Of a stretch of DNA of 64,000 nt, positions 1 through 64,000 are shown in pieces; the stretch's first letter is position 1, and every line of letters begins with the position of its first letter. Under the pieces are notes generated by a model, which had not been told where the DNA came from, searched no databases, and worked only from the letters and a program-made list of their open reading frames with translations. This DNA comes from Natronobacterium gregoryi SP2 (GTDB taxonomy: Archaea; Halobacteriota; Halobacteria; Halobacteriales; Natrialbaceae), in assembly GCF_000230715.2 (NCBI RefSeq), contig NC_019792.1:2232001-2296000 (forward strand), in the 5' to 3' direction. Position numbers and translations under genes: made by a program.

Positions 1-362
1 TAGAGGAGTACGCCGAGAACGTCCTCGTGGCGGTCCTGGTCGTCGACGGCAAGAGCGTGATCGACATCATCGACCGTCACTCCGGCCCCGACGAAATCCC
101 TTACGACGTGGAGATGTTTCACTTCCTGCGAGACCTCGAGATTCCGGTCGTCGTCGCGGTCAACAAGATGGACAAGGTCGACGACAGAGACGAACGGCTG
201 AACGAACTCTGTGACCGGCTCGGCCTCTACCCGCCCTGGAAACAGTGGCAGGAGACGATCGCACCGATTACGGCGAAGCAGGGACAGATCGAACCGCTGA
301 ACGAGGCCGTCCGCGAACACCTCCACGAACAGCAGCGGGACGATCTGTTCAAGTTCTTCTAA
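1..362 (+). CDS. engB: EngB-like small GTPase, 3' end only
   Basis: The reading frame is open from the left edge (first full codon at base 3), so only the C-terminal part is present. It carries the G4 motif NKMD (bases 162-173) and a G5-like stretch ITAKQG, with hydrophobic strands between them as in the TRAFAC-class EngB/YihA GTPases. Family members bind GTP and are linked to ribosome assembly or cell-cycle functions. The protein ends in a short acidic/basic tail (DDLFKFF). The P-loop and switch regions lie outside the window, so catalytic integrity cannot be judged. The next gene is on the opposite strand, so this is the last gene of its transcript. Confidence 0.8.
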
Positions 363-380
363 CCGAAATGGTACGCTGTA

Positions 381-397
381 GCGTGGCAAAGCCACGC
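381..397. terminator. hairpin after the GTPase gene
   Basis: A perfect 7-bp stem (GCGTGGC / GCCACGC) with an AAA loop begins 19 nt after the GTPase stop codon. It lies between two genes whose 3' ends face each other. There is no T-run typical of archaeal termination, so terminator function is only a suggestion. The rest of 398-572 shows nothing I recognise. Confidence 0.3.
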
Positions 398-572
398 CTC
401 GGTAACGGTTCGACAAACAGCAACGGCAGACGTTCCTGCTCACTCCGTTTGCGGGCTGGCCTTCCGGGCCGTCGTTCGCTTCGCTCACGAAACCCGTCTT
501 CCGTCCGTTCTCTCTTCTGGCTCACGGGCCACTTCGCTCCCCGTTGGCCGTTCCGCTCGGTCCGCCGGCAGG

Positions 573-1733
573 TCACAGATTCCCGTCGACGATGTCGGCC
601 ATCCGTTCGCGGTCGAACAGTTGTTCGTCTTCGGGGATATCCGCGGAGTCACCCGGCCACTCGCCGAACCGGTCGGGATAGACCTGCTTTGCGAGTGCCT
701 CCGTCGAGAACAGATGCGTGACCGGTCCCATGAACTGTCCCGAGGCACGGACGACGTTGCCGTCCTGGACCGCCGACAGCGTCCTCGCAGTGGAGTGGTC
801 CTCGAGCGGTTCGACGACCTGGGAGTGCCACTCCTCGCCGGTCATCGACGAGAGGTTGAGCGCGGCGAGATAGTCGGGATCGATCTCGAGCAGCGTCTCG
901 TAGCCGACATCGCCCTCGATGTCTCTGTCCGCGAACGCGTCCTCGATACCGAGATCCCGGAAACTGCGGACGTCGTTTCGTTTCTCGCTGATCGGTGCGG
1001 GCTGGAAGAGACCGGCGTCGGCGTCGATTCCGCGCCAGAATACGGCCGCGGTCGGTCGTTCGTCTTCCGGCGGCAGGTTCGCCTCGATTTCGGCCATGAA
1101 GTCGTCGCGGAGGTCGATCCACGCCTCGTACTGGTCCTGGCGCTGGAAGATCTCCGTCACCTTCTCGAAGAGTTCGTACAGCGTGTAGTAGGGTTGTTCA
1201 CCCTCGTAGTCGAACCGGATGTACGAACCGAGGTACGGGGCGACGTTTTGCTCGATCTCTTTCATGTCGGCGTCGCTCCAACTCGAGTAGTTCTGGAGCA
1301 TCCGGGGGTCGGCGAGGATCACGTCGGGGTCTACCTCGTAGAAGATTTCTTTGTCGTAGTTGCGGGCTGATTCGCCCTCGCCGTACTGGAGGGTGTCGTC
1401 GAGGTCGATGTCGACGCCGGGTAGCTGATCGTAGAACTTGTAGGGTTTTCGGTGGGGATAGGCGTGTGCCTCCGGTTGCAGTCCGAGCGACATCGCCATG
1501 TCCTCTTGGGAACCGGGGATGACGAAGAACGACTCCGGCACCGCGTCGAACGTATGGCAGCCGCCCGGTTCGAGACAGACTTCGTAGGACTGACCGCCGC
1601 TGTCGCCGTTCTCATCGTTGGGTCCACTCGAGCCGGAGTCGTCGGCTGGATCGGATTCGCCGCCGAGACAGCCGGCAACGCCGGCGGCTGCGAGACTTGC
1701 ACTGCTTGCGAGGACGCGTCGTCGATTCACCAT
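573..1733 (-). CDS. Iron-siderophore ABC transporter substrate-binding lipoprotein
   Basis: About 386 aa. The N-terminus has a Tat-type signal (NRRRVLASSAS) followed by a lipobox ending VAGC, so the protein should be exported folded and lipid-anchored on the outer face of the membrane. An acidic Ser/Gly/Asp linker then leads into a periplasmic-binding-protein fold of the Fe3+-hydroxamate/cobalamin class (PF01497 type). The ATG at 1733 is chosen; a GTG at 1748 is in frame but sits inside the operator. The gene is transcribed toward the GTPase gene from its own operator-bearing promoter, while the ATPase and permease lie just upstream under a second promoter. Ferric siderophore rather than B12 is inferred from the iron-type operators. 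Confidence 0.88.
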   Translation of the reverse strand: MVNRRRVLASSASLAAAGVAGCLGGESDPADDSGSSGPNDENGDSGGQSYEVCLEPGGCHTFDAVPESFFVIPGSQEDMAMSLGLQPEAHAYPHRKPYKFYDQLPGVDIDLDDTLQYGEGESARNYDKEIFYEVDPDVILADPRMLQNYSSWSDADMKEIEQNVAPYLGSYIRFDYEGEQPYYTLYELFEKVTEIFQRQDQYEAWIDLRDDFMAEIEANLPPEDERPTAAVFWRGIDADAGLFQPAPISEKRNDVRSFRDLGIEDAFADRDIEGDVGYETLLEIDPDYLAALNLSSMTGEEWHSQVVEPLEDHSTARTLSAVQDGNVVRASGQFMGPVTHLFSTEALAKQVYPDRFGEWPGDSADIPEDEQLFDRERMADIVDGNL

Positions 1734-1738
1734 ACATG

Positions 1739-1756
1739 TTTTAGGCACACCTAAAA
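1739..1756. promoter_or_regulatory. Iron-type operator 1 (start-proximal) of the binding-protein gene
   Basis: Perfect inverted repeat TTTTAGG-CACA-CCTAAAA, with 7-bp arms and a 4-nt spacer. It covers the predicted transcription start of the binding-protein gene, about 25 nt below the TATA-like CCTAAATA carried by operator 2. It matches the TTAGGnnnnCCTAA pattern bound by archaeal DtxR-family metal-dependent repressors (Idr, SirR). Binding is inferred, not shown. Confidence 0.8.
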
Positions 1757-1773
1757 GAATAAGAATGTGGCTA

Positions 1774-1789
1774 TTTAGGCTGCCCTAAA
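1774..1789. promoter_or_regulatory. Iron-type operator 2, overlapping the TATA box
   Basis: TTTAGG-CTGC-CCTAAA, with perfect 6-bp arms. Read on the minus strand its end forms CCTAAATA, the best TATA-like element for the binding-protein gene. A bound repressor would therefore compete directly with TBP. Its start lies exactly 34 bp from that of the 16-bp core of operator 1. Confidence 0.8.
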
Positions 1790-1832
1790 AGAATGGTCGC
1801 GGATCGTCCCGAATCGGACGAAAACGAGGCGA

Positions 1833-2714
1833 CTATCGTTCGACGCTCTCGTCGCTCGAGTCCTCGTGAAGCGGCCCAAGCGGCGTGATCGTCGGTCCGC
1901 GTTCCCCCTCCTCCACGTCGGCCTCGATACGGAACACGTCCGCGAGAAGCGCCTCCGTGAGCGTGTCGTCCGGCGGACCGCTGGCGTAAATCGAGCCGTC
2001 CTCGAGAGCGACCAGGTGGTCGGCATAGCGAGCCGCCTGTTCGATGTCGTGGAGGACGAGGACGACCGTCACCGAACTGTGATCGCGCAGCGTCTCGACG
2101 ATCTCCATGACCTCGAGTTGGTGGTGGACATCGAGGAACGTGGTCGGCTCGTCGAGCAACAAAACGTCGGTCTCCTGGGCCAGCGCCATCGCGATCCAGA
2201 CGAGTTGTTTCTGCCCGCCGCTCAGACTACCGAGAGGCCGGTCGCGGAGATGGCCGATACCCGCAAGCGAAATCGCTCGATCGACGGCCGCCTGGTCCTC
2301 GTCCGTGACGGACTCGAAGAACCCGCGATGTGGGTATCGACCGTGATAGACGAGCTCCGCGACGGTCAACCCATCGGGCGAGACGTTCTCCTGGGAGAGG
2401 TGACCGACCTTCCTGGCAAAGGCCTTCTTCTCGAGGTCGTGTACGTCGTTGCCCTCGAGAAAGACGGTGCCGGACTCGAGCGAAAGTTGGCGTGCGATCC
2501 CTTTCAGGAGCGTGCTCTTGCCGCTGCCGTTCGGACCGATGAGTGCCGTCACTTCGCCCTCGGGGACGGTTACAGACTCGCCGTCGAGGACCGGTTCCTC
2601 GGCGTTCGGATAGCCGATCCGGAGATCGGTACCGGTGAGATACGGTGGGTCGTCCGTCTCGGGGGCGGCCGATTCCGCGTCGTCTCGTGTGGTCAGTCTC
2701 GAGTCTATCGCCAT
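1833..2714 (-). CDS. Iron-siderophore ABC transporter ATP-binding protein
   Basis: 293 aa cytoplasmic ATPase of the FecE/FhuC class. Walker A GPNGSGKST spans about residues 60-68. The signature LSGGQ is followed by Walker B VLLLDEPT and a D-loop, and the H-loop histidine lies in VLVLHDIEQAARYADH. It energises import of ferric siderophore through the adjacent permease. The ATG at 2714 overlaps the permease stop (TGATG), showing translational coupling; a TTG one codon earlier is possible. The N-terminal extension of about 25 acidic residues is typical of halophiles. The gene is read from the operator 3/4 promoter upstream of the permease. Confidence 0.92.
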   Translation of the reverse strand: MAIDSRLTTRDDAESAAPETDDPPYLTGTDLRIGYPNAEEPVLDGESVTVPEGEVTALIGPNGSGKSTLLKGIARQLSLESGTVFLEGNDVHDLEKKAFARKVGHLSQENVSPDGLTVAELVYHGRYPHRGFFESVTDEDQAAVDRAISLAGIGHLRDRPLGSLSGGQKQLVWIAMALAQETDVLLLDEPTTFLDVHHQLEVMEIVETLRDHSSVTVVLVLHDIEQAARYADHLVALEDGSIYASGPPDDTLTEALLADVFRIEADVEEGERGPTITPLGPLHEDSSDESVER

Positions 2715-3868
2715 CAAAGCTCACCCAGTTGTTGTTTTTTGCGCATCAGGTAGAGGAAGTACGGACCGCCGATCAGCCCCGTTACGATCCCAACGGGGAT
2801 CTGGACGGGATTGAGTGCGAGTCGGGCACCGACGTCGGCGGAGATCATCAGTGCCGGGCCGACGAAGAGACAGCCGATCACGAGTTTCCTGTTGTCGCTG
2901 CCGACGATGTTGCGGACCATGTGAGGCACGATTAGCCCGACGAAACTGACGATGCCGGCAACAGCGATGCTCACGGCGGCCGCGAGGACGGCGATGCCAG
3001 AGAGCGCGAAGCGAACGCGCTCGACTGACATGCCAAGCGACGACGCCGTCTCTTCACCCAGCAGGAGGACGTTTAGCTGCCGTGAGCCGAGATATGCGAG
3101 CCCGACCGAGACGAGCGACCAGGGAAGTGCGATCCGCACGTGTTGCCAGTTCGTCCCGGTCAGCGAGCCGTTCAACCACGCGATGGCCTGCTGGACGACA
3201 CCGATGTCGTCGGTGAAGACGAACAGTGCAGTCTGGAACGAGCCAAAGACCGTCCCGACGATGACGCCCGCAAGTACCAGTCGAACCGGGCTCGTTCCGT
3301 TGTTCCAGGCGATGACGTACACGATGAGGAACGCGAGCGCACCACCGGCCGAAGCGACGAGCGGAAGGACAGTGGTCAGTCCCGTAAAGACCGTAAGGAC
3401 GAGCAACACCAGCAGCCCGGCCCCCGAAGACACTCCGAGAATAAACGGGCTCGCGAGTTCGTTTCGCGTGACCGCCTGGAAGATCACGCCGGAGATAGCG
3501 AGATTCATTCCGACCAGGACGGCGACGATGACCCGCGGTAGCCGGAGGTTCCAGACGATGTGTGTCGCCGTCGAGAGCTCCGGCAACTGTTCGACGTTGT
3601 ACCCGGTCAGCGCCTCCATCAACCCTTCACCGAGGAAGAAGTTGAGCAGCCACCGGTAATCCAGCAGCACTGTCGAGTCAAACAGCGCGCGCCAGGCCTC
3701 GGCGAACGTCATCGAGTACGCACCGTATCGTAACTGGACGAGACCACCGAGAATGACGATCGCCGATCCTCCCAGACAGACCGACAGCAGACTCGAGTCG
3801 ACCGAGAGGCTCCCTGTCGACTTGGACGACTGCCCAACCGACCCGTTCTCCGCTCTCGTCTCCGTCAT
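2714..3868 (-). CDS. Iron-siderophore ABC transporter permease (FecCD family)
   Basis: 384 aa with about nine or ten hydrophobic segments. The family hallmark LPRVIVAVLVGMNLAISGVI region falls near residues 125-150 and the coupling region GLIVPHMVRNIVG near residue 315. It forms the membrane channel of the ferric siderophore importer, probably as a homodimer. It is the first gene of a two-gene transcript with the ATPase, overlapping it by one base. The start is ATG at 3868, about 105 nt downstream of operator 3, leaving a leader of perhaps 75-110 nt. A Ser/Thr-rich hydrophilic N-terminus precedes the first membrane helix. Confidence 0.92.
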   Translation of the reverse strand: MTETRAENGSVGQSSKSTGSLSVDSSLLSVCLGGSAIVILGGLVQLRYGAYSMTFAEAWRALFDSTVLLDYRWLLNFFLGEGLMEALTGYNVEQLPELSTATHIVWNLRLPRVIVAVLVGMNLAISGVIFQAVTRNELASPFILGVSSGAGLLVLLVLTVFTGLTTVLPLVASAGGALAFLIVYVIAWNNGTSPVRLVLAGVIVGTVFGSFQTALFVFTDDIGVVQQAIAWLNGSLTGTNWQHVRIALPWSLVSVGLAYLGSRQLNVLLLGEETASSLGMSVERVRFALSGIAVLAAAVSIAVAGIVSFVGLIVPHMVRNIVGSDNRKLVIGCLFVGPALMISADVGARLALNPVQIPVGIVTGLIGGPYFLYLMRKKQQLGEL

Positions 3869-3973
3869 CGGCCTTCGCTCGGCTGTCGGTCCGCTTCGAT
3901 CGAACTCGAGTCGTCACCTGCTGTACTACCGGATCGTTGCCGACGGCTCCCGTTCGAACTCCGCCACATATTA

Positions 3974-3989
3974 TTTAGGCACCCCTAAA
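3974..3989. promoter_or_regulatory. Iron-type operator 3, TATA-overlapping, permease promoter
   Basis: TTTAGG-CACC-CCTAAA. On the minus strand it ends CCTAAATAATATG, the likely TATA region for the permease-ATPase transcript. The geometry is the same as operator 2. Confidence 0.78.
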
Positions 3990-4007
3990 ACTACATATCT
4001 GCTTTGA

Positions 4008-4023
4008 TTTCGGCTAACCTAAA
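4008..4023. promoter_or_regulatory. Iron-type operator 4, upstream of the permease promoter
   Basis: TTTCGG-CTAA-CCTAAA, one mismatch in the left arm. It starts 34 bp from operator 3, the same spacing as operators 1 and 2. On the plus strand it contains CCTAAATAATGG, which could also act as a TATA box for a rightward transcript, although no convincing rightward gene follows. Confidence 0.65.
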
Positions 4024-4529
4024 TAATGGCTGGGCTGTTGGAACAAGAAGAAAAACACGAGGCCGAGAGACGTCGGTCGCGGTCTGTTCTGCGTAACGCA
4101 TCTCCAATCGTCGACACCTCGGCCGCTACGTGGCACACTCTGACCCAAACGCCGTCCGCCGAACTGCTCTCGGTCGGCCCGACGACGAACACGAAACCAC
4201 TCGCGTTGGAAGAACAGCGGTCACAAGCGCTGTCGTGTGGCGGCCCCGGACTACGACGGCTTTCTGTCCATCAGTTCCGGAGCAACTGCGACCCGAACCA
4301 TTGCACCAAGACGGTTCCAGCGGTCCGTCTGAAACGCAACGACGCTGCAAGGATCGACGCCTCAGATGTCTCTCTACGAGGAAAGCGACGGTGGCTCGGT
4401 GAACGGTCTCATCACAAGGGGCTAAGCGGGGGTAACTTTCGTCATCGCCACCTCTTATCGATAGGACCGTCGTATGGAAAAACCTCACGACAGTGCGTCC
4501 TGTCCAGTCCCACCCAGCCACCGACTGAG
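4024..4529. other. Gene-poor stretch, no gene recognised
   Basis: Open frames of 90-190 codons exist on both strands, but their translations are rich in Arg/Ser/Cys and unlike the acidic proteins around them. I do not support any as a gene. The composition and the flanking repeats suggest decayed accessory DNA. Confidence 0.5.
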
Positions 4530-4608
4530 ACGGACTGCTGTCCCGCTGTCCCGGCGCGACCGCAGGCAGACTCGCGGCCACACCGGAACTGACGGACAGC
4601 AAACCGTC
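4530..4608. repeat. Palindromic intergenic repeat, copy A
   Basis: 79-bp copy of a nested palindrome. The outer arms are ACGGACTGCTG and CAGCAAACCGT; the inner arm begins CCGGCGCGACCGC and closes weakly with CGCGG...CGG. It is homologous to copies at 18347, 23220 and 60544. This copy is the only one not close to a stop codon: 150 bp, containing two 71-bp repeats, separate it from the Nudix gene end. Confidence 0.75.
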
Positions 4609-4673
4609 TGACGAGCTGACCCAGGCCACACGACCGGGCTCGACCCAGCAGTTCAGGCTTGCCAAAGCACTAG
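4603..4673. repeat. 71-bp repeat, copy 1
   Basis: Aligns without gaps to 4687-4757. It ends in the 23-mer GTTCAGGCTTGCCAAAGCACTAG, which is identical at 16513-16535. Its first bases overlap the right arm of palindromic repeat A. It may be a terminal fragment of a lost insertion sequence. Confidence 0.55.
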
Positions 4674-4686
4674 TACCGTCCCAACC

Positions 4687-4757
4687 GTCGACTGACGGGC
4701 CGAATCGACCGACACCGCCAGATTCGACCTATCAGTTCAGGCTTGGCCCGCCACTAG
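4687..4757. repeat. 71-bp repeat, copy 2
   Basis: Starts GTCGACTG, carries CGACCG in the middle and ends GTTCAGGCTTGGCCCGCCACTAG. It is in tandem with copy 1 after a 13-nt gap and its end touches the stop codon of the Nudix fusion gene. Confidence 0.55.
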
Positions 4758-4758
4758 G

Positions 4759-6063
4759 TCACCACGATTCGAGGTCGCGCAACTCCGCGACCACGTCCTC
4801 GATCCCGTCGTCCTCGAGCAGGCCGCGTTCGGCGGCGACCGCGTCGACGACGGCAGGCGGTGTCACGTCGAACGTCGGATTTAGCACGTCGAGCGCGGTG
4901 TCACCGTCGTAGACCGCCGCCCGGTCGCCGGACTCGAGGTTGTGTTCCTCGCGGGTCGAGACCTTATCGGTGGCGGCGACGACGGTGACGGGAACGGCTT
5001 CGTGGCTGGCCGCGAGTGCAGCGGCGCGCGTCCCGGTCTTGTTCACGACGGCACCGTCCGGCCGAATCGTGTCGGCACCGACGAGGACGCGGTCGACAGC
5101 TTCGCGCTCGAGGACGTGTGCAACCGCTGCGTCGGTGTGGACGGTAACGGGACACTCGAGGTCCGCGGCCAGTTCCTCGGCCACGTCGACACCCTCCCGT
5201 GCCGGCCTGGATTCGGCGACGAAGACGCGCGAGGGATCGCCCTGCCGGAGTGTGTCACCGACGGTGCTGGACCGCGAGAGCGTCAGAACCGTTCCGTCGA
5301 TGACCTCGCTTGCTGTCGCCGCGGCTTCGTCGTCGGCCGCGAGCGCGCGGTCGATCCCCTCGAGCGTCGACTCGAGGACCGCACTCGCGCCGTCGTCGAG
5401 ATCAGCTTCAGCCATCACCCGATTGACTCGGTTCCGGAGGACGGCCATCGCGGGTCGGGCCTCGAGTAATCGGCCGGCCAGTTCCGCCAGTTCGTCGCGT
5501 TCGCCCTCCGGATCGACGCCGAACTCGTCGCGTTCGGCGACGAGCACTCCCGCCCGGTCCCGCAGCACCTCGAGCGCCCGAATCGAGAGGGTGGCCGCAC
5601 CGTGCTCGTCGTCCGCAGTGATCGATCGCACCGTGGGTGCGACGCGTTCGTACGCCGTCCAGAGCGTTGGCACTGTCTCGAGGTCCTCGCCAACCGCCTC
5701 GAGGATCGTCGTCGCCGGGAGCCAGGCGTACTCGTCGTGTTCCTCGCTCAGTTCGATATCGGGGTCGTCGCAGTCGAACAGAAACGGGTGGACGACCCAC
5801 TCACGCGCTGTGTCCTCGTCGGCGACTTCGACTGGCCGGCCGGCGCGGACGAACGAGACGTCCGTTTCCTCGAGGCCGGTTTCGTCCCGGATCTCGGCGA
5901 CCACCTGTTCGTCCGGGTCGCCTTCTGGGAAGCCGGAGACGCCACCCCACATTCCCCGATGGGTGTCGACGGTATCGCTACGACACAACAGGAGGGCCTT
6001 GCCTCGCCGCCGGAGGAAGGCGGTGACGACGTGGTCTGTGTCGGTTTCGTCGGAATCGTTCAT
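4759..6063 (-). CDS. Nudix hydrolase domain fused to eIF2B-like sugar-phosphate isomerase domain
   Basis: 434 aa in two domains. Residues 1-150 are Nudix: the box begins at GGVSGFPE and ends AEIRDETGL, one residue longer than the canonical spacing and with Arg to Ala and one Glu to Asp. A helical linker follows, then residues 250-425 resemble eIF2B-alpha / ribose-1,5-bisphosphate isomerase, with the hallmark GADTIRPDGAVVNKTGT. Family knowledge suggests hydrolysis of a nucleoside diphosphate compound coupled to ribose-phosphate isomerisation in nucleotide salvage; that coupling is inference. A true translation-factor role is unlikely. The gene stands alone with a long divergent spacer upstream. 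Confidence 0.85.
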   Translation of the reverse strand: MNDSDETDTDHVVTAFLRRRGKALLLCRSDTVDTHRGMWGGVSGFPEGDPDEQVVAEIRDETGLEETDVSFVRAGRPVEVADEDTAREWVVHPFLFDCDDPDIELSEEHDEYAWLPATTILEAVGEDLETVPTLWTAYERVAPTVRSITADDEHGAATLSIRALEVLRDRAGVLVAERDEFGVDPEGERDELAELAGRLLEARPAMAVLRNRVNRVMAEADLDDGASAVLESTLEGIDRALAADDEAAATASEVIDGTVLTLSRSSTVGDTLRQGDPSRVFVAESRPAREGVDVAEELAADLECPVTVHTDAAVAHVLEREAVDRVLVGADTIRPDGAVVNKTGTRAAALAASHEAVPVTVVAATDKVSTREEHNLESGDRAAVYDGDTALDVLNPTFDVTPPAVVDAVAAERGLLEDDGIEDVVAELRDLESW

Positions 6064-6376
6064 ACTGGCGTAACGATTCTCGGGAGGGAATCGCTTTCGG
6101 GATCGGACGCCGGAATCGTCGCGCGTGAGCGAGTTCCGACTGGGTCACCGGCGAGTCCCGGCGGTTCGACCACACCGCCGGCCCAAAGCGAACTCTCCCG
6201 TCCTGACTGACCGTTACGGGGACCGACGGCCCGTCTGCAGTTTGGACAGTACTACTGCCCAGCACATAATCACACAAATAGCGCCCATATGTCACACAGT
6301 GTTGAACTGCAATGGACGTTCTTCTACTCTCTAACGATATTTTTATTGCATATGGAAGGTAGTATGCGGCCGTAAG
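6064..6376. promoter_or_regulatory. Divergent intergenic region with AT-rich promoter for the hydantoinase operon
   Basis: 313 bp between the divergent Nudix and NRAMP-like genes. The right part is AT-rich. TTTTTATTGCATATGG at 6338-6353 contains the best TATA-like box, about 35 nt before the ATG at 6377. No palindromic operator is evident. Confidence 0.45.
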
Positions 6377-7582
6377 ATGAGTGTCGTAGACAAGATCAAG
6401 TCGATCGGGCCGGGTGCGCTCGTCGCCGCGGCGTTCGTCGGACCGGGAACGGTCACGACAGCGAGCGTGATCGGTGCGGAGTATGCCTATCTGCTCGTGT
6501 GGACGATTGCGTTCTCGATTCTGGCGACGATCGTTCTTCAGGAGATGAGCGCGCGGCTCGGATTAGTTTCGAACGAGGGGCTCGGTGAGGCGCTTCGAGA
6601 CGAATTCACGCATCCACTCCTAAAGGGTGTCGCAGTCGCGCTCGTCGTGAGCGCGATCGGCGTCGGGACGGCAGCGTTCCAGACGGGCAACATCGTCGGG
6701 GGAGCAGCAGGTCTCTCGACGATTACCGGCATCAGTGAGAACGTCTGGGGGCCGCTTATCGGCGTTGTCGCCGCTGGATTGCTGTGGACTGGTAACTACA
6801 AACTGATCGAGCGAGTCTTCGTCGGTCTCGTCGTCGTCATGGGACTGGCGTTCGTGCTCAACGCCGTCGTCGTCCGTCCAGACGTCGGGTCGTTCTCGGT
6901 CGGCCTCGTGCCCACGGTCCCTGAGGGGTCGGCCTACCTGATCGCCGGGCTCGTCGGCACGACCGTCGTCGGCTACAACCTGTTCTTGCACGCCAGTACC
7001 GTCCAGGAACGGTGGGATGGTGCCCAGGATCTCGCTGCGTGTCGGTTCGACACCGTCGGCATGGTCGTCGTCGGCGGACTCATCACGACCGCGATCGTCG
7101 TCACGGCCGCGGCCGTCTTCCCCAACGGGACACAGATCGACGACGTCGGGGCGATGGCCGACCAGCTCGAGCCCGTCTTCGGCGGCTTCGCGCTCACGTT
7201 CTTCGCGATCGGGCTGTTCGCGGCCGGGTTCACGAGCTCGATGAGTGCGCCACTTGCCGGTGCGTACGCGACTGCTGGCGCGCTCGGATGGGAACGTGAT
7301 CTGACCGCCACCCGATTTCGGGCGATCTGGATGACGATCCTGGGCGTCGGCATCGTCTTCTCGGCACTGGATTACAACCCGGTAGACGTGATCGTCTTCG
7401 CACAGGTCGCAAACGGCCTCCTGTTGCCGATCCTGGCGGTCTTTCTCATCTACGCGATGAACAACGACGAACTGCTTGGCGAACACACGAACAGCAGACT
7501 CCAGAACTTGCTCGGCGTCGCCGTCACGATCGTCGCGATCGGTATCGGCCTACAGACGCTGTACGACGTTCTCGTCCTCTAG
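6377..7582 (+). CDS. NRAMP-fold membrane transporter lacking canonical metal ligands
   Basis: 401 aa with about eleven hydrophobic segments. TM1 (GPGALVAAAFVGPGT) and TM6 (VGTTVVGYNLFLHAST) align with the SLC11/NRAMP fold. In metal-transporting members TM1 has DPGN and TM6 has a Met-Pro-His. Here the Asp, Asn, Met and His positions read Gly, Thr, Val and Tyr, so the usual manganese/iron site is gone. It is the first gene of an operon, 17 nt before hyuA. A role in importing hydantoin, oxoproline or a related organic substrate is inferred from that context. A magnesium-type NRAMP relative is an alternative, though those keep more of the site. Confidence 0.85.
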   Translation: MSVVDKIKSIGPGALVAAAFVGPGTVTTASVIGAEYAYLLVWTIAFSILATIVLQEMSARLGLVSNEGLGEALRDEFTHPLLKGVAVALVVSAIGVGTAAFQTGNIVGGAAGLSTITGISENVWGPLIGVVAAGLLWTGNYKLIERVFVGLVVVMGLAFVLNAVVVRPDVGSFSVGLVPTVPEGSAYLIAGLVGTTVVGYNLFLHASTVQERWDGAQDLAACRFDTVGMVVVGGLITTAIVVTAAAVFPNGTQIDDVGAMADQLEPVFGGFALTFFAIGLFAAGFTSSMSAPLAGAYATAGALGWERDLTATRFRAIWMTILGVGIVFSALDYNPVDVIVFAQVANGLLLPILAVFLIYAMNNDELLGEHTNSRLQNLLGVAVTIVAIGIGLQTLYDVLVL

Positions 7583-7599
7583 CACCCGTTTCGATCCAC

Positions 7600-9678
7600 A
7601 TGAACGACACAAACGACACCGATTCCCAGCAGGATATCTCGACTACCAGTATGAACGGCGAAAACCAACCGAACGACACTCGAATCGGCGTCGACGTCGG
7701 AGGGACGTTCACCGACGTCGCTCTCTCGGTCGACGACCGGCTCGTCACCGCGAAGGTGCCGACCACCGACGACCAGAGCGTCGGCGTCCTCGAGGGCATC
7801 CACAAAGCCTGCGAGCGCGGGGGGATCGACCCCGGCGAGATCGACGACTTCGCTCACGCGATGACCGTCTCGGTCAACGCTCTCTTAGAGCGTGGCGGCG
7901 CGAAGACCGCTCTCGTGACGACTGCGGGGTTCCGCGACGTCCTCGAGATTGGTCGCCAGGACCGACCAGATCTGTACGATCTCGAGGCCAAGAAACCCGA
8001 TCCACTCGTCCCGCGCGAACTGCGGTTCGAGGTCGACGAACGGACGACCGACGAGGGAGTCGAGTCCGAGGCCGACCCCGACGATGTCCGTGCTCTGGCG
8101 GCGACGATCCAGGAGCGCGACGTCGAGGCAGTTGCGGTCTGCCTGCTGCACGCCTACGCCGACACCGAGAACGAACGCGTCGTCGCGGAGACGTTGCGCG
8201 AGGAACTCGAGGTGCCGGTGTCGGCCTCTCACGAGGTGCTCGCGGAGTTCCGCGAGTTCGAGCGCACGTCGACGACGGCCGTCGACGCCTACGTCCGCCC
8301 GGCGATCGACAGCTACGTCGGCCGACTCGTCGACGAGGCCGACGACGCAGGGATTCCGGCTCCACGGATCATGCAAGCAAACGGTGGTATCGCCGACCCC
8401 GAGACCGTCCGCGAACACGCTGTCACGACGACGATGTCCGGTCCCGCGGCGGGCGTCGTCGGTGCGGCTGCGACCGTCTCCGACGACGACGTCTCGGGGC
8501 TCGTCACCTTCGACATGGGTGGCACCTCGAGCGACGTGAGCCTCGTTCGCGACGGCCAGGCCGAACGAACCACCGACGCCGAAATCGCCGGCCTGCCGAT
8601 CCGGACGCCGATGGTCGACGTCAACACCGTCGGCGCTGGCGGCGGCTCGATCGCCTGGGCCGACGCCGGCGGGGCACTCCGAGTCGGCCCCCAGTCCTCG
8701 GGTGCCGAACCCGGCCCTGCCTGTTACGGCAAGGGAGGAACGAACCCCACCGTCACCGACGCCAACGTCGTGCTTGGCTACATCGGCCCCGAGACCGAAC
8801 TCGGCGGCGAGCTGACCTTAGACGTCGAGGCAGCCCACACAGCCCTCGAGAAGTTGGCCGACGAGGTCGGCCTCGAGGGCGCACTCGAGGCCGCCCAGGG
8901 CGTCTACCGGGTCGCGAACGCGACGATGACCCGGACGATCCGCTCGGTGACCGTCGAACGCGGCCACGACCCCCGCGAGTTCGCGCTGGTCGCGTTCGGT
9001 GGTGCGGGGCCGATGCACGCCGCGGCGCTCGCCGATGCACTCGCAGTCGACCGCGTCGTCGTCCCGCGGCCAGGCGGCGTCCTCTCTGCGTTCGGCCTGC
9101 TCGCGGCCGACGAGAGCTACGACGCCGTCCGCACCGTCGGCGTCGGCCTCGAGGAGGCCGAACCGGAATCGCTCGAGGATGTCTACGACGACCTCGTCGC
9201 GGACGTGCTCGGCGACGTCTCCGAGCCGGACGCGGCGACGGTCGAACGCGCCGCAGACTGTCGGTACGCCGGCCAGAGCTTCGAACTCACCGTTCCCGTC
9301 GACGACTCCTTCGACGCCTCCGCGGTGGCAGAGCGTTTCCACGCGTCTCACGAGCGGGCCTACGGCTACGCGATGGACGAGGCGATCGAGGTCGTCAACC
9401 TGCGGACGACGGCGACCGTTCCCGGCACGGAGCCGACCGTCCGCCACGAGGGCGAAGGCGACGCGCTGGTCGGCACGCGCGAGGCGCACTTCCCCGGCAC
9501 CGGTCCGCGGGAGACGACCGTCTACGAGCGCGATCGTCTCGCACCCGGCGTGACGATCTCGGGGCCGGCGATCCTCGAGCAGGCCGAGAGTACGACCGTC
9601 GTCCCCCCGACGTGGGCAGGCGAGATTCTAACAGATGGGACGCTCGTGATGACTCGAGAGGGGGTGGACGACCGATGA
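7600..9678 (+). CDS. hyuA: Hydantoinase/oxoprolinase subunit A
   Basis: 692 aa cytoplasmic subunit with an ASKHA-type ATP-binding fold. Phosphate-binding motifs are RIGVDVGGTFTD (about residues 28-39) and VTFDMGGTSSDVS (about residue 305), followed by FGGAGPMHA near residue 468. The family couples ATP hydrolysis to opening of cyclic amides such as 5-oxoproline, hydantoin or N-methylhydantoin together with subunit B. The start is ATG 7600; an ATG at 7651 would remove a Thr/Asp/Ser-rich leader and remains possible. The stop overlaps the hyuB start (ATGA). The substrate cannot be told from sequence. Confidence 0.93.
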   Translation: MNDTNDTDSQQDISTTSMNGENQPNDTRIGVDVGGTFTDVALSVDDRLVTAKVPTTDDQSVGVLEGIHKACERGGIDPGEIDDFAHAMTVSVNALLERGGAKTALVTTAGFRDVLEIGRQDRPDLYDLEAKKPDPLVPRELRFEVDERTTDEGVESEADPDDVRALAATIQERDVEAVAVCLLHAYADTENERVVAETLREELEVPVSASHEVLAEFREFERTSTTAVDAYVRPAIDSYVGRLVDEADDAGIPAPRIMQANGGIADPETVREHAVTTTMSGPAAGVVGAAATVSDDDVSGLVTFDMGGTSSDVSLVRDGQAERTTDAEIAGLPIRTPMVDVNTVGAGGGSIAWADAGGALRVGPQSSGAEPGPACYGKGGTNPTVTDANVVLGYIGPETELGGELTLDVEAAHTALEKLADEVGLEGALEAAQGVYRVANATMTRTIRSVTVERGHDPREFALVAFGGAGPMHAAALADALAVDRVVVPRPGGVLSAFGLLAADESYDAVRTVGVGLEEAEPESLEDVYDDLVADVLGDVSEPDAATVERAADCRYAGQSFELTVPVDDSFDASAVAERFHASHERAYGYAMDEAIEVVNLRTTATVPGTEPTVRHEGEGDALVGTREAHFPGTGPRETTVYERDRLAPGVTISGPAILEQAESTTVVPPTWAGEILTDGTLVMTREGVDDR

Positions 9679-11291
9679 CCGACGCGACCGACGCGACCGA
9701 CGCGATCGATCCAGTGACGCTCGAAGTCCTTCGCAACCAACTCGAGAGCGTCGCCGAAGAGATGGGCCAGACGCTGATTCGCGGCGCGTACTCGCCGAAC
9801 ATCAAGGAACGGCGGGACTGCTCGACGGCACTGTTCGACGCGGAGGGGCGGATGATCGCTCAGGCCGAACACATCCCGGTTCACCTCGGAGCGATGCCGG
9901 CGGCCGTCGACGCCGTCCGCGACTGCGAACCCGAGCCAGGTGACGTGTTCGTCCTCAACGACCCCTTCACTGGTGGAACGCATCTGCCCGACGTGACGAT
10001 GGTGTCGGCGCTTTCGGCCGACGACGAAATCGTCGGCTACGCCGTTTCCCGTGCCCACCACGCCGACATCGGCGGGATGACTCCCGGCAGTATGCCCGCG
10101 GGCGCACGGGAGATCTACCAGGAGGGGCTGCGCCTCCCGCCGACGCGACTCGTCGAGGGTGGACAGCTCCGCGAGGATGTCCACTCGCTCGTACTCGCGA
10201 ACGTCCGCAACCCCCGCGAGCGACGTGCGGACCTGCGAGCACAGCTCGCTGCGAACGAACGTGCGGCGAACCGACTCGAGGCGCTGTTCGCCGAACACGG
10301 CCGCGAAACGGTGCTCGAGGCGTTCGACGCCGTCATCCACTACTCTCGCGAGCGGATCGTCGACGAGATCGCCGACCTGCCGGACGGCAGCTACGAGGCG
10401 ACCGACGTCTTAGAGGGTGACGGCGTCACCGACGACGACTTCGAGATTTCGGTGACAGTGACGATCGACGGCGAGACGATCGACGTCGACTTCGCAGGCA
10501 CCGACGACCAGCTCGCGGGTAATCTCAACGCGCCGCTTGCGGTCGCCAAGAGCGCGGTCTACTTCGTCGTTCGCTGTGTCACCGATCCCGAGATCCCGCC
10601 GAACCACGGCTGCTACGAACCCGTCAGCGTCCACGCGCCCGCGGGAACGCTGCTCAACCCCGAGCCACCCGCGGCCGTCGTCGGTGGCAACGTCGAGACC
10701 AGCCAGCGCGTGACCGACGTCGTCTTTACCGCACTCGCGAAGGCCGCGCCGGATCGCGTGCCCGCCCAGGGCCAGGGGACGATGAACAACCTGACCATCG
10801 GCGCGCGCGACGGCTCGTTCACCTACTACGAGACGATCGGCGGCGGCTTCGGCGCCCGAGCGGACCGCGACGGGATGGACGGCGTCCAGGTCGGGATGAC
10901 CAACACGCTGAACACGCCCGTCGAGTCGATCGAGACCGAGTACCCGCTTCGAGTCGATCGGTACGCGCTCCGGGAGAACAGCGGCGGTCGCGGCCGGTAT
11001 CGAGGAGGGCTCGGCCTCGAGCGCACCGTCACCGTCGAGAAAGACGCGACCGTTTCGCTGCTGACAGAACGGCGTCGCCACGCGCCGAAGGGCGTCGCCG
11101 GCGGCGAGGACGGTGCGACCGGCCAGAACCTGATCGACGGCCAGTCGGTGCCCGCGAAGACGACCGTCGATGTCGAGGCTGGGACGACCGTGACGGTCCG
11201 CACCCCCGGCGGCGGCGGACACGGCGACCCCGACGAGCGCGACGAGGAGGCGCTCGAGGGAGACCGTCGCGGCGGCAAACGGACCGAGTGA
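9675..11291 (+). CDS. hyuB: Hydantoinase/oxoprolinase subunit B
   Basis: 538 aa, PF02538 family. It opens with the typical [21 protein letters not shown] and has [23 protein letters not shown] and a C-terminal glycine-rich [10 protein letters not shown]. It pairs with subunit A to hydrolyse a cyclic amide with ATP. The start is fixed by the four-base ATGA overlap with hyuA. The frame stays open far upstream, but that part is antisense-like noise within hyuA. The next gene begins 4 nt after the stop, so all four genes from 6377 should be one transcript. Confidence 0.93.
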
Positions 11292-11295
11292 ACCC

Positions 11296-12021
11296 ATGTC
11301 GACTCGCGGCGCTCCGACCGGCCAACTCGGACTGATCGTCCCCTCGTCGAACACGACCGCCGAACCCGAGTTCCGAGCGGCGCTATCCGACTCGGTAACC
11401 GTCCACGGCGCACGAATGTCCCTCGAGTCGGTCACCGTCGACGCACTCGACGCGATGAGCAACGACGTTACCCGGGCGGCCGAACTGCTCGGCCACGCCG
11501 ACGTCGACGCCGTCGCCTACGCCTGTACCACCGGAAGCCTGCTGCATGGCCCCGGCTTCGACGCCGCACTCGAGGCAGAAATCGGGACGGCCGCCGACGC
11601 ACCCGCCGTCGCCACCGCACGCTCGGTCGTCCGGGCACTCGAGGCGCTCGACGTCGACCGGATCGCTGTCCAGACCCCCTATACCGCCGACCTCGACGAG
11701 AAGGAACGCGAGTTCCTCGAGGAGTCGGGCATCGAGGTCACGAGCATCGACGGCCGTGGCATCGAGGCGAACGTCGAGATCGGTGCGCTGACGCCAGAGG
11801 ACGCAACCGAACAGGCTCGCGAGGGAGTCGACGCCGCGGACGTCGACGCCGTCTTCGTCTCCTGTACGAACTACCGCTCGCTCGCCGCGGTCGAGGAACT
11901 CGAGAACGACCTCGGCGTCCCCGTGGTGACGAGCAACGGCGCGACGCTGTGGGACGTCGCTCGAGTGGCAGGGCTCGAGGTCGACGGCCCCGGAACGTTG
12001 TTCGAGCAGGCTCGCTCGTAG
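11296..12021 (+). CDS. Maleate isomerase / arylmalonate decarboxylase-like Asp/Glu/hydantoin racemase-superfamily enzyme
   Basis: 241 aa with the two catalytic cysteines of the superfamily: Cys77 in YACTTGS and Cys190 in VSCTNYRS. The 113-residue spacing is close to that of maleate cis-trans isomerases. An N-terminal PSSNTT motif likely binds a carboxylate. The last gene of the hydantoinase operon; by analogy it may racemise hydantoins or carbamoyl amino acids, or isomerise a dicarboxylate so that both enantiomers can be degraded. The specific reaction is unknown. Confidence 0.85.
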   Translation: MSTRGAPTGQLGLIVPSSNTTAEPEFRAALSDSVTVHGARMSLESVTVDALDAMSNDVTRAAELLGHADVDAVAYACTTGSLLHGPGFDAALEAEIGTAADAPAVATARSVVRALEALDVDRIAVQTPYTADLDEKEREFLEESGIEVTSIDGRGIEANVEIGALTPEDATEQAREGVDAADVDAVFVSCTNYRSLAAVEELENDLGVPVVTSNGATLWDVARVAGLEVDGPGTLFEQARS

Positions 12022-12041
12022 TCGTTCGAACTCGCCAACAG

Positions 12042-12053
12042 GTATTTATTTAA
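12042..12053 (+). promoter_or_regulatory. TATA box for the small membrane protein gene
   Basis: GTATTTATTTAAA-like AT run about 25 nt before the ATG at 12072, matching a nearly leaderless haloarchaeal promoter. It separates this gene from the hydantoinase operon. Confidence 0.55.
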
Positions 12054-12071
12054 ACATTCCTAACAGTTCGT

Positions 12072-12296
12072 ATGGCAACCAGCGAGCGGTCCGTCTTCGA
12101 CCGATATCGACTGACGGAATACGGCTCTCTGCTCGGCGTGATCGTCGCGTTTGCCGTCCTGGCACAGTTCTGGGCGATTCGACCGGCGTTTACCCTCGCC
12201 GGCTGTCTTCTCATCGTCGCACTGTACGTCGTCGGACGGATCATTCGGGCGCTAGAGCGGATCGCGGACTCCCTGGAGCGACTTGCCGACGAATAG
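12072..12296 (+). CDS. Small two-helix membrane protein
   Basis: 74 aa. Two hydrophobic helices (about residues 17-35 and 39-56) are followed by an amphipathic Leu/Glu/Arg helix (RIIRALERIADSLERLADE) that could mediate oligomerisation. No enzymatic motif. It has its own TATA box. Function not recognised. Confidence 0.65.
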   Translation: MATSERSVFDRYRLTEYGSLLGVIVAFAVLAQFWAIRPAFTLAGCLLIVALYVVGRIIRALERIADSLERLADE

Positions 12297-12365
12297 TACG
12301 TTTCACCGTCGTGCGACCTATAGATCCCAGTCCTCGGTAGCACCACGGCTGTTTCCAGCCAGCGA

Positions 12366-12698
12366 TTACTCTTGCAAATATTCGACGAGTCGGCCGACCG
12401 CTTCGTCTACGCGGGCGTCTTCGATTCGGTCGAACCACTCGAGAATTTCGTCGTGGTTCAGCGAGACGACGCCCCAGGGAACGAGGAAACTCCGCTTTGG
12501 CAATCCGCCGTCGCGAAAGTCGTCTTCGGTGACTGGGATCGTCTCGTCGTACCACGTTCTGGTCGTGAGAGTCACCGCGACGTATTGCTCGCCATCGAAC
12601 GGATGTTCTTCGGTGTTACAAATGACGAACGGGCGACTAGGCTTTTCTTCGTCGAACGGATCGCCGGCTTCGACGACGTCTCCGCGTTCGTACTTCAT
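12366..12698 (-). CDS. PemK/MazF-like toxin
   Basis: 110 aa, the usual PemK/MazF size. It opens MKYERGDVVEAGDPF, the start typical of the SH3-like PemK barrel, then has RPFVICNTEEHPF and VAVTLTTRTW, matching the family strands, and KRSFLVPWGVVSLNHDEI toward the end. Family members are sequence-specific endoribonucleases. The start ATG overlaps the stop of the upstream winged-helix gene by four bases (ATGA), the classic toxin-antitoxin arrangement. The helical C-terminus (DEAVGRLVEYLQE) may contact the partner. Toxic activity is inferred. Confidence 0.8.
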   Translation of the reverse strand: MKYERGDVVEAGDPFDEEKPSRPFVICNTEEHPFDGEQYVAVTLTTRTWYDETIPVTEDDFRDGGLPKRSFLVPWGVVSLNHDEILEWFDRIEDARVDEAVGRLVEYLQE

Positions 12699-13060
12699 TC
12701 GTGCTCTCGTTCGTTTGGATGCGGCCCGTCAGCAGCGGCGTCGCGCCACTCGTCCATATCCTCGGTACCGAGTCGCTCGTTCAGCGTCTCGAGACTCCGA
12801 CTGAAATCGACTGCCCCCCGGATGCGCTCCCGATTGTCGGCCGCCCAGTACGGTGGCTTGTGTCGGACGAGATTTCGCTCTTTCAGCCGGCTCAGCACGG
12901 CACTAACGGCGTTCGGATCGATATTCGTCGCGTCGGCGATCTCCTGCCGACGAAACGCCTTGTCGTCGTTCGTCAGGAGAAAGGAGAGAATCCGCTCCGC
13001 GTTCGTCCGCTCGGAGTCGAACTCGGATTCTCGCTCGAACGTTTCGATATCGATCGGCAT
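12695..13060 (-). CDS. Winged-helix DNA-binding protein, probable antitoxin
   Basis: 121 aa. Residues 20-75 form a MarR/ArsR-like winged helix: AERILSFLLTNDDKAFRRQEIAD, then recognition-helix region NIDPNAVSAVLSRLKERNLV. The C-terminal 45 residues are charged and could wrap the toxin. Position and overlap with the PemK-like gene suggest it binds its own promoter and neutralises the toxin. The spacer to cofE (13061-13178) is AT-rich on the antitoxin side. An extended open frame upstream is only an antisense shadow of cofE and mer. Confidence 0.8.
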   Translation of the reverse strand: MPIDIETFERESEFDSERTNAERILSFLLTNDDKAFRRQEIADATNIDPNAVSAVLSRLKERNLVRHKPPYWAADNRERIRGAVDFSRSLETLNERLGTEDMDEWRDAAADGPHPNEREHE

Positions 13061-13178
13061 GTGTCGATATACGTGTTTGTGATGTATGGATGTTTTCCTG
13101 TTTGGATCGAGTTGTCTCACTGTTGTGCCTATTCTCCGGTGACGGTGCGCTTTTGACGCCGCTCCCCAACTCTCCGGT

Positions 13179-13955
13179 ATGGAACTGACGCCAGTGACGG
13201 ACCTGCCCGAGATCCGTCCCGGCGACGACCTCGCCGAGTTGATCGTCGATCGGGCCGGGGACGACCTCGAGTCGGCCGAGGTGCTCACCGTCGCCAGCAC
13301 GGTCGTCTCGAAGGCGGAGGATCGGACGGCCGACCTCGCGGAGTATCCAGTCAGTGGGCGGGCCCGCGAAATCGCCGACCGGATCGAGGATGTGGCGGGC
13401 GAGCAGAAAGATCCGCGGTTCGCACAGGCCGTTCTCGAAGAGAGTACGGAACTGCTGATCGACGCGCCGTTCCTGTTGACAGAGACGCGCTTCGGACACA
13501 TTACGGTCAACGCGGGGATCGATCGGTCGAACGTGCCGGAGCACGACCTGCTGTTGTTGCCGAAGCGACCGGGCGAGAGCGCCGAGCGGATTCGACGGGG
13601 GCTCGAGGACCGCGGCATCGAAGACGTCGCGGTGATCGTCACCGACACCTCGGGTCGGCCGTTCCGACACGGGCAACGCGGCGTCGCGATCGGCTGGACG
13701 GGGATGCCCGCGAGCCGGGACTGGCGTGGCGAACGAGACCGCGACGGACGAGAACTCGGCGTCACCGTCCAGTCGGTCGTCGACGAACTCGCGGCGGCGG
13801 CGAATCTCGTCACCGGCGAGGGAGCCGACGGCACGCCCGCTGTCGTCGTTCGCGACTGGGAGTTCGGCGACCTCGAGGGAAGCGACGAACTGTTCCGGTC
13901 GGTCGAGGACGACCTCGTCCGACAGGCACTGCGAGAGTGGGAGTTCCAGCAATGA
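13179..13955 (+). CDS. cofE: Coenzyme F420-0:L-glutamate ligase
   Basis: 258 aa, full length for archaeal CofE. It adds gamma-linked glutamates to F420-0 using GTP. Family signatures visible include VLTVASTVVSKAEDR, ETRFGHITVNAGIDRSN and VIVTDTSGRPFRHGQRGVA, which carry nucleotide- and metal-binding residues. It overlaps the next gene by four bases (ATGA), and that gene is a probable F420-dependent enzyme, a sensible pairing. Haloarchaea are known F420 producers. Confidence 0.93.
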   Translation: MELTPVTDLPEIRPGDDLAELIVDRAGDDLESAEVLTVASTVVSKAEDRTADLAEYPVSGRAREIADRIEDVAGEQKDPRFAQAVLEESTELLIDAPFLLTETRFGHITVNAGIDRSNVPEHDLLLLPKRPGESAERIRRGLEDRGIEDVAVIVTDTSGRPFRHGQRGVAIGWTGMPASRDWRGERDRDGRELGVTVQSVVDELAAAANLVTGEGADGTPAVVVRDWEFGDLEGSDELFRSVEDDLVRQALREWEFQQ

Positions 13956-14959
13956 CGCACAATACCGACGAACCGACCTGGGGTATCGAACTGACACCCG
14001 AACACTCGCCCGACCGGATGGCGTCGCTCGCGGCACTCGCCGAAGACGAGGGGTTCGACGTGGCCTTCACGAGCAGCCACTACTTCAACCGCGATCCGTT
14101 CGTCGTCTGCTCGCGGATGGCGGAAACGACCGACGAGATCGGGCTGGGGCCGGGGATCGTCAACCCTTACGAGACCCATCCGGTACGGCTGGCCGCCCAG
14201 ACGGCGACGATCGACGAAGTCAGCGACGGCCGCGCCGTCTTCGGCGTCGGCGCTGGCGACCGATCGTCGCTGGCGAACCTCGGCATCGAGCACGACCGAC
14301 CGCTGCGGCGGGTCCTCGAGACGTTCGACATCGCCCGCAAGCTGTGGGCTGGCGAGACCGTCACCCACGACGGGACCTTCACTGCCCAGGACGCCTCGCT
14401 GAACCTCGAGCCCACATCGGACGAGATTCCGGTCTACGTCGGCGCGCAGGGGCCACACATGCTCCGGATGAGCGGCAAGCACGCCGACGGCGTGTTGATC
14501 AACGCCGCTCATCCGCGCGACCTCGAGTGGTCGGCGGGACAGATCGAGCAGGGACTGGCGGATCGGCCGGACGACTACGGCGCGTTCGAGTCGCTCGCGT
14601 TCGCGAGCGTCAGCGTCGCCGCAGAGGAAAAGGAGGCCCGCGAAGCCGCGCGCCCGCCGGTGGCCTTCATCGTCGGCGGCGCAGCCGATCCGGTGCTCGA
14701 GCGACACGATGTCGACCGCGAGACGGCAGCGACGATCAGTGAAGCGCTCGAGGCGGGCGACCTCCCCGAGGCGTTCGGCCACGTCACACCCGAGATGATC
14801 GACGCGTTCTGTATCGCGGGGACGACGGCAACGGTTGCCGAACGGTTCGAAGCGGCACTCGAGTACGTCGACGGAATCGTCGTCGGCTCGCCGCTGGGGC
14901 CGGATCTCGAGGATGCGATCGAACGGGCGGGCGAGGCACTCGATCGGGCGACCGAGTAG
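13952..14959 (+). CDS. mer: F420-dependent luciferase-like reductase (Mer-type)
   Basis: 335 aa luciferase-like monooxygenase fold, closest in pattern to 5,10-methylenetetrahydromethanopterin reductase: WGIELTPEHSP start, FTSSHYFNRDPFV, GLGPGIVNPYETHPV and VYVGAQGPHMLRMSG. It would reduce a folate- or pterin-bound one-carbon unit with F420H2. The ATG at 13952 overlaps the cofE stop; an earlier GTG at 13937 is less likely. In a non-methanogen the C1 carrier is probably a folate, so the exact substrate is uncertain. Confidence 0.85.
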   Translation: MTHNTDEPTWGIELTPEHSPDRMASLAALAEDEGFDVAFTSSHYFNRDPFVVCSRMAETTDEIGLGPGIVNPYETHPVRLAAQTATIDEVSDGRAVFGVGAGDRSSLANLGIEHDRPLRRVLETFDIARKLWAGETVTHDGTFTAQDASLNLEPTSDEIPVYVGAQGPHMLRMSGKHADGVLINAAHPRDLEWSAGQIEQGLADRPDDYGAFESLAFASVSVAAEEKEAREAARPPVAFIVGGAADPVLERHDVDRETAATISEALEAGDLPEAFGHVTPEMIDAFCIAGTTATVAERFEAALEYVDGIVVGSPLGPDLEDAIERAGEALDRATE

Positions 14960-14972
14960 CAAGGCGGCGTCT

Positions 14973-15170
14973 TCAAATCGAGTTCGAGGAGAAGAGACTA
15001 CCGACGGCTCCCAGCGTCAGGAGACCGAAGACGGCGATCGAGAAGACGACCAGCAGGCTTCCGACGAGAACCAGAAGCCCCGCGAGGCCATCGCCGGTTG
15101 CGACGTCCATGAATAGTTCGTTCATCTCGAGGATGTTGTCCACGATGACGTTCAGTGGCATGGGTTCCAT
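14973..15170 (-). CDS. Small membrane protein
   Basis: 65 aa with one long or two short hydrophobic helices (LAGLLVLVGSLLVVFSIAVF onward) after an amphipathic N-terminus. Convergent with the mer-like gene, 13 nt from its stop. An ATG three codons later (15161) is an alternative start. Function unknown. Confidence 0.5.
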   Translation of the reverse strand: MEPMPLNVIVDNILEMNELFMDVATGDGLAGLLVLVGSLLVVFSIAVFGLLTLGAVGSLFSSNSI

Positions 15171-15285
15171 ACCTGAGACTTGTCAGTGGCGGTACTTGGT
15201 CGTGCCGGTCTGTCCCAGGGGAAACTACCTGTCTGTACCACCACGAGTCGGTGCGACTAAGCCCCAACCGGTCGTATCGGTGGGC

Positions 15286-15510
15286 GTGACCGACGACGCG
15301 ATGCTCTCGACGTTTACGACGGCGGACGATGGGGACGACGAGTCGAGCGGGACGGCCGACCTCGAGGCAGGCGACGGCGAAGACGGCTGCACGGCCGTGC
15401 AGTCGACGTATGCGTGGGGCGACCACGAGTGCAGGCGGTGTGGCGACGACAGTGATCGCGTCTGGCGTGACGGGGACGCGTTCGTCTGTCCCGACTGCAA
15501 GGAGTGGTGA
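15286..15510 (+). CDS. Small zinc-ribbon protein
   Basis: 74 aa from GTG 15286 (or 69 aa from ATG 15301). An acidic N-terminal half precedes a compact zinc ribbon with Cys pairs in HECRRCGDD and FVCPDCKEW, and the aromatic stretch STYAWGD. Many such short zinc proteins occur in haloarchaea; no specific role can be given. Confidence 0.65.
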   Translation: MTDDAMLSTFTTADDGDDESSGTADLEAGDGEDGCTAVQSTYAWGDHECRRCGDDSDRVWRDGDAFVCPDCKEW

Positions 15511-15584
15511 CGAGAGCTGATTTTCGCCTGTCGTAGCCGCCTCGAGACGGACGGATCGACCCGATCGCGTCGAGTGCCCCGAAC

Positions 15585-15593
15585 ATTTATATC
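15585..15593 (+). promoter_or_regulatory. TATA box of cspA
   Basis: ATTTATATC centred about 30 nt before the cspA ATG, giving a transcript with a leader of only a few bases. Confidence 0.6.
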
Positions 15594-15618
15594 TCCGTCG
15601 TGGCTTTGTAGACCTGCA

Positions 15619-15813
15619 ATGGCGCAAGGTACGGTCGCATTCTTCAACGACACTGGCGGCTACGGTTTCATCGAGACTGAGGACGCGGACGAGGACGTTT
15701 TCTTCCACATGGAAGACGTTGGCGGCCCTGACCTCGAAGAAGGTCAGGAAGTCGAGTTCGACATCGAACAGGCCGACAAAGGCCCGCGCGCGACGAACGT
15801 CGAACGGCTGTAG
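15619..15813 (+). CDS. cspA: Cold-shock protein
   Basis: 64 aa single cold-shock domain. It has the RNP1-like GGYGFIET and RNP2-like DVFFHM motifs that stack nucleobases, and starts MAQGTVAFFND like other haloarchaeal Csp. It binds single-stranded RNA/DNA and acts as an RNA chaperone in the cytoplasm. A single gene with its own promoter. The 3' side opens into a relic-rich region. Confidence 0.95.
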   Translation: MAQGTVAFFNDTGGYGFIETEDADEDVFFHMEDVGGPDLEEGQEVEFDIEQADKGPRATNVERL

Positions 15814-15888
15814 GCTGTTCCAGCACAGGGGTATCGTTTTCCGATTGTCACACCGAAAAGCGGTGGCTCCGTCGATTTTCTACACAGA

Positions 15889-15919
15889 GAGAATCCCGTC
15901 GTTGACGACGGGCGTGAAT
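15889..15919 (+). mobile_element. Possible IS200/IS605-type element end (hairpin)
   Basis: GAGAATCCCGTCGTTGACGACGGGCGTGAATCC-type sequence: a 7-bp hairpin CCCGTCG/CGACGGG with a TTGA loop between GAAT and GAATC. A degenerate version (GAGAATCCCGCC...GTGAATC) lies on the minus strand at 41581-41611, just upstream of the tnpA fragment. IS200/IS605 elements carry subterminal hairpins for their HUH transposase; assignment here is inference. Confidence 0.4.
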
Positions 15920-16147
15920 CCGACACCGCCGACACAAACCACGCTCAGCAGCAAGATGGATAGTTACGTTGGATCGCATTATAGTATGACAGACACCGAG
16001 GCGGTACGTCCGCCAACCTAATCGGACAATATCGGGACTCCAAGGCCTAGAACGTTCGAGACACCCTCTCGAACTGCTGTGATGTCTCGGTCAAGATAAC
16101 TCCGAGTCCCCTGCCGAGAGAGGAGTAACGGCGGTGTGGCCCCGTCC

Positions 16148-16322
16148 TCAGAAATCGTTGATTTCTGATGGGCTGCACGAGAACGCCGTTCTCGTGAACG
16201 CCATCGGCCTGTCATGCCGACAGGTCGTAAACCAGCAAATATTCCAACTCAGCGGTGCAGTGCCGTGGGAAACCTCGCCGTGAACGGCGAGGAGGAGGAG
16301 GTCACCCTCGATCAGGGTGATC
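16148..16322. other. Row of five hairpins, possible structured RNA or element relic
   Basis: Five perfect stems follow one another: 16148-16156/16160-16168 (9 bp, GTT loop), 16176-16184/16188-16196 (9 bp, GCC loop), 16208-16213/16219-16224 (6 bp), 16273-16280/16285-16292 (8 bp, TGAA loop) and 16302-16308/16314-16320 (7 bp). Short open frames overlap them on both strands but look non-coding. The stretch 15814-16464 otherwise holds no gene I can support. Confidence 0.45.
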
Positions 16323-16464
16323 AGTCCGAATGCGGCCGCAAACGGACACTACCAGAAAACAGACGTGTCGGGGCCGTTCCGTCCGATGGCTACGGGACAG
16401 AGTCCAGAAACCCGCCTTTCGACGGTCGGACCCGGTATCGACGCAAACTAGGACTCCGCCAAGC

Positions 16465-16535
16465 GTCGACTGCTGAGTGAACCCAGACGACCGCATTCGG
16501 TTTCACTCATCCGTTCAGGCTTGCCAAAGCACTAG
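16465..16535. repeat. 71-bp repeat, copy 3
   Basis: Same length and same anchor motifs (GTCGACTG, CGACCG, GTTCAGGCTTGCCAAAGCACTAG) as the tandem copies at 4603 and 4687. It ends the relic region that follows cspA. Confidence 0.55.
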
Positions 16536-16602
16536 GACTCACATCGATGCCAACTGCACCAGTACCGCTGCTGACGGCGCTGTCTGTCCTGTTCTGCCTC
16601 CG

Positions 16603-16854
16603 CTACTCTTCGTCAGTATCGTCCTCTTTTGTACAGGCTGCGTTCGGTACGATGCCGACAGATTCCTCAAGGAGTTGCAGGTCGAATTCGACAACCTCGA
16701 GGCGACAGCTGTCCCGAAACGGAGTGTCGACGATGTCGACGACGAGTTTGCGCGATGTAACCTCATCTCCGACCTGTCGTTCTACGGGTTCGGTTACCGC
16801 TGCCAGCGGACCGCTTTCGATCACGAAACTGAATGCCTCGATACCAAACCACAT
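16603..16854 (-). CDS. Hypothetical acidic protein, weak
   Basis: 83 aa. The codons show the C/G-ending preference of real genes here (runs of GTC GTC GAC ATC GTC GAC) and the product is acidic (ends CTKEDDTDEE). An AT-rich stretch about 30 nt upstream could be its promoter. No domain recognised. It is divergent from the antiporter gene. It may be a remnant of a larger gene. Confidence 0.35.
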   Translation of the reverse strand: MWFGIEAFSFVIESGPLAAVTEPVERQVGDEVTSRKLVVDIVDTPFRDSCRLEVVEFDLQLLEESVGIVPNAACTKEDDTDEE

Positions 16855-16908
16855 ATTTTGAAGTTATATTTTACAAGTCTTTTATTCCCTCGGCGCATAT
16901 CGCCAGCG

Positions 16909-18345
16909 ATGACACTCGACTTTACGCCGACGACGATCGACGAGTTGGACCCCGACCGACGGCCATCCGTCCGGTTCGCGCTCGTTCCAGTGCTTGCGGT
17001 CGTCATCTTCCTCGGAATCGGCTCGGCTCTCCTCGGACTCGATCCACACGTCCCACTACTCTGGAGTATCGTCACTACGGGTGCGTTCGGCCACTATCTG
17101 GGCTACTCCTGGTCAGATCTCTACGACGGCGTCGCGAACGGCCTCCTCATGGGGCTGCAGGCGATCCTGATCATCTTCACGATCTACGCGCTCATCGCAA
17201 CTTGGGTCGACGCCGGGACGATTCCGGCGATTATGTACTACGGCCTCGAGTTACTGTCGCCGCACGTGTTCCTTCCCGTTGCTGCGATCCTCGCTGCCGT
17301 CGTCGCGTTTGCGATCGGTTCGTCGTGGACGACGGTCGGGACGCTCGGCGTCGCGTTCGTCGGGATCGGTGCAGGGCTTGGCGTTCCGGGCCCGATGACC
17401 GTCGGCGCAGTCATCTCGGGGGCATATGCCGGGGACAAGCAATCACCGTTGTCGGATACGACGAACCTCGCGGCCGGCGTAACGAATACGCCGCTGTACG
17501 AGCACATCTACCGTATGCGAACGGGCACCGCCATCGCCTTCGGCCTCTCGCTTGTCGGATTCGCCGCGCTCGGCTTGCAGGCTGGTGGTGCCGTCCCCGC
17601 CGATCGAGTCGCCGAGATCCAGTCGGCCGTCACCGGCGCGTACGAAATCTCCGTGTTCGTCTTCGTACCACTAGCAATCACCTTCGGACTGGCTCTGAAA
17701 GGGTATCCAGCCCTCCCGACACTGGTCGTCGGCACCTTCGCGGGCGTCTTTACGTCGATGCTCGTCCAGGGAACACATCTCGTCCCTGCCTGGGAAGTCT
17801 TCATGGAGGGAACCGAACTCGAGACCGGCTCCGAGTTAGTCAACGACCTGCTCGCGACCGGGGGCCTCACCGGCTCCGCGTGGACGATTACCGTCGTCGT
17901 CGCTGCGCTAGTGCTCGGCGGTCTACTCGAGAAGACCGGCGTCCTTGCCGTACTGGCGTACCACCTGTCCCAGGGTGTCAGTAGCTCCGGCAGCCTGATC
18001 GCGGGCACTGGCGCAGCCGCAATCCTCATCAACGGGCTTACCGCCCAGCAGTACATGAGTATCGTTCTGCCTGGAATGACGCTGCGGAACCTCTACGAGG
18101 AGTTCGGTCTGGATAGCGACGAACTCTCGCGAGCGATCGAGGCTGCAGGAACACCGACTGGCGCGCTCATTCCGTGGCATGCCGGTGGCGTCTTCATGGC
18201 GTCAGCAACGGGTGTCTCGACGCTCTCGTATGCCCCGTACTACCTGTTCGGCCTCCTCTCACCGCTCGTATTGTTCGCGATGGCATTGTCTGGTCACGGC
18301 GTCCCGACGACGAACCGGACCAAACGAACACAACACGCCGACTGA
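16909..18345 (+). CDS. nhaC: NhaC-family Na+/H+ antiporter
   Basis: 478 aa with about eleven or twelve membrane helices. Motifs of the NhaC group are visible: IGSSWTTVGTLGVAF, GAYAGDKQSPLSDTTNLAAG and a C-terminal GTPTGALIPWHAGG. It would exchange Na+ for H+ (or malate/lactate in relatives) across the cell membrane, important for halophile ion balance. The ATG at 16909 is chosen because it begins the conserved part and follows the TATA-like TTATATTTTA at 16864-16873. The frame is open upstream but that part is not protein-like. A palindromic repeat begins 2 nt after the stop. Confidence 0.9.
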   Translation: MTLDFTPTTIDELDPDRRPSVRFALVPVLAVVIFLGIGSALLGLDPHVPLLWSIVTTGAFGHYLGYSWSDLYDGVANGLLMGLQAILIIFTIYALIATWVDAGTIPAIMYYGLELLSPHVFLPVAAILAAVVAFAIGSSWTTVGTLGVAFVGIGAGLGVPGPMTVGAVISGAYAGDKQSPLSDTTNLAAGVTNTPLYEHIYRMRTGTAIAFGLSLVGFAALGLQAGGAVPADRVAEIQSAVTGAYEISVFVFVPLAITFGLALKGYPALPTLVVGTFAGVFTSMLVQGTHLVPAWEVFMEGTELETGSELVNDLLATGGLTGSAWTITVVVAALVLGGLLEKTGVLAVLAYHLSQGVSSSGSLIAGTGAAAILINGLTAQQYMSIVLPGMTLRNLYEEFGLDSDELSRAIEAAGTPTGALIPWHAGGVFMASATGVSTLSYAPYYLFGLLSPLVLFAMALSGHGVPTTNRTKRTQHAD

Positions 18346-18346
18346 T

Positions 18347-18422
18347 ACGGACTGCTGTCCCGATGTCCTGGCGCGACCGCAGGAGCCCGCGGTCGCGTCG
18401 GAACTGACTGACAGCAAACCGT
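18347..18422. repeat. Palindromic intergenic repeat, copy B
   Basis: 76 bp. Outer arms ACGGACTGCTG / CAGCAAACCGT and inner arms GGCGCGACCGC / GCGGTCGCGTC. Starts 1 nt after the antiporter stop codon. Could serve as the 3' structure of the mRNA. Confidence 0.78.
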
Positions 18423-18465
18423 CTGGCAGAGTGCTTCTAAGGGCACCGTCTAGTGTAACACCTTG

Positions 18466-18687
18466 TCAGTTGGTCCGTCCATCGAGTGATTGATGCGGTC
18501 TCTGATGGTTGTAGTAATGCACAAACGTCTCACTCCATTTGCGGGCGCTCCGCCGACTGCCCACCCACGAGTTATGGAAACGGTCAACTCGCAGTTCGAA
18601 GATGTGGAACCCCTCTTCGATGTTTCGGCCGGTATGGACACGGCGGTAGTAGTGCTCTCGAGTCTCGGCGGCCGAGAGTTGTAGCTA
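18466..18687 (-). pseudogene. C-terminal relic of an integrase-core (rve) transposase
   Basis: Minus-strand frame open for about 73 codons between a TAG (near 18690) and a TGA at 18466-18468. It encodes REHYYRRVHTGRNIEEG, then VDRFHNSWVGSRRSARKWSE and YYNHQRPHQSLDG, the latter typical of DDE integrase-core transposases (IS3/IS481-like). The catalytic Asp/Asp region is missing and no start is present, so this is a decayed insertion-sequence tail. 18688-18796 shows nothing. Confidence 0.65.
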
Positions 18688-18796
18688 CTCCCGCCGACAT
18701 CGTTTTGCGGCTAGAGCGTGGCGGTCTCCTACCGAGGGTGGTCCACGCCGTCGTTCCGTTGTCGCTTCTCGCCTGGATCGTCCGGTCCAGCAGCGG

Positions 18797-19702
18797 TCAC
18801 TCTCGGCGGGGAACCGTGTGACGGCCGAACCCGTACCGAAGTCGACTCGCCAGCCGCCGCGAGAACCGGCCGTCGTCAGCCCGCGACCCGAAGCGCTCGC
18901 CGAGCGCCGTGTATATCAGCGGCAGCGGAACCTCTTGCTCGAGTCCCTCCTGGACCGTCCAGGTGCCTGTCGAACCGCCCTCGACGCGGTCGGCGACGTC
19001 GCCGAGATCGTTCCCTTCCTCACGAAACGCCTCTTCACAGAGCTCGAGCAGCCACGAGCGGATGACAGCGCCGTTGTTCCAGACCGACGCGACATTTTCG
19101 AGGTCCAGGTCGTACCGACCCTCGTGGAGCAGTTCGAACCCCTCGCCGTAGGCCTGCATGAGCGCGTACTCGACACCGTTGTGGATCATCTTCACGTAGT
19201 GTCCCGACCCTGCGGGCCCCATCCGTTCGTGGCCGTCGGGACCAGTAGCGACAGCGTCGAAAGCAGGTGTCAGTCGCTGGTAGGCGTCCGCTGGGCCGCC
19301 AATCATCAGCGAAAAGCCCAGTTCCGCGCCCGCGGGACCGCCCGACGTTCCGCAGTCGAGATACGCGGCCGGACAGGACTCGGCGCGTCGGACCGAGTCT
19401 TCGAAGTAGGAGTTACCGCCGTCGACGACCACGTCGTCGGCGCTGAGGGATGGCTCGAGTTCTTCGAGTGCCGCGTCGACGGCGTCGCCCGCAGGCACCA
19501 TCAGCCAGACGTGCTTGCCGTCGGCACTGTCCAGTTTCGCCGCGAGATCGGTGATAGAGTCTGCGGGTCGTGCGCCCGCGTTTGCCGCCTCGTCGACGGC
19601 TTCGTCGTCGATGTCGAAGGCGACGACGTCGTGATCTGCCGCGAGCAGTCGATCGACGACGATCCGTCCCATGCGTCCGAGTCCGATGACGCCCAGTTGC
19701 AT
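18797..19702 (-). CDS. gndA: 6-phosphogluconate dehydrogenase, decarboxylating
   Basis: 301 aa, the short NAD-type form. NAD-binding GLGRMGRIVVDRLLAADHD at the N-terminus, substrate loop GGNSYFEDS, and the catalytic region AGSGHYVKMIHNGVEYA with Lys and His. It decarboxylates 6-phosphogluconate to ribulose 5-phosphate in the oxidative pentose phosphate pathway that haloarchaea use for pentose supply. Its C-terminus ends beside the relic region at 18466-18796. Confidence 0.92.
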   Translation of the reverse strand: MQLGVIGLGRMGRIVVDRLLAADHDVVAFDIDDEAVDEAANAGARPADSITDLAAKLDSADGKHVWLMVPAGDAVDAALEELEPSLSADDVVVDGGNSYFEDSVRRAESCPAAYLDCGTSGGPAGAELGFSLMIGGPADAYQRLTPAFDAVATGPDGHERMGPAGSGHYVKMIHNGVEYALMQAYGEGFELLHEGRYDLDLENVASVWNNGAVIRSWLLELCEEAFREEGNDLGDVADRVEGGSTGTWTVQEGLEQEVPLPLIYTALGERFGSRADDGRFSRRLASRLRYGFGRHTVPRRE

Positions 19703-19752
19703 GCCAGTGGCTCCGGCGGGGACGGAAGTAGTGGTTGTGATTTGGGGCGCGG

Positions 19753-20190
19753 TCAGTGACGTGGTTGCTCGAGACGCGCCCAGCCGATCGCGTCGAGAAC
19801 GACGATTCGGTCGTTACAGAGGACGTACACGCCGTTGTACTCGGAGTCGTCGCCGTCGTAGTAGGGAAGCGAGTCCCGGACGCTGTCGACGATGGACCAA
19901 GCCCCCTCCCGATCGAGCGTGACGTGTTCCCACTCTTTGCGGGCGTCGTTTCGGAGCGCTCGAGTGATCGCCCGTCGCGCCCCGGGGATCTGTGACAGCC
20001 GTTCGGACGAAGCGTCGACGATCGTTGCGCCATCGGGAACGTCGGTTTGGCTGACGATCCGTGCGCCGAGGTCGGCCTTCGATCGCGCGGTCTCGACGCG
20101 AGACCGTCGCGACCGGAGCAGGTAGCCAGCGGCCGCCGCCGTCCCGACCGCGAGCAGTGAGAGTGCCATGCCGTTCCCCCTGAACATCAT
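19753..20190 (-). CDS. Hypothetical protein with N-terminal membrane anchor
   Basis: 145 aa from ATG 20190 (20187 and 20169 also possible). A short hydrophobic segment (LSLLAVGTAAAAGYLL) is followed by basic RSRRSR, so the rest is probably cytoplasmic. The soluble part includes NDRIVVLDAIGWARLEQ at the C-terminus. No family recognised. Lies 50 nt upstream of gndA and may be cotranscribed. Confidence 0.65.
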   Translation of the reverse strand: MMFRGNGMALSLLAVGTAAAAGYLLRSRRSRVETARSKADLGARIVSQTDVPDGATIVDASSERLSQIPGARRAITRALRNDARKEWEHVTLDREGAWSIVDSVRDSLPYYDGDDSEYNGVYVLCNDRIVVLDAIGWARLEQPRH

Positions 20191-20272
20191 GGGGAGTACG
20201 TTACAGCAACTGATTAAGTATCTTTCGCAAGAATGTCGATCCGAAGAAGACTGGTCGAGATCGAGAGTGAAC

Positions 20273-20737
20273 CTACAGCACCGCGGCGACGTTCGTCGTG
20301 ATCGCGCCGGCAACGACGAGCAACGCGACCGCGACGACAGCGGCGATCCGGTACAGTCCGAGCGCGTCGGCAGCCGGTTCGCGTAGCTTCTTCCCGTTGA
20401 GCCCCGATTCGAACCGTTTCGAACCAATCTCGACGAGTGCGGCAAGCGCCAGCCACAGCAGCACCATCACGAGCACCAGTTGGCCGTTGATCGTGCCGAA
20501 CAGGGACTCGGAGCTGTAGCGAGTCCCCGCGAGGTGACCACCAGTGAGCAACAACACCAGTGCACTCACGCGAGAGATCGTCGTCAACTTGCTCGCAATC
20601 GTCTCGAGCGGTGCCGTCGAGGTGAACGCGCCATCACGGGCCAGTGGCAACACGACGAACGCGACGTAGACGACACTTCCGGCCCAGACCGAAGCAAACA
20701 CCAGATGGATCGTCTGCATGACGAACTGGTCGACCAT
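20273..20737 (-). CDS. CopD-family membrane protein
   Basis: 154 aa with four hydrophobic helices. The first contains HLVFASVWAGSVVYVAFVVLP, with the His-Trp pattern of CopD-type proteins implicated in copper handling or haem-linked membrane processes. The start ATG 20737 fits the family; the upstream frame lacks coding character. No copper-binding partner (CopC) is nearby, so the function is tentative. Confidence 0.75.
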   Translation of the reverse strand: MVDQFVMQTIHLVFASVWAGSVVYVAFVVLPLARDGAFTSTAPLETIASKLTTISRVSALVLLLTGGHLAGTRYSSESLFGTINGQLVLVMVLLWLALAALVEIGSKRFESGLNGKKLREPAADALGLYRIAAVVAVALLVVAGAITTNVAAVL

Positions 20738-20851
20738 ATCGCTTTCTTCGAGAGAAATGGTATCAGCGTTCCGACTTGCAGCCGTCAGTAACTGCGGCAA
20801 ACGACTACCACAGCACCAGCCTTTTCGCTCCTGGCCCGCCATACCGACTGT

Positions 20852-21328
20852 ATGTCGGACGCTCCGGGAACGCAAGGCGACGGTAACGAGCGAAGTGACC
20901 GCAACGTCTACGGAGGTGAACTCGAGCCCTGTAGCACCGATCCGACGACGGGGTTTCTACGGGACGGCTGCTGTCGGCGTGTCGACTCCGACCGCGGCCG
21001 ACACGAACTCTGTGCGGTGATGACCGAGGAATTCCTCGCGTTCAGCCGGGCACAGGGAAACGACCTCGTCACGCCGAACCCCGAGTTCGACTTTCCCGGC
21101 CTCGAGCCGGGCGATCGCTGGTGTCTCTGTCTGGGACGGTGGCTCGAGGCCGAAGAGGGAGGCTGTGCGCCGCCGGTCGTGCTCGAGGCGACCCACGAAG
21201 CCGTGTTGCGCGACGTCGAGCCGGATCTGCTCCGGGAGTACGAGTACGAACCCGAGGACAGCGACGAATCCGATAAATCGGTGAAAGAACACGTCAGTTC
21301 GGACTCGACCAGGAATCACCCGAGATAG
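20852..21328 (+). CDS. DUF2237 family protein
   Basis: 158 aa. Matches the short cysteine-rich DUF2237 family: NVYGGELEPCSTDPTTGFLRDG, HELCAVMTEEFLAFS, GDRWCLCLGRW. The conserved Cys residues suggest metal or cofactor binding, but no activity is known to me. The C-terminal 13 bp overlap the 3' end of the convergent membrane-protein gene. Confidence 0.85.
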   Translation: MSDAPGTQGDGNERSDRNVYGGELEPCSTDPTTGFLRDGCCRRVDSDRGRHELCAVMTEEFLAFSRAQGNDLVTPNPEFDFPGLEPGDRWCLCLGRWLEAEEGGCAPPVVLEATHEAVLRDVEPDLLREYEYEPEDSDESDKSVKEHVSSDSTRNHPR

Positions 21329-21720
21329 GATCCGATCCCGTATCCGATTCCGCTGAGTAGTACGCTCGCCACGAGTTGGTAGGCAAACAGATAGACGAGC
21401 AGGGGGGCGTACGGCTCCTGTTCGCCGCCGAGTGGCTCGAGTACGGTGCCGACCAGTCCAACTGTAAGAAGGACTGCCAGTGGGACGAGTGCGACGACAG
21501 CGGCAGTGAGAAACGTTTTATCCGTAAATCCAGCCCAGCCTGCGACGAGCGGCACACTGCCGTAGAGAGCGACGAAGAACGGTCCTTCGTACGGCCCCGT
21601 GAGGTCGCCAGCGAACAGTGACTGGATGCCAACGAGCAGAAGATACCACAGGATTAGTACAAGGTAGAGGATTCCACCGAGCTTGACGCTCTTACCGACG
21701 CCCATGTCGTTATCGTACAT
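21316..21720 (-). CDS. Four-helix membrane protein
   Basis: 134 aa with four hydrophobic helices and short loops, and no charged residues in the helices that would suggest transport. ATG 21705 is an alternative start. The tail overlaps the convergent DUF2237 gene. Function unknown. The following 21721-21932 contains no gene. Confidence 0.65.
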   Translation of the reverse strand: MYDNDMGVGKSVKLGGILYLVLILWYLLLVGIQSLFAGDLTGPYEGPFFVALYGSVPLVAGWAGFTDKTFLTAAVVALVPLAVLLTVGLVGTVLEPLGGEQEPYAPLLVYLFAYQLVASVLLSGIGYGIGSYLG

Positions 21721-21932
21721 TTACACTTTTCCTCGGTCGGACATATAGTTTCAGCAAACAATATTCTTCTCCATCAGTACAGGCTGCTAATCAGGTAGCA
21801 TCTGAACGAGGGCCTCCGTCACGGGACAGTTGAAGTCGAAGGAACTGAGACCGATAGATATCGACCGGCAACCCAGACCTAGTACTCCATCAGTGGCAAC
21901 GTCCTTACGGGTCGACTGCCAATTCGATCACG

Positions 21933-22301
21933 ATGAGAGAGGAGACACGACTCGAGCAGGTGGACGAGGGCGACGACGGTGATGCTGCCACAGCGTTCGC
22001 CGAGCGTGCATGGAGCGAGTGTGGCGACTCGATTAACCGACTCATTGCGTTCGGTGATGCCATGCGGGGCGACGACCGCGGCGTCCACGCGTCGATCGAG
22101 TTCCTGATCGTTCTCGAGGAAGACGACGACGGACCGACGCTCGAGGAGCGCGAGCGACGACTCGAGCGTCTCGGCAAGACGGTCGGCATCGAACGCGAGG
22201 TCGTCGTCGAGGTCTACGTGCTTCCGGCCGACCGCTTCGAGGACCAACAGGAGCATCCGCTCGTCGAAGAGGCACTCGAGGAAGGCGTCTCGTACGTTTG
22301 A
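21933..22301 (+). CDS. Nucleotidyltransferase-fold protein with degenerate active site
   Basis: 122 aa, highly acidic. LIAFGDAMRGDDRGVHASIEFLIVLEED resembles the minimal nucleotidyltransferase core, but the G-S motif is G-D and the metal-binding D-x-D is replaced by S-I-E-F. Catalysis is therefore doubtful; it may be a regulatory or nucleic-acid-binding relative. The stop is 8 nt before the MBL-fold gene, implying cotranscription. Confidence 0.6.
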   Translation: MREETRLEQVDEGDDGDAATAFAERAWSECGDSINRLIAFGDAMRGDDRGVHASIEFLIVLEEDDDGPTLEERERRLERLGKTVGIEREVVVEVYVLPADRFEDQQEHPLVEEALEEGVSYV

Positions 22302-22309
22302 CCAGTCCG

Positions 22310-23134
22310 ATGCGGGTAACGCTGCTCGGTACCGGCGACACGACGGGAACGCCCACCGTCGGCTGTGACTGTGACACCTGCGAGGCTGCTCGCGAGCGAG
22401 GCCTCGAGCGGACCCGGTTCTCGGTTCACGTCGAAAACGAGCGAACCGGCGAGTCGCTGCTGGTCGATTTCAGCCCGGACTTTCGCTACCAGTTCCTGCG
22501 AGACGGCGTCTCGCTCCCCGACGCCGCCGTCGTCACCCACGTTCACTTCGACCACCTGGACGGACTGGGCAACGTCTTCCGTCTCGTCGACGCGTTGACC
22601 GTGTACGCGGCCGGCGAGACCGATCCGAAGACCGGCCAGAGCGTCGCCGAGACCGTCGCCGAGGACTACCACTATCTCGAGGCGCTCGAGGTTCACGCGA
22701 CGACGCCGCTCGATCCCGTCCGGACCTGCGGGTTCGACGTGACGCTGGTTCCGGTCGACCACCCACCACTGGTCTGTTACGGCCTCGCGATCGAAGACCC
22801 CGAGACGGGCGCGAAATTGTCGCTTTCGGGCGATACGAGCTACGGCATCCCCGACCAGTCCAGGGCGGTGCTCGCCGATCCCGACCTCCTGGTGGCCGAC
22901 GCGATCGTTCCCGCCCACTTCTGCGAGTACCACCCGGCCGGCGGCCGCCACGAGGGACCCGACGGCATCCCCCGGACGTTCGGGACGAAACACATGACTC
23001 GAGAGGGTGCGCTCGCGCTCGCCGAGGATCTGAACGCCGATCGGACGCGGCTGGTCCACGCCGCTCACTACTATCCGGTGGAGGAAGCGTTCGAGGAGCC
23101 GCTGGCGGTCGACGGCGAGGAGTACGTGCTGTAG
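22310..23134 (+). CDS. MBL-fold metallohydrolase, PhnP-like
   Basis: 274 aa. Metal site motif THVHFDHLDGLGN (HxHxDH) near residue 80, then GDTSYG with the bridging Asp and HAAHYY near the end. The N-terminal GTGDTTGTPTVGCDCDTC with a Cys cluster is typical of the PhnP / cyclic phosphodiesterase branch, so it may hydrolyse a cyclic phosphate or phosphodiester. The start is ATG 22310; a TTG at 22298 is upstream. Second gene of a pair with the degenerate nucleotidyltransferase. Confidence 0.85.
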   Translation: MRVTLLGTGDTTGTPTVGCDCDTCEAARERGLERTRFSVHVENERTGESLLVDFSPDFRYQFLRDGVSLPDAAVVTHVHFDHLDGLGNVFRLVDALTVYAAGETDPKTGQSVAETVAEDYHYLEALEVHATTPLDPVRTCGFDVTLVPVDHPPLVCYGLAIEDPETGAKLSLSGDTSYGIPDQSRAVLADPDLLVADAIVPAHFCEYHPAGGRHEGPDGIPRTFGTKHMTREGALALAEDLNADRTRLVHAAHYYPVEEAFEEPLAVDGEEYVL

Positions 23135-23219
23135 CAGGGAAGTACGGCGGCTAGCTCGTTCGAATGGCTGGGGTCGAAAGCCCAAACGTTTCCATCCGAG
23201 GAATTGGCGGGCCGACTGT

Positions 23220-23297
23220 ACGGATTACTGTAACGATTTACCGGCGCAACCGCCGCCCGGGTCGCGGTTGTGCCGGAAATGACTGACAGTAAACCGT
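23220..23297. repeat. Palindromic intergenic repeat, copy C
   Basis: 78 bp with the best inner stem: CCGGCGCAACCGC (23241-23253) pairs with GCGGTTGTGCCGG (23264-23276), one mismatch. Outer arms are ACGGATTACTG / CAGTAAACCGT. Lies between convergent genes, 11 nt from the ALDH stop codon. Confidence 0.78.
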
Positions 23298-23308
23298 ATG
23301 TTCGTTAC

Positions 23309-24823
23309 TCAGCGCAACGAGAGGTTGATCGTCTTCGTCTGCTGGTAGTGATCCAGCGTCTCGCCACTCAGCTCGCGGCCGATGCCGGACTGCTTGTAGC
23401 CGCCAAACGGCAACCCGGGAACGAGGTCGTGGTAACTGTTGATCCAGATGTATCCCGCGTCGATGTCTCGAGCCGTCGTGTGCGCCGTCGTGATGTCGTC
23501 GGTGACGACGCCACCGGCGAGACCATACGCCACGTCGTTTGCGAGTTCGATCATCTCGTCGTAGTCGTCCCAGCGGAACACGTCGAGGACCGGACCGAAA
23601 ATTTCCTCCTGGGCTGGTTCGCTGTCGTGATCGAGCCCCTCGATCAGCGTCGGCTCGACGTAACAGCCGTCCTCGAGTACGTCGTCGGGCCGACCACCGC
23701 CGGCGAGGAACTCTCCACCGTCTTCGCGAGCGGACTCTAGAAACTCGAGCGTCCGGTCGACTTGTTTCTGGGAAACTTTCGGGCCGAGGTCGGTCTCTTT
23801 GTCGAGCGGATCACCGATGGTCATCTCGCCGATCGCGGCGACCAGTCCGTCCAGCACCTCGTCAGCGATGTCCTCGTGGACGAACAGCCGTGATCCGGCC
23901 TCACAGCACTCCCCAGTGTTGTAGAAGATCGCCGACTGCACGAGCGCGACGGCTTTCTTCGGGTTCACGTCTGGGAAGACGACGACGGGGCTCTTGCCAC
24001 CGAGTTCGAGTGTCACGTCGGTGACGGTGTCGGCTGCACGTTTCATTACTTGCTTGCCAACTGCTGTCGACCCGGTGAACGCCACTTTCCTGACGTCCGG
24101 GTGGCCCGACACGGCCACACCCGCCTCCTCGCCGTACCCGGGAACGACGTTGACGACGCCGTCGGGGACGACATCGTCGATCAGTTCCGCGAGTCGAAGC
24201 GCAGACAGCGGGGTCTGTTCGGCCGGTTTCAGCACGGAGCAGTTGCCGGCTGCGAGTGCGGGTGCGAGTTTCCACGACGCCATCAACAGCGGGAAGTTCC
24301 ACGGAATGATCTGCCCGACGACGCCGTAGGGCTCTTTGATGACCTGGCCGTGCCGGGAGTCGGCAGTCATCGTCTCGCCGGAGTTCTCTCGGACGATCCC
24401 CGCGAAGAAGCGGAACTGTTCGGCCGCCCCGCGGACGTCGACTTTGGCCTCCGAAATCGGCTTCCCATTATCGAGACTCTCCAGTGTCGCGAGTTCCGCT
24501 GTGTGGTCCTCGATGGTATCGCCGATAGCCGTCAACACGCGCTGGCGTCGTCCCGCCGAAAACTCCGACCACGTCTCATCGAACGCCGTCCACGCCGCGT
24601 CGACGGCCGCGTCTACGTCTGGCGCTGTCCCGCGAGCGACCGACTCGAGTACTTCACCAGTCGTGGGATCGACGGTATCGAACGTCTCTCTCTCGTCTGC
24701 AACGACGAACTCGCCGCCGACGTAGAGGTCGGTGTGTTCAGGAAGGGCTGTTTCGGCCGCTTCACGATGGCGGGTTCGGATAGCGGTTCGCCGTTCGTCG
24801 ACGGTGTCAGTGTCACTAGACAT
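23309..24823 (-). CDS. NAD(P)-dependent aldehyde dehydrogenase
   Basis: 504 aa, normal for the ALDH superfamily. Cofactor loop IIPWNFPLLMASWKLAPALAAGN, catalytic Glu in LELGGKSP and catalytic Cys in NTGECCEAGSR, then EEIFGPV and PFGGYKQSGIGRE. The pattern is closest to betaine-aldehyde or broad aliphatic aldehyde dehydrogenases; osmolyte synthesis is possible but no choline dehydrogenase is adjacent. Transcribed alone toward repeat C. Confidence 0.92.
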   Translation of the reverse strand: MSSDTDTVDERRTAIRTRHREAAETALPEHTDLYVGGEFVVADERETFDTVDPTTGEVLESVARGTAPDVDAAVDAAWTAFDETWSEFSAGRRQRVLTAIGDTIEDHTAELATLESLDNGKPISEAKVDVRGAAEQFRFFAGIVRENSGETMTADSRHGQVIKEPYGVVGQIIPWNFPLLMASWKLAPALAAGNCSVLKPAEQTPLSALRLAELIDDVVPDGVVNVVPGYGEEAGVAVSGHPDVRKVAFTGSTAVGKQVMKRAADTVTDVTLELGGKSPVVVFPDVNPKKAVALVQSAIFYNTGECCEAGSRLFVHEDIADEVLDGLVAAIGEMTIGDPLDKETDLGPKVSQKQVDRTLEFLESAREDGGEFLAGGGRPDDVLEDGCYVEPTLIEGLDHDSEPAQEEIFGPVLDVFRWDDYDEMIELANDVAYGLAGGVVTDDITTAHTTARDIDAGYIWINSYHDLVPGLPFGGYKQSGIGRELSGETLDHYQQTKTINLSLR

Positions 24824-24997
24824 CGTACGGCGAGACCACCTCTACAGTGTAAAATCTATTCCCGTGACCTCATCTGAAGAAACCTTGAGTGGTTACATTT
24901 GGAGCGATAGTGGTGGGAGCGGGCCTGGAAAAAGTTACGTCCGTGGCCGGCGTCACAGCCGTTGGCGACCTGCACACAGAGTGTCGTCCCGTCGCCG

Positions 24998-25978
24998 CTA
25001 TCCGCCGAACCGATCCAGTCCCGACTGCCGTCGTCGCTTACCGGCCGGCTTCGATCGCCACGACGTGTGTCGGTCGCGTTCGGCCTCGAGGTCGACGTCC
25101 AGAGCCGGACCGGACTCGTAGCCCGGACACGATGGGCCACACTCCGCGTTCGCGTCGACGATCCGGTCGTGCCACTCGCAGTGAGGCAGGGTCGCGTTCT
25201 GGGTTTTCTGCGCGTTGCAGGCAGTACAGTCCGGGAACCCGTACGTCCGCCACCCCTTGCCGTACGCTCGCTCGGCGATGCGACGGCGAGTGCCCGCTTT
25301 CTCCTCGGGAGAGACGACTTCGACGTCGGTTCGACCGGGGTGGAACTCGAGCGGTTCGATCCCCGGCTTATCGACCGCGAGCGAGGTCGGCTCGCGGACC
25401 ACCTCGAGATCGATTCCGTCGTCGGTCCGGTGGACGCGCCAGACACCGACTTCGTCGGGAATGCGGTTCAGGTGCGCCCGCGTGACGTAGCTCTCGGTCG
25501 CGAGGACGACCTCGTCGACGACCGCGAGGCTGACGTCGGTCCGAAGCTGTGATTCGAGGTCGCCTGGCCGCTCGAGGTCGGGTTTGTTCTCGATGCCGAC
25601 GATGCGGCCGTACCAGTCCGGGTAGCGCGTGACCTGACGGACGTACTCGCGTCCCTTGTGGCGCTCGCGCTCGAAAAAGCCGATCTCGCAGGCTTGTTCT
25701 ATCGCACGGCGGGCGTGGTCGGGATGGTAGCCATCGAAGGCGTCTTTCCAGTATCGCGCTCGACCGGGACCGACGTCGGCCGCGATTGCCCCATCGGGGA
25801 TCGTCTCGGCCGTGATCGTCGTCCGCTCGGCGAACTCGGGGCCGGGTTCGACACACACAGCGTCGAGTATCCGCCCGCCCGAAGCGGCGACGCTCGCGCC
25901 GAGCTGGCGGGCGAGTACGTCCTCGCGGCGGCGCTCGAGGTGGGCACACAACTCGAGTTCGAACGCGAACTCGCTCAC
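24998..25978 (-). CDS. DUF5787-type haloarchaeal protein
   Basis: 326 aa from GTG 25978, placed so that the protein begins [16 protein letters not shown]; an ATG at 26074 would add 32 basic residues. Features: an N-terminal helical region, a central [17 protein letters not shown] with an acidic/lysine pattern reminiscent of PD-(D/E)xK nuclease cores, and a C-terminal cysteine cluster ([23 protein letters not shown]) likely binding zinc. Nuclease kinship is a guess. It is divergent from aIF2-gamma across a 168-bp spacer. Confidence 0.7.
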
Positions 25979-26146
25979 GACCGACTCGTGGCGACGCGCG
26001 GACAAAAACGCCCCGCCACGCCGCTCGAGCAGTCGGTGTTCGGAACGGTGGTACACCGGCTCATCGGCCCCCATCGTGGCCGGCTGCAGAACAGTAGGTT
26101 TATCAAGCGCACGAGGGAAGCTATGCTCAAGATTACTCATCGTCTT

Positions 26147-27382
26147 ATGGCAGGAAATCAACAACCGGAGGTGAACATCGGGCTCGTCGGTCACGTCGAC
26201 CACGGCAAGACCACGCTGGTTCAGGCCCTGAGTGGGTCGTGGACCGACCAGCACAGCGAGGAGATGAAACGCGGCATCTCCATCAGGCTCGGCTACGCGG
26301 ACGCGACGTTCCGTCACTGCGAGGGACTCGAGGAACCCGAGTGTTACACCGTCGCCGAGGAGTGTCCGGGCGGCTCGGCGAGCGAGCCACTGCGAACGGT
26401 TTCGTTCGTCGACGCCCCCGGACACGAGACCCTGATGGCAACCATGCTGTCGGGGGCCTCGCTGATGGACGGTGCCGTGCTGGTCATCAGCGCTAACGAG
26501 CCCGTGCCACAGCCCCAGACCGAAGAGCACCTGATGGCACTCGATATCATCGGGATCGACAACATCGTCATCGCCCAGAACAAGGTCGACCTCGTCAGCG
26601 GCGACCAGGCTCGACAGAACTACGAGGAGATCCAAGAGTTCGTCGAGGGAACCGTCGCCGAAGACGCTCCCGTCGTCCCCGTCTCCGCGGGCCAGGAAGT
26701 CAACCTCGACTTGCTGATGCAGGCGATCGAGGAGGAGATTCCCACGCCAGAGCGGAATCCCGACGCCGATCCACTGATGCACGTCGCACGGAGCTTCGAC
26801 ATCAACAAACCCGGCACGACCGCCGACGACCTCGCCGGCGGCGTCCTCGGCGGCAGTCTCGTCCAGGGCGAACTCGAGGTCGGCCAGGAGATCGAGATCC
26901 GGCCCGGCCGCGAGGTCGAGGAAGGTGGTCAAAGCGAGTACGTCCCGATCGAGACGACGATCCGGTCGCTGCAGGCCGGCGGCGAGGACGTCGATGCCGC
27001 GACCCCCGGTGGTCTGCTGGGCGTCGGTACCGGCCTCGATCCGTCGCTGACCAAAGGTGACGCGCTTGCAGGTCGGATGGCCGGTCCCGCAGGCTCGCTG
27101 CCGCCGACCTGGGACGGCTTTACGATGGACGTCGACCTGCTCGATCGCGTCGTCGGCACCGACGGCGAGGAAGGCGAGATCGAGGATATCAGCACGGGCG
27201 AACCGCTGATGATGACCGTCGGGACGGCGACGACCGTCGGCGCGGTCACCAGCGCTCGAGAAGGCGAGTGTGAGGTCAATCTCAAGCGGCCAGTCGCGGC
27301 CGAACCCGGCGCGAAGATCGCGATAAACCGCCGGATCGGCGCACGCTGGCGACTGATCGGCCTCGGGACACTCAAGGAGTAA
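26147..27382 (+). CDS. eif2g: Translation initiation factor aIF2 subunit gamma
   Basis: 411 aa. GTPase motifs: G1 GHVDHGKTT (about residues 15-23), switch II DAPGHET and G4 NKVD. A zinc knuckle with Cys pairs follows switch I (FRHCEG...EECPG), then the beta-barrel domains of the EF-Tu type. It carries initiator tRNA to the ribosome as part of the aIF2 heterotrimer. ATG 26147 matches the archaeal start ([13 protein letters not shown]). The TATA-like TTTATC at 26099-26104 would give about a 20-nt leader; ATG 26123 is less likely. First gene of a conserved informational cluster. Confidence 0.96.
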
Positions 27383-27403
27383 GCCTACGGTAGGAGACGA
27401 CGA

Positions 27404-27802
27404 ATGGATTCCCAAGGCCGGACACGAGTCGCACTCGATACGAGCGCTCTCATGATGCCGGTCGAACTCGACGTGCGACTGTTCGACGAACTCGAGCGGT
27501 TGGTCGATTCGTTCGACCCGACGATTCCACAGGCCGTCCTCGAAGAGTTGCGACGGCTCTCCGAAAAGGGGGGCACCGAGGGAACGGCAGCGAACGTCGG
27601 TCATGATCTGGCGACCGAGCGCTGTCTGGTCGTCGACACGGAGGCATCGTACGCAGACGACGCCTTGGTCGAACTCGCCCGCGAGGGCGCAGTCGACTAC
27701 GTCGTCACGAACGACCGCCCGCTGTGCGACCGGGTGCTCGAAGCGAGCATACCGGTAATTGCATTACGCGGGAGAAACAAGTTAGCGATCACTCAACCAT
27801 AG
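27404..27802 (+). CDS. PIN-domain protein (Fcf1/UPF0129-like)
   Basis: 132 aa PIN fold with acidic metal ligands in VALDTSALMMP and YVVTNDRPLCDR and a conserved Glu in AVLEELRRL. In archaea this protein usually sits between aIF2-gamma and rpo7, as here, and is thought to act in RNA processing or ribosome maturation. The stop is directly followed by the rpo7 ATG, so it is cotranscribed and coupled. Confidence 0.88.
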   Translation: MDSQGRTRVALDTSALMMPVELDVRLFDELERLVDSFDPTIPQAVLEELRRLSEKGGTEGTAANVGHDLATERCLVVDTEASYADDALVELAREGAVDYVVTNDRPLCDRVLEASIPVIALRGRNKLAITQP

Positions 27803-28378
27803 ATGTACAAACGGGTTAGATTGAAAGACACGGTGGAAGTACCGCCGGAGGAGCTCGGCGACGTCTCGCCGGACCTCGTGAAGCGACTGCTGCAGGACAA
27901 ACTCGAGGGACAGATGGACGAGGAGGTGGGAAGCGTCGTCTCCATCACCAACGTCCACGACATCGGTGAAGGGACGGTGTTGCCCAACGAACCCGGCGTC
28001 TACTACGAAGCCGACTTCGACGCCGTCACGTTCGACCCACAGATGCAGGAGGTCGTCGACGGGACGGTCGTCGAGGTCGTCGAGTTCGGTGCCTTCGTCG
28101 GGATCGGGCCGGTCGACGGTCTGCTTCACGTTTCCCAGATCAGCGACGAGTATCTCGCGTTCGACGGCGAGAACCAGCAACTCGCTTCCAACGAGTCCAG
28201 TCGGACGCTCACGGTCGACGACGCGGTCCGTGCTCGCATCGTCACCAAGAGCATCGACGAACGCAATCCGCGCGACTCGAAGATCGGTCTCACTGCGAAA
28301 CAGCCAGGACTCGGCAAACACGAGTGGCTCGAGGACGAACACGAAAAACGCGAAGCAACCGCAACCGAAGGTGAATAA
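27803..28378 (+). CDS. rpo7: DNA-directed RNA polymerase subunit Rpo7 (RpoE1)
   Basis: 191 aa. An N-terminal RNP-like domain (MYKRVRLKDTVEVPPEEL) is followed by an S1 RNA-binding domain containing GAFVGIGPVDGLLHVSQI. Forms the polymerase stalk with Rpo4. It has a highly charged C-terminal tail. Begins one base after the PIN gene ends and is 2 nt from spt4. Confidence 0.95.
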   Translation: MYKRVRLKDTVEVPPEELGDVSPDLVKRLLQDKLEGQMDEEVGSVVSITNVHDIGEGTVLPNEPGVYYEADFDAVTFDPQMQEVVDGTVVEVVEFGAFVGIGPVDGLLHVSQISDEYLAFDGENQQLASNESSRTLTVDDAVRARIVTKSIDERNPRDSKIGLTAKQPGLGKHEWLEDEHEKREATATEGE

Positions 28379-28380
28379 CG

Positions 28381-28578
28381 ATGGCATCCGATCGTCTCGT
28401 CTGTCGCGAGTGTCACCGCGTCAACGATCCGGACAACGAGACCTGTGACGCCTGTAACTCCTCGTCGCTGACCGAGGATTGGGCGGGCTACGTCGTCATC
28501 GCTCACCCCGAAGAAAGCCAGATCGCCTCGGAGATGCAGATAACCGAGCCCGGCGCGTACGCGCTGAAAGTCCGCTAA
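28381..28578 (+). CDS. spt4: Transcription elongation factor Spt4 (RpoE2)
   Basis: 65 aa zinc protein. Cys pairs in LVCRECHRV and ETCDACNSS, then DWAGYVVIAHPEESQIA. It partners with Spt5 to form the elongation clamp on RNA polymerase. Tightly packed after rpo7, as in most archaea. Confidence 0.95.
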   Translation: MASDRLVCRECHRVNDPDNETCDACNSSSLTEDWAGYVVIAHPEESQIASEMQITEPGAYALKVR

Positions 28579-28584
28579 ACAGCC

Positions 28585-29169
28585 GTGACGGGCGACGAAT
28601 ACGATTCCGATCCGACCGACGGTGCGGTCTCCGACCCGGCCGATCAGCTACTCGTTCTCCCAGAAGAACTTCGAAGCGAACTCAAAGAACCGATGGGGCC
28701 GATCGAGACCGACGTCGAATCGCTGCTCGAGGCCGCCGGCGAGCCACTGATCGCGGTCGGCGATGTCGTCACCTACCACCTCCTGGAAGCCGGCCACGAA
28801 CCCGACCTCGCGCTCGTCGACGAGCGAACCGAGCGAGAGGCCGTCGACGAGGAGATTCGCGAGACCGTCACCGCCCGGACGAACCTCGAGGCGGTCAACC
28901 CGCCCGCCGAGATCACCGAAGACGTCGTCTGGGCGCTCTGTGAGGGACTCGAGCGGCTCGAACCGACGACGATCGTGGTCGACGGCGAGGAGGACCTCGT
29001 CGCCCTCCCAGCGATCGTCGCCGCACCCGACGGGGCGAGCGTCGTCTACGGCCAGCCCGGCGAAGGGATGGTCCACGTCCGCGTCACCGAGGAAACCAGA
29101 ACGCGAGGCCGAGAGCTACTCGAGCGCTTCGAGGGTGACATCGAGCGGTTCTTCCAGTTACTCGAGTGA
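28585..29169 (+). CDS. GTP-dependent dephospho-CoA kinase (DUF359)
   Basis: 194 aa from GTG 28585, 6 nt after spt4. Family motifs: IAVGDVVTYHLLEAGHEPDLALVDERTER with its conserved acidic residues, NPPAEITEDVVWAL, and VVDGEEDLVALPAIVAAPDGASVVYGQP. This archaeal kinase family performs the last step of coenzyme A synthesis using GTP. The spt4 association is common in archaea, so metabolic coupling to transcription should not be read into it. Confidence 0.93.
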   Translation: MTGDEYDSDPTDGAVSDPADQLLVLPEELRSELKEPMGPIETDVESLLEAAGEPLIAVGDVVTYHLLEAGHEPDLALVDERTEREAVDEEIRETVTARTNLEAVNPPAEITEDVVWALCEGLERLEPTTIVVDGEEDLVALPAIVAAPDGASVVYGQPGEGMVHVRVTEETRTRGRELLERFEGDIERFFQLLE

Positions 29170-29220
29170 TCCTCCGCCCGTTCGACAGGATATTTATCGG
29201 CCGACGTGAACGTGACTGAC

Positions 29221-30312
29221 ATGTACGATTTTGTCGTCGTGGGCGTCGGCCCCGCCGGTGCGCGGTTCTCTCGGCGAGCCGCCCGACGCGGGCACGACGT
29301 GCTCGCACTCGAGCAGGGAACCGTCGGGACGCCACTGGCCTGTTCCGGTCACGTCAGCACCGACGTCTGGGCGTTTACGGGTGACGGCGCACGCGACGAA
29401 CTTCTCCAGAACGAGATCTACGGTGCCCGGTTTCACGTCGGCGGGCCGAACAGCGAGGCGTACCCCTTCTACAAGGACGAGGTCGCCTCGAACGTCGTCG
29501 ACCGGGTCGGACTGGATCGGCATCTCGCCGCCCTCGCACGCGAGGCCGGTGTCGACGTCCGCGAGGCCCACACCGTCACCGATGTCCGCGAGCACCACGA
29601 CCGCGTGGAAGTCGTCGCTAGTGGCCCCGACGAAACTCACACGTTCGAGGCGAAACTGGTCGCAGGCTGTGACGGCCCACGCTCGAAGGTGCGGGCGGAA
29701 CTCGGCCTCCCCGAACCCGGCGAACTGCTTCACGGCGTGCTCGCTTTCTCCGAGGAGGAAGACCACCAGGACTTCGTCGACGTCCACCTCACCGCACCGA
29801 CGTTCTTCGCGTGGCGTATCCCCCGTGGCGACGCCGGCGTCGAGTACGGCCTCGCAGCCCCGCCGGGCGTCCAGGTGAACAAACACTTCGAGGAGTTGAT
29901 CGACGGCTACGAGATCGACGTCGCCCGTCGCTGTTCGGGTGCGATCCCGATCGGCCCGCCCAATCGAGTGACGAGTCGCCGAGGCTTCCTGATCGGCGAC
30001 GCGGCTGGCCAGACAAAGCCGTTCACCGGCGGCGGCATCCTCTATGGCATGACCAGCGCCGACCACGCCGCCCGCAAGATCGACCCCGACTGGCCGTCGA
30101 CGCTCGAGGCCTACGAGCGTGCCTGGCGCGACGATCTCGAGCGCGACCAGTTCCTGGGTCAGTGGATTCGTCGAGCGTACTCGCTGCCCGAACCGGTCCA
30201 GCGGATCGGCCTCCGAGTGTTGTCCGGCGAGATCGGCGTCCACATGGATCGGCCGACGTCGCTCGTCTCGCCGCGACACCTTCGGGCGATGGCGTCGCGG
30301 CTGTGGCGGTGA
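29221..30312 (+). CDS. Geranylgeranyl reductase-family FAD protein
   Basis: 363 aa from ATG 29221. FAD dinucleotide-binding motif VVGVGPAGARFSRRAARRG at the N-terminus, VAGCDGPRSKVR in the middle and LIGDAAGQTKPFTGGGI for flavin binding. Members saturate isoprenoid chains of archaeal lipids or of quinones; several paralogues usually exist per genome, so the substrate is open. TATTTATC at 29191-29198 sits about 26 nt before this ATG, supporting leaderless initiation here rather than at the GTG 29206. Confidence 0.88.
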   Translation: MYDFVVVGVGPAGARFSRRAARRGHDVLALEQGTVGTPLACSGHVSTDVWAFTGDGARDELLQNEIYGARFHVGGPNSEAYPFYKDEVASNVVDRVGLDRHLAALAREAGVDVREAHTVTDVREHHDRVEVVASGPDETHTFEAKLVAGCDGPRSKVRAELGLPEPGELLHGVLAFSEEEDHQDFVDVHLTAPTFFAWRIPRGDAGVEYGLAAPPGVQVNKHFEELIDGYEIDVARRCSGAIPIGPPNRVTSRRGFLIGDAAGQTKPFTGGGILYGMTSADHAARKIDPDWPSTLEAYERAWRDDLERDQFLGQWIRRAYSLPEPVQRIGLRVLSGEIGVHMDRPTSLVSPRHLRAMASRLWR

Positions 30313-30344
30313 GCCCGTCGGAGCGAACCAACGAGCCGACGGGC
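30313..30344 (+). terminator. Hairpin directly after the reductase gene
   Basis: Perfect 9-bp stem GCCCGTCGG / CCGACGGGC with a 14-nt loop beginning at the base after the stop codon. Possible 3' stabiliser or terminator. The rest of 30345-30525 shows nothing. Confidence 0.35.
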
Positions 30345-30525
30345 CGACGGAGCCACTCCGGAAACGACCGCCCGTGGTACATCGGGACGAATCCGCGTCG
30401 TCCAGCGTCGTTTCTGGACGCTCTTTTCTCTCGTCCTCGATTCGTTCCAAATCGTTTCGTACTGGACAGCGAGGCGGGTTCTCCAGTAAGCAGAGACCGA
30501 GGAACTGATTAGGTTTCCCCCGCTG

Positions 30526-32046
30526 TTAGAGGCCGTACAGTTTGCCGTACTTCTCCTCGACGTACTCGAGGAAGTAGTCGGCGGTGAACGGCTCGCCGGT
30601 CGCCTGCTCGATCAATTCGGGCGTGGTGTACCGGCAGCCGTGCTGGTGGACGTTCTCGCGGAGCCAGCCGTTGAGCGCGTCGAACTCGCCGGCGCGGATG
30701 TCGTCGGTGAGGTCGCCGAGATCGTCTTCCGCGGCGGCATAGAGCTGTGCTGCGAGGACCGAGCCCAGCGAGTAGGTCGGGAAGTAGCCAAAGGAGCCGT
30801 GCGACCAGTGGATATCCTGCAGGCAGCCTTCCGCGTCGGTCTCGGGGCGGACGCCAAGGTACTCCTCGTACTTGTCGTTCCAGACCTCGGGCACGTCAGC
30901 GACCTCGAGATCGCCCGAGATGAGTTCACGCTCGATCTCGAACCGGATGACGATGTGGAGGTGGTAGGTGAGTTCGTCCGCTTCGACTCGGATGAGGTTG
31001 TCGTCGTAGACCTGGTTCGCGGCCTCGTAGGCCTCTTCGGGCGTGACATCCTCGAGTTCGGGGAACCGCTCGCGAGCGATCGGCAGGAACTGCTCCCAGA
31101 ACGGCCGGGAGCGGCCGACGTGGTTCTCCCAGAGCCGCGACTGGGACTCGTGGACGGAGAGGTCACGAGATTCCCCAAGCGGCGTGCCGTAGCCGTCGTC
31201 GGGCAAGCCGAGCGTGTAGTTGGCGTGACCGAACTCGTGGATCGTCGACGTGATCGAGCCGAGCAGGTCGTCCTCCTCGAACCGGGTCGTCACCCGGGCG
31301 TCGAACTGCGTCCCCGAGGAGAACGGGTGCGGTGCGGTGTCGAGACGGCCGCGATCCCAGTCGTAGCCAAGCGAGTCGAGGACATCGCGGGCCAGCGTCT
31401 CCTGATCGTCGTCGTCGAACTCGCCCGAGAAGGCGTCGGTCTCGAGATCCGACTCGCTCGCGTCGATCTCTTCGATCAGCGCGACGAGTTCGTCTCGGAG
31501 CCGCTCGAGAACGCGCTCTGCGGTCTCGAGGTCGAGATACGGTTCGTACTCCGAAAAGAGGACGGCGTAGGGATCGGCGTCGGGATCGACGTGTTCGGCG
31601 TACTCGCGTTTGAGTTCGACGAGTTTCTCGAGGGTCGGCGCGAACGTCTCGAAGTCGTCGTTCTCTTTCGCTTCTTTCCACGTTGGATGGGCGTTGGCCG
31701 TCGTCTCCGAGATTTCCTCGACGAGTTCCTGCGGGACGCTGGTCTCGCGGTCGTATCGTCGGCGGACCTCGCGGACGACCGCAACCTGTTTGTCTGTGAG
31801 ATCTGCGTCCTCGAGTTCCTCGAGCAGCTTTCCAGTCTCGTCGGCGGTCAGCAGTTCGTGGCTGATCGAGGACAGCGTCGAGAGTTGCTGTGCCCGGGCG
31901 GGCGTCCCCTCCTCGGGCATCACGACTTCCTGGTCCCAGCGCAGGATGCCGGCGGCGTTGCCGACGTTCGAAATGCGTTCGACTCGCGACTCGAACTCGT
32001 CGTAGGTGTCGTCAGCCCGTTCGCTCTGGGCCGGATCGGTTGCCAT
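30526..32046 (-). CDS. Carboxypeptidase Taq (M32 family)
   Basis: 506 aa, standard M32 length. The zinc site STIHEFGHANY (HEFGH) is near residue 265, followed about 30 residues later by ESQSRLWENHVGRS with the third ligand Glu, and HWSHGSFGYFPTYSLG near residue 415. A thermostable-type metallocarboxypeptidase acting in the cytoplasm on peptide C-termini. No operon partner on its strand. Confidence 0.94.
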   Translation of the reverse strand: MATDPAQSERADDTYDEFESRVERISNVGNAAGILRWDQEVVMPEEGTPARAQQLSTLSSISHELLTADETGKLLEELEDADLTDKQVAVVREVRRRYDRETSVPQELVEEISETTANAHPTWKEAKENDDFETFAPTLEKLVELKREYAEHVDPDADPYAVLFSEYEPYLDLETAERVLERLRDELVALIEEIDASESDLETDAFSGEFDDDDQETLARDVLDSLGYDWDRGRLDTAPHPFSSGTQFDARVTTRFEEDDLLGSITSTIHEFGHANYTLGLPDDGYGTPLGESRDLSVHESQSRLWENHVGRSRPFWEQFLPIARERFPELEDVTPEEAYEAANQVYDDNLIRVEADELTYHLHIVIRFEIERELISGDLEVADVPEVWNDKYEEYLGVRPETDAEGCLQDIHWSHGSFGYFPTYSLGSVLAAQLYAAAEDDLGDLTDDIRAGEFDALNGWLRENVHQHGCRYTTPELIEQATGEPFTADYFLEYVEEKYGKLYGL

Positions 32047-32193
32047 ACTCGGTTGGTATGGGAGGGGGTGTCATCAACGTCTTGGTTTCGGAACTTGTCG
32101 GGGATACCTTCGGCGCTGCCTGGACAATCGTCGTGCAGTCCGGACGGAACATGCAAGCCGAGAACTGTTTGCGTCGGCGACCCCTCGTCCGGT

Positions 32194-32550
32194 ATGGTCC
32201 TCGCCTCACTCGCCGTCTTCGTTGCCAGCCTGCTGGTCGGCGCACTCGGAATATACGTCGGCGCTCGCGTCATCGTCGGCGCGAGCGACTACGACCACGC
32301 CATCGTCACGGCGTTGATCGGCGCGATCGTCTGGGCGGTCGTCGGGTTCTTCGTCGGCTGGATACCGCTTCTGGGTCCGTTACTCGCCCTGCTGGCTTAC
32401 ATCGCCGTGATCAACGTCCGGTATCCTGGCGGCTGGACCGCCGCGGCGATGGTCGGCCTGATCGCGTGGGTGACCGTCCTGATCGTCCTGTACGCCCTCG
32501 CTGCGGTCGGGATCACGGGGTTCAACGCGGCTGGCGTCCCGGGGCTCTAG
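32194..32550 (+). CDS. Four-helix small membrane protein
   Basis: 118 aa with four closely spaced hydrophobic helices and glycine-rich turns. ATG 32194 begins directly at the first helix. No motif for transport or catalysis; function unknown. Divergent from the carboxypeptidase gene and convergent with the M20 peptidase gene. Confidence 0.7.
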   Translation: MVLASLAVFVASLLVGALGIYVGARVIVGASDYDHAIVTALIGAIVWAVVGFFVGWIPLLGPLLALLAYIAVINVRYPGGWTAAAMVGLIAWVTVLIVLYALAAVGITGFNAAGVPGL

Positions 32551-32559
32551 TCGTCGTGG

Positions 32560-33651
32560 TCACGCGAGCCACGACTCCGCGACCTGCCGGTAGATCGCCC
32601 GACACCGCTCGAGGACGTCGATCGAGACGCTCTCCGTTTCGGTGTGGGCCTCGCCGGGTTCTGCCGGGCCACAGACGACACACGCCGTGCCAGCGGCAGC
32701 GAGCCAACCAGCGTCGGTCGCGTGGGGCTTCGTGACGAGTTCAGGGGCGACCGGTTGCGCGGCGTCGACCGCCTCGAACACCGTCTCGGCAAACGCCTCG
32801 TCGGTACACTCCATCGGCGGCAGGTCCTGGTCGACCGTCCACTCGACTCCCTCGAGTTCTTCGACGCGCTCGAGTGGGGCTCGTTCGCCGGGCACCGTCC
32901 GTTCGTCGACCGTGACCTCACAGCAATCGGGGACGACGTTCATCGCCGTGCCACCGTCGATTTCGGTGACGACGACGCTGCCCTCGAGCGTCTCGTCTGC
33001 CACCTCGACCGCGGGTGGCTCGAGGTCCCGGACCAGCGAGACGGCCTCGGTCGCCCAGTAGATTGCGTTCTCTCCCGCTTCGGCTTCGCTGGCGTGGGCA
33101 GCCACGCCACGGGCAGTGATCGTGCTCCCGCGTCGGCCCTTGTGGGCGACCGCGACGTCGGTGACGCCCGGACTCGAGTAGCCCGTCGAGCCCTCCCCGA
33201 CGACGGCGTACTCGGGGGCAAAACCCTCGTCGATGGCGTGTCGTGCGCCGACACCGCCGACCTCTTCGCCGACGAAACTCGCGACGGCCAATTCACCCGC
33301 GGGCTCGGCATCTCGGAAGGCAAGCATGGCCGCCGCGACCGCGCCTTTCATGTCTGCGGTCCCGCGGCCGTAGAGACGGCCGTCACGCTCCTCGACGACG
33401 TACTCGCCGTCGTCCTCCTGTCGGACCTGCGGCGTGGCTGGCTCCACGACATCGTGGTGGCCGACGAGTGCGAGCGTCTCCGCAGCCGGGTCTCCCTTCC
33501 GAGCGATCACGTTACCAGCCTCGTCGCGGATGATCGTCGCGTCGCCGCCGACTTCCCGTTCCAGCCACTCCTCGATGAAATCGCCCGCTTCGGTCTCGTC
33601 CTCGTAACTCGGGATCGAAACCAACTCGCGGGTGAGCTCGGTGACGGTCAC
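32560..33651 (-). CDS. M20-family metallopeptidase/deacylase (ArgE/DapE type)
   Basis: 363 aa from GTG 33651. First zinc motif GHHDVV, bridging-Asp region GRGTADMKG, and GEEVGG with the general-base Glu; PHATDAGWLAAAG near the C-terminus carries the last His. The dimerisation domain lies in between. Likely removes an acyl or succinyl group from an amino acid or cleaves a small peptide. TTG 33672 is an alternative start. The frame extends farther upstream into Arg-rich sequence that I regard as non-coding. Confidence 0.88.
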   Translation of the reverse strand: MTVTELTRELVSIPSYEDETEAGDFIEEWLEREVGGDATIIRDEAGNVIARKGDPAAETLALVGHHDVVEPATPQVRQEDDGEYVVEERDGRLYGRGTADMKGAVAAAMLAFRDAEPAGELAVASFVGEEVGGVGARHAIDEGFAPEYAVVGEGSTGYSSPGVTDVAVAHKGRRGSTITARGVAAHASEAEAGENAIYWATEAVSLVRDLEPPAVEVADETLEGSVVVTEIDGGTAMNVVPDCCEVTVDERTVPGERAPLERVEELEGVEWTVDQDLPPMECTDEAFAETVFEAVDAAQPVAPELVTKPHATDAGWLAAAGTACVVCGPAEPGEAHTETESVSIDVLERCRAIYRQVAESWLA

Positions 33652-33730
33652 GACCGCCCGTTCGACTGCCAACGTGTTGATTGCACCGGCGGCCCACAAT
33701 CGACGGGTCGTGACAGCCCGCCTCGAGACG

Positions 33731-35419
33731 TCACTGGGTCTCCGTGGCCTCCGGTTCGAGGTGTGGGTCGGATTCGGACGCAACGCGTTCGTACACTGGC
33801 GTGCTCTCGAGCGGTTCGACGTCGGTCAGCCTGCCGACGGCCGCGCTCACCTCGCCGAGACTCGCTGTCTGCTCCTGGCTCGCAGCCGCGACCGACTCCG
33901 CCGCCTCTGCAACCTGTTCTGCGCTCCGTGAGAGGTCGTCGACCGACTCCGCGGTCGCCTCGATACTGTGGGCCTGCTGGTCGGTCGCAGCCGCGACGTC
34001 TGCCAAGCCCGCTGCCGTCGATCTGGCGGCGTCGTGGATCTCCTCGAGCGATTCGATCGTATCACGGACCCGCTCGCCGCCCTGGTCGACCCGATCGCTT
34101 GTCTCCGCGACCGCGTCGACCGTCTCCGCGGTCGCCTCGGAGATGTCCTCGAGTGCGGTTTCGATCGCGTCCAGATCGCGTTTCGTCTGTTTGGCAAAGG
34201 AGTTGACTTCGTCGGCGATGACCGCCATCGTCTCGTCACCTGCATCCCCTCGCGTCGACTCGATCTTCGCGTTCGAGGCCAGGATAGTCGTTCGCTGGGC
34301 CATCTCGTCGAGTCGCTCGATCGCCTCGTCGATTTCGTCCGTACTGGACTCGAGTTCGGCGGCCGCCGTCTCGACCCGCTCGGTCGCGTCCTCGATCGCC
34401 CCGAGTTCTCGACGTGCTTCGGCGGCGGCCTCGACGCCGTCCGCCGCCAGCTGTTCGGTCCGCTCGCTCTCCCTGCGAGCTTCGGCCGCAACGCTTGCGA
34501 CCTCTTCGGCAGCCGCGCTGATCTCGCCGATCTCGGTTGCGGCTTCCTCGGCGCTTGCAGCCTGGCTCTCGGTGTGTTGGCTGATCCCCTCTGCGCGACG
34601 GGCGACGACTTCGCCGGCCTCGTGGAGTTCGTCCAGTGGCGTCTCTACGTCCGACTCGACGTCCGCAGCGAGTTGCTCGCGCTGTTCGATCGCCGCTTCG
34701 AGATCCTGTGCATAAGAGTCGACGTAGGTCTCGGTTGCAATCTGCACGTCGAGGTTGATAATCCGCAACAGTGAGAGCACGTCCGCCATCCCGTCGTCGA
34801 TCGCGTCGCGGACCGTCTCCTCGAGACTCGCCTCGAGTCCGTCAGTCGCTTCTGCCCCGCCCCTGCCGCCGAACCCGAGCGCCTCGGAGAGCCGTCCGAG
34901 TCCGCCGTCGGCGTCGGCCTCACGCTCGGCGAGCCACTCTTCGATGGCCGTGACGACCTGCTCTTGGACCCGCTCGTTTACCCGGCGCATGATGAGGTCG
35001 TAGTAGACACCGTACTGCCCGACGTACTGTTTCAACGGCATGTCCAGCAGCTCGTGGAGTTTCCCGATCCTGGCGCGGTTCTCGAAGTACTCCAGGTCGT
35101 AGTCGCCGGTCGCAAGCGACACGAGATAGGCCCGCTGGGTCTGCTTGAGTTGCTCGACTCCCTTCGGCGACCGCCCGACGACGTCGCGGGCTTTTTCGTA
35201 CTCCAGCAGGTTGTCGTAGAACTCGTCGGCGATCTCGTCCTGGTTGTCACGAAGCATGGGCTCGAGGTCGGTCAGCCGCTGTTCGTCGGCCTCGTCGAAC
35301 CCGATAAACTCCTTTCGCCAGGCGACGTCGGCTTCGTCCAGGCCGATACCTTCCAGCAGTCCATCGACGTCGAGAAAGCCGTTCAGGCCACCCCGTCCGA
35401 ACGTGCGTTCCGGATTCAT
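33731..35419 (-). CDS. hemAT: HemAT-type globin-coupled methyl-accepting transducer
   Basis: 562 aa soluble sensor. Residues 25-185 form a protoglobin-like haem domain, with proximal His in RIGKLHELLDMPLKQYVG. A helical linker precedes a long coiled-coil signalling domain whose hairpin tip ILASNAKIESTRGDAGDETMAVIADEVN interacts with CheA/CheW. No membrane helix, as in known HemAT aerotaxis receptors. Alternating Glu/Ala heptads carry methylation sites. An AT-rich CAAAATTTAAGG about 30 nt upstream of ATG 35419 is the probable TATA region. Senses oxygen. Confidence 0.92.
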   Translation of the reverse strand: MNPERTFGRGGLNGFLDVDGLLEGIGLDEADVAWRKEFIGFDEADEQRLTDLEPMLRDNQDEIADEFYDNLLEYEKARDVVGRSPKGVEQLKQTQRAYLVSLATGDYDLEYFENRARIGKLHELLDMPLKQYVGQYGVYYDLIMRRVNERVQEQVVTAIEEWLAEREADADGGLGRLSEALGFGGRGGAEATDGLEASLEETVRDAIDDGMADVLSLLRIINLDVQIATETYVDSYAQDLEAAIEQREQLAADVESDVETPLDELHEAGEVVARRAEGISQHTESQAASAEEAATEIGEISAAAEEVASVAAEARRESERTEQLAADGVEAAAEARRELGAIEDATERVETAAAELESSTDEIDEAIERLDEMAQRTTILASNAKIESTRGDAGDETMAVIADEVNSFAKQTKRDLDAIETALEDISEATAETVDAVAETSDRVDQGGERVRDTIESLEEIHDAARSTAAGLADVAAATDQQAHSIEATAESVDDLSRSAEQVAEAAESVAAASQEQTASLGEVSAAVGRLTDVEPLESTPVYERVASESDPHLEPEATETQ

Positions 35420-35595
35420 GACAGTACGTTTTCAGCAACTACCTTAAATTTTGATCAGTCCATATCGCAACCTTGGGGGTGTCTCGTTGCAGGAGTCGGT
35501 TCGTTTCACATCGTCGGATCGCGTCCACAACCACGTCCGACGCATCCGTCCAGCGACGTGGACACCCTTATGGGCGTACGAGCCCGAGTGAGCGT

Positions 35596-37470
35596 ATGAA
35601 CGTCGTGCCGGATACGAGCGTGGTCATCGACGGCCGCGTCTCGTCGACGATCGAAGACGGGCAGTTCGAGGGAGCGACGATATCGGTTCCCGAAGCCGTC
35701 GTCGCAGAACTCGAAGCGCAGGCAAACGACGGCATCGAGACCGGCTGGGACGGACTCGAGGAGCTCCAGCGACTCGCCGACCTCGCCGACGACGGCGCGG
35801 TCGACCTCGAGTACGTCGGCGAGCGGCCGAGCGCGATCGAGCGCGGACACGCCTCCGAGGGCGAGATCGACGCGCTCATTCGTGACCTCGCGGAGGAACT
35901 CGAGGCGACCTTCCTCACCAGTGACGTCGTCCAGGCGGAGGTCGCCGAGGCAAAGGGACTCGAAGTCGAGCACGTCTCTCCGGAAGTACGGAGAGTCGAG
36001 ACACTCACCGTCGAGAGCTACTTCGACGACGTGACGATGAGCGTCCACCTCAAGACAGGCACCGTCCCGATGGCAAAACGGGGCGAACTCGGCGACATGC
36101 ACTACCAGGAGATCGCCGACGAGCCACTCGACGAGGAGACGATGGACGAGTACGCACGCGAGGTCGTCGACGCAGCCAAAGAATCGCCCGACGGCTTCCT
36201 CGAACTCTCAGAGCCGGGGATGAAGATCGTCCAGTTCCGAGACTACCGGATCGCCATCGGTCGACCGCCGTTTGCCGACGGCATCGAGATCACGGCCGTC
36301 CGACCGATCGCCCAGACAGACATCGAAGACTACGAGAACGCCGCGGAGCTGAAAGAGCGACTGCTCGAGCGCCAGCGCGGCGTCCTCATCTCGGGTGCGC
36401 CCGGTGCCGGGAAGTCGACGTTCGCACAGGCAGTCGCCCGGTTCATCTCGAATCACGATTACGCGGTCAAGACGATGGAGAAACCGCGGGACCTGCAGGT
36501 CGGCCCGGACATCACCCAGTACACTGAACTCGGCGGCGAGATGGCGAAGACTGCAGACGCCTTGCTGATGGTGCGGCCGGACTACACGATCTACGACGAG
36601 GTTCGCAAGACCGACGACTTCGAGGTCTTCGCGGACATGCGACTGGCTGGCGTCGGCATGATCGGCGTCGTCCACGCGACCCGTCCGATCGACGCGCTCC
36701 AGCGACTCGTCGGCCGCGTCGAACTCGGGATGATCCCGCAGGTCGTCGACACCGTCGTCTACATCGAAGCCGGCGAAGTCGAGACCGTCTACGACGTCCG
36801 CACCGAGGTCAAAGTTCCCGCCGGACTCACCGAGGAGGACCTCGCACGCCCGGTCATCCAGGTCACCAACTTCGAGACAGGCGAACCCGAGTACGAGATC
36901 TACACGTTCAACCGCCAGGTCGTCACCGTCCCCCTCAAAGACGAGGCGGATGGTCCCGGCAGCGAGAGCGGCGTCGATCGCATCGCCAAACAGGAGATCG
37001 AACGCGAGATCCGATCGGTCGCACACGGCTACGTCGACGTCGACTTGAAAGGCCAGGATCGGGCCGTCGTCTACGTCGAAGAGAACGACATCTCGAGCGT
37101 CATCGGCAAGGGTGGCGGTCGAATCACCGACATCGAAAACCGGCTGGGCATCGACATCGACGTCCGCACGCACGACGAGAACCCAGACTACGGGTCAGCT
37201 GCCGGCGGCGGTGGTGCCACCAGCAACGGCGGCGCGAGCGGACAGGGCGGTCAGATGGTCACGCCCGAAGTCACCTCGAGACACATCGTCATTCCCGTCG
37301 ACGGCAACCACGGCGAAACTGTCGAAATCCAGGCCGGCGGCGACTACCTCTTCACCGCGACGGTGAGTCGTGGCGGTGAGATTCAGGTTTCTCGCGGCAG
37401 TGCGATCGCAGAAGAACTCGAGCAGGCGATCGATCGCAAAGACCCGGTCACGGTCGTCCCGTCGTCGTAG
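35596..37470 (+). CDS. PIN-ATPase-KH protein (PilT-like ATPase with RNA-binding domains)
   Basis: 624 aa in three parts. Residues 1-130: PIN domain (VVPDTSVVIDGRV, FLTSDVVQAEVA). Residues 200-440: RecA/PilT-like ATPase with Walker A GAPGAGKST. Residues 490-535: KH domain DISSVIGKGGGRITDIENRLG, followed by a Gly/Ser linker and a final small barrel. The combination is conserved in archaea and points to RNA processing by an ATP-driven nuclease rather than pilus retraction. Start ATG 35596 with a TATA-like CTTATGGG about 30 nt upstream. A damaged copy of its last 95 bp lies 120 bp downstream. Confidence 0.92.
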   Translation: MNVVPDTSVVIDGRVSSTIEDGQFEGATISVPEAVVAELEAQANDGIETGWDGLEELQRLADLADDGAVDLEYVGERPSAIERGHASEGEIDALIRDLAEELEATFLTSDVVQAEVAEAKGLEVEHVSPEVRRVETLTVESYFDDVTMSVHLKTGTVPMAKRGELGDMHYQEIADEPLDEETMDEYAREVVDAAKESPDGFLELSEPGMKIVQFRDYRIAIGRPPFADGIEITAVRPIAQTDIEDYENAAELKERLLERQRGVLISGAPGAGKSTFAQAVARFISNHDYAVKTMEKPRDLQVGPDITQYTELGGEMAKTADALLMVRPDYTIYDEVRKTDDFEVFADMRLAGVGMIGVVHATRPIDALQRLVGRVELGMIPQVVDTVVYIEAGEVETVYDVRTEVKVPAGLTEEDLARPVIQVTNFETGEPEYEIYTFNRQVVTVPLKDEADGPGSESGVDRIAKQEIEREIRSVAHGYVDVDLKGQDRAVVYVEENDISSVIGKGGGRITDIENRLGIDIDVRTHDENPDYGSAAGGGGATSNGGASGQGGQMVTPEVTSRHIVIPVDGNHGETVEIQAGGDYLFTATVSRGGEIQVSRGSAIAEELEQAIDRKDPVTVVPSS

Positions 37471-37589
37471 GGTCGAGCACCCCGTGGGGACGCGAACAAC
37501 TCTTTAGTGCAGATTTTCGAGGAGCAGTGAGCGAATGTGCGGCGCTACGCGCCGTGAAAGCGCGAACCCGACGAGAAAACGGTGTGTGC

Positions 37590-37683
37590 GTGAGATTCAG
37601 GTTTCTCGTGGCAGTGCAATCGCAGACGAACTCGAGAAGCGGTCGACAGGAAAGATCCGATCACGGTCGTCCCATCGTCGTAG
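37590..37683 (+). repeat. Diverged duplicate of the 3' end of the PIN-ATPase-KH gene
   Basis: 94 bp that align to 37376-37470 from GTGAGATTCAGGTTTCTCG to the stop TAG, with scattered substitutions and one net base deletion. The duplicate encodes EIQVSRGSAIADELEK in frame and then shifts. No promoter or start, so it is a dead fragment, left by tandem duplication or unequal recombination. Confidence 0.8.
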
Positions 37684-37754
37684 AACCGCGAGCGGCGCGG
37701 TTCGGAACGGCCGGCTAGAGTGAGAACCGCGAGAACGAGCGACTTCTCTGACTG

Positions 37755-37890
37755 CTACTGTCGCGTCGCAACCCAGCCCGAGACCTCGCCGGCGTGGAGA
37801 ACGTACGCGACCAGATACAGGAAGCAAGCGAGTAGTCCACCGACGGCAACGTCCCCGACGAGCGCACTCGAGAGACGCGCTTCGGGATGG
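37755..37890 (-). pseudogene. Possible C-terminal fragment of a membrane protein
   Basis: Minus-strand frame ending in TAG at 37755-37757 encodes a hydrophobic stretch (VAVGGLLACFLYLVAYVLHAG) with haloarchaeal codon usage. It has no start codon and runs into the LanM remnant, so it looks like the severed end of a membrane-protein gene. Weak evidence. Confidence 0.3.
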
Positions 37891-37903
37891 GAGTTACGCC
37901 ACC

Positions 37904-39331
37904 GTGGAGATGGAACGGCTCGCTGCGCCGTTTTTTAATAACGGTATCGAGGACGACCGGCTGTGGTCGGTGTATCGCATCGAGCGAGAGGCACTGGGAC
38001 GTCTCGATCCGCCGCGAATCACGTCTCGAATGGGGACGACGGAACTCTTCTTCGATGGGGTACCGATCCCCGGATACGCGTCGAACCCCGGGTTTCAACG
38101 GTTCACCGAACGGGTGGAATCGCTGTCGGCCGCGGACCGGCGACGCCAGGTGCGTTTCATACGGGAGGCGTTCGAGTCCCGCGACAGTCCCACGACCCGA
38201 GCGCAGCCGGCCGAAAGCGACGACGACCCCGACCGCGAGGCGACGGCTGACGGCTTCGAGGGTCGTGCCGCGGCTCTCGTCGACCGGGTGTACGACGCCG
38301 CGTCGACCACATTCGGCGACCCCTACGGCTGGATGGCCACCCGGACTTCCGACGACACGGCGGGTGTCCACCTAGTGCCTGCCAGGGAGTCGCTTCTCGC
38401 AGGACGGTCGGGGATCGCCCTGGCCGCGGCGGCCGTCTACCGCGCCACCGGCACGGAGACTTACCGGGAACGGGCGCTCGAGACCGTTCGATTCGAGGAC
38501 GACCTCGCGTCGATTGAAACGAACCTGCACGGCGCGGCGGGCGCTGTCTCGGCCGCCTACGCACTTTGCGTGCTATCGGACCTCCTCGAGGCGGACCACC
38601 TCCAGTCGCGGGCCGTCGACCTCGCGACGTCGGTTCCGTCGCTGGACGGACGCGACGGCACGGTTGGAATCGAAACCGGGGTGTGTGGCACCACGCTCGC
38701 GCTCCTTTCGTGTTACCGGCGAACAGGCGACACGGAGATTCGGGAACTCGCACTCGAGTACGGCGAATGCGTCCACACCGCGTTTGATGCCGACGATGCA
38801 CGGTCGGACAACGGTTGCAACACGCAACTCGGCTTTCGCGTCACCGACGGCGTCGGGTACACGCTCGTCGCAACGGGTGAGACTCTCGACAAACCGTGGT
38901 ACGTGGAGGAGGGGACGGAGTTGTTGGCCGGCACCTGGACGACGCGCCACTCAGCGAGTCGGTCTCCATCGCGACCGACGCTTGCCCGCTGTGTCGCCGG
39001 GCAGTACAACGAGGAACTGGCGGTCGATCCGTCAACAGTCGTCGGCGGGTCTGCGGACCTCTGGGAGTACGACCACCTCAGGCGCGGCAACTTCGGCCGG
39101 GTGGAACGCCTCGTCGAGGCGGCTAGGGCGGGCGACCGGTCGCCCGCGCCAGCGTCGACCATCGCCCGTCGGTCGCTCGAGCGCGCGTCCGACGGTAACG
39201 GACTCGTTCTCCCAGGACACGACCCAGAATTCCCTAACGTCACGCTCCACGACGGGCTTTCCGGCATCGTGTACACCATCCTCCGCGTCGCCCGTCCAGA
39301 AGAACTCCCCTGCGTCCTCGCCTTCGAGTGA
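37904..39331 (+). pseudogene. C-terminal half of a type II lanthipeptide synthetase (LanM), truncated
   Basis: 475 codons from GTG 37904 (ATG 37910). The first 90 residues resemble the end of the LanM dehydratase domain (RLWSVYRIEREALGRLD, LFFDGVPIPG). The rest resembles the LanC-like cyclase: LAGRSGIALAAAAVYRATG, HGAAGAVSAAYAL, GVCGTTLALLS, RGNFGRVERL and a terminal LHDGLSGIVYTILR...LPCVL. A full LanM is about 1000 aa, so the N-terminal dehydratase half is missing. The zinc-ligand segments (Trp-Cys and Cys-Cys/His-Gly) are not recognisable, with LRRGNFG where CCGNFG or CHG is expected, and the middle looks shortened. Probably non-functional; no precursor peptide gene is seen nearby. Confidence 0.7.
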
Positions 39332-39492
39332 GAGTGGTCCGCGCCGGGACGGCGACATCGTACTCGTCCCCTGGGCGTGAAAGGTGACGGCGAACTCGCG
39401 TCCCTCGTTCGCCCGACTCCCTCGCTCTGTTTCCCATCGCGTTTCGCGACGGACGAGTAAGATTTTACCTCCACGTCCTGGAATGTAACCGT

Positions 39493-39894
39493 ATGACCGA
39501 GTCGAGACTGGGCGCAGGGATCGCACTCTTCATCGGGCTCGTGCTTTCGGGTGCGTTTCTGACGGCCGGGATGATCGAGAGCGCAGCGTTCAGCTTCGTC
39601 CTCGCCGTCTCAATGGCCGCGTTCTTCGTCGTCCTGGGCAAAGGAGCGAGCGAGCAGGACGCGACGTACTCGACCTCGCGGTCTCGATCGGACTCGTCCC
39701 GACAGGAGGGCGAACTGTCAGACATCCGAGAGCAGTACGCACGCGGTCAGCTGACCGACCAGGAGTTCGAACACCGAGTCGAGGCGATACTGGCGGACGA
39801 CGGACTGTCTCGCCGTCAAGCCGGGGACACATCTCGGGTCACGACGAATCGAGAGCCGTCGCGGGAAGTCGACGAGGACCGCGAGACGCGATAA
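39493..39894 (+). CDS. Membrane protein with SHOCT domain
   Basis: 133 aa. Two hydrophobic helices (about residues 7-50), a Ser/Arg/Asp linker, then a SHOCT motif (LSDIREQYARGQLTDQEFEHRVEAIL) near residues 75-100 and a charged tail. SHOCT domains are short helical modules often appended to membrane proteins and may mediate oligomerisation. Function otherwise unknown. Confidence 0.78.
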   Translation: MTESRLGAGIALFIGLVLSGAFLTAGMIESAAFSFVLAVSMAAFFVVLGKGASEQDATYSTSRSRSDSSRQEGELSDIREQYARGQLTDQEFEHRVEAILADDGLSRRQAGDTSRVTTNREPSREVDEDRETR

Positions 39895-39938
39895 ACCGCC
39901 GTCGAGCGCCCGGCCGAGTGAGAGGTCAGTTCGCGTAG

Positions 39939-41054
39939 CGGCGGAGATGCTCAGCGGACTCGACCACAACGTTTCACGGCTGGTTCAAACCGGGATTCGT
40001 TGCACTCCTTCGAGAGATTCTCGATGACGCCATCGAGAATCTCGATACGGGCCAAACCGAGCTTACCGGACGTCTCGAACGATTTCGAGACGTCCTCATC
40101 GTCGATGCTACGGTCATCTCGCTCTACCAAGACGCCAGAGACGTCTATGCACTCGATGACGACCGAGCCGGGGCGAAACTTCACCCCACCGAATCGCTCT
40201 CGACGGGGCTTCCGACACGATTCCAGACAACCGACGCAACCACCCACGAACGGAGCCAGCTACCCACCGGTGAGTGGGTAGCTGGCGCCCTCATCCTGTT
40301 CGATCTCGGCTACTACGATTTTTGGCTGTTCGACCGCATTGACGCCAATGACGGCTGGTTCGTCTCCCGTGTCAAAGATAACGCTGACTTCGAAATCGTC
40401 GAAGAACTCCGGACGTGGCGCGGGAACAGCATTCCGCTGGAGGGGCAGTCGCTGCAGGCCGTCTTGGACGACCTGCAGCGACAGGAAATCGACGTACAGA
40501 TCACGCTCTCGTTCGACCGCAAACGAGGGTCGGGCGCCAGCGCGACCCGAACCTTCCGATTAGTCGGCGTTCGCAACGACGACAGCGGCGAGTATCATCT
40601 GTACCTGACGAATCTGGACAGAGACGACTACCGCGCGCCCGATATCGCACAGCTCTATCGGGCGCGCTGGGAGATCGAACTGCTGTTCAAAGAACTGAAA
40701 TCGCGGTTTGGCCTTGACGAGATCAACACGACCGACGCCTACATCATCGAGGCGCTGATCATCATGGCAGCACTCTCGTTGCTGATGAGCCGAGTTATTG
40801 TCGACGAACTCCAGAAACTGGACGCAAAACAGCGAGACTGCGCCGACGACGCCGAGGCGTCGTCGACGCGCCTCCCTCGACGACGCTGTTCACACGCCGT
40901 CGAACGGCACGCGCACCTGATCCAGTTGTACCTGATGCTTGATCTGGGGTACGAACTACCGGACCTTGATTCGGTGTTGCTGTGGTCGTCACGAGATCCA
41001 AATCCACATCGTCCGAGGTTACGTGAACAGGTAGAGTCAGGCGAGTTCTGGTAG
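39939..41054 (+). pseudogene. ISH8-like IS4-family transposase, N-terminally truncated
   Basis: Frame open from the codon after TAG 39936-39938 to TAG 41052-41054. Typical IS4/ISH8 blocks: DVLIVDATVISLYQD with the first catalytic Asp, LILFDLGYYDFWLFDRI with the second Asp region, YRARWEIELLFKELKSRFGL with the Y-R-E signature Glu, and a C-terminal LREQVESGEFW. The first roughly 80 residues and the start codon are missing and similarity only begins near 39970, so the element is inactive. The stop comes slightly earlier than in intact relatives. Confidence 0.82.
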
Positions 41055-41067
41055 AAAACTCGCCTGA
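41037..41067. other. Inverted repeat at the end of the transposase relic
   Basis: Perfect 11-bp arms TCAGGCGAGTT and AACTCGCCTGA with a 9-nt loop spanning the transposase stop codon. Could terminate transcription or mark an element boundary. 41068-41263 holds nothing I recognise. Confidence 0.5.
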
Positions 41068-41263
41068 CGAGACGGTCTGGATCGCCCGGCCTGATCAGCG
41101 ACGGCTTTGGAACGGCGGCGCACTCACGACCGCGAGTGCGCCGCCTTCGACGGGAGAGATGGTCGAACAGTAGCTGGTCTGCCGGAACAGCAGTGATCTC
41201 GGTGTGATTGTGGTCAGACTCGACGTAATTTCGGCGTGATCTTCGTCTCAGTCGGTCACTAAG

Positions 41264-41479
41264 CTAGAACGGATGCCGAAACAGGCTGTGAACGTGGTCG
41301 GCTCCGCCGTCCACGTTCTTGATGTCGGCCTCGAAGTCATCTGCAATGTCGTGGGCGATTTCAGCGACACGCTCCAGCCGCTCATCCGTGAGAATATCGG
41401 CACGGTACTTCGTGACGGTCACGAAGTGATACTGAAGCGCGTACACTGTGTGCGACCCGGTTTGCAGATGATACTCCAT
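41264..41479 (-). pseudogene. tnpA: IS200-type tnpA (HUH transposase) fragment
   Basis: 71 codons. Begins like haloarchaeal TnpA (SHTVYALQYHFVTVTKYR) and reaches the HUH motif DHVHSLF, then stops. The downstream helix with the nucleophilic Tyr is missing, so it cannot transpose. A degenerate IS605-type hairpin end lies 100 nt upstream at 41581-41611. Confidence 0.75.
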
Positions 41480-41770
41480 TTGGCCTTACCAGATACGAGA
41501 CACCCAAGGCAGAGAACTCCTGTGACGTGAGGTATTCAGCAGGGAGAAACCGAGTGGTTTGCTGCACAGAGCTTACGCGATTCACTCACGGGAAAGGCGG
41601 GATTCTCTCGCTGAATCAAGATAGCCCCTACGTGAATCAAACCGAGCGTTTTCCGACGGAGAAAGCGAATTCGACACTCTCGACGGCCGAAGCAAGCGTG
41701 AGCGTTCGACACCCGCCCTCGAGACTGGACTTCGTCTGGTTTTAAGACGTGCTGGACAGTGGTTGCGTGT

Positions 41771-42151
41771 ATGAAACGCACTATCGAAACCGACGAGGCC
41801 CCCGCGGCCGTCGGCGCGTACAGCCAGGCAGCGACGAACGACGATGTCCTGTTCACCGCCGGCCAGATCCCGATGACGCCCGACGGCGACCTGCTCGACG
41901 ACGAGCCGATCGCCGCCCAGACCGAACAGGCCCTGGAGAACCTCACCGCCATCCTCGAGGCGGAAGACGCGAGCATCGACGACGTGCTCAAGGTGACCGT
42001 CTTCCTCGAGGACATCGACGATTTCGACGAGATGAACGAGACCTACGGAAGCTACTTCGACGACGAACCGCCGGCTCGTAGCGCTGTCGAGGTCGCCGCC
42101 CTTCCGAAAGGTGTCGGCGTCGAAGTCGAAGCGATCGCGACCCTCGGGTAA
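41771..42151 (+). CDS. ridA: RidA family enamine/imine deaminase
   Basis: 126 aa, standard RidA size, from ATG 41771. Motifs GAYSQAATNDDVLFTAGQIPMTPDG and PPARSAVEVAALPKGVGVEVEAIA, the latter with the catalytic Arg. It hydrolyses reactive enamine/imine intermediates from PLP enzymes, protecting metabolism. The small membrane protein gene follows 15 nt later. Confidence 0.94.
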   Translation: MKRTIETDEAPAAVGAYSQAATNDDVLFTAGQIPMTPDGDLLDDEPIAAQTEQALENLTAILEAEDASIDDVLKVTVFLEDIDDFDEMNETYGSYFDDEPPARSAVEVAALPKGVGVEVEAIATLG

Positions 42152-42166
42152 CGACGACACGACGAG

Positions 42167-42421
42167 ATGGGACCGCGAACCAAATCCGCCCTCCTCTGGG
42201 GCGCGGTCGGCTTCATGGCGTTTCTGGTGCTCGTCCAGGGCTATGCTCTGGTCGTCGAGCCACTGGTGACGATCACGCAAGGCGGTGTTATCGCCGTCCT
42301 CGTGGGTACAGCGACGGCAGCGAGCGCGTACGCCCTCGAGCACCGGATCGCCGCGTGGTCGGCACGTCGCGTGGCGGACGAAACCGAGCCACACGGCGGC
42401 GACAGCAAAAGTAAGAGTTAA
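42167..42421 (+). CDS. Small two-helix membrane protein
   Basis: 84 aa. Two helices (about residues 8-30 and 38-60) and a hydrophilic C-terminus rich in Asp/Lys/Ser. Follows ridA closely and may share its transcript. It ends 27 nt before the tRNA gene. Function unknown. Confidence 0.65.
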   Translation: MGPRTKSALLWGAVGFMAFLVLVQGYALVVEPLVTITQGGVIAVLVGTATAASAYALEHRIAAWSARRVADETEPHGGDSKSKS

Positions 42422-42448
42422 ACGACCGACGTGGCTAGGTCCACTCGA

Positions 42449-42529
42449 GCCAGGATGGCCGAACGGTAAGGCGCACGCCTGGAAAGCGTGTTCCCTTTGG
42501 GATTCAGGGTTCAAATCCCTGTCCTGGCG
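42449..42529 (+). tRNA. tRNA-Ser (anticodon GGA)
   Basis: Acceptor GCCAGGA (42449-42455) pairs with TCCTGGC (42522-42528); the discriminator is G. Anticodon arm CACGC-CTGGAAA-GCGTG gives GGA at 42481-42483. T arm CAGGG-TTCAAAT-CCCTG. A long variable arm (42491-42502) marks class II tRNA, consistent with serine. CCA is not encoded. The 3' end is duplicated at 43895-43916. Confidence 0.95.
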
Positions 42530-42536
42530 TTTTCGA
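42515..42536 (+). repeat. Direct repeat, left copy: 3' end of tRNA-Ser
   Basis: ATCCCTGTCCTGGCGTTTTC-GA. Matches 43895-43916 at 20 of 22 positions and covers the tRNA 3' arm plus 7 flanking bases, as attachment sites of tRNA-targeting integrated elements do. Confidence 0.65.
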
Positions 42537-42614
42537 TTTCGTTCGATCCAAGTAGTGGTGGCTGTGGGAGTCACTTGGCCCATAGTTTAAGTAAGAAAAC
42601 GAGGCCAGCAACTG

Positions 42615-43841
42615 GTGGTGCCCGACGAGTACTTGCGGCGAACTGCGGTCACTCGGCTCGTACTCACCGACGAACAGCAGAATCTGCTCGAGGAAACGAT
42701 TAGCCAGTGGAAGACTGCATGCAATATCGGGAGTCGCGTCGGCTGGAAAACCGACGAAACGCGAGCAACGGTTCTCCAGGATAAAGTGTACGACGAGCTC
42801 CGAGAACGCACTGATCTGGGGAGTCAACACGCAATACTCGCTGTTCGTCAGGCAGCCGCGGCACTCGACGGTGTTAATGAAATCGAAGCTACCGACGAGA
42901 ACTACGAAACATCTCGCCCGACCTTCACCAGCGACACGATAACGTACGATCCAAGAACGATGACAGTGTTCGACGACCAAACAGTGTCGCTGGCTACCAT
43001 CGATGATCGAATCCGATGTGATATCGGATTACCGTCGGACGAAGAGGGGTATCAGTTCCAGTACCTCCGAGACGATGAGTGGGAAATTACGGAATCTACG
43101 GTAAGCAAACGGGACGAAGGATACTACCTTCACATCGGGTTCCGAAAACCGAAACCGACCCCACGAGCAGAGCAAATGGCCGACGACGAGGACAGGACAG
43201 TTCTCGGCGTCGATCTCGGAATCGTCAACATCGCAACGACGAGTACAGCCTATTTCGCATCGGGTCGAGAGCTTCGACATCGCCACCGCGAGTTCGAACG
43301 CGTTCGTTCGGATCTCTACGAAACCGGAACCCAGTCTGCGTACCGGACGATACGACAGATGAGCGGCCGTGGATCACGGTACGTAAGGGACGTGTTACAT
43401 CGGGTTGCTAACGACGTCGTCGAAGAGGCGACAACGTACGACTGCGAGTACATTGTCTTCGAGAATTTGAAACACATCCGGGAACGCGCGCCGCCGGTAA
43501 AACAATTCCATCAGTGGGCACACCGACAACTCGTCGATATGGTCGAATACAAAGCGAAGGCGAGAGGGATTTGCGTGGAATTCGTCCCACCTGAAAATAC
43601 GAGCCGTCGATGTCCCGAATGTGGACATACCAGTCGAAAGAACAGGAGGTCCCAGTCCGATTTCGAGTGTAGACAGTGTGGGGCCATAGCAAATGCAGAT
43701 TACGTCGGTGCCAAAAACGTCGGACTACGGTTCGTCCGGCGTGGCCTACAGTCGTCACGCCGGACGGGTGACAGTCAACTCGCCCTGAAGTCAGGAACGG
43801 TGACACCGAATCGGGGGTTCTCCCCGTACGCTACCGGATAG
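42615..43841 (+). CDS. tnpB: TnpB (IS1341-type, RNA-guided nuclease family)
   Basis: 408 aa, full length for TnpB. RuvC residues: Asp in VLGVDLGIVNIA, Glu in YIVFENLKHI and Asp in NADYVGAKNVG. The zinc ribbon is CPECGHTS...CRQCGA. Starts GTG 42615 (or 42618). No tnpA is adjacent on this strand; the only tnpA remnant is 1.1 kb to the left on the other strand. TnpB proteins cut DNA with a guide RNA made from the element's 3' end, so an omega-RNA is expected to overlap the 3' end of this gene and extend past 43841. All catalytic residues are present, so it may be active. Confidence 0.9.
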   Translation: MVPDEYLRRTAVTRLVLTDEQQNLLEETISQWKTACNIGSRVGWKTDETRATVLQDKVYDELRERTDLGSQHAILAVRQAAAALDGVNEIEATDENYETSRPTFTSDTITYDPRTMTVFDDQTVSLATIDDRIRCDIGLPSDEEGYQFQYLRDDEWEITESTVSKRDEGYYLHIGFRKPKPTPRAEQMADDEDRTVLGVDLGIVNIATTSTAYFASGRELRHRHREFERVRSDLYETGTQSAYRTIRQMSGRGSRYVRDVLHRVANDVVEEATTYDCEYIVFENLKHIRERAPPVKQFHQWAHRQLVDMVEYKAKARGICVEFVPPENTSRRCPECGHTSRKNRRSQSDFECRQCGAIANADYVGAKNVGLRFVRRGLQSSRRTGDSQLALKSGTVTPNRGFSPYATG

Positions 43842-43894
43842 CGATAGAGGTCGAGTTCACTGACAAGTCCCGAAATCCGATCGGGTCAGTTGAC

Positions 43895-43916
43895 ATCCCA
43901 GTTCTGGCGTTTTCGA
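43895..43916 (+). repeat. Direct repeat, right copy of the tRNA-Ser 3' end
   Basis: ATCCCAGTTCTGGCGTTTTC-GA, two mismatches to 42515-42536. No tRNA body precedes it. With the left copy it encloses 1358 bp that contain only tnpB. Confidence 0.65.
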
Positions 43917-43989
43917 GTGCGATCGAGAGTAGCAAAATCACCAGGGAAGAACGAACAACGCTTTGTTCCGGTCGGTCGATGAATATAGC

Positions 43990-44694
43990 ATGTGCGGCCG
44001 GTACACCCTCACCATCGAGTCCGACGACCTCGAGGACCGATTCGACGTAACTCTCGAGGAAGCGTTCGCACCGCGTTACAACGCCGCGCCCGGCCAGGGG
44101 CTGCCGGTCATCACCGACGCCGAACCGGACACGGTTCAGCGCTTCGAGTGGGGACTGGTTCCGTCGTGGGCCGACGACGACACTGGTGGGAGTATCAACG
44201 CGCGTGCGGAGACGATCGACGAGAAGCCGAGTTTTCGGGAGGCGTACGAATCTCGGCGGTGTCTCGTCCCGGCTGATGGCTTTTACGAGTGGGTCGAGAC
44301 GGAGAACGGTAAGCAACCCTACAGAGTCTCCTTCGAGGACGACCGGCCGTTCGCGATGGCGGGCCTGTGGGAACGCTGGGAGCCCGACGAGGAGACGACT
44401 CAGACGGGACTCGAGGCCTTCGGGGGCGGGAGCGCGGACGCCGAGAGAGACGACGGCCCGCTCGAGACCTTCACGATCGTCACGACGGAGCCGAACGACC
44501 TGGTCGGGGGCCTCCACCACCGGATGGCGGTGATTCTCGAGCCTGGTACTGAACAGGAGTGGCTGACGGGGGACGATCCGAAAGCGTTGCTCGAGTCGTA
44601 TCCGGCCGACGAGATGCGGGCGGACCCGGTCTCGACGGCGGTCAACGATCCGTCGACCGACGAGCCCTCGTTGCTCGAACCGGTCGACTCCTGA
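43990..44694 (+). CDS. SRAP-domain protein (YedK/HMCES-like)
   Basis: 234 aa. MCGRYTL start leaves Cys2 as the N-terminal nucleophile after Met removal; NARAETIDEKPSFREAYESRRCLVPADGFYEW and the conserved His in GGLHHRM complete the active site. The family forms a covalent link to abasic sites in single-stranded DNA, shielding them from error-prone repair. An insertion with GGGSADAERDDGP is a halophile-type loop. ATG 43990 is required by the family. Confidence 0.93.
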   Translation: MCGRYTLTIESDDLEDRFDVTLEEAFAPRYNAAPGQGLPVITDAEPDTVQRFEWGLVPSWADDDTGGSINARAETIDEKPSFREAYESRRCLVPADGFYEWVETENGKQPYRVSFEDDRPFAMAGLWERWEPDEETTQTGLEAFGGGSADAERDDGPLETFTIVTTEPNDLVGGLHHRMAVILEPGTEQEWLTGDDPKALLESYPADEMRADPVSTAVNDPSTDEPSLLEPVDS

Positions 44695-44859
44695 ACCACA
44701 ATCCAGAGCACTTAAATATGTCGGAATAGCTGGTCACGGACGCGATCTCGACTGGCGATACCACACCTCAACACGAGACCGTCACTCGAACGCACTATGG
44801 CGATTCCGGCGGTGTCTCTTCGTTAACCGACGAACGACACGAACTCCTAAGAGCGGTGT

Positions 44860-44867
44860 CTTTATGT
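44860..44867 (+). promoter_or_regulatory. TATA box of the thermosome gene
   Basis: CTTTATGT about 30 nt before ATG 44896, which is why that start is preferred over ATG 44881. Confidence 0.5.
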
Positions 44868-44895
44868 AGAAGGACAATCAATGATTCGCCTGACT

Positions 44896-46560
44896 ATGAG
44901 CCAGCGAATGCAGCAGGGTCAGCCGATGATCGTAATGAGCGAGGATTCCCAGCGCGTCAAGGACAAGGACGCGCAGGACTACAACATCTCCGCAGCGCGA
45001 GCGGTCGCCGAGGCCGTCCGCTCGACGCTCGGCCCGAAAGGGATGGACAAGATGCTCGTCGACTCGATGGGATCGGTGACGATCACCAACGACGGCGTCA
45101 CCATCCTCGAGGAGATGGACATCGACAACCCGACGGCCGAGATGATCGTCGAGGTCGCCGAAACCCAGGAAGACGAAGCTGGTGACGGCACCACGACGGC
45201 CGTCGCGATTGCCGGCGAACTCCTCAAGAACGCCGAGGACCTCTTGGAGCAGGACATCCACCCGACGGCGATCATCAAGGGCTTCCACCTCGCCTCCGAG
45301 CAGGCCCGTGAAGAGATCGACGACATCGCAGAGGACATCGACACCAGCGACGAAGACCTCCTGCGCAAAACTGCTGAGACCTCGATGACCGGCAAGGGCG
45401 CCGAGGTCAACAAAGAGCACCTCTCGCAGCTGATCGTCGACGCCGTCCGCGCCGTCACCGTCGAGAACGAGGAAGGCCAGAACGTCGTCGACCTCGAGTT
45501 CCTCAACATCGAGACCCAGACCGGCCGCAGCGTCGACGAGTCCGACCTCCTCGAAGGCGGCATCGTGGACAAAGACCCCGTCCACGACAACATGCCCGTC
45601 GAGGCCGAGGACGCCGACATTCTGCTGTTGAACGACCCGATCGAGGTCGAAGAGACCGACGTCGACACCGAAGTTTCGGTCACCGACCCCGACCAGCTCC
45701 AGAAGTTCCTCGACCGCGAGGAAGAACAGCTCAAGGAGAAAGTCGAGCAGATCGCCGACCTCGGTGCTGACGTCGTCTTCTGCCAGAAGGGCATCGACGA
45801 CCTCGCCCAGCACTACCTCGCCAAGGAAGGCATCCTCGCCGTCCGCCGCGCCAAGAAGTCCGACCTCGAGTTCCTCTCGGAGGTCGTCGACGCGGCGATC
45901 GTCTCCGACCTCGGCAGCGCCGACGCCGACGACCTCGGTTACGGCGACGTCACACGCGACGAGGACGACGGGCTGTTCTACGTCGAGGGCGAGGACGCCC
46001 ACGGCGTCACCCTCCTGCTGCGTGGCTCGACCGACCACGTCGTCGACGAACTCGAGCGTGGCGTCAACGACGCACTCGACGTCGTCGCCCAGACCGTCTC
46101 CGACGGTCGGGTCCTCGCAGGCGGCGGCGCAATCGAAGTCGAACTCGCCAGCCGCCTCCGTGACTATGCTGACTCCGTCTCCGGCCGCGAGCAGTTGGCC
46201 GTCGAGGCCTTCGCCGACTCGCTCGAGCTCGTCCCGCGCGTGCTCGCCGAGAACGCGGGTCTGGACTCTATCGACACGCTCGTCGACCTCCGTGCGGCTC
46301 ACGAGGACGGCGATGTCGAGGCCGGCCTGAACGTCTTCACGAGCGACGTAGAAGACACCTTCGAGGCTGGCGTCGTCGAGCCGGCTCACGCCAAGGAACA
46401 GGCCGTCTCCTCCGCTTCCGAGGCCGCCAACCTCGTGTTGAAGATCGACGACATCATCTCCGCCGGCGACCTGTCGACCGACAAGGGCGACGACGAAGAA
46501 GGCGGCGCGCCCGGCGGCGGCATGGGCGGCATGGGCGGCGGCATGGGCGGCATGATGTAA
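44896..46560 (+). CDS. Thermosome (group II chaperonin) subunit
   Basis: 554 aa. ATP-binding motifs STLGPKGMDKMLVD and AGDGTTTAVAIAGELL, apical and intermediate domains of normal length, and a Gly-Met-rich C-terminal tail that projects into the chamber. It folds proteins in an ATP-driven double ring; haloarchaea have two or three paralogues, so which (alpha, beta, gamma) is not determinable. Highly biased codons indicate strong expression. A 678-codon open frame on the opposite strand is a by-product of that bias. Confidence 0.96.
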   Translation: MSQRMQQGQPMIVMSEDSQRVKDKDAQDYNISAARAVAEAVRSTLGPKGMDKMLVDSMGSVTITNDGVTILEEMDIDNPTAEMIVEVAETQEDEAGDGTTTAVAIAGELLKNAEDLLEQDIHPTAIIKGFHLASEQAREEIDDIAEDIDTSDEDLLRKTAETSMTGKGAEVNKEHLSQLIVDAVRAVTVENEEGQNVVDLEFLNIETQTGRSVDESDLLEGGIVDKDPVHDNMPVEAEDADILLLNDPIEVEETDVDTEVSVTDPDQLQKFLDREEEQLKEKVEQIADLGADVVFCQKGIDDLAQHYLAKEGILAVRRAKKSDLEFLSEVVDAAIVSDLGSADADDLGYGDVTRDEDDGLFYVEGEDAHGVTLLLRGSTDHVVDELERGVNDALDVVAQTVSDGRVLAGGGAIEVELASRLRDYADSVSGREQLAVEAFADSLELVPRVLAENAGLDSIDTLVDLRAAHEDGDVEAGLNVFTSDVEDTFEAGVVEPAHAKEQAVSSASEAANLVLKIDDIISAGDLSTDKGDDEEGGAPGGGMGGMGGGMGGMM

Positions 46561-46968
46561 GCGACGGCCGACCGAAGCCCAAACGCTTCCGATTTCGACC
46601 GTGCTGACACCGTTCGCCGATCGGTCGGCGGTTTGACCGATCTGCACACCGGTCCGATCGATTTCTCGTGTTCGCGTCACTTGCAGTGATGACCGACTCG
46701 TTTCCCGGACCGTCGATCTGTGGTGTGTTTTCACTCCGCCCAGTCCAATAGGGCGAACGCAGTCGGGCGGGCACCCCACGACGCGTTCGGCGTCTCCGTT
46801 CGAGTATGCGACGACAGTCGGGGCCACCGTTTCTTCCAGCCCCGTTACTGGTGGCCCTGACGGGGACAGCCGTGCTGGACACGTCGTGGCGGTTGCATCC
46901 GGAGTGTGTTGCACGGCGATTGCCGTCGCAGGCAGGTCAGTTATCGGGCCCGATCGCGTTCGATCGCT
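46561..46968. other. 408-bp spacer, nothing recognised
   Basis: Between the thermosome stop and the next small gene. No RNA gene, operator or recognisable protein frame. An Arg-rich open frame from 46806 lacks coding character. Confidence 0.5.
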
Positions 46969-47109
46969 ATGACGTCCCAGAACACGATCGGATGGTCATT
47001 GCTCTCCTCAGGACTGGTCACACTGTTTCTGAAAGTGCTTCCCGGCGATTCACTCTGGTGGGGATTCCTGTTGCTCGGCCTCGGCCTGTTGGTCCTCTTC
47101 GTTCGGTGA
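46969..47109 (+). CDS. Very small membrane protein
   Basis: 46 aa. Two hydrophobic segments (WSLLSSGLVTLFLKVL and LWWGFLLLGLGLLVLFV) separated by a PGDS turn. A clean ATG and membrane-like composition support it, but it is short and has no known homologue that I can name. Confidence 0.5.
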   Translation: MTSQNTIGWSLLSSGLVTLFLKVLPGDSLWWGFLLLGLGLLVLFVR

Positions 47110-47249
47110 CTCGCACACGACGAAGCCGACGGCGCGACACACCCCGTTACTTTGGGATTTTATAATAAAGTGTCGTTTTAGTTTCGGATATTGTATCTAA
47201 ACCGGCAGAGATTTGCCAGTCAAAAGCAGATAGTCGAACGAACAGAACC

Positions 47250-48173
47250 ATGACGAACACGGATGTCGGAATCACAGACGACGAGGGGTCGACGATGACT
47301 CTCGGTGAAGGCCGGACGCCGCTGATACCGAGCACGCACGACGAGAACCTGTACTACAAACACGAGGGGCTCAACCCCTCCGGGAGTTTCAAAGACCGCG
47401 GCACCGCCCTGACGGTGTCGAAAGCACTCGAGGAAGGGATCGAAAAGCTCCACGTCTGCTCGTCTGGCAACGCCGCTCTCTCGCTGGCGGTCTACACGCG
47501 GCGAGCGGGGCTCGAGTGCGTTTGCCACGTCCCCGAACAGACTTCGGAGAGCAAAAAGCAGTTGATGGAGGCGCTCGGGGCGACGCTCGTGGAGTACGAC
47601 GGCGTCTACGAGGACATCTTTCACGAACTTCGGGAGAAAGACCTAGATGGGTGGAACGTCACTCCCGGCGTTTCGAATACATCCCTCGAAGCCTACGAAC
47701 GCATCGCGGCCGAGATACTGGCCCAGGTCGTCCCCGAACAGGTCATCGTTCCCTGTGGCAACGGGACGAACCTGGCAGGGATCTGGCGTGGCTTCGAGAA
47801 ACACGGCGAATCGCCGGCGATGGTCGGCGTCCAGATGAAGGGGGCCGCACCGATAAAGAAGGCACTCGAGGAGGAGAAATCCCACGCTGTCGTCGAGGAC
47901 CCTGGTGAGAGTTTGGCGGAGGGGATCATCGCCTCCGAGTCGTTCAACTGCGCGGAGGCCACGGACGCGATAACGGCGTCCGACGGACGGCTCGAGGTAA
48001 TCACTGAAACCGAACTCGAGGCCGGACTCAGAGAGTTGGTTCGGGAGGGAATCTTGCCGGAGCCGACGTCGGCCGCCGTCAAGCCGGTGGCAGACAGATA
48101 CGACGGCGTCACCGTCGCGGTCGTCACCGGTTCCGGGCTCAAAAACTACACCGAGCTTAGAGAACTGTGTTGA
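47250..48173 (+). CDS. Threonine synthase-like PLP-dependent enzyme
   Basis: 307 aa fold-type II PLP enzyme. PLP lysine in NPSGSFKDRG, phosphate-binding CSSGNAALSLAVY, GNGTNLAGIWRG and a terminal VVTGSGLKNY. The pattern fits threonine synthase (O-phosphohomoserine to threonine), but it is shorter than usual and lacks the N-terminal zinc or insert domain, so a related beta-lyase or dehydratase is possible. The upstream AT-rich TTTTATAATAAAG provides a promoter. Convergent with lrp. Confidence 0.82.
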   Translation: MTNTDVGITDDEGSTMTLGEGRTPLIPSTHDENLYYKHEGLNPSGSFKDRGTALTVSKALEEGIEKLHVCSSGNAALSLAVYTRRAGLECVCHVPEQTSESKKQLMEALGATLVEYDGVYEDIFHELREKDLDGWNVTPGVSNTSLEAYERIAAEILAQVVPEQVIVPCGNGTNLAGIWRGFEKHGESPAMVGVQMKGAAPIKKALEEEKSHAVVEDPGESLAEGIIASESFNCAEATDAITASDGRLEVITETELEAGLRELVREGILPEPTSAAVKPVADRYDGVTVAVVTGSGLKNYTELRELC

Positions 48174-48191
48174 GGTGGTGTCGTCGAACGG

Positions 48192-48653
48192 CTACGTGTC
48201 GTCGACGTCGAGTTCGAACTGTTCGTTCTCGCTGACCGCGTTGAGAACGACGCTCGTGTTCGAGGCTTTGATGTCGGGGTCGGTCAGCAACGCCTTGATC
48301 TGGTCGTTCATCCCGTCGGTGTCTTTGAATTTCCCGATGGCGATCACGTCGTAGTCTCCCGTGACTTCGTAGACGCTGGTCATTTGGCGGTGCTCACGCA
48401 GTGTTTCCGTGATTTCGGGAAGAGCGTTTCCTTCGACCTGTAGTTGGATGACCGCAGTGACGTCGTAGCCGACTGCGTCGTAATCGAGCCGGGGTGTGTA
48501 TCCGTCGATAACACCCTCGTCTTCGAGATCCGAGAGATGGTTCGAGACAGTCGTAACGGAAACGTCCAGTTCTTCGGCAAGGCTGCGAAGACTCGCACGG
48601 CCGTCGCCAAGGAGTGCATTCACTAGTTTCGCGTCGAGATTTTCGTACGTCAT
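48192..48653 (-). CDS. lrp: Lrp/AsnC family transcriptional regulator
   Basis: 153 aa. N-terminal HTH ([29 protein letters not shown] region) and a C-terminal RAM ligand-binding domain ([17 protein letters not shown]). Start ATG 48653. Divergent from glnA across 127 bp, the conserved haloarchaeal arrangement in which Lrp controls glutamine synthetase and itself. The AT-rich centre of the spacer (TTTACGAATATACAATT) is a likely binding region; the exact operator is not defined. Confidence 0.93.
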
Positions 48654-48740
48654 CACGTGTACTAACTAATCCCATCCTTTAGAAATTTACGAATATACAA
48701 TTCCACCGGCCGAAGAGAAGATTTGCGTTGAGCAGTGAGC

Positions 48741-48750
48741 TTTTTATTAG
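48741..48750 (+). promoter_or_regulatory. TATA box of glnA
   Basis: TTTTTATTAG centred about 35 nt before the glnA ATG 48781, in the lrp-glnA divergent spacer. Confidence 0.55.
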
Positions 48751-48780
48751 GGGAGATACGAGGGTAGGACGACCATACGG

Positions 48781-50136
48781 ATGACAAGCGGAAACATTAG
48801 CGACGCCGAGCAGGTAGTACTCGACGAAATCGAGAAGAAGGATATCGATTTCCTCCGTCTGCAGTTTACCGACATTCTCGGCACCGTCAAGAACGTCTCG
48901 GTCCCCGCTCGACAGGCCGAGAAAGCGTTCACAGAGGGAATCTACTTCGACGGCTCCTCTATCGAGGGGTTCGTCCGTATCCAGGAATCGGACATGCGTC
49001 TGGTTCCCGATCCGGAGACGTTCGCGATGCTTCCCTGGCGAAACCGCGAGGATGGCTGCTCCGCCAGAATGATCTGTGACGTCTACGACACTTCCTCGGG
49101 CGAACCGTTCGATGGTGACCCGCGTTACGTGCTCAAGCGTGCTCTCGAGCGTGCCCACGACATGGGCTACACTGTCAACGCCGCGCCAGAGCCCGAGTTC
49201 TTCCTCTTCGAGGAGGACGAAGACGGTCGTGCGACGACCGAAACCAACGACGCCGGCGGATACTTCGATCTCGCGCCAAAAGACCTCGCCTCGGACGTCC
49301 GCCGAGACATCGTCTACGGACTCGAGGAGATGGGTTTCGAGGTCGAGGCGAGCCATCACGAGGTCGCCGAGGGACAACACGAGATCAACTTCACCTACGA
49401 CGACGCGCTCTCGACAGCCGACAACGTCGCGACCTTTCGCACCGTCGTCCGCGCCATCGCCGCCGAGCACGGCTATCACGCGACGTTCATGCCCAAGCCG
49501 ATTGCGAGGATTGCTGGCTCGGGAATGCACACCCACCTCTCACTGTTTACGGAAGACGGCGGGAACGCTTTCCACGACGACAGCGACGAGTACGACCTCT
49601 CTGGGACTGCACGCTCGTTCCTCGCGGGCGTCCTGGAACACGCGCCAGCGATCACAGCCGTCGCGAACCCGACGGTCAACAGCTACAAGCGGCTGGTTCC
49701 AGGGTACGAAGCGCCGGTATACGTCGCCTGGTCCGACCGCAACCGCTCGTCACTGATCCGTAAACCTGCGGCCCGTGTCCCCGCAGCCAGCCGCATCGAA
49801 CTGCGCTCGCCGGACCCCTCCTGTAACCCCTACCTCGCTCTCGCGGCCATGATCCAGGCCGGACTGGACGGTATCGAGAACGACCTCGAGTGTCCGGACC
49901 CGATCCGCGAGAACATCTACGAGTTCGACGAACAGACCCGCGAAGCGTACGGCATCGACACGCTCCCGTCCAATCTCGGCGACGCCATCGACGCCCTCGA
50001 AGACGACGACGTCGTCTACGACGCCTTGGGCGACCACGTCGCACCGAAGTTCGTCGAGGCCAAGCGCCAGGAGTTCGAAGAGTACCTCGTCGACGTCTCC
50101 CAGTGGGAGCTCGATCGGTACCTCGAGACGTTCTGA
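48781..50136 (+). CDS. glnA: Glutamine synthetase type I
   Basis: 451 aa. N-terminal beta-grasp ([19 protein letters not shown]), [10 protein letters not shown], metal ligands in [12 protein letters not shown] and [13 protein letters not shown] loop [21 protein letters not shown], and NRSSLIRKP with arginine substrate contacts. It condenses ammonia and glutamate with ATP, the main nitrogen assimilation route. No adenylylation Tyr motif of the enterobacterial kind is evident. Regulated probably by Lrp encoded next door. Confidence 0.97.
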
Positions 50137-50197
50137 GTCCTTCGATTCACGTCTTTTCGAGTCGCGAGACCGTCAACGTATCAACCACATATCCTGT

Positions 50198-50648
50198 ATG
50201 GGTGATATGACTGATCTGGCGGAATTTGTAGCTGAAGCACACAGAAACGGCTACGCCAACACGCAAGCGGACCCTGGACCGAACGGGGGCAAGGTCATCA
50301 CGTACGACCGTGGCGAGTACAGCTACCGTGATCACTACTCCGGATCGACGGCGTTCGTCGGGCACGAGGTCGTCACCCGAGACGGAAAGCCCGTCTGGGG
50401 AATGAGTTACTACGGCGATCTGACACACGAAGACGCAGATCCGGACGATGTCTACGCCTTCCTTCGGGACACTCGAGCAGGCGTCCCCTAACCGACCGTC
50501 CCGCGGTCCAGCGACGTACGAGGGCGACGAAATGACGTACTCGAGTTCCGTCGACGGCGACCGCCAGCGGTTCGAGGGAGAAGAGCGTATCCGAAGCGGT
50601 GAGACGGTCGTCTACCGTGGTACGTTCGGCGGCGGTCGCGTCGACTAA
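50198..50648 (+). pseudogene. DUF5680-type protein gene with a frameshift
   Basis: The first frame (ATG 50198, stop 50489-50491) encodes LAEFVAEAHRNGYAN, YDRGEYSYRDHYSG and KPVWGMSYYG, the N-terminal two thirds of a DUF5680 domain. The missing C-terminal part (NRPSRGPATYEGDEMTYSS, DRQRFEGEERI) continues in another frame from about 50470 to the stop at 50648. Joined, they give about 150 aa, the family length. Either a real inactivating indel or a sequencing error. Confidence 0.72.
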
Positions 50649-50665
50649 CGGCCAGCCGCGAGGTG

Positions 50666-52000
50666 TCAGGACCGCCAGTCGCTGACTCGGTTCCGGACAC
50701 GGCCCGGCACGCCCAGCAGTGACAGCCCCGCGCCGAACAGCACCATCAAGGCGAAAACGCCCAGCGTCGACGTCCAGACGACGAACATCGCGAGGATCGC
50801 CCACCCACCCTCGAGGAAGTAAAACGCCCCGATGGTCATCGCAGTGCCGTACAGCAAGACGAGGTACGGCCCCCAGTCGCGGGCGTGGCCCTTGTAGATT
50901 CGGTGCCGGACGTAGCGCTTGAGGTCGCTCTCGAGGGAGGACCGCCCGACGGTCCGGGATTCGACGCTTTTCTCGAAGGAGTCGACGCGGTCGCGGAGTC
51001 GTTCGATCTCCTCGCGAAGCGCTTCGGGATCGTCGGACCTGTCTCGGGTGCGGGCCGTTGCGGTCGACGCAGTTTTCGCGTCCGATTCTGGATCGGCGCT
51101 GGCGCTCGTTCCCGCGTCGTCCGTGGGCTCGTCGTCGGCACTCGTGGCGTCGTCGACCATCGCTCCTGTTGGAACCTGTCGCACGCCGGGACTTTGTAGC
51201 TGCCGATCCACTTCACGGCCGGCAAGAACCGCGTTACAGATCGCACCGACTATCAGAAGAACAGCGCTAGCGTACATCCAGACGAGGACGAAAAACACGG
51301 CACCTAGCGCCCCGTAAACGGTGTATTCGGCCGCGAGAGACGCGTACTGCGAGAAGGTCCGGGTCAGTACAAACCACCCGATCGCAGCGAGTATCGTCCC
51401 GGGAAGAGCTTCCACGATCCCGACGGGTTTGCCTGGAAAGAGGACGTAAAGCGGCAGAAAGGTGACTGCCAATCCGAGCACGACGAAACTGTCTCCGAGA
51501 TACGCGACCCGGAGGTATGGAGCAAACTGGATGAACAACTCGAGTGCGCCGACGGCTGCCAGTCCGATCGTGATCACGACGAACGCGATCACCGAATCGC
51601 GGACCGTATCGATCACCGACTTCGATCGCGTCGTCCCGTACACTGCCGAGAACGCCCGATCGAGTCCACGGAGCGCGCGGCTGGCACCCCACAGCAGGCC
51701 CACGGAGCCGATCGCGGTCGCACTCCGGCGGCCAGTCTCGTCGAGCACCGTCGTCGCGAGCAGTTCCTGTGCAGAGGGCGTGAGGACGTCGCTGCCGGCC
51801 GCCGTGACTCGAGCGGCGAGTTGCTCACCACCGAGGGTTACCGCGATCCCGATAGCGAGCATCACGAGCGGGATCAACGAGAGAAACCCGTAGAAGGCGA
51901 CGCCGGCAGCGAGCAGCGTCAACTGCTCGTTACGAGCGACGAAGACGGCTCGGGCGACGAGTTCAGCGGCTGACCGCTCGCTTCGGCATCGATCCAACAC
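50666..52000 (-). CDS. YihY/BrkB-family membrane protein with extra C-terminal domain
   Basis: 444 aa from GTG 52000. Residues 1-265 are the YihY core with six helices (LLAAGVAFYGFLSLIPL, LLWGASRALRGLDRAFSAVYG, WMYASAVLLIVGA). Then comes an acidic Ser/Thr/Asp linker, a short coiled coil (LREEIERLRDRVDSFEKSV) and two more helices at the C-terminus. The family was once called ribonuclease BN, but that is not its activity; the real role is unclear. The appended coiled-coil and helices are the distinctive part. Confidence 0.85.
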   Translation of the reverse strand: MLDRCRSERSAAELVARAVFVARNEQLTLLAAGVAFYGFLSLIPLVMLAIGIAVTLGGEQLAARVTAAGSDVLTPSAQELLATTVLDETGRRSATAIGSVGLLWGASRALRGLDRAFSAVYGTTRSKSVIDTVRDSVIAFVVITIGLAAVGALELFIQFAPYLRVAYLGDSFVVLGLAVTFLPLYVLFPGKPVGIVEALPGTILAAIGWFVLTRTFSQYASLAAEYTVYGALGAVFFVLVWMYASAVLLIVGAICNAVLAGREVDRQLQSPGVRQVPTGAMVDDATSADDEPTDDAGTSASADPESDAKTASTATARTRDRSDDPEALREEIERLRDRVDSFEKSVESRTVGRSSLESDLKRYVRHRIYKGHARDWGPYLVLLYGTAMTIGAFYFLEGGWAILAMFVVWTSTLGVFALMVLFGAGLSLLGVPGRVRNRVSDWRS

Positions 52001-52053
52001 GTCCGGTCAAATGACTGGACCTTACAAATAGCGTACGGCCGGATCGGGTCGGC

Positions 52054-53175
52054 TTACTCGAGGCTGTCCTCGGTCGCGTCGCGAATTTCGGTGACCGAGG
52101 CGTCCGTCTTGAACGTCGTCCCGCCGTAGTGGGCCCGGGACGCCTCGTATCCCGCGTCGCGGAGATCCGCGAGGAACTCGTCCATCGCGTTCGCGGGCAG
52201 CCCCCAGTTGCGACAGAGTTTGTGCTGGTCGTAGTGGGTCGGCACCGCGAGTTCGGTCTCGAGCGTCTCGCAGAGTTCGCGGGTTTTCTCCGCGGTGCCG
52301 AAGGAGTCGGGAATCTTTTCGCGGACGGCGGCGACGAACTCGGGGTCGCAGGTGTGGGCCAGCCAGACCGGTCCCGCGGTCAGCATGCGGTTCCCGCCGC
52401 AGTTCGGACAGGTTTCGAGCGGGTCGGCGATCAGCCCGGGGTCGGCCTCGCGGTACGTGCAGTCCTCGCAGTGATAGAGGTGACCAAGGTCGTCGACGGC
52501 GGCGTCGGCCGACGTGGCCTTGTGCTCGAGTTCGAGGTAGGTCCGGACGTAGTGACTCGTCGCGTGGGTGAGCAACGGCTGGACGCCGACGTCGAACCGC
52601 GCGCCGCTGCGGGCGAGTGCAGAGAGGAGAACCCGGACGCCCATCTCGGGGTGGTAGTCGGTGTTTCGCGGGACGGCGGAGTAAGAGCGGACGCCGCTGT
52701 TGAAGTGTGCGCCACACAGCGGCGCGGTGTCGGTCGCGGTCACACAGATCAGGTCCCGACAGTTCGCGAACGCGGCGTCGGCGAAGGGCATCGGCGTCCC
52801 GTAGGGGTCGAGGTCGATCACGTCGAACACCTCGTCGTGCATGAGTGCGTTGACGTTGCGGTGGGAAACGGTCGTTTTCGCCTCGAGTCCATTCCGCGCG
52901 ACGTTTTCGCGGGCCAGTTCGACGGCCTCCTCGTCGACGTCACAGCAAGTGACGTTCCAGTCGTCGGCCGCGGCGCGAACGCCGCGGATACCGCTTGCCG
53001 TCATCGCGTCGAGGTACGCCTCGGCGCGTTCCTCGCGCTCGCGGTAGGCCCGCAGCGTCGCGATCGTCAGATCGCGGTTCAGTTCCTGTCTCGGGTTGTA
53101 GAAGACCGACTCCTCGACTCCTTCTGTCTGCTCGCCGGGGACCTTGAGTTCGACCCCGCCCTCGGTGACGCGCAT
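52054..53175 (-). CDS. trm1: tRNA (guanine26-N2)-dimethyltransferase Trm1
   Basis: 373 aa from ATG 53175. AdoMet-binding region [16 protein letters not shown], catalytic [16 protein letters not shown] (motif IV) and a zinc module with Cys pairs in HCEDCTY and CPNCGGNR, then [12 protein letters not shown]. It dimethylates G26 of tRNAs. The upstream in-frame extension is Arg/Ser-rich and not part of the protein. Confidence 0.95.
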
Positions 53176-53272
53176 ACGAGACGGTTCGGCGGGGCGAGGC
53201 GAAAAGCGCGGTGGTCTCGCCCCGCCCTCGTATTCCGAAACGAACTTACACGATTCCTCGAAAGGGGTCGCT

Positions 53273-53914
53273 ATGCCCCAGTCCCCGTGTACGCGCCGCG
53301 GAGCCCTCCAGCTCGGCGTCGGTGCGTTCGCACTCCTCGGCGGCTGTATTGGGACCGACCCGTCCGAAGACGACCCGGAGCCCGACGACGAGATCGACGT
53401 GATCGACGGCGTCGACGCCGACACGTTCCGGTTCGACGCCGACGATCGCGAGGTCGTCGTCGAGCGGGAAGACGACGACATCGGTTCGCGCAGTTCGCGG
53501 CTGCCCTACGTCGTCGAGGCGGAGGACGTCGACGCCCTCGAGTTGCAGTACGAGCCAGTCGACGACGGAGAGGACGAGCCGGCCGACCCACTGGCCGCGC
53601 TCCGGGAGATCGACTACGCGGAGGCGAGCGCGGTCGTGGTCCAGGAGCGCGTCTCGGCCTGCCGCCGGCAGGCGTTCCAGTACGCCGAACGTCGCGATCC
53701 GAGTGACGACGAGAGCGGCGTTCACGTCCAGTTCTGTACGACGAAACGCGAGCCCGATGTCGCGTGCTCGGTCGACGACCAGCAGGTCCAGGTCACCGTC
53801 CTCGAGCTCCCGATCGCCTACGAGCGACGCCCGAGCGGGCACGGACGGGGGAGAAGTAGCAGCTGCGGGCTACCGCCCACGATCGCCGAAGCCGTCGCGG
53901 GTGATCGCGAATGA
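53273..53914 (+). CDS. Tat-type lipoprotein of unknown function
   Basis: 213 aa from ATG 53273. N-terminus [20 protein letters not shown] combines a twin-arginine signal and a lipobox, followed by a very acidic linker. The mature part has an alpha/beta pattern with several Cys ([24 protein letters not shown]) that could form disulfides outside the cell. No family recognised. The stop overlaps the next lipoprotein start (ATGA). Confidence 0.75.
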
Positions 53915-55236
53915 CGTGTGATCGCTCCCGGCGGCGGTTCCTCGAGAGCACTCTCGCTCTTGGGACGGTTACCCTCGCAGGCTGTGCATTGCTCGAGTCG
54001 GACGACCATCCGCCGATCGACGCCACGGCGGCGGAACTGACGGCGATCGCGGAAATAGAACGGCCGTCCCGCCTCGAGGAACTGCCGGTCGAGGTCGGCG
54101 ACGAACGAGTCGAGGAGGGGATCGAGCGCGTCGAAACGCTGCTCGAGCCCATCCCGGACGCCGCCGAACTCGCCGACGAGATTCCCAACGAGGCAGTCCG
54201 GGAGTACGTCGACGAGACCCGAGAACGCGCTCGAGACGGACTCGAGGGGATCGAGGAGGAGCCGACGAACTACGCACGGCTGTCGTCGCTCTCCCCGCCA
54301 CGAAGACGGGCCGCGGAGTCCGAAGGCGCGTACGCCGCTGCGACCGACGACCGAACGCCGGACGAGGTCGAGGAATGGCTGGCGGACCTCGAGGAAGAGT
54401 TGGTGACGACCGAGTCGGCGCTGACCCGAGTCGGGATCGACGACGAGTCCCAGCACGCGGTCGTCGTCTACGGTGCCGTCGAGCGCGAACTCGAGACGGC
54501 AGGCAGGTTCGTAGACAACGCCCATCGGCCGATGCCCGGAAAGTCGACCGTCGAGGCTGTCGCCGAACTCGCGAGCCGGTACGAGCGGGCAGCGGCGTCG
54601 CTCGAGGAGGCACAGTACCTCGTCGATCGACAGGACGACGCCGGCGATCGACCGCTCGACGACGAGTTCGAGACGGCGGCGGCGGACCTGCTCGCCGACC
54701 TCGAGGACGACGTCGAGGAGCTTCCGTCGTTCGAGAGCCACGATCTTGCCGAAGAACTGTTCGACGCGCAGGTCGAGGGGACGCCTCGAGCGTGGGTGGG
54801 CGACACTGCGATCCGGCGGACGTACGCGAGTTACGACGACGTTCCGGCCCACCTCGAGAACGAGCGGTTCGCCCGCGCACTTCACGAACTGCACGCGGCC
54901 GAGACGGGTCGACGGGCGATCGACCGACTGCGATCGCTCGTCGACGACGGGGGCCTCGAGCGACCCGACGACGCGGACGACGTCCAGGACGCAAAGCGGG
55001 ACGCGATAGACGCGATCGAGACGACGCGCGAGGAGACAGCGCACCCGTATCTCGTCGGTCAAAGCCTCGACACGGCGATGTCGGCCGTCGGAGGAGGGGA
55101 TCGACGACTCGAGCGCGACGCCGATCGATCCTCGGATCGCGCTGCGGTGAACGCGACAGGCGAGTACGCCTACGCGGCGGCGTGGGCACGAGCGCTACCG
55201 GCTGCGACGGAGTGGCTCGTCGACGCCTTGCCGTGA
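53911..55236 (+). CDS. Second Tat-type lipoprotein, helical, unknown function
   Basis: 441 aa. Signal SRRRFLESTLALGTVTLAGC ends in a lipobox Cys. The mature protein is almost entirely helical and acidic (many Glu/Ala/Leu heptad-like runs) with no hydrophobic core helix, so it is an extended extracellular helical protein. Overlaps the preceding lipoprotein gene by four bases; the two probably act together at the cell surface. Confidence 0.75.
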   Translation: MTCDRSRRRFLESTLALGTVTLAGCALLESDDHPPIDATAAELTAIAEIERPSRLEELPVEVGDERVEEGIERVETLLEPIPDAAELADEIPNEAVREYVDETRERARDGLEGIEEEPTNYARLSSLSPPRRRAAESEGAYAAATDDRTPDEVEEWLADLEEELVTTESALTRVGIDDESQHAVVVYGAVERELETAGRFVDNAHRPMPGKSTVEAVAELASRYERAAASLEEAQYLVDRQDDAGDRPLDDEFETAAADLLADLEDDVEELPSFESHDLAEELFDAQVEGTPRAWVGDTAIRRTYASYDDVPAHLENERFARALHELHAAETGRRAIDRLRSLVDDGGLERPDDADDVQDAKRDAIDAIETTREETAHPYLVGQSLDTAMSAVGGGDRRLERDADRSSDRAAVNATGEYAYAAAWARALPAATEWLVDALP

Positions 55237-55287
55237 CCCAGGTCCGACAACCAAACCGATTTTACAGTTCGGTGCACAGTTCCGGAC

Positions 55288-55644
55288 GTGCCCGAGGCCA
55301 CACCCGTCGAGCGCTGGCAAGCCGCCCTCGAGGAGGCAGGCGAGCTAACGCCCGACATCGTCGAACAGATCTCGCGCGTCCACGGCGACCGCGGGGTCCG
55401 GGCGATCGAGGCGGTCAGCGAGAACCGGGTGAAGGCCTACCGCGACTTCACGATCGTCGTCGGCCACGAGGACGAGTACATCGTCGAGAACGGCGGCTGT
55501 ACCTGCAAGGACAGCGAGTACAATTTAGATGCCGACGATCCGACCGACCTCTGCTGGCACGCGATCGCGGTCGCCGTCGCCCGCCGCATCGGTCACGTCG
55601 ACTACCACGACATGTGGTACTCCGACGTCCGGGAATTCATCTAG
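55288..55644 (+). CDS. SWIM zinc-finger protein
   Basis: 118 aa from GTG 55288. SWIM motif Cys-x-Cys in GGCTCKDSEY and Cys-x-His in LCWHAIAVAVA. SWIM domains bind DNA or protein partners. 51 nt after the lipoprotein gene, but likely a separate unit. Confidence 0.82.
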   Translation: MPEATPVERWQAALEEAGELTPDIVEQISRVHGDRGVRAIEAVSENRVKAYRDFTIVVGHEDEYIVENGGCTCKDSEYNLDADDPTDLCWHAIAVAVARRIGHVDYHDMWYSDVREFI

Positions 55645-55665
55645 CTCCCGGGAGCCGATACGCTT

Positions 55666-56487
55666 CTACGCGGGTACTTCGGACTTCTCGCGGAGTCGGT
55701 CGATCGTCTCTCGAGCCGTGTCGGCGTCGTCCGGAGACGTCCCGTAAACGATCTCGTCCGCGTGCTCCTCGAGCTTTCGCGTGATCTCGGCGAGACGCTC
55801 CGGTTCGATCTCGGCCGCAGAGAGCTGGATCGAGAGGTCGACCCCGAGGCCCTCGAGTTCGGCGACGAAACCGCGAGCGAGCGACTCCACCCAGTAGGTC
55901 GTCTCGTAGCCGGGGCTACACAGCGGGACGAGAAAGCCGTCGACGTGGGCGGCCAGCGCCCGCACGTCGATTCCGGCGCGTTCCTGGAGGTGGCCCGGGT
56001 ACGGATCGGGGTACAGCGTCGCGGTCAGTTCGCCGTCGACGCGCGTCGCGGTGTCGGCGACGAACTCGGTGATGACTGCAGAACGCCACGCCGTACGGTC
56101 GTCGTACCCGCTGTCCTCGAACTGGCGGTCGCATCGATCGCAGTAACAGAACGATTCCCCGGGAAACCCGAGCGTCGTGAGTCGGACGTCGCCCTCGAGT
56201 TCTTCGAGTCGCTCGAGCAGGTCGGTACGGTAGTCCGGATCGGTCGGACAGACCGTCCCCCACTGGTGGCCCTCGGAATCGGGCGTCGCGCGAGTGCCGT
56301 CGGCCGAGACGGCTGCTCGCTCTGGGTCGGCCTCGACCGTTGCGGTGTCACCCCAGCAGGCGACGGAGGCGACCGCCCCCTCGAGCGGTTCGTTCGTAGT
56401 GCCGTCGACAGATTCGACAAAATAGTAGGTGCGATCGCCGCTGCCCGCTCGAGCGAGGCCGGGGTCGTCAGTGAGAATTGCGTACAT
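55666..56487 (-). CDS. Hypothetical protein with a Cys-rich motif and possible TIM-barrel fold
   Basis: 273 aa. A tight FCYCDRCDRQF cluster near residue 115 suggests metal binding. LTATLYPDPYPGHLQERAGIDV and DGFLVPLCSPGYETTYWV alternate strands and helices in a manner of TIM-barrel glycosidase-like proteins. No catalytic pair is assignable. Convergent with the SWIM gene, and its 5' end faces away from hisH by 41 nt. Confidence 0.65.
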   Translation of the reverse strand: MYAILTDDPGLARAGSGDRTYYFVESVDGTTNEPLEGAVASVACWGDTATVEADPERAAVSADGTRATPDSEGHQWGTVCPTDPDYRTDLLERLEELEGDVRLTTLGFPGESFCYCDRCDRQFEDSGYDDRTAWRSAVITEFVADTATRVDGELTATLYPDPYPGHLQERAGIDVRALAAHVDGFLVPLCSPGYETTYWVESLARGFVAELEGLGVDLSIQLSAAEIEPERLAEITRKLEEHADEIVYGTSPDDADTARETIDRLREKSEVPA

Positions 56488-56528
56488 ACGAACGAGAGTA
56501 TCGTCTGTTGACTTAAAGCTCAGGGCCG

Positions 56529-57191
56529 CTACTCGTCGGCGCAGATTCCCACGAAGTTTCGAAGAATCTGCAACCCGGTTTCGCCGCTCTTCTCGGGGTG
56601 GAACTGCGTCCCGAAGACGTTGCCTTCCTCGTTGGCGACGATCGAGGGGAACTCGCGCTCGTAGTCGGTCGTCGCGACCGTCGCGTCTTCGTCGTCGGGG
56701 ACGGCGTAGTAGGAGTGGACGAAGTAGGCGTACCGGCCATCTACTCCGTCGACGAGCGGGTGGTCGCGCTCGACCTCGAGTTCGTTCCAGCCCATGTGCG
56801 GAACTTTCTGTCCCTCGGCGAAACGGACGTTGGTGCCAGAGAGTAAGTCGAGTCCCTGGACAGCGGACTCGCCGTCGGTGTCGCCTTCCTCGCTGGTCGT
56901 CAGTAGCATCTGCATACCGAGACAGATGCCGAAGAGCGGCGTGCCACTGTCGGCGACCGCGAGCAGGTCCTCGCGGAGCGGATCGGCGTTCTCGACGCCT
57001 TCGCGGAACGCGCCGACCCCCGGCAGGACGACTCCGTCGGCGTCCTCGAAGGCCGCAGGAGCGTCGGTGATCTCGACGTCGGCACCCGCACGCTCGAGGC
57101 CGCGGGTGACGCTGCGCAGGTTGCCGAGTCCGTAGTCGACGACGACGATGGAGGCCAGCGACTGCGTCTGGTCGGACGAGACGGTGCTCAT
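56529..57191 (-). CDS. hisH: Imidazole glycerol phosphate synthase subunit HisH
   Basis: 220 aa class I glutamine amidotransferase. Catalytic triad Cys90 in LFGICLGMQ, His198 and Glu200 in TQFHPEKS. It supplies ammonia to HisF for imidazole ring closure in histidine synthesis. N-terminal VVVDYGLGNLRSV and VLPGVGAF match HisH. No other his gene is adjacent, typical of dispersed haloarchaeal his genes. Confidence 0.95.
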   Translation of the reverse strand: MSTVSSDQTQSLASIVVVDYGLGNLRSVTRGLERAGADVEITDAPAAFEDADGVVLPGVGAFREGVENADPLREDLLAVADSGTPLFGICLGMQMLLTTSEEGDTDGESAVQGLDLLSGTNVRFAEGQKVPHMGWNELEVERDHPLVDGVDGRYAYFVHSYYAVPDDEDATVATTDYEREFPSIVANEEGNVFGTQFHPEKSGETGLQILRNFVGICADE

Positions 57192-57296
57192 ACCCGTAGT
57201 CGGGGAAGCGTGCTCAAGTGTGTTGTCTTTCGTGCAATCCGCTGCGTTCGTCGGACAGAGCGCAGTCTCCATTAGCCTCGCCCGCGTCGATCCGGT

Positions 57297-58133
57297 ATGT
57301 CCGAGCCAGACGTCATCGCTCACCGTGGCTACGCCGGCGTCGCCCCGGAAAACACCGTCCGCGCGGTCCGAGAGGCCACGGCCCGCGACGAGACGGCGAT
57401 GGTCGAAATCGACGTCCAGCCAGCCGCCTGCGGAACGCCCGTCGTGATCCACGACGAGTGTCTCGAGGGCAGCCGTGACCGCGACGGCCGACCGCTCACC
57501 GACGCCGAGGGGATCGTCTGGGAGACGCCACTCGAGGTACTCCAGTCGGCTCGCGTCCTCGGAACCGCTGAAACCGTACCGACGCTCGCTGACGTGCTCG
57601 AGGCGGTGCCAGAGACTGCCGGGGTCAACGTCGAGTTGAAGAACCCGGGTGCTGCCGACCGTCGCTTCGGTGAGTCGCTCGGTGACGACGAACGCGACGC
57701 TCGCCGCGCCATCTGGCAGCCGTTCGTCGAGCGAGTGATCGACGTCTGTGCGGGATTCGACGGTGAACTCCTGTTCTCGTCGTTCTATGAGGGGGCACTC
57801 GCTGCCGTCCGGGATGTCGCGCCCCGCTATTGTGCCGCCGCCCTCGTCTGGGACGACCTCGAGGCCGGTCTCGAGATTGCACGTCGGCACGACTGCGAGG
57901 CAGTCCACCCGCCGAGAAACGCGATCGCTGGAACGCCGCTCGCAGAGACCGAGTACGCAGGGATCGGGGTTGGAGAGCCCGAAATCGACGTGCTCGAGGC
58001 GGCCCACGCCGAAGGACGGACGGTCAACGTCTGGACGGTCGAGCGATGGACGCAGTACGCCGACCTCGCGGCGGTCGGCGTCGACGGAGTTATAATGGAG
58101 TATCCCGGACTGAGAGCGCGTTTCAGAGACTGA
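57297..58133 (+). CDS. Glycerophosphodiester phosphodiesterase
   Basis: 278 aa TIM-barrel GDPD. AHRGYAGVAPENT carries the first His and Arg, MVEIDVQPAACGTPVVIHDE the metal-binding Glu/Asp and second His, NVELKN a further Glu, and VNVWTVERWTQY the terminal strand. It cleaves glycerophosphodiesters to glycerol phosphate. Its stop abuts the stop of the convergent membrane-protein gene with no spacer. Confidence 0.93.
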   Translation: MSEPDVIAHRGYAGVAPENTVRAVREATARDETAMVEIDVQPAACGTPVVIHDECLEGSRDRDGRPLTDAEGIVWETPLEVLQSARVLGTAETVPTLADVLEAVPETAGVNVELKNPGAADRRFGESLGDDERDARRAIWQPFVERVIDVCAGFDGELLFSSFYEGALAAVRDVAPRYCAAALVWDDLEAGLEIARRHDCEAVHPPRNAIAGTPLAETEYAGIGVGEPEIDVLEAAHAEGRTVNVWTVERWTQYADLAAVGVDGVIMEYPGLRARFRD

Positions 58134-58736
58134 TCACGGTATCTGCGAGGAGAGTGCGAACCAGCAGGCACCGACCTGGACGACCGTCGCGACGGCGACG
58201 CCGACTCCTTCGGTGAGCCAGGGGTGGTCGAACAAGAGGAAGACTGCGATGGGTCCGATACCGAGTGCGACTGCATACGGGATCACACGAGCGAAGTCCA
58301 CAGGCTCGAGACCGATTCGCTCGAGCCCGTCGTAAAACGCTAGCCAGCCTGCACTGAGCGTCGCACCGAAGACGAACAGGGCGTCGAAGAGTGCCACGTT
58401 CGTCGCTAGCAGCGCGACCGCGACCCGAAGCGGCGCGAACGCGAACGGGAGAAAGAAAATCGCGAGCCACGCGAACGTCCATCCGGCGGACGGATCGACA
58501 CCCAGTCGCTCGTAGCCGTCCTCGGAGAGTACGCCAGCGGCGACGACGGCGACGACGAGGATGCCGATCCAGAGCGGCTCTGACGAGACCGACACGTTGT
58601 GGGTCGTCGCCTCGAGGATGCGGATGGTGACGACGCTGACGACGAAACATAGCCACACGAGCCCGACGACCGCGGCGAGCGACCGAGAGAATTCGGCGAC
58701 GGCGTTCCCGACGCTCGATCGGAGTGGCTCTGGCAT
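58134..58736 (-). CDS. Five-helix membrane protein
   Basis: 200 aa from ATG 58736 with five hydrophobic helices and a Gly-rich C-terminal half. No motif recognised. Ends exactly where the convergent GDPD gene ends. Confidence 0.7.
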   Translation of the reverse strand: MPEPLRSSVGNAVAEFSRSLAAVVGLVWLCFVVSVVTIRILEATTHNVSVSSEPLWIGILVVAVVAAGVLSEDGYERLGVDPSAGWTFAWLAIFFLPFAFAPLRVAVALLATNVALFDALFVFGATLSAGWLAFYDGLERIGLEPVDFARVIPYAVALGIGPIAVFLLFDHPWLTEGVGVAVATVVQVGACWFALSSQIP

Positions 58737-58871
58737 CAATCACAACTGCAGTATAGACGTAAATAGGCGTTCTGCTCTTCCCGAGAAATTGAGATTCCGT
58801 GGTGACGGGTACAACGGCCGAAGCGGTCTTTACAGCCGGTGTGGGATGGGGAATGAACGTGACGGGGACAG

Positions 58872-60407
58872 TCACTTTATCCGACGCGTCGGCAGGTCGT
58901 CTGTCGCTGGTCCCTCGAGGACATCGCCGTCGGGCGAGAACCGCGAGCCGTGACAGGGACAGTCCCAGCTCCGTTCGGCGTCGTTCCACTCGACGAGACA
59001 GGCCATGTGAGTACAGACGGCCGAGGTGACGTGTAGCTTGCCGTCGGCAGCTCGACTGCAAGCGATCGGCCGCGTCCCTTTCCGGAGGACGGTTCCCTCG
59101 CCGGGCTCGAGCGACGTCAGGCCGGGCGTCAGCAGTGTCCGTGCCCAGTCGGTCGCAAACTGGCTAGCTGCGTCGGCGTTCTCCGTAACGGCCGAGGCGA
59201 ACGAGCTTTTCGGCGTGAACCGCAGCGGATCGAAGAGTGTTCGTGCCGGCGGCTGCTCGCCCGCGAGCAGTCCTGCGAGCAGTCGTCCGGCCGCGACGCC
59301 GTTCGTCATTCCCCATCCCCGAAACCCGGTCGCGACGTAGGTGTTCTCGGCTCCTGGGCCGACGCGTCCAACGAACGGAACCTTGTCCGCTGGGACGTAG
59401 TCCTGGGTCGACCACCGGTAGGCAACCGATTCGACCGGAAACCGTTCGCGCGCCCAGCGGAGCAGTCGCCGATAGCGGTCCGTGGTCGATCCACCCTGGC
59501 CAGTCTTGTGATTCTCGCCGCCGACCAGCAGAAGGTCGCCGTCGTCGTCGCGGTGAGTCCGGACCGAACGGTAGCTGTCGCCGCTGCGGTAGTACATCCC
59601 CTCCGGTGGCTGTCCCTCGAGTCGCAGCCCGAGAACGTAGGAGCGTTTCGGATGCAACCGGGCGAAGTACCCCGCTCGGTCGAGGATCGGGAACCCGGTT
59701 GCGAGAACGATCTGCTCGGCGGTGACCTCTCCCCCGGGCATCTCGAGGCGACAGGGTGACCCGGGCTCGACATCAGTTACCCGGGTGTGCTCGTAGACAG
59801 CTGCGCCGTCGTCGTCGCGCAGTTCGTCGGCGATTCCGAGCAGGTACCGCCGGGGATGGAACCACGCCTGGTCGTCGAACCTGACCGCAGCCTGGGCGCG
59901 CTCGAACGGCGGCACGGACGTGACGTAGCTCGCGTCGATTCCCGCGGCCTGGGCGGCGTCGGTCTCGCGTTCGACCTCGTCGGGAGTGTCGCTGTAGAGA
60001 TACGAGGGGACCCGTTCGAAGCTACAATCGATCTCCAGCTCGTCGATCCGGTCTTCGACGACGTCGATTGCTTCCTCCTGGGCGGTCGCGTACTGGCTCG
60101 CCGCGCGTCGGCCGAACTCCGCACGGAGATGAGCGTAGAGCAGGCCGTGCTGGCTGGTCAGTTTAGCCGTCGTCTTGCCGGTCACACCCGCCGCGATTCG
60201 GTCACGCTCGAGGACAGCCACCGTCAGGTCTCGTTCGCGGAGTTCGATCGCCGTCGACAGCCCGGCGATGCCGGCCCCGATTACGGCGACGTCGACGGAC
60301 TCGGTTCCCTCGAGCGTCCTGACGGAGCGGTCGTCGTCTCCCGTCGTCGCAAGCCAGGGCGAGATCGGTTCACCTGGGAGGTCGTCGGCACTGGAAAACG
60401 TCGCCAT
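58872..60407 (-). CDS. FAD-dependent oxidoreductase with C-terminal Rieske domain
   Basis: 511 aa. Residues 38-65 hold the FAD fold (VAVIGAGIAGLSTAIELRERD); the DAO-type body includes GGENHKTGQGG and VATGFRGWGMTNGVAAG. The last 100 residues are a Rieske [2Fe-2S] domain with both ligand pairs, CTHMAC and CPCHGS. Such fusions oxidise an unknown amine-like substrate and pass electrons through the cluster. The product is soluble. Transcribed alone; palindromic repeat D and a spacer separate it from the cetZ genes. Confidence 0.9.
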   Translation of the reverse strand: MATFSSADDLPGEPISPWLATTGDDDRSVRTLEGTESVDVAVIGAGIAGLSTAIELRERDLTVAVLERDRIAAGVTGKTTAKLTSQHGLLYAHLRAEFGRRAASQYATAQEEAIDVVEDRIDELEIDCSFERVPSYLYSDTPDEVERETDAAQAAGIDASYVTSVPPFERAQAAVRFDDQAWFHPRRYLLGIADELRDDDGAAVYEHTRVTDVEPGSPCRLEMPGGEVTAEQIVLATGFPILDRAGYFARLHPKRSYVLGLRLEGQPPEGMYYRSGDSYRSVRTHRDDDGDLLLVGGENHKTGQGGSTTDRYRRLLRWARERFPVESVAYRWSTQDYVPADKVPFVGRVGPGAENTYVATGFRGWGMTNGVAAGRLLAGLLAGEQPPARTLFDPLRFTPKSSFASAVTENADAASQFATDWARTLLTPGLTSLEPGEGTVLRKGTRPIACSRAADGKLHVTSAVCTHMACLVEWNDAERSWDCPCHGSRFSPDGDVLEGPATDDLPTRRIK

Positions 60408-60543
60408 TGACTCGAGGGATGCCTACACCGAACGCGGGCAAAAAACGATGGGACAGCGGCTGTCGACTGTCAGCGCCGTCCGGCGAAGTCGCTGGCAGAC
60501 CACGGTCGTGTGGGCCGAGTCGACCCGGCGGCCGTCGGTTGAT

Positions 60544-60620
60544 ACGGATTGTTGTAACCAGTCACCGCCGAGCGAAGACCTCGTTCTGGCGATCGGCTGT
60601 AATTGACGACAGGAAACTGT
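60544..60620. repeat. Palindromic intergenic repeat, copy D (diverged)
   Basis: 77 bp. Outer arms ACGGATTGTTG / GACAGGAAACTGT retained, inner stem eroded. Ends 11 nt from the stop codon of the first cetZ gene. Confidence 0.6.
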
Positions 60621-60631
60621 CTGCCACGGTC

Positions 60632-61837
60632 CTAGACGAACTCGAACTCGCTTTCGGCGGGATCGACCTCGTCCTCGTCGTCGAACTCGTCTGTGACGCT
60701 CACCGCTCGTTGCTGCATCTCGTCGATGCGAGACACCGCCGTCACGTTCGAGAGCAACACGGTCGCCGTCATCGACGACGCTTTCGGTCGTGGCTCGTCA
60801 CCGGCCATCACCTCTACGGTGTCGGTCGCGTTCTCGAGCCAGTGACGGGCGCTCTCGAATCCTTTCCGGGAGACCGCCGACGGTGGCCCGGAGAGGACGA
60901 CCAGCGTCCGTTCGGTGCTGTCGACCGCACAGGGAAGCGAGAGGCGGCCGCCGACGGCGTCTTTGACCAGTCGTTTGACCTTCACGGCGTCGGTCGGCTC
61001 CGGCCCTTCGTCGTCACCGACGAACGGGACGAAAGCGACGAGCCGCGAGAGCAGGCCACTGGATCGATCGATCTCCTGGGTCGCCTGGCCGATCGACGAG
61101 ACGCCGCCAGTTTTGAGCGTGCGCGCGAGGTCGCTCGCGTCGGCCCGGTTCTCTGCGATCGTCATCGACTCGATCTCGCCCGCCCCCAGCAACAACAGGA
61201 CGTGTGACGCGATCGTCCGGTTGAGTTCGTCGTAGGCTCGCTTGCTCTCGCCGTCCGTCTCGCCGTCCTCGTCGTACTCGAGTTCCGTACCGGCTTTGTC
61301 GATCTGCGATCCCCACTCCTCGTTGTCGAAGAGGACCACGTTGTCCGCGATCTCGACGAACGACGGGAGTGCCCGTGCTGCGTTGAGCGCAGCCCGATCG
61401 GACTCGTCCGCTTCCGGCAACACGCCGAGCGCGTAGACCGGCTTCTCCGAAATCGTCTGCAGTTCCTCGAGCAAGACGGCTCCGGAACCACCACCGGTGC
61501 CACCGCCAAGGCCGCCGATCACAAGCGTTCCGTCGACTTCCGTAAAATCCAGCGTATCGAACGCCCGGCTGATCTCGTGGACGTCCTCACGAGCGATTTC
61601 GACGCCGAGGTCCGGGTTACCGCCGGTGCCGTTCTCGTCGATCCGCGGGCTGACATCGCCAAACAGCGCCCGGTGGTCTTCCGGCACGTGTTCGACCCCC
61701 TCGAAGACCTCCTGGGTCGTATCGAACACGAGCATGTTGCCGTTACAAAAGTTGCGGCCCGTCTGCACCTCGCGCTCGATGATTCGGTCGACGATACGCA
61801 CACCGGCACTGCCGACTCCGACGAGAGCGAGTTTCAT
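60632..61837 (-). CDS. cetZ: CetZ tubulin-like protein (1)
   Basis: 401 aa tubulin/FtsZ-superfamily GTPase. N-terminal GVGSAGVRIVDRII, T4 glycine loop GGLGGGTGGGSG, and the CetZ-type body with FDNEEW and LSGPPSAVSRKG. The acidic C-terminal tail ends EFEFV. CetZ proteins polymerise under the membrane and control haloarchaeal cell shape and motility. Second gene of a tandem pair (35 nt after the other), apparently a more diverged paralogue. Confidence 0.93.
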   Translation of the reverse strand: MKLALVGVGSAGVRIVDRIIEREVQTGRNFCNGNMLVFDTTQEVFEGVEHVPEDHRALFGDVSPRIDENGTGGNPDLGVEIAREDVHEISRAFDTLDFTEVDGTLVIGGLGGGTGGGSGAVLLEELQTISEKPVYALGVLPEADESDRAALNAARALPSFVEIADNVVLFDNEEWGSQIDKAGTELEYDEDGETDGESKRAYDELNRTIASHVLLLLGAGEIESMTIAENRADASDLARTLKTGGVSSIGQATQEIDRSSGLLSRLVAFVPFVGDDEGPEPTDAVKVKRLVKDAVGGRLSLPCAVDSTERTLVVLSGPPSAVSRKGFESARHWLENATDTVEVMAGDEPRPKASSMTATVLLSNVTAVSRIDEMQQRAVSVTDEFDDEDEVDPAESEFEFV

Positions 61838-61872
61838 TGGTAGGGTCCTCCTTGCATGACGTGATCAGCGGC

Positions 61873-63045
61873 TCAAATCACCGGATCGATTTCGTTGTCG
61901 TCGTCCGTGATCAGGTCGTTGATGTCGTCCTCGCGCTCGTCCTCGAGTTTCTGGATCTTGTTCTGGGCGTCGACGGCCTGGTCTTGAATCTCGTCGACGC
62001 GGGGCGTCTCCGTCACGTTCGAGAGCAAGACGACCGCAGCGAGCTCGTCGGAGTTTGGACGTGGGTCGTCGCCAGCCAGCACTTCGACTGTATCTGCTTC
62101 CTGCTCGAGCCACTGGCGTGCGCTCTCGACGCCTTTCCGTGCGATCGCTTCCGACGGTCCAGAGAGGATGACGAGTGCCCGATCTGCACTGGAGACGTCA
62201 CAGGGAAGCGTGAGTCGAGAGTTGACGGCCCGACGGACCAGTCCCTTGATCTTCGCGGCATCGGTCGCCTCGCTGGGATCGGTCGTCTCGTTTTTGAACC
62301 GGTCGAGCAGTCCTTCCGCTTCCCGGTCGATCGGCGTCGAGGCGTACCCGATCGAGGAGATACCGCTCGTATCGAGTGTTCGCATGACGTCGCTCGAGTC
62401 CATCGCGTTTTCTGCGACTTCCGTCTCGTCTATTTCGCCGGCCGCGAGCAGCGTCACGATACGGATCGCGAGTTCGCGGTTCATGTCCTCGTAGCCTTCC
62501 TCGATCGTCTGACCGCGGGACCGCCAGGCGTCGTTGTCGAATGCGATCAGGTTGTCGACTTTCTGGACGAACGACTGCAGCGACCGTGCGGCGTTCAGTG
62601 CCGGCCGGCCACCCTCGTACTTGCCGGGGAGAATGCCGAGGCCGTAAACCGGCTCGTCGTACATCTTCTGAAGCTCGTCGATCACGACAGGGCCCGCACC
62701 GCTGCCGGTGCCACCACCGAGTCCTGCTGCGACCAGGATCGCGTCCACCTCGTGAATCTCTATGTCGTCGAACGTCCGTCGAATCTCGTCGATGTCGTGT
62801 TTGGCGACTTCCGCGCCGACGGCCACGTCTCCACCCACACCGTGTCCTTTCGCCTTCTGGTGGGTATCACCGATCAGGACCCGTCTGTCCTCGGGGACGT
62901 AGTCGGGCTTTGCCAGGTCCGTCCGAGCAGAGTTGATTACCATGACGTGTCGACAGAGATTTCGACCGGTTTCCTCCTCGAACTCGAGCATCCGGTCTAT
63001 TATTTTACTTCCCGCGTTTCCGACACCGATTGTCGCGAGCTTCAT
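61873..63045 (-). CDS. cetZ: CetZ tubulin-like protein (2)
   Basis: 390 aa. GVGNAGSKIIDRML, nucleotide loop GLGGGTGSGAGP, GILPGKYEGGRPALNAARSLQ and FDNDAWRSRG, close to the canonical CetZ pattern. A helical C-terminal region (VDAQNKIQKLEDERED) precedes an acidic tail. An AT-rich GAATATAAAC about 40 nt upstream of ATG 63045 is the likely TATA box, so this is the promoter-proximal gene and the other cetZ is cotranscribed. Confidence 0.94.
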   Translation of the reverse strand: MKLATIGVGNAGSKIIDRMLEFEEETGRNLCRHVMVINSARTDLAKPDYVPEDRRVLIGDTHQKAKGHGVGGDVAVGAEVAKHDIDEIRRTFDDIEIHEVDAILVAAGLGGGTGSGAGPVVIDELQKMYDEPVYGLGILPGKYEGGRPALNAARSLQSFVQKVDNLIAFDNDAWRSRGQTIEEGYEDMNRELAIRIVTLLAAGEIDETEVAENAMDSSDVMRTLDTSGISSIGYASTPIDREAEGLLDRFKNETTDPSEATDAAKIKGLVRRAVNSRLTLPCDVSSADRALVILSGPSEAIARKGVESARQWLEQEADTVEVLAGDDPRPNSDELAAVVLLSNVTETPRVDEIQDQAVDAQNKIQKLEDEREDDINDLITDDDNEIDPVI

Positions 63046-63185
63046 ACAGCCCCCATTCTATTCCAAGGGTAATTCGCTTTCGTTTATATTCAAATAATTG
63101 ATGGTACGTGTGTAAGACACTTGCACGTCGGAAAACCCCTCGAACACTCACCTACCGAAACTAGTGTCGGAATACAGATAAATAA

Positions 63186-64000
63186 TCAGTTCCCGAGTCG
63201 CAACGGGAGCTCGTTGACCGACTCGAGAACTGCCGTGGCTCCTTCGCGGTCGTACTTCCGACGGCCATCCGCGCCCGTGAGACCACCGGTCAGGACGCCG
63301 ATGCCGTGGTACTCCCGCTCTGGGTCCGCCTCGGCTGCGTTCGTCGCGGTTCGGACGTCGTCGAGCGTGTCACCGACGAATACGACCGTCTCGGCGTCGA
63401 ACCGGTCCGCGAGCGTCGTCAACGCGTGGGGGTGGGGCTTTCCTTCCTCCCAGTCGTCCATCGTGAACCGGTGTTCGAGAGGGATCGTCTCGTCGAGTCC
63501 GACGCGCTCGAGTGCGATTTCAGCCTCGGTCTTCGGCCGACCAGTCAGTATCCCGACATTATATTCCTCGACCAGCGCGTCGCGAGTTGCCGGTTCGAGC
63601 AACACCGGTTCGTCGTGAATAAATCCCGCATCCTCGAGGTTCTCGTCTGGCTCTCCCCCTTCGAGGCCGCGGTAGAGTTCGGGACCAAGATACAGTTGCT
63701 GGAAGACATCGTGCAGTCGCTCGCAGTTCCAGCGGTCGGCGACGCGCTGAAACGCGCGAGCACCGATCGAGTCACGAACGACAGTTTCGGCGGCCTCGAG
63801 GCCGCCACCCTCGGCGGCGATCCGGTCGGTGAACTCGCCGATCGAGTCGTCGTATCCCTCGCTCGTCGCGAGCACGTACAGTGCGGCCGCGTACGTCAGT
63901 TCCCAATCGTTGTTGAACCCGCCAGCGTCCTTGAACGCCTGGACGTCTGCCTTGCGGATCGTCCGGTCGTAGACGTACTCGACGGACTCGAGAATCGCTC
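63186..64000 (-). CDS. HAD-superfamily hydrolase (TIGR01548-like), 5' end outside window
   Basis: The frame is open from the right edge and ends at 63186. Visible motifs: [16 protein letters not shown], a Lys in [13 protein letters not shown] and [17 protein letters not shown], which are HAD motifs II-IV. The segment nearest the edge ([21 protein letters not shown]) is typical of the haloarchaeal IGPD/HAD-like group. The catalytic Asp of motif I lies outside the window. Substrate unknown. Confidence 0.85.

Follow-up and report, generated by a model that had tools for sequence, protein, structure and literature searches.

A haloarchaeal NRAMP-related protein without metal ligands is probably an importer of a cyclic amide opened by HyuAB

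The 401-aa protein encoded at the head of a hydantoinase operon in Natronobacterium gregoryi SP2 is probably a secondary transporter that imports a small cyclic amide, either neutral or anionic; 5-oxoproline is the likeliest candidate, and HyuAB would then open the ring. It has an NRAMP fold and lacks the metal ligands, its operon is conserved, and the clade to which it belongs is paired with two non-homologous lactamases. The idea of an organic substrate is not new, as it has been published for the distant bacterial NRAMP relatives YcsG and PxpT (PMC13274462). The window analyzed here is a stretch of 64,000 nt.

An NRAMP fold without the metal site

The transporter gene and the codons of its candidate substrate site lie as follows.

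6377..7582, + strand: predicted NRAMP-related secondary transporter, 401 aa, of the GPGT / GN / VGY type (PF01566, 1.5e-96)
6440..6451, + strand: codons of G22-P23-G24-T25 (TM1), replacing the metal-binding DPGN (residue alignment of the clade)
6686..6691, + strand: codons of G104-N105 (TM3), with N105 for Glu134 of DraNramp (residue alignment of the clade)
6968..6976, + strand: codons of V198-G199-Y200 (TM6), replacing Met-Pro-His (residue alignment of the clade)
7403..7414, + strand: codons of Q343-V344-A345-N346 (TM10), with Q343 and N346 as conserved polar pocket candidates

Both the profile match (1.5e-96) and a LeuT-type NRAMP fold place the protein in the NRAMP superfamily (PF01566). 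An earlier reading of the sequence alone had claimed that the SLC11 scaffold is kept and had suggested structure prediction of the TM1/TM6 site as a check; AlphaFold (AF2) returned an NRAMP fold (pLDDT 91.3, pTM 0.90), with TM scores of 0.83-0.88 to the closest NRAMP structures and EleNRMT as the best match (TM 0.88). The protein carries neither the canonical SLC11/NRAMP motifs (DPGN in TM1 and MPH in TM6), which read GPGT and VGY invariantly among haloarchaeal orthologs, nor those of the NRMTs (DxxG in TM1 and TxxA/T in TM6; PMC8806188), since GPGT has no Asp and has Thr for Gly, and TM6 reads TTVV. Alignment with DraNramp placed Gly22 at D56, Thr25 at N59, Val198 at M230, and Tyr200 at H232, exactly the four replacements that the sequence-only reading had named; E134 (TM3) and P231 are replaced by Asn105 and Gly199.

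Among the clade members aligned (41 from haloarchaea and 81 from bacteria), the G-P-G of TM1 is invariant and is followed by T or S at position 25. V198 and Y200 are likewise invariant in all 122, while position 199 is G in haloarchaea and P in nearly all bacteria. N105 is found in 120 of the 122 members (the other two have Asp), and position 102, a Gln in the 401-aa protein, is Glu in many of them. YcsG-like proteins also have Asn at the N105 position and Tyr at the Y200 position. We ruled out that loss of the metal site is unique to the gene at 6377-7582: every haloarchaeal PF01566 protein examined, including two other copies in the same genome, lacks DPGN and MPH. At the residue level, a non-metal site kept throughout the clade, alongside the linkage to hyuAB and PxpABC described below, points to a cyclic amide (lactam) as the probable substrate.

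An operon for a probable ATP-dependent lactamase

The remainder of the operon and its flanks are as follows.

7600..9678, + strand: HyuA, ATP-dependent hydantoinase/oxoprolinase alpha subunit, 692 aa (PF01968, 6e-96; PF05378, 3.9e-48)
9675..11291, + strand: HyuB, predicted ring-opening beta subunit, 538 aa (PF02538, 4.8e-210)
11296..12021, + strand: Asp/Glu racemase superfamily protein (maleate isomerase / arylmalonate decarboxylase / EutA-like), 241 aa (PF17645, 1.3e-38)
4759..6063, - strand: divergent IF-2B-family protein with an N-terminal extension, a flank outside the operon (PF01008, 1.1e-46)
13179..14959, + strand: cofE (F420-0:gamma-glutamyl ligase) and a mer-like F420 reductase gene, a syntenic flank outside the operon

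These coordinates agree with the spacing described from the sequence alone: hyuA starts 17 nt downstream of the NRAMP stop codon, hyuB overlaps hyuA by 4 nt, and the racemase-like gene begins 4 nt after hyuB. The domains Hydantoinase_A, Hydant_A_N, and Hydantoinase_B and an Asp-His-Asp-His site identify the enzyme as a member of the HyuAB family of ATP-dependent lactamases, whose ATP motif DxGGT is present as DVGGT in the window's translation. The best solved relatives of HyuA are 7hk5 (an N-methylhydantoinase) and 6yra_A (a caprolactamase), and alignment of HyuB to 7hk5 and 6yra_B showed that it keeps the metal tetrad and is without the vicinal Cys pair of caprolactamase. Substrates of the family vary (5-oxoproline, hydantoins, and caprolactam), and it has homologous carboxylases as well. 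Sequence does not separate OPLAH-type 5-oxoprolinases from hydantoinases, and no 5-oxoprolinase equivalog of the OPLAH type was among the NCBIfam matches. The racemase-like protein belongs to the Asp/Glu racemase superfamily by PF01177 and PF17645 and by both Cys motifs (ACTTG and SCTN), and it matches the maleate isomerase 2xec at 3.8e-27. The IF-2B-family flank is syntenic with hyuAB in Natrialbaceae, being conserved at loci L054-L057, L060, and L063 and also at the NRAMP-less loci L180-L187 and L198.

Linkage to hyuAB in haloarchaea

Orthologs of the 401-aa protein (identity of at least 53%) occur in 38 of 145 haloarchaeal (Halobacteria) genomes. The gene lies directly 5' of hyuA-hyuB in 36 of these 38, versus 0 of 23 paralogue loci (Fisher test with 22 paralogue loci entered, p = 2e-14); thus, the adjacency is not chance, and the neighborhood scoring that the earlier reading had proposed came out in its favor in this group. 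The two remaining orthologs have no hyuAB nearby. Several families retain the order NRAMP-hyuA-hyuB, even where identity has dropped to 60-65%. The racemase-like gene adjoins NRAMP at 23 of the 38 ortholog loci and at none of 20 hyuAB loci that have no adjacent NRAMP.

HyuB itself is present in 135 of the 145 genomes, and one genome of the same genus (G084) has a syntenic hyuAB (L180) with neither NRAMP nor racemase. NRAMP and the racemase gene have the appearance of a cassette for uptake that was placed beside hyuAB, a pair present in almost every haloarchaeon. Haloarchaeal HyuAB often occurs with no transporter beside it, so the enzyme also has a role without uptake.

Bacterial relatives and a second lactamase

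PxpABC is an ATP-dependent enzyme unrelated to HyuAB, and 5-oxoprolinase is its characterized activity. Within the same clade, 80 bacterial loci were examined, and 32 of them carry pxpB-pxpC, mostly in the order NRAMP-pxpA-pxpB-pxpC (neighbors assigned to the PxpA, PxpB, and PxpC families by NCBIfam), and neither enzyme is adjacent in about 44 of the 80, proportions that are not unbiased because the sample was picked via peptide motifs and similarity to one Pseudoalteromonas protein. That the same carrier is paired with non-homologous ATP-dependent lactamases argues for a lactam substrate. The sequence-only reading had counted against itself any finding that close homologues generally stand away from hydantoinase genes. 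Outside haloarchaea this is partly the case, in that hyuAB does not lie close to most of the bacterial relatives sampled; many of them do have pxpABC nearby, a finding that makes the lactam reading stronger. Among haloarchaea, PxpC occurs in only 15 of the 145 genomes, that of N. gregoryi not among them, and mutual exclusion of PxpABC and NRAMP-HyuAB was rejected because several genomes carry both.

In two Bacteroidota metagenome-assembled genomes, NRAMP is followed by a fused 1251-aa HyuAB with the architecture of the eukaryotic 5-oxoprolinase, and these Hyu-linked members fall among Pxp-linked Bacteroidales in the tree. The haloarchaeal Hyu-linked members group instead with Pxp-linked Alkalihalobacillus and Natroniella (support 98/96). 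A single Hyu clade was rejected (p = 1.5e-11), and Hyu-linked members therefore arose at least twice. Bacillales and Actinomycetes genomes, when searched, yielded few members of the clade.

Proposed function and alternative explanations

We propose that the LeuT-type carrier imports a small cyclic amide, with 5-oxoproline (pyroglutamate) as the probable exact substrate; HyuA would activate the ring amide with ATP, and the metal site of HyuB would open the ring to yield glutamate (or whichever linear amino acid corresponds to the ring). In amino-acid carriers of the APC superfamily, a Gly-X-Gly turn binds the carboxylate. G22-P23-G24 in TM1 may act like this turn, with N105, Y200, Q343, and N346 as candidate contacts to the ring, and the racemase-like protein may feed the D form into the pathway. 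Of the original suggestion, an importer of a ring compound such as hydantoin or oxoproline rather than a metal, the organic part is favored by the non-metal site and both lactamase linkages, and hydantoin gained no specific support.

It is unlikely, though worth weighing, that the substrate is another ring compound (hydantoin, creatinine, N-methylhydantoin, or some other lactam) and that the racemase-like protein serves as a hydantoin-type racemase. The HyuAB family handles several lactams and hydantoins, its best solved relative here is named an N-methylhydantoinase, and a racemase-superfamily gene accompanies the transporter at 23 of 38 loci. However, PxpABC is the partner enzyme in the sister bacterial members, and the near-universal occurrence of HyuAB in haloarchaea is easier to reconcile with a metabolite that cells cannot avoid, 5-oxoproline for example, than with a nutrient that is rarely encountered.

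We consider it improbable that the protein imports a divalent metal and that the linkage reflects cofactor supply to HyuB (or, in bacteria, PxpA). The Asp-His-Asp-His site kept in the window's HyuB is essential in HyuB-type subunits, for which residue roles have been described (PMC8453981); YcsG (MntG) and MumT, which are NRAMP-related and encoded in operons of this kind, reportedly raise cellular Mn (PMC10448178, PMC5050338); and EleNRMT transports Mg2+/Mn2+ through an altered site (PMC8806188). EleNRMT, by contrast, retains the TM1 Asp and the TM3 Glu, whereas the binding positions in the 122 clade members are without acid, Met, or His, save Asp105 in two, and most haloarchaea have HyuAB without such an importer. 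Finally, co-transcription of a generalist or unrelated carrier with hyuAB by descent alone is very improbable: the haloarchaeal orthologs share one origin, so that 36 of 38 are not 36 independent events, and some clade members stand alone, but gene order survives to 60-65% identity in several families and the pairing involves non-homologous lactamases, the Hyu type at least twice.

Direction of evolution and significance

The sequence-only reading had pictured an NRAMP branch that switched from metal to organic substrate. This direction is unsupported: a rooted tree in the literature (PMC12873925) shows the NRAMP-related proteins as paraphyletic with respect to the canonical ones, and the capacity to bind metal may accordingly be derived. 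Our own tree did not resolve the position of the clade relative to metal carriers. A broader and tentative possibility is that the older substrates of the superfamily were small cyclic amino-acid derivatives, that metal binding arose within G-motif branches (Gly to Asp in TM1), and that the window's clade is an archaeal 5-oxoproline importer paired with Hyu at least twice. Those branches, comprising the window's clade, YcsG/PxpT, and the haloarchaeal GSGS, GAGS, and GPAT groups, would be carriers of organic solutes with the APC-type Gly-X-Gly site kept.

"Divalent metal transporter" is the annotation that most NRAMP-related proteins carry, and for YcsG alone the literature gives two functions that contradict each other. 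One carrier clade with two non-homologous ATP-dependent lactamases provides a genome-comparison argument independent of either YcsG experiment, and it names G22, N105, Y200, and N346 as test targets. If the proposal is true, many archaeal and bacterial genes would be re-annotated from metal to 5-oxoproline uptake.

Comparison with known systems

YcsG of Bacillus subtilis and PxpT of Corynebacterium glutamicum are NRAMP-related proteins of pxp operons that the cells need in order to grow on 5-oxoproline (PMC13274462); the function of YcsG (MntG) is disputed, as it has also been reported as a Mn importer (PMC10448178). They share with the window's clade the PF01566 fold, the pxpABC neighbors of its bacterial members (32 of 80 loci), and, in YcsG-like proteins, the TM1 GPG, TM3 GN, TM6 Tyr, and TM10 Asn. 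YcsG-like proteins differ in having only 22-25% identity, GPGF and GGY motifs, and Gly for Gln343, and the haloarchaeal members are linked to hyuAB instead of pxpABC. In the best tree the two form separate, strongly supported groups, and a topology that unites them was not rejected (p-AU 0.26). Membership in the YcsG branch by direct orthology is not supported. A sequence search for a solved YcsG returned none, and the integrative model 9a52 appears among the fold-search matches.

EleNRMT and the NRMT-like Mg2+ transporters are likewise non-canonical and NRAMP-related, and EleNRMT is the closest fold; it reads DAGG and TFSE where the window's protein reads GPGT and QTGN. Canonical NRAMP/MntH proteins (DraNramp, BfraNramp) have the same fold at 24-27% identity, but none of their metal- or proton-site Asp, Asn, Met, His, and Glu residues is retained. 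On the enzyme side, the window's HyuA and HyuB are clear members of the caprolactamase CapAB / HyuAB family with the metal tetrad present, although they fall under the CapA and CapB equivalog cut-offs and have no vicinal Cys pair. Ray, Berry and Gaudet 2026 (PMC12873925) defined "G-motif" groups of NRAMP-related proteins that have no DPGN/MPH and are mostly described as uncharacterized; these are of the same general class as the window's clade, and G-motif 3 contains YcsG/MntG.

Transporter structure and operon

The NRAMP-related transporter is the first gene of an operon with hyuA and hyuB, which encode the hydantoinase/oxoprolinase α and β subunits, and a racemase gene, arranged as follows:

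6377-7582: NRAMP-related transporter gene, 401 aa, PF01566 match
7600-9678: hyuA, starting 17 nt past the transporter stop codon
9675-11291: hyuB, overlapping hyuA by 4 nt
11296-12021: racemase-superfamily gene, 4 nt past hyuB

This spacing agrees with that described in the sequence-only reading. Alignment with the canonical DraNramp revealed GPGT in place of the TM1 DPGN and VGY in place of the TM6 MPH, and all four metal-site replacements proposed earlier proved correct; Asn105 occupies the position of Glu134 in TM3 of DraNramp. The AlphaFold2 model, built from a 50-sequence alignment (pLDDT 91.3, pTM 0.90), had the NRAMP-related Mg2+ transporter EleNRMT as its top solved-structure match (TM 0.88). 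The same genome contains two further PF01566 genes, C1:1089606-1090772 (L053) and C1:2710839-2712008 (L051), with DPGN replaced by GPAT and GSGS, respectively, and a canonical NRAMP did not turn up in this genome.

Among 122 aligned members of the clade, Gly22, Pro23, Gly24, Val198, Tyr200, and Gln343 are invariant and Asn346 is conserved; position 25 holds Thr or Ser, and position 105 holds Asn in all but two members, which have Asp. This pattern is partly circular for loci L100 to L179, each of which matched at least one of two motif patterns; no motifs were used to retrieve the haloarchaeal set. Apart from the two Asp105 residues, no acid, Met, or His occurs at the NRAMP metal-binding positions in these members. 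At position 102, equivalent to Asp131 in DraNramp, many members carry Glu and the window's relatives carry Gln, so clade members may not all use the same ion coupling.

Gene neighborhoods

Orthologs of the transporter, separated by a clear identity gap from paralogues (~31%), were found in 38 of 145 Halobacteria genomes, counting the window's own, at 53 to 86% identity. In 36 of the 38, hyuA-hyuB lies immediately downstream in the same direction, compared with 0 of 23 paralogue loci. In one exception (L041, genome G076), the racemase-like gene is still with the transporter and hyuAB lies elsewhere (L199), followed by a gene whose product resembles a DUF1028 protein; in the other (L078), on a Natrononativus plasmid (L096), the transporter has no adjacent hyuAB. 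The racemase gene adjoins the transporter in 23 of 38 ortholog loci and was absent from all 20 examined hyuAB loci lacking an adjacent transporter (detection limit, 1e-8). In Natrialbaceae, the same flanking genes (an IF-2B-family gene, cofE, and mer) are found whether or not the transporter and racemase are present, as around hyuAB at L180 in a congeneric genome, where both are missing; thus, the transporter and racemase genes behave together like a cassette next to the hyuAB pair. Of the 145 genomes, 135 have HyuB; 15 have PxpC, and the window's genome is not one of these.

The IF-2B-family gene, kept beside hyuAB in Natrialbaceae, lies at 4759-6063 (minus strand) in the window; its domain spans residues 153 to 417, and its N-terminal part resembles a NUDIX hydrolase, without a Pfam score. 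In Haloferax mediterranei, Halocatena salina, and Natrononativus (L097, L099, and L096), the transporter is directly preceded by a CopG-type ribbon-helix-helix gene, possibly the local regulator, even at loci without hyuAB; none was seen upstream of the transporter in the window.

Bacterial members were sampled by scanning genome contigs with an alignment headed by a relative from Pseudoalteromonas. In the resulting 80 loci (two haloarchaeal), picked by peptide patterns and similarity so that fractions describe the sample rather than the clade, pxpB and pxpC neighbor 32, in most cases following the transporter directly as NRAMP-pxpA-pxpB-pxpC, and about 44, mainly from Gammaproteobacteria, have neither a Pxp nor a Hyu enzyme adjacent. 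NCBIfam names for representative neighbors were PxpA, PxpB, and 5-oxoprolinase/urea amidolyase (PxpC-type). Two Bacteroidota metagenome-assembled genomes (L114 and L116) instead carry a fused 1251-aa HyuAB just downstream, with its domains arranged as in eukaryotic 5-oxoprolinase. Outside haloarchaea, most of the sampled relatives lie away from hyuAB, but the many beside pxpABC strengthen the lactam reading. Alkalihalobacillus algicola (G387, C4 and C5) has two pxpABC clusters (L204 and L140), one with a YcsG-like carrier and the other with a member of the window clade, a natural pair for direct comparison.

Phylogeny and proposed substrate

Haloarchaeal members were monophyletic in three trees (supports 99, 100/99, and 100/100) and, in the third, joined Pxp-linked Alkalihalobacillus and Natroniella proteins (98/96). 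In the first tree, both Hyu-linked Bacteroidota proteins nest among Pxp-linked Bacteroidales, and with the second a single clade of all Hyu-linked members was rejected (p-AU 1.5e-11), indicating at least two separate pairings of the carrier with Hyu-type enzymes. HyuAB and PxpABC are non-homologous enzymes; PMC8453981 documents their lack of similarity. In the trees, Hyu-linked carriers adjoin relatives paired with PxpABC. Both enzyme families catalyze the ATP-driven opening of a lactam ring. This common chemistry in non-homologous enzymes argues for a common substrate supplied by the carrier. In the best reading, in which we infer both the transport step and the enzyme substrate, the transporter would bring 5-oxoproline or a close lactam into the archaeal cell and so supply an enzyme that opens the ring with ATP.

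Related carriers have been assigned both organic and metal substrates. Two NRAMP-related proteins are required for growth on 5-oxoproline, PxpT in Corynebacterium glutamicum and, with Niehaus 2017 cited as the source, YcsG in Bacillus subtilis (PMC13274462); Ogura et al., however, describe YcsG as a Mn importer and the 5-oxoproline evidence as open to polar effects (PMC10448178), and Mn import was reported for MumT of Acinetobacter baumannii, from a related operon (PMC5050338). YcsG-like proteins of Bacillales pxp operons have GPG, GN, Tyr200, and Asn346 in common with the window clade but only 22 to 25% identity. A small tree separated the two, although neither their union (p-AU 0.26) nor that of the window clade with metal carriers (p-AU 0.45) was rejected. 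On a Neorhizobium petrolearium plasmid (L098), a dihydrodipicolinate synthase family gene is followed by a GPGN-type NRAMP-related carrier, possibly another organic-solute branch. Ray, Berry, and Gaudet found NRAMP-related groups, including "G-motif" ones, to be paraphyletic to canonical NRAMPs, with most uncharacterized (PMC12873925). NRAMP-related 5-oxoproline carriers are, as a general idea, already published; within the literature covered, the new points are an archaeal branch linked to hyuAB, the apparent separation of this branch from YcsG, and its recurrent association with lactamases that are not homologous.
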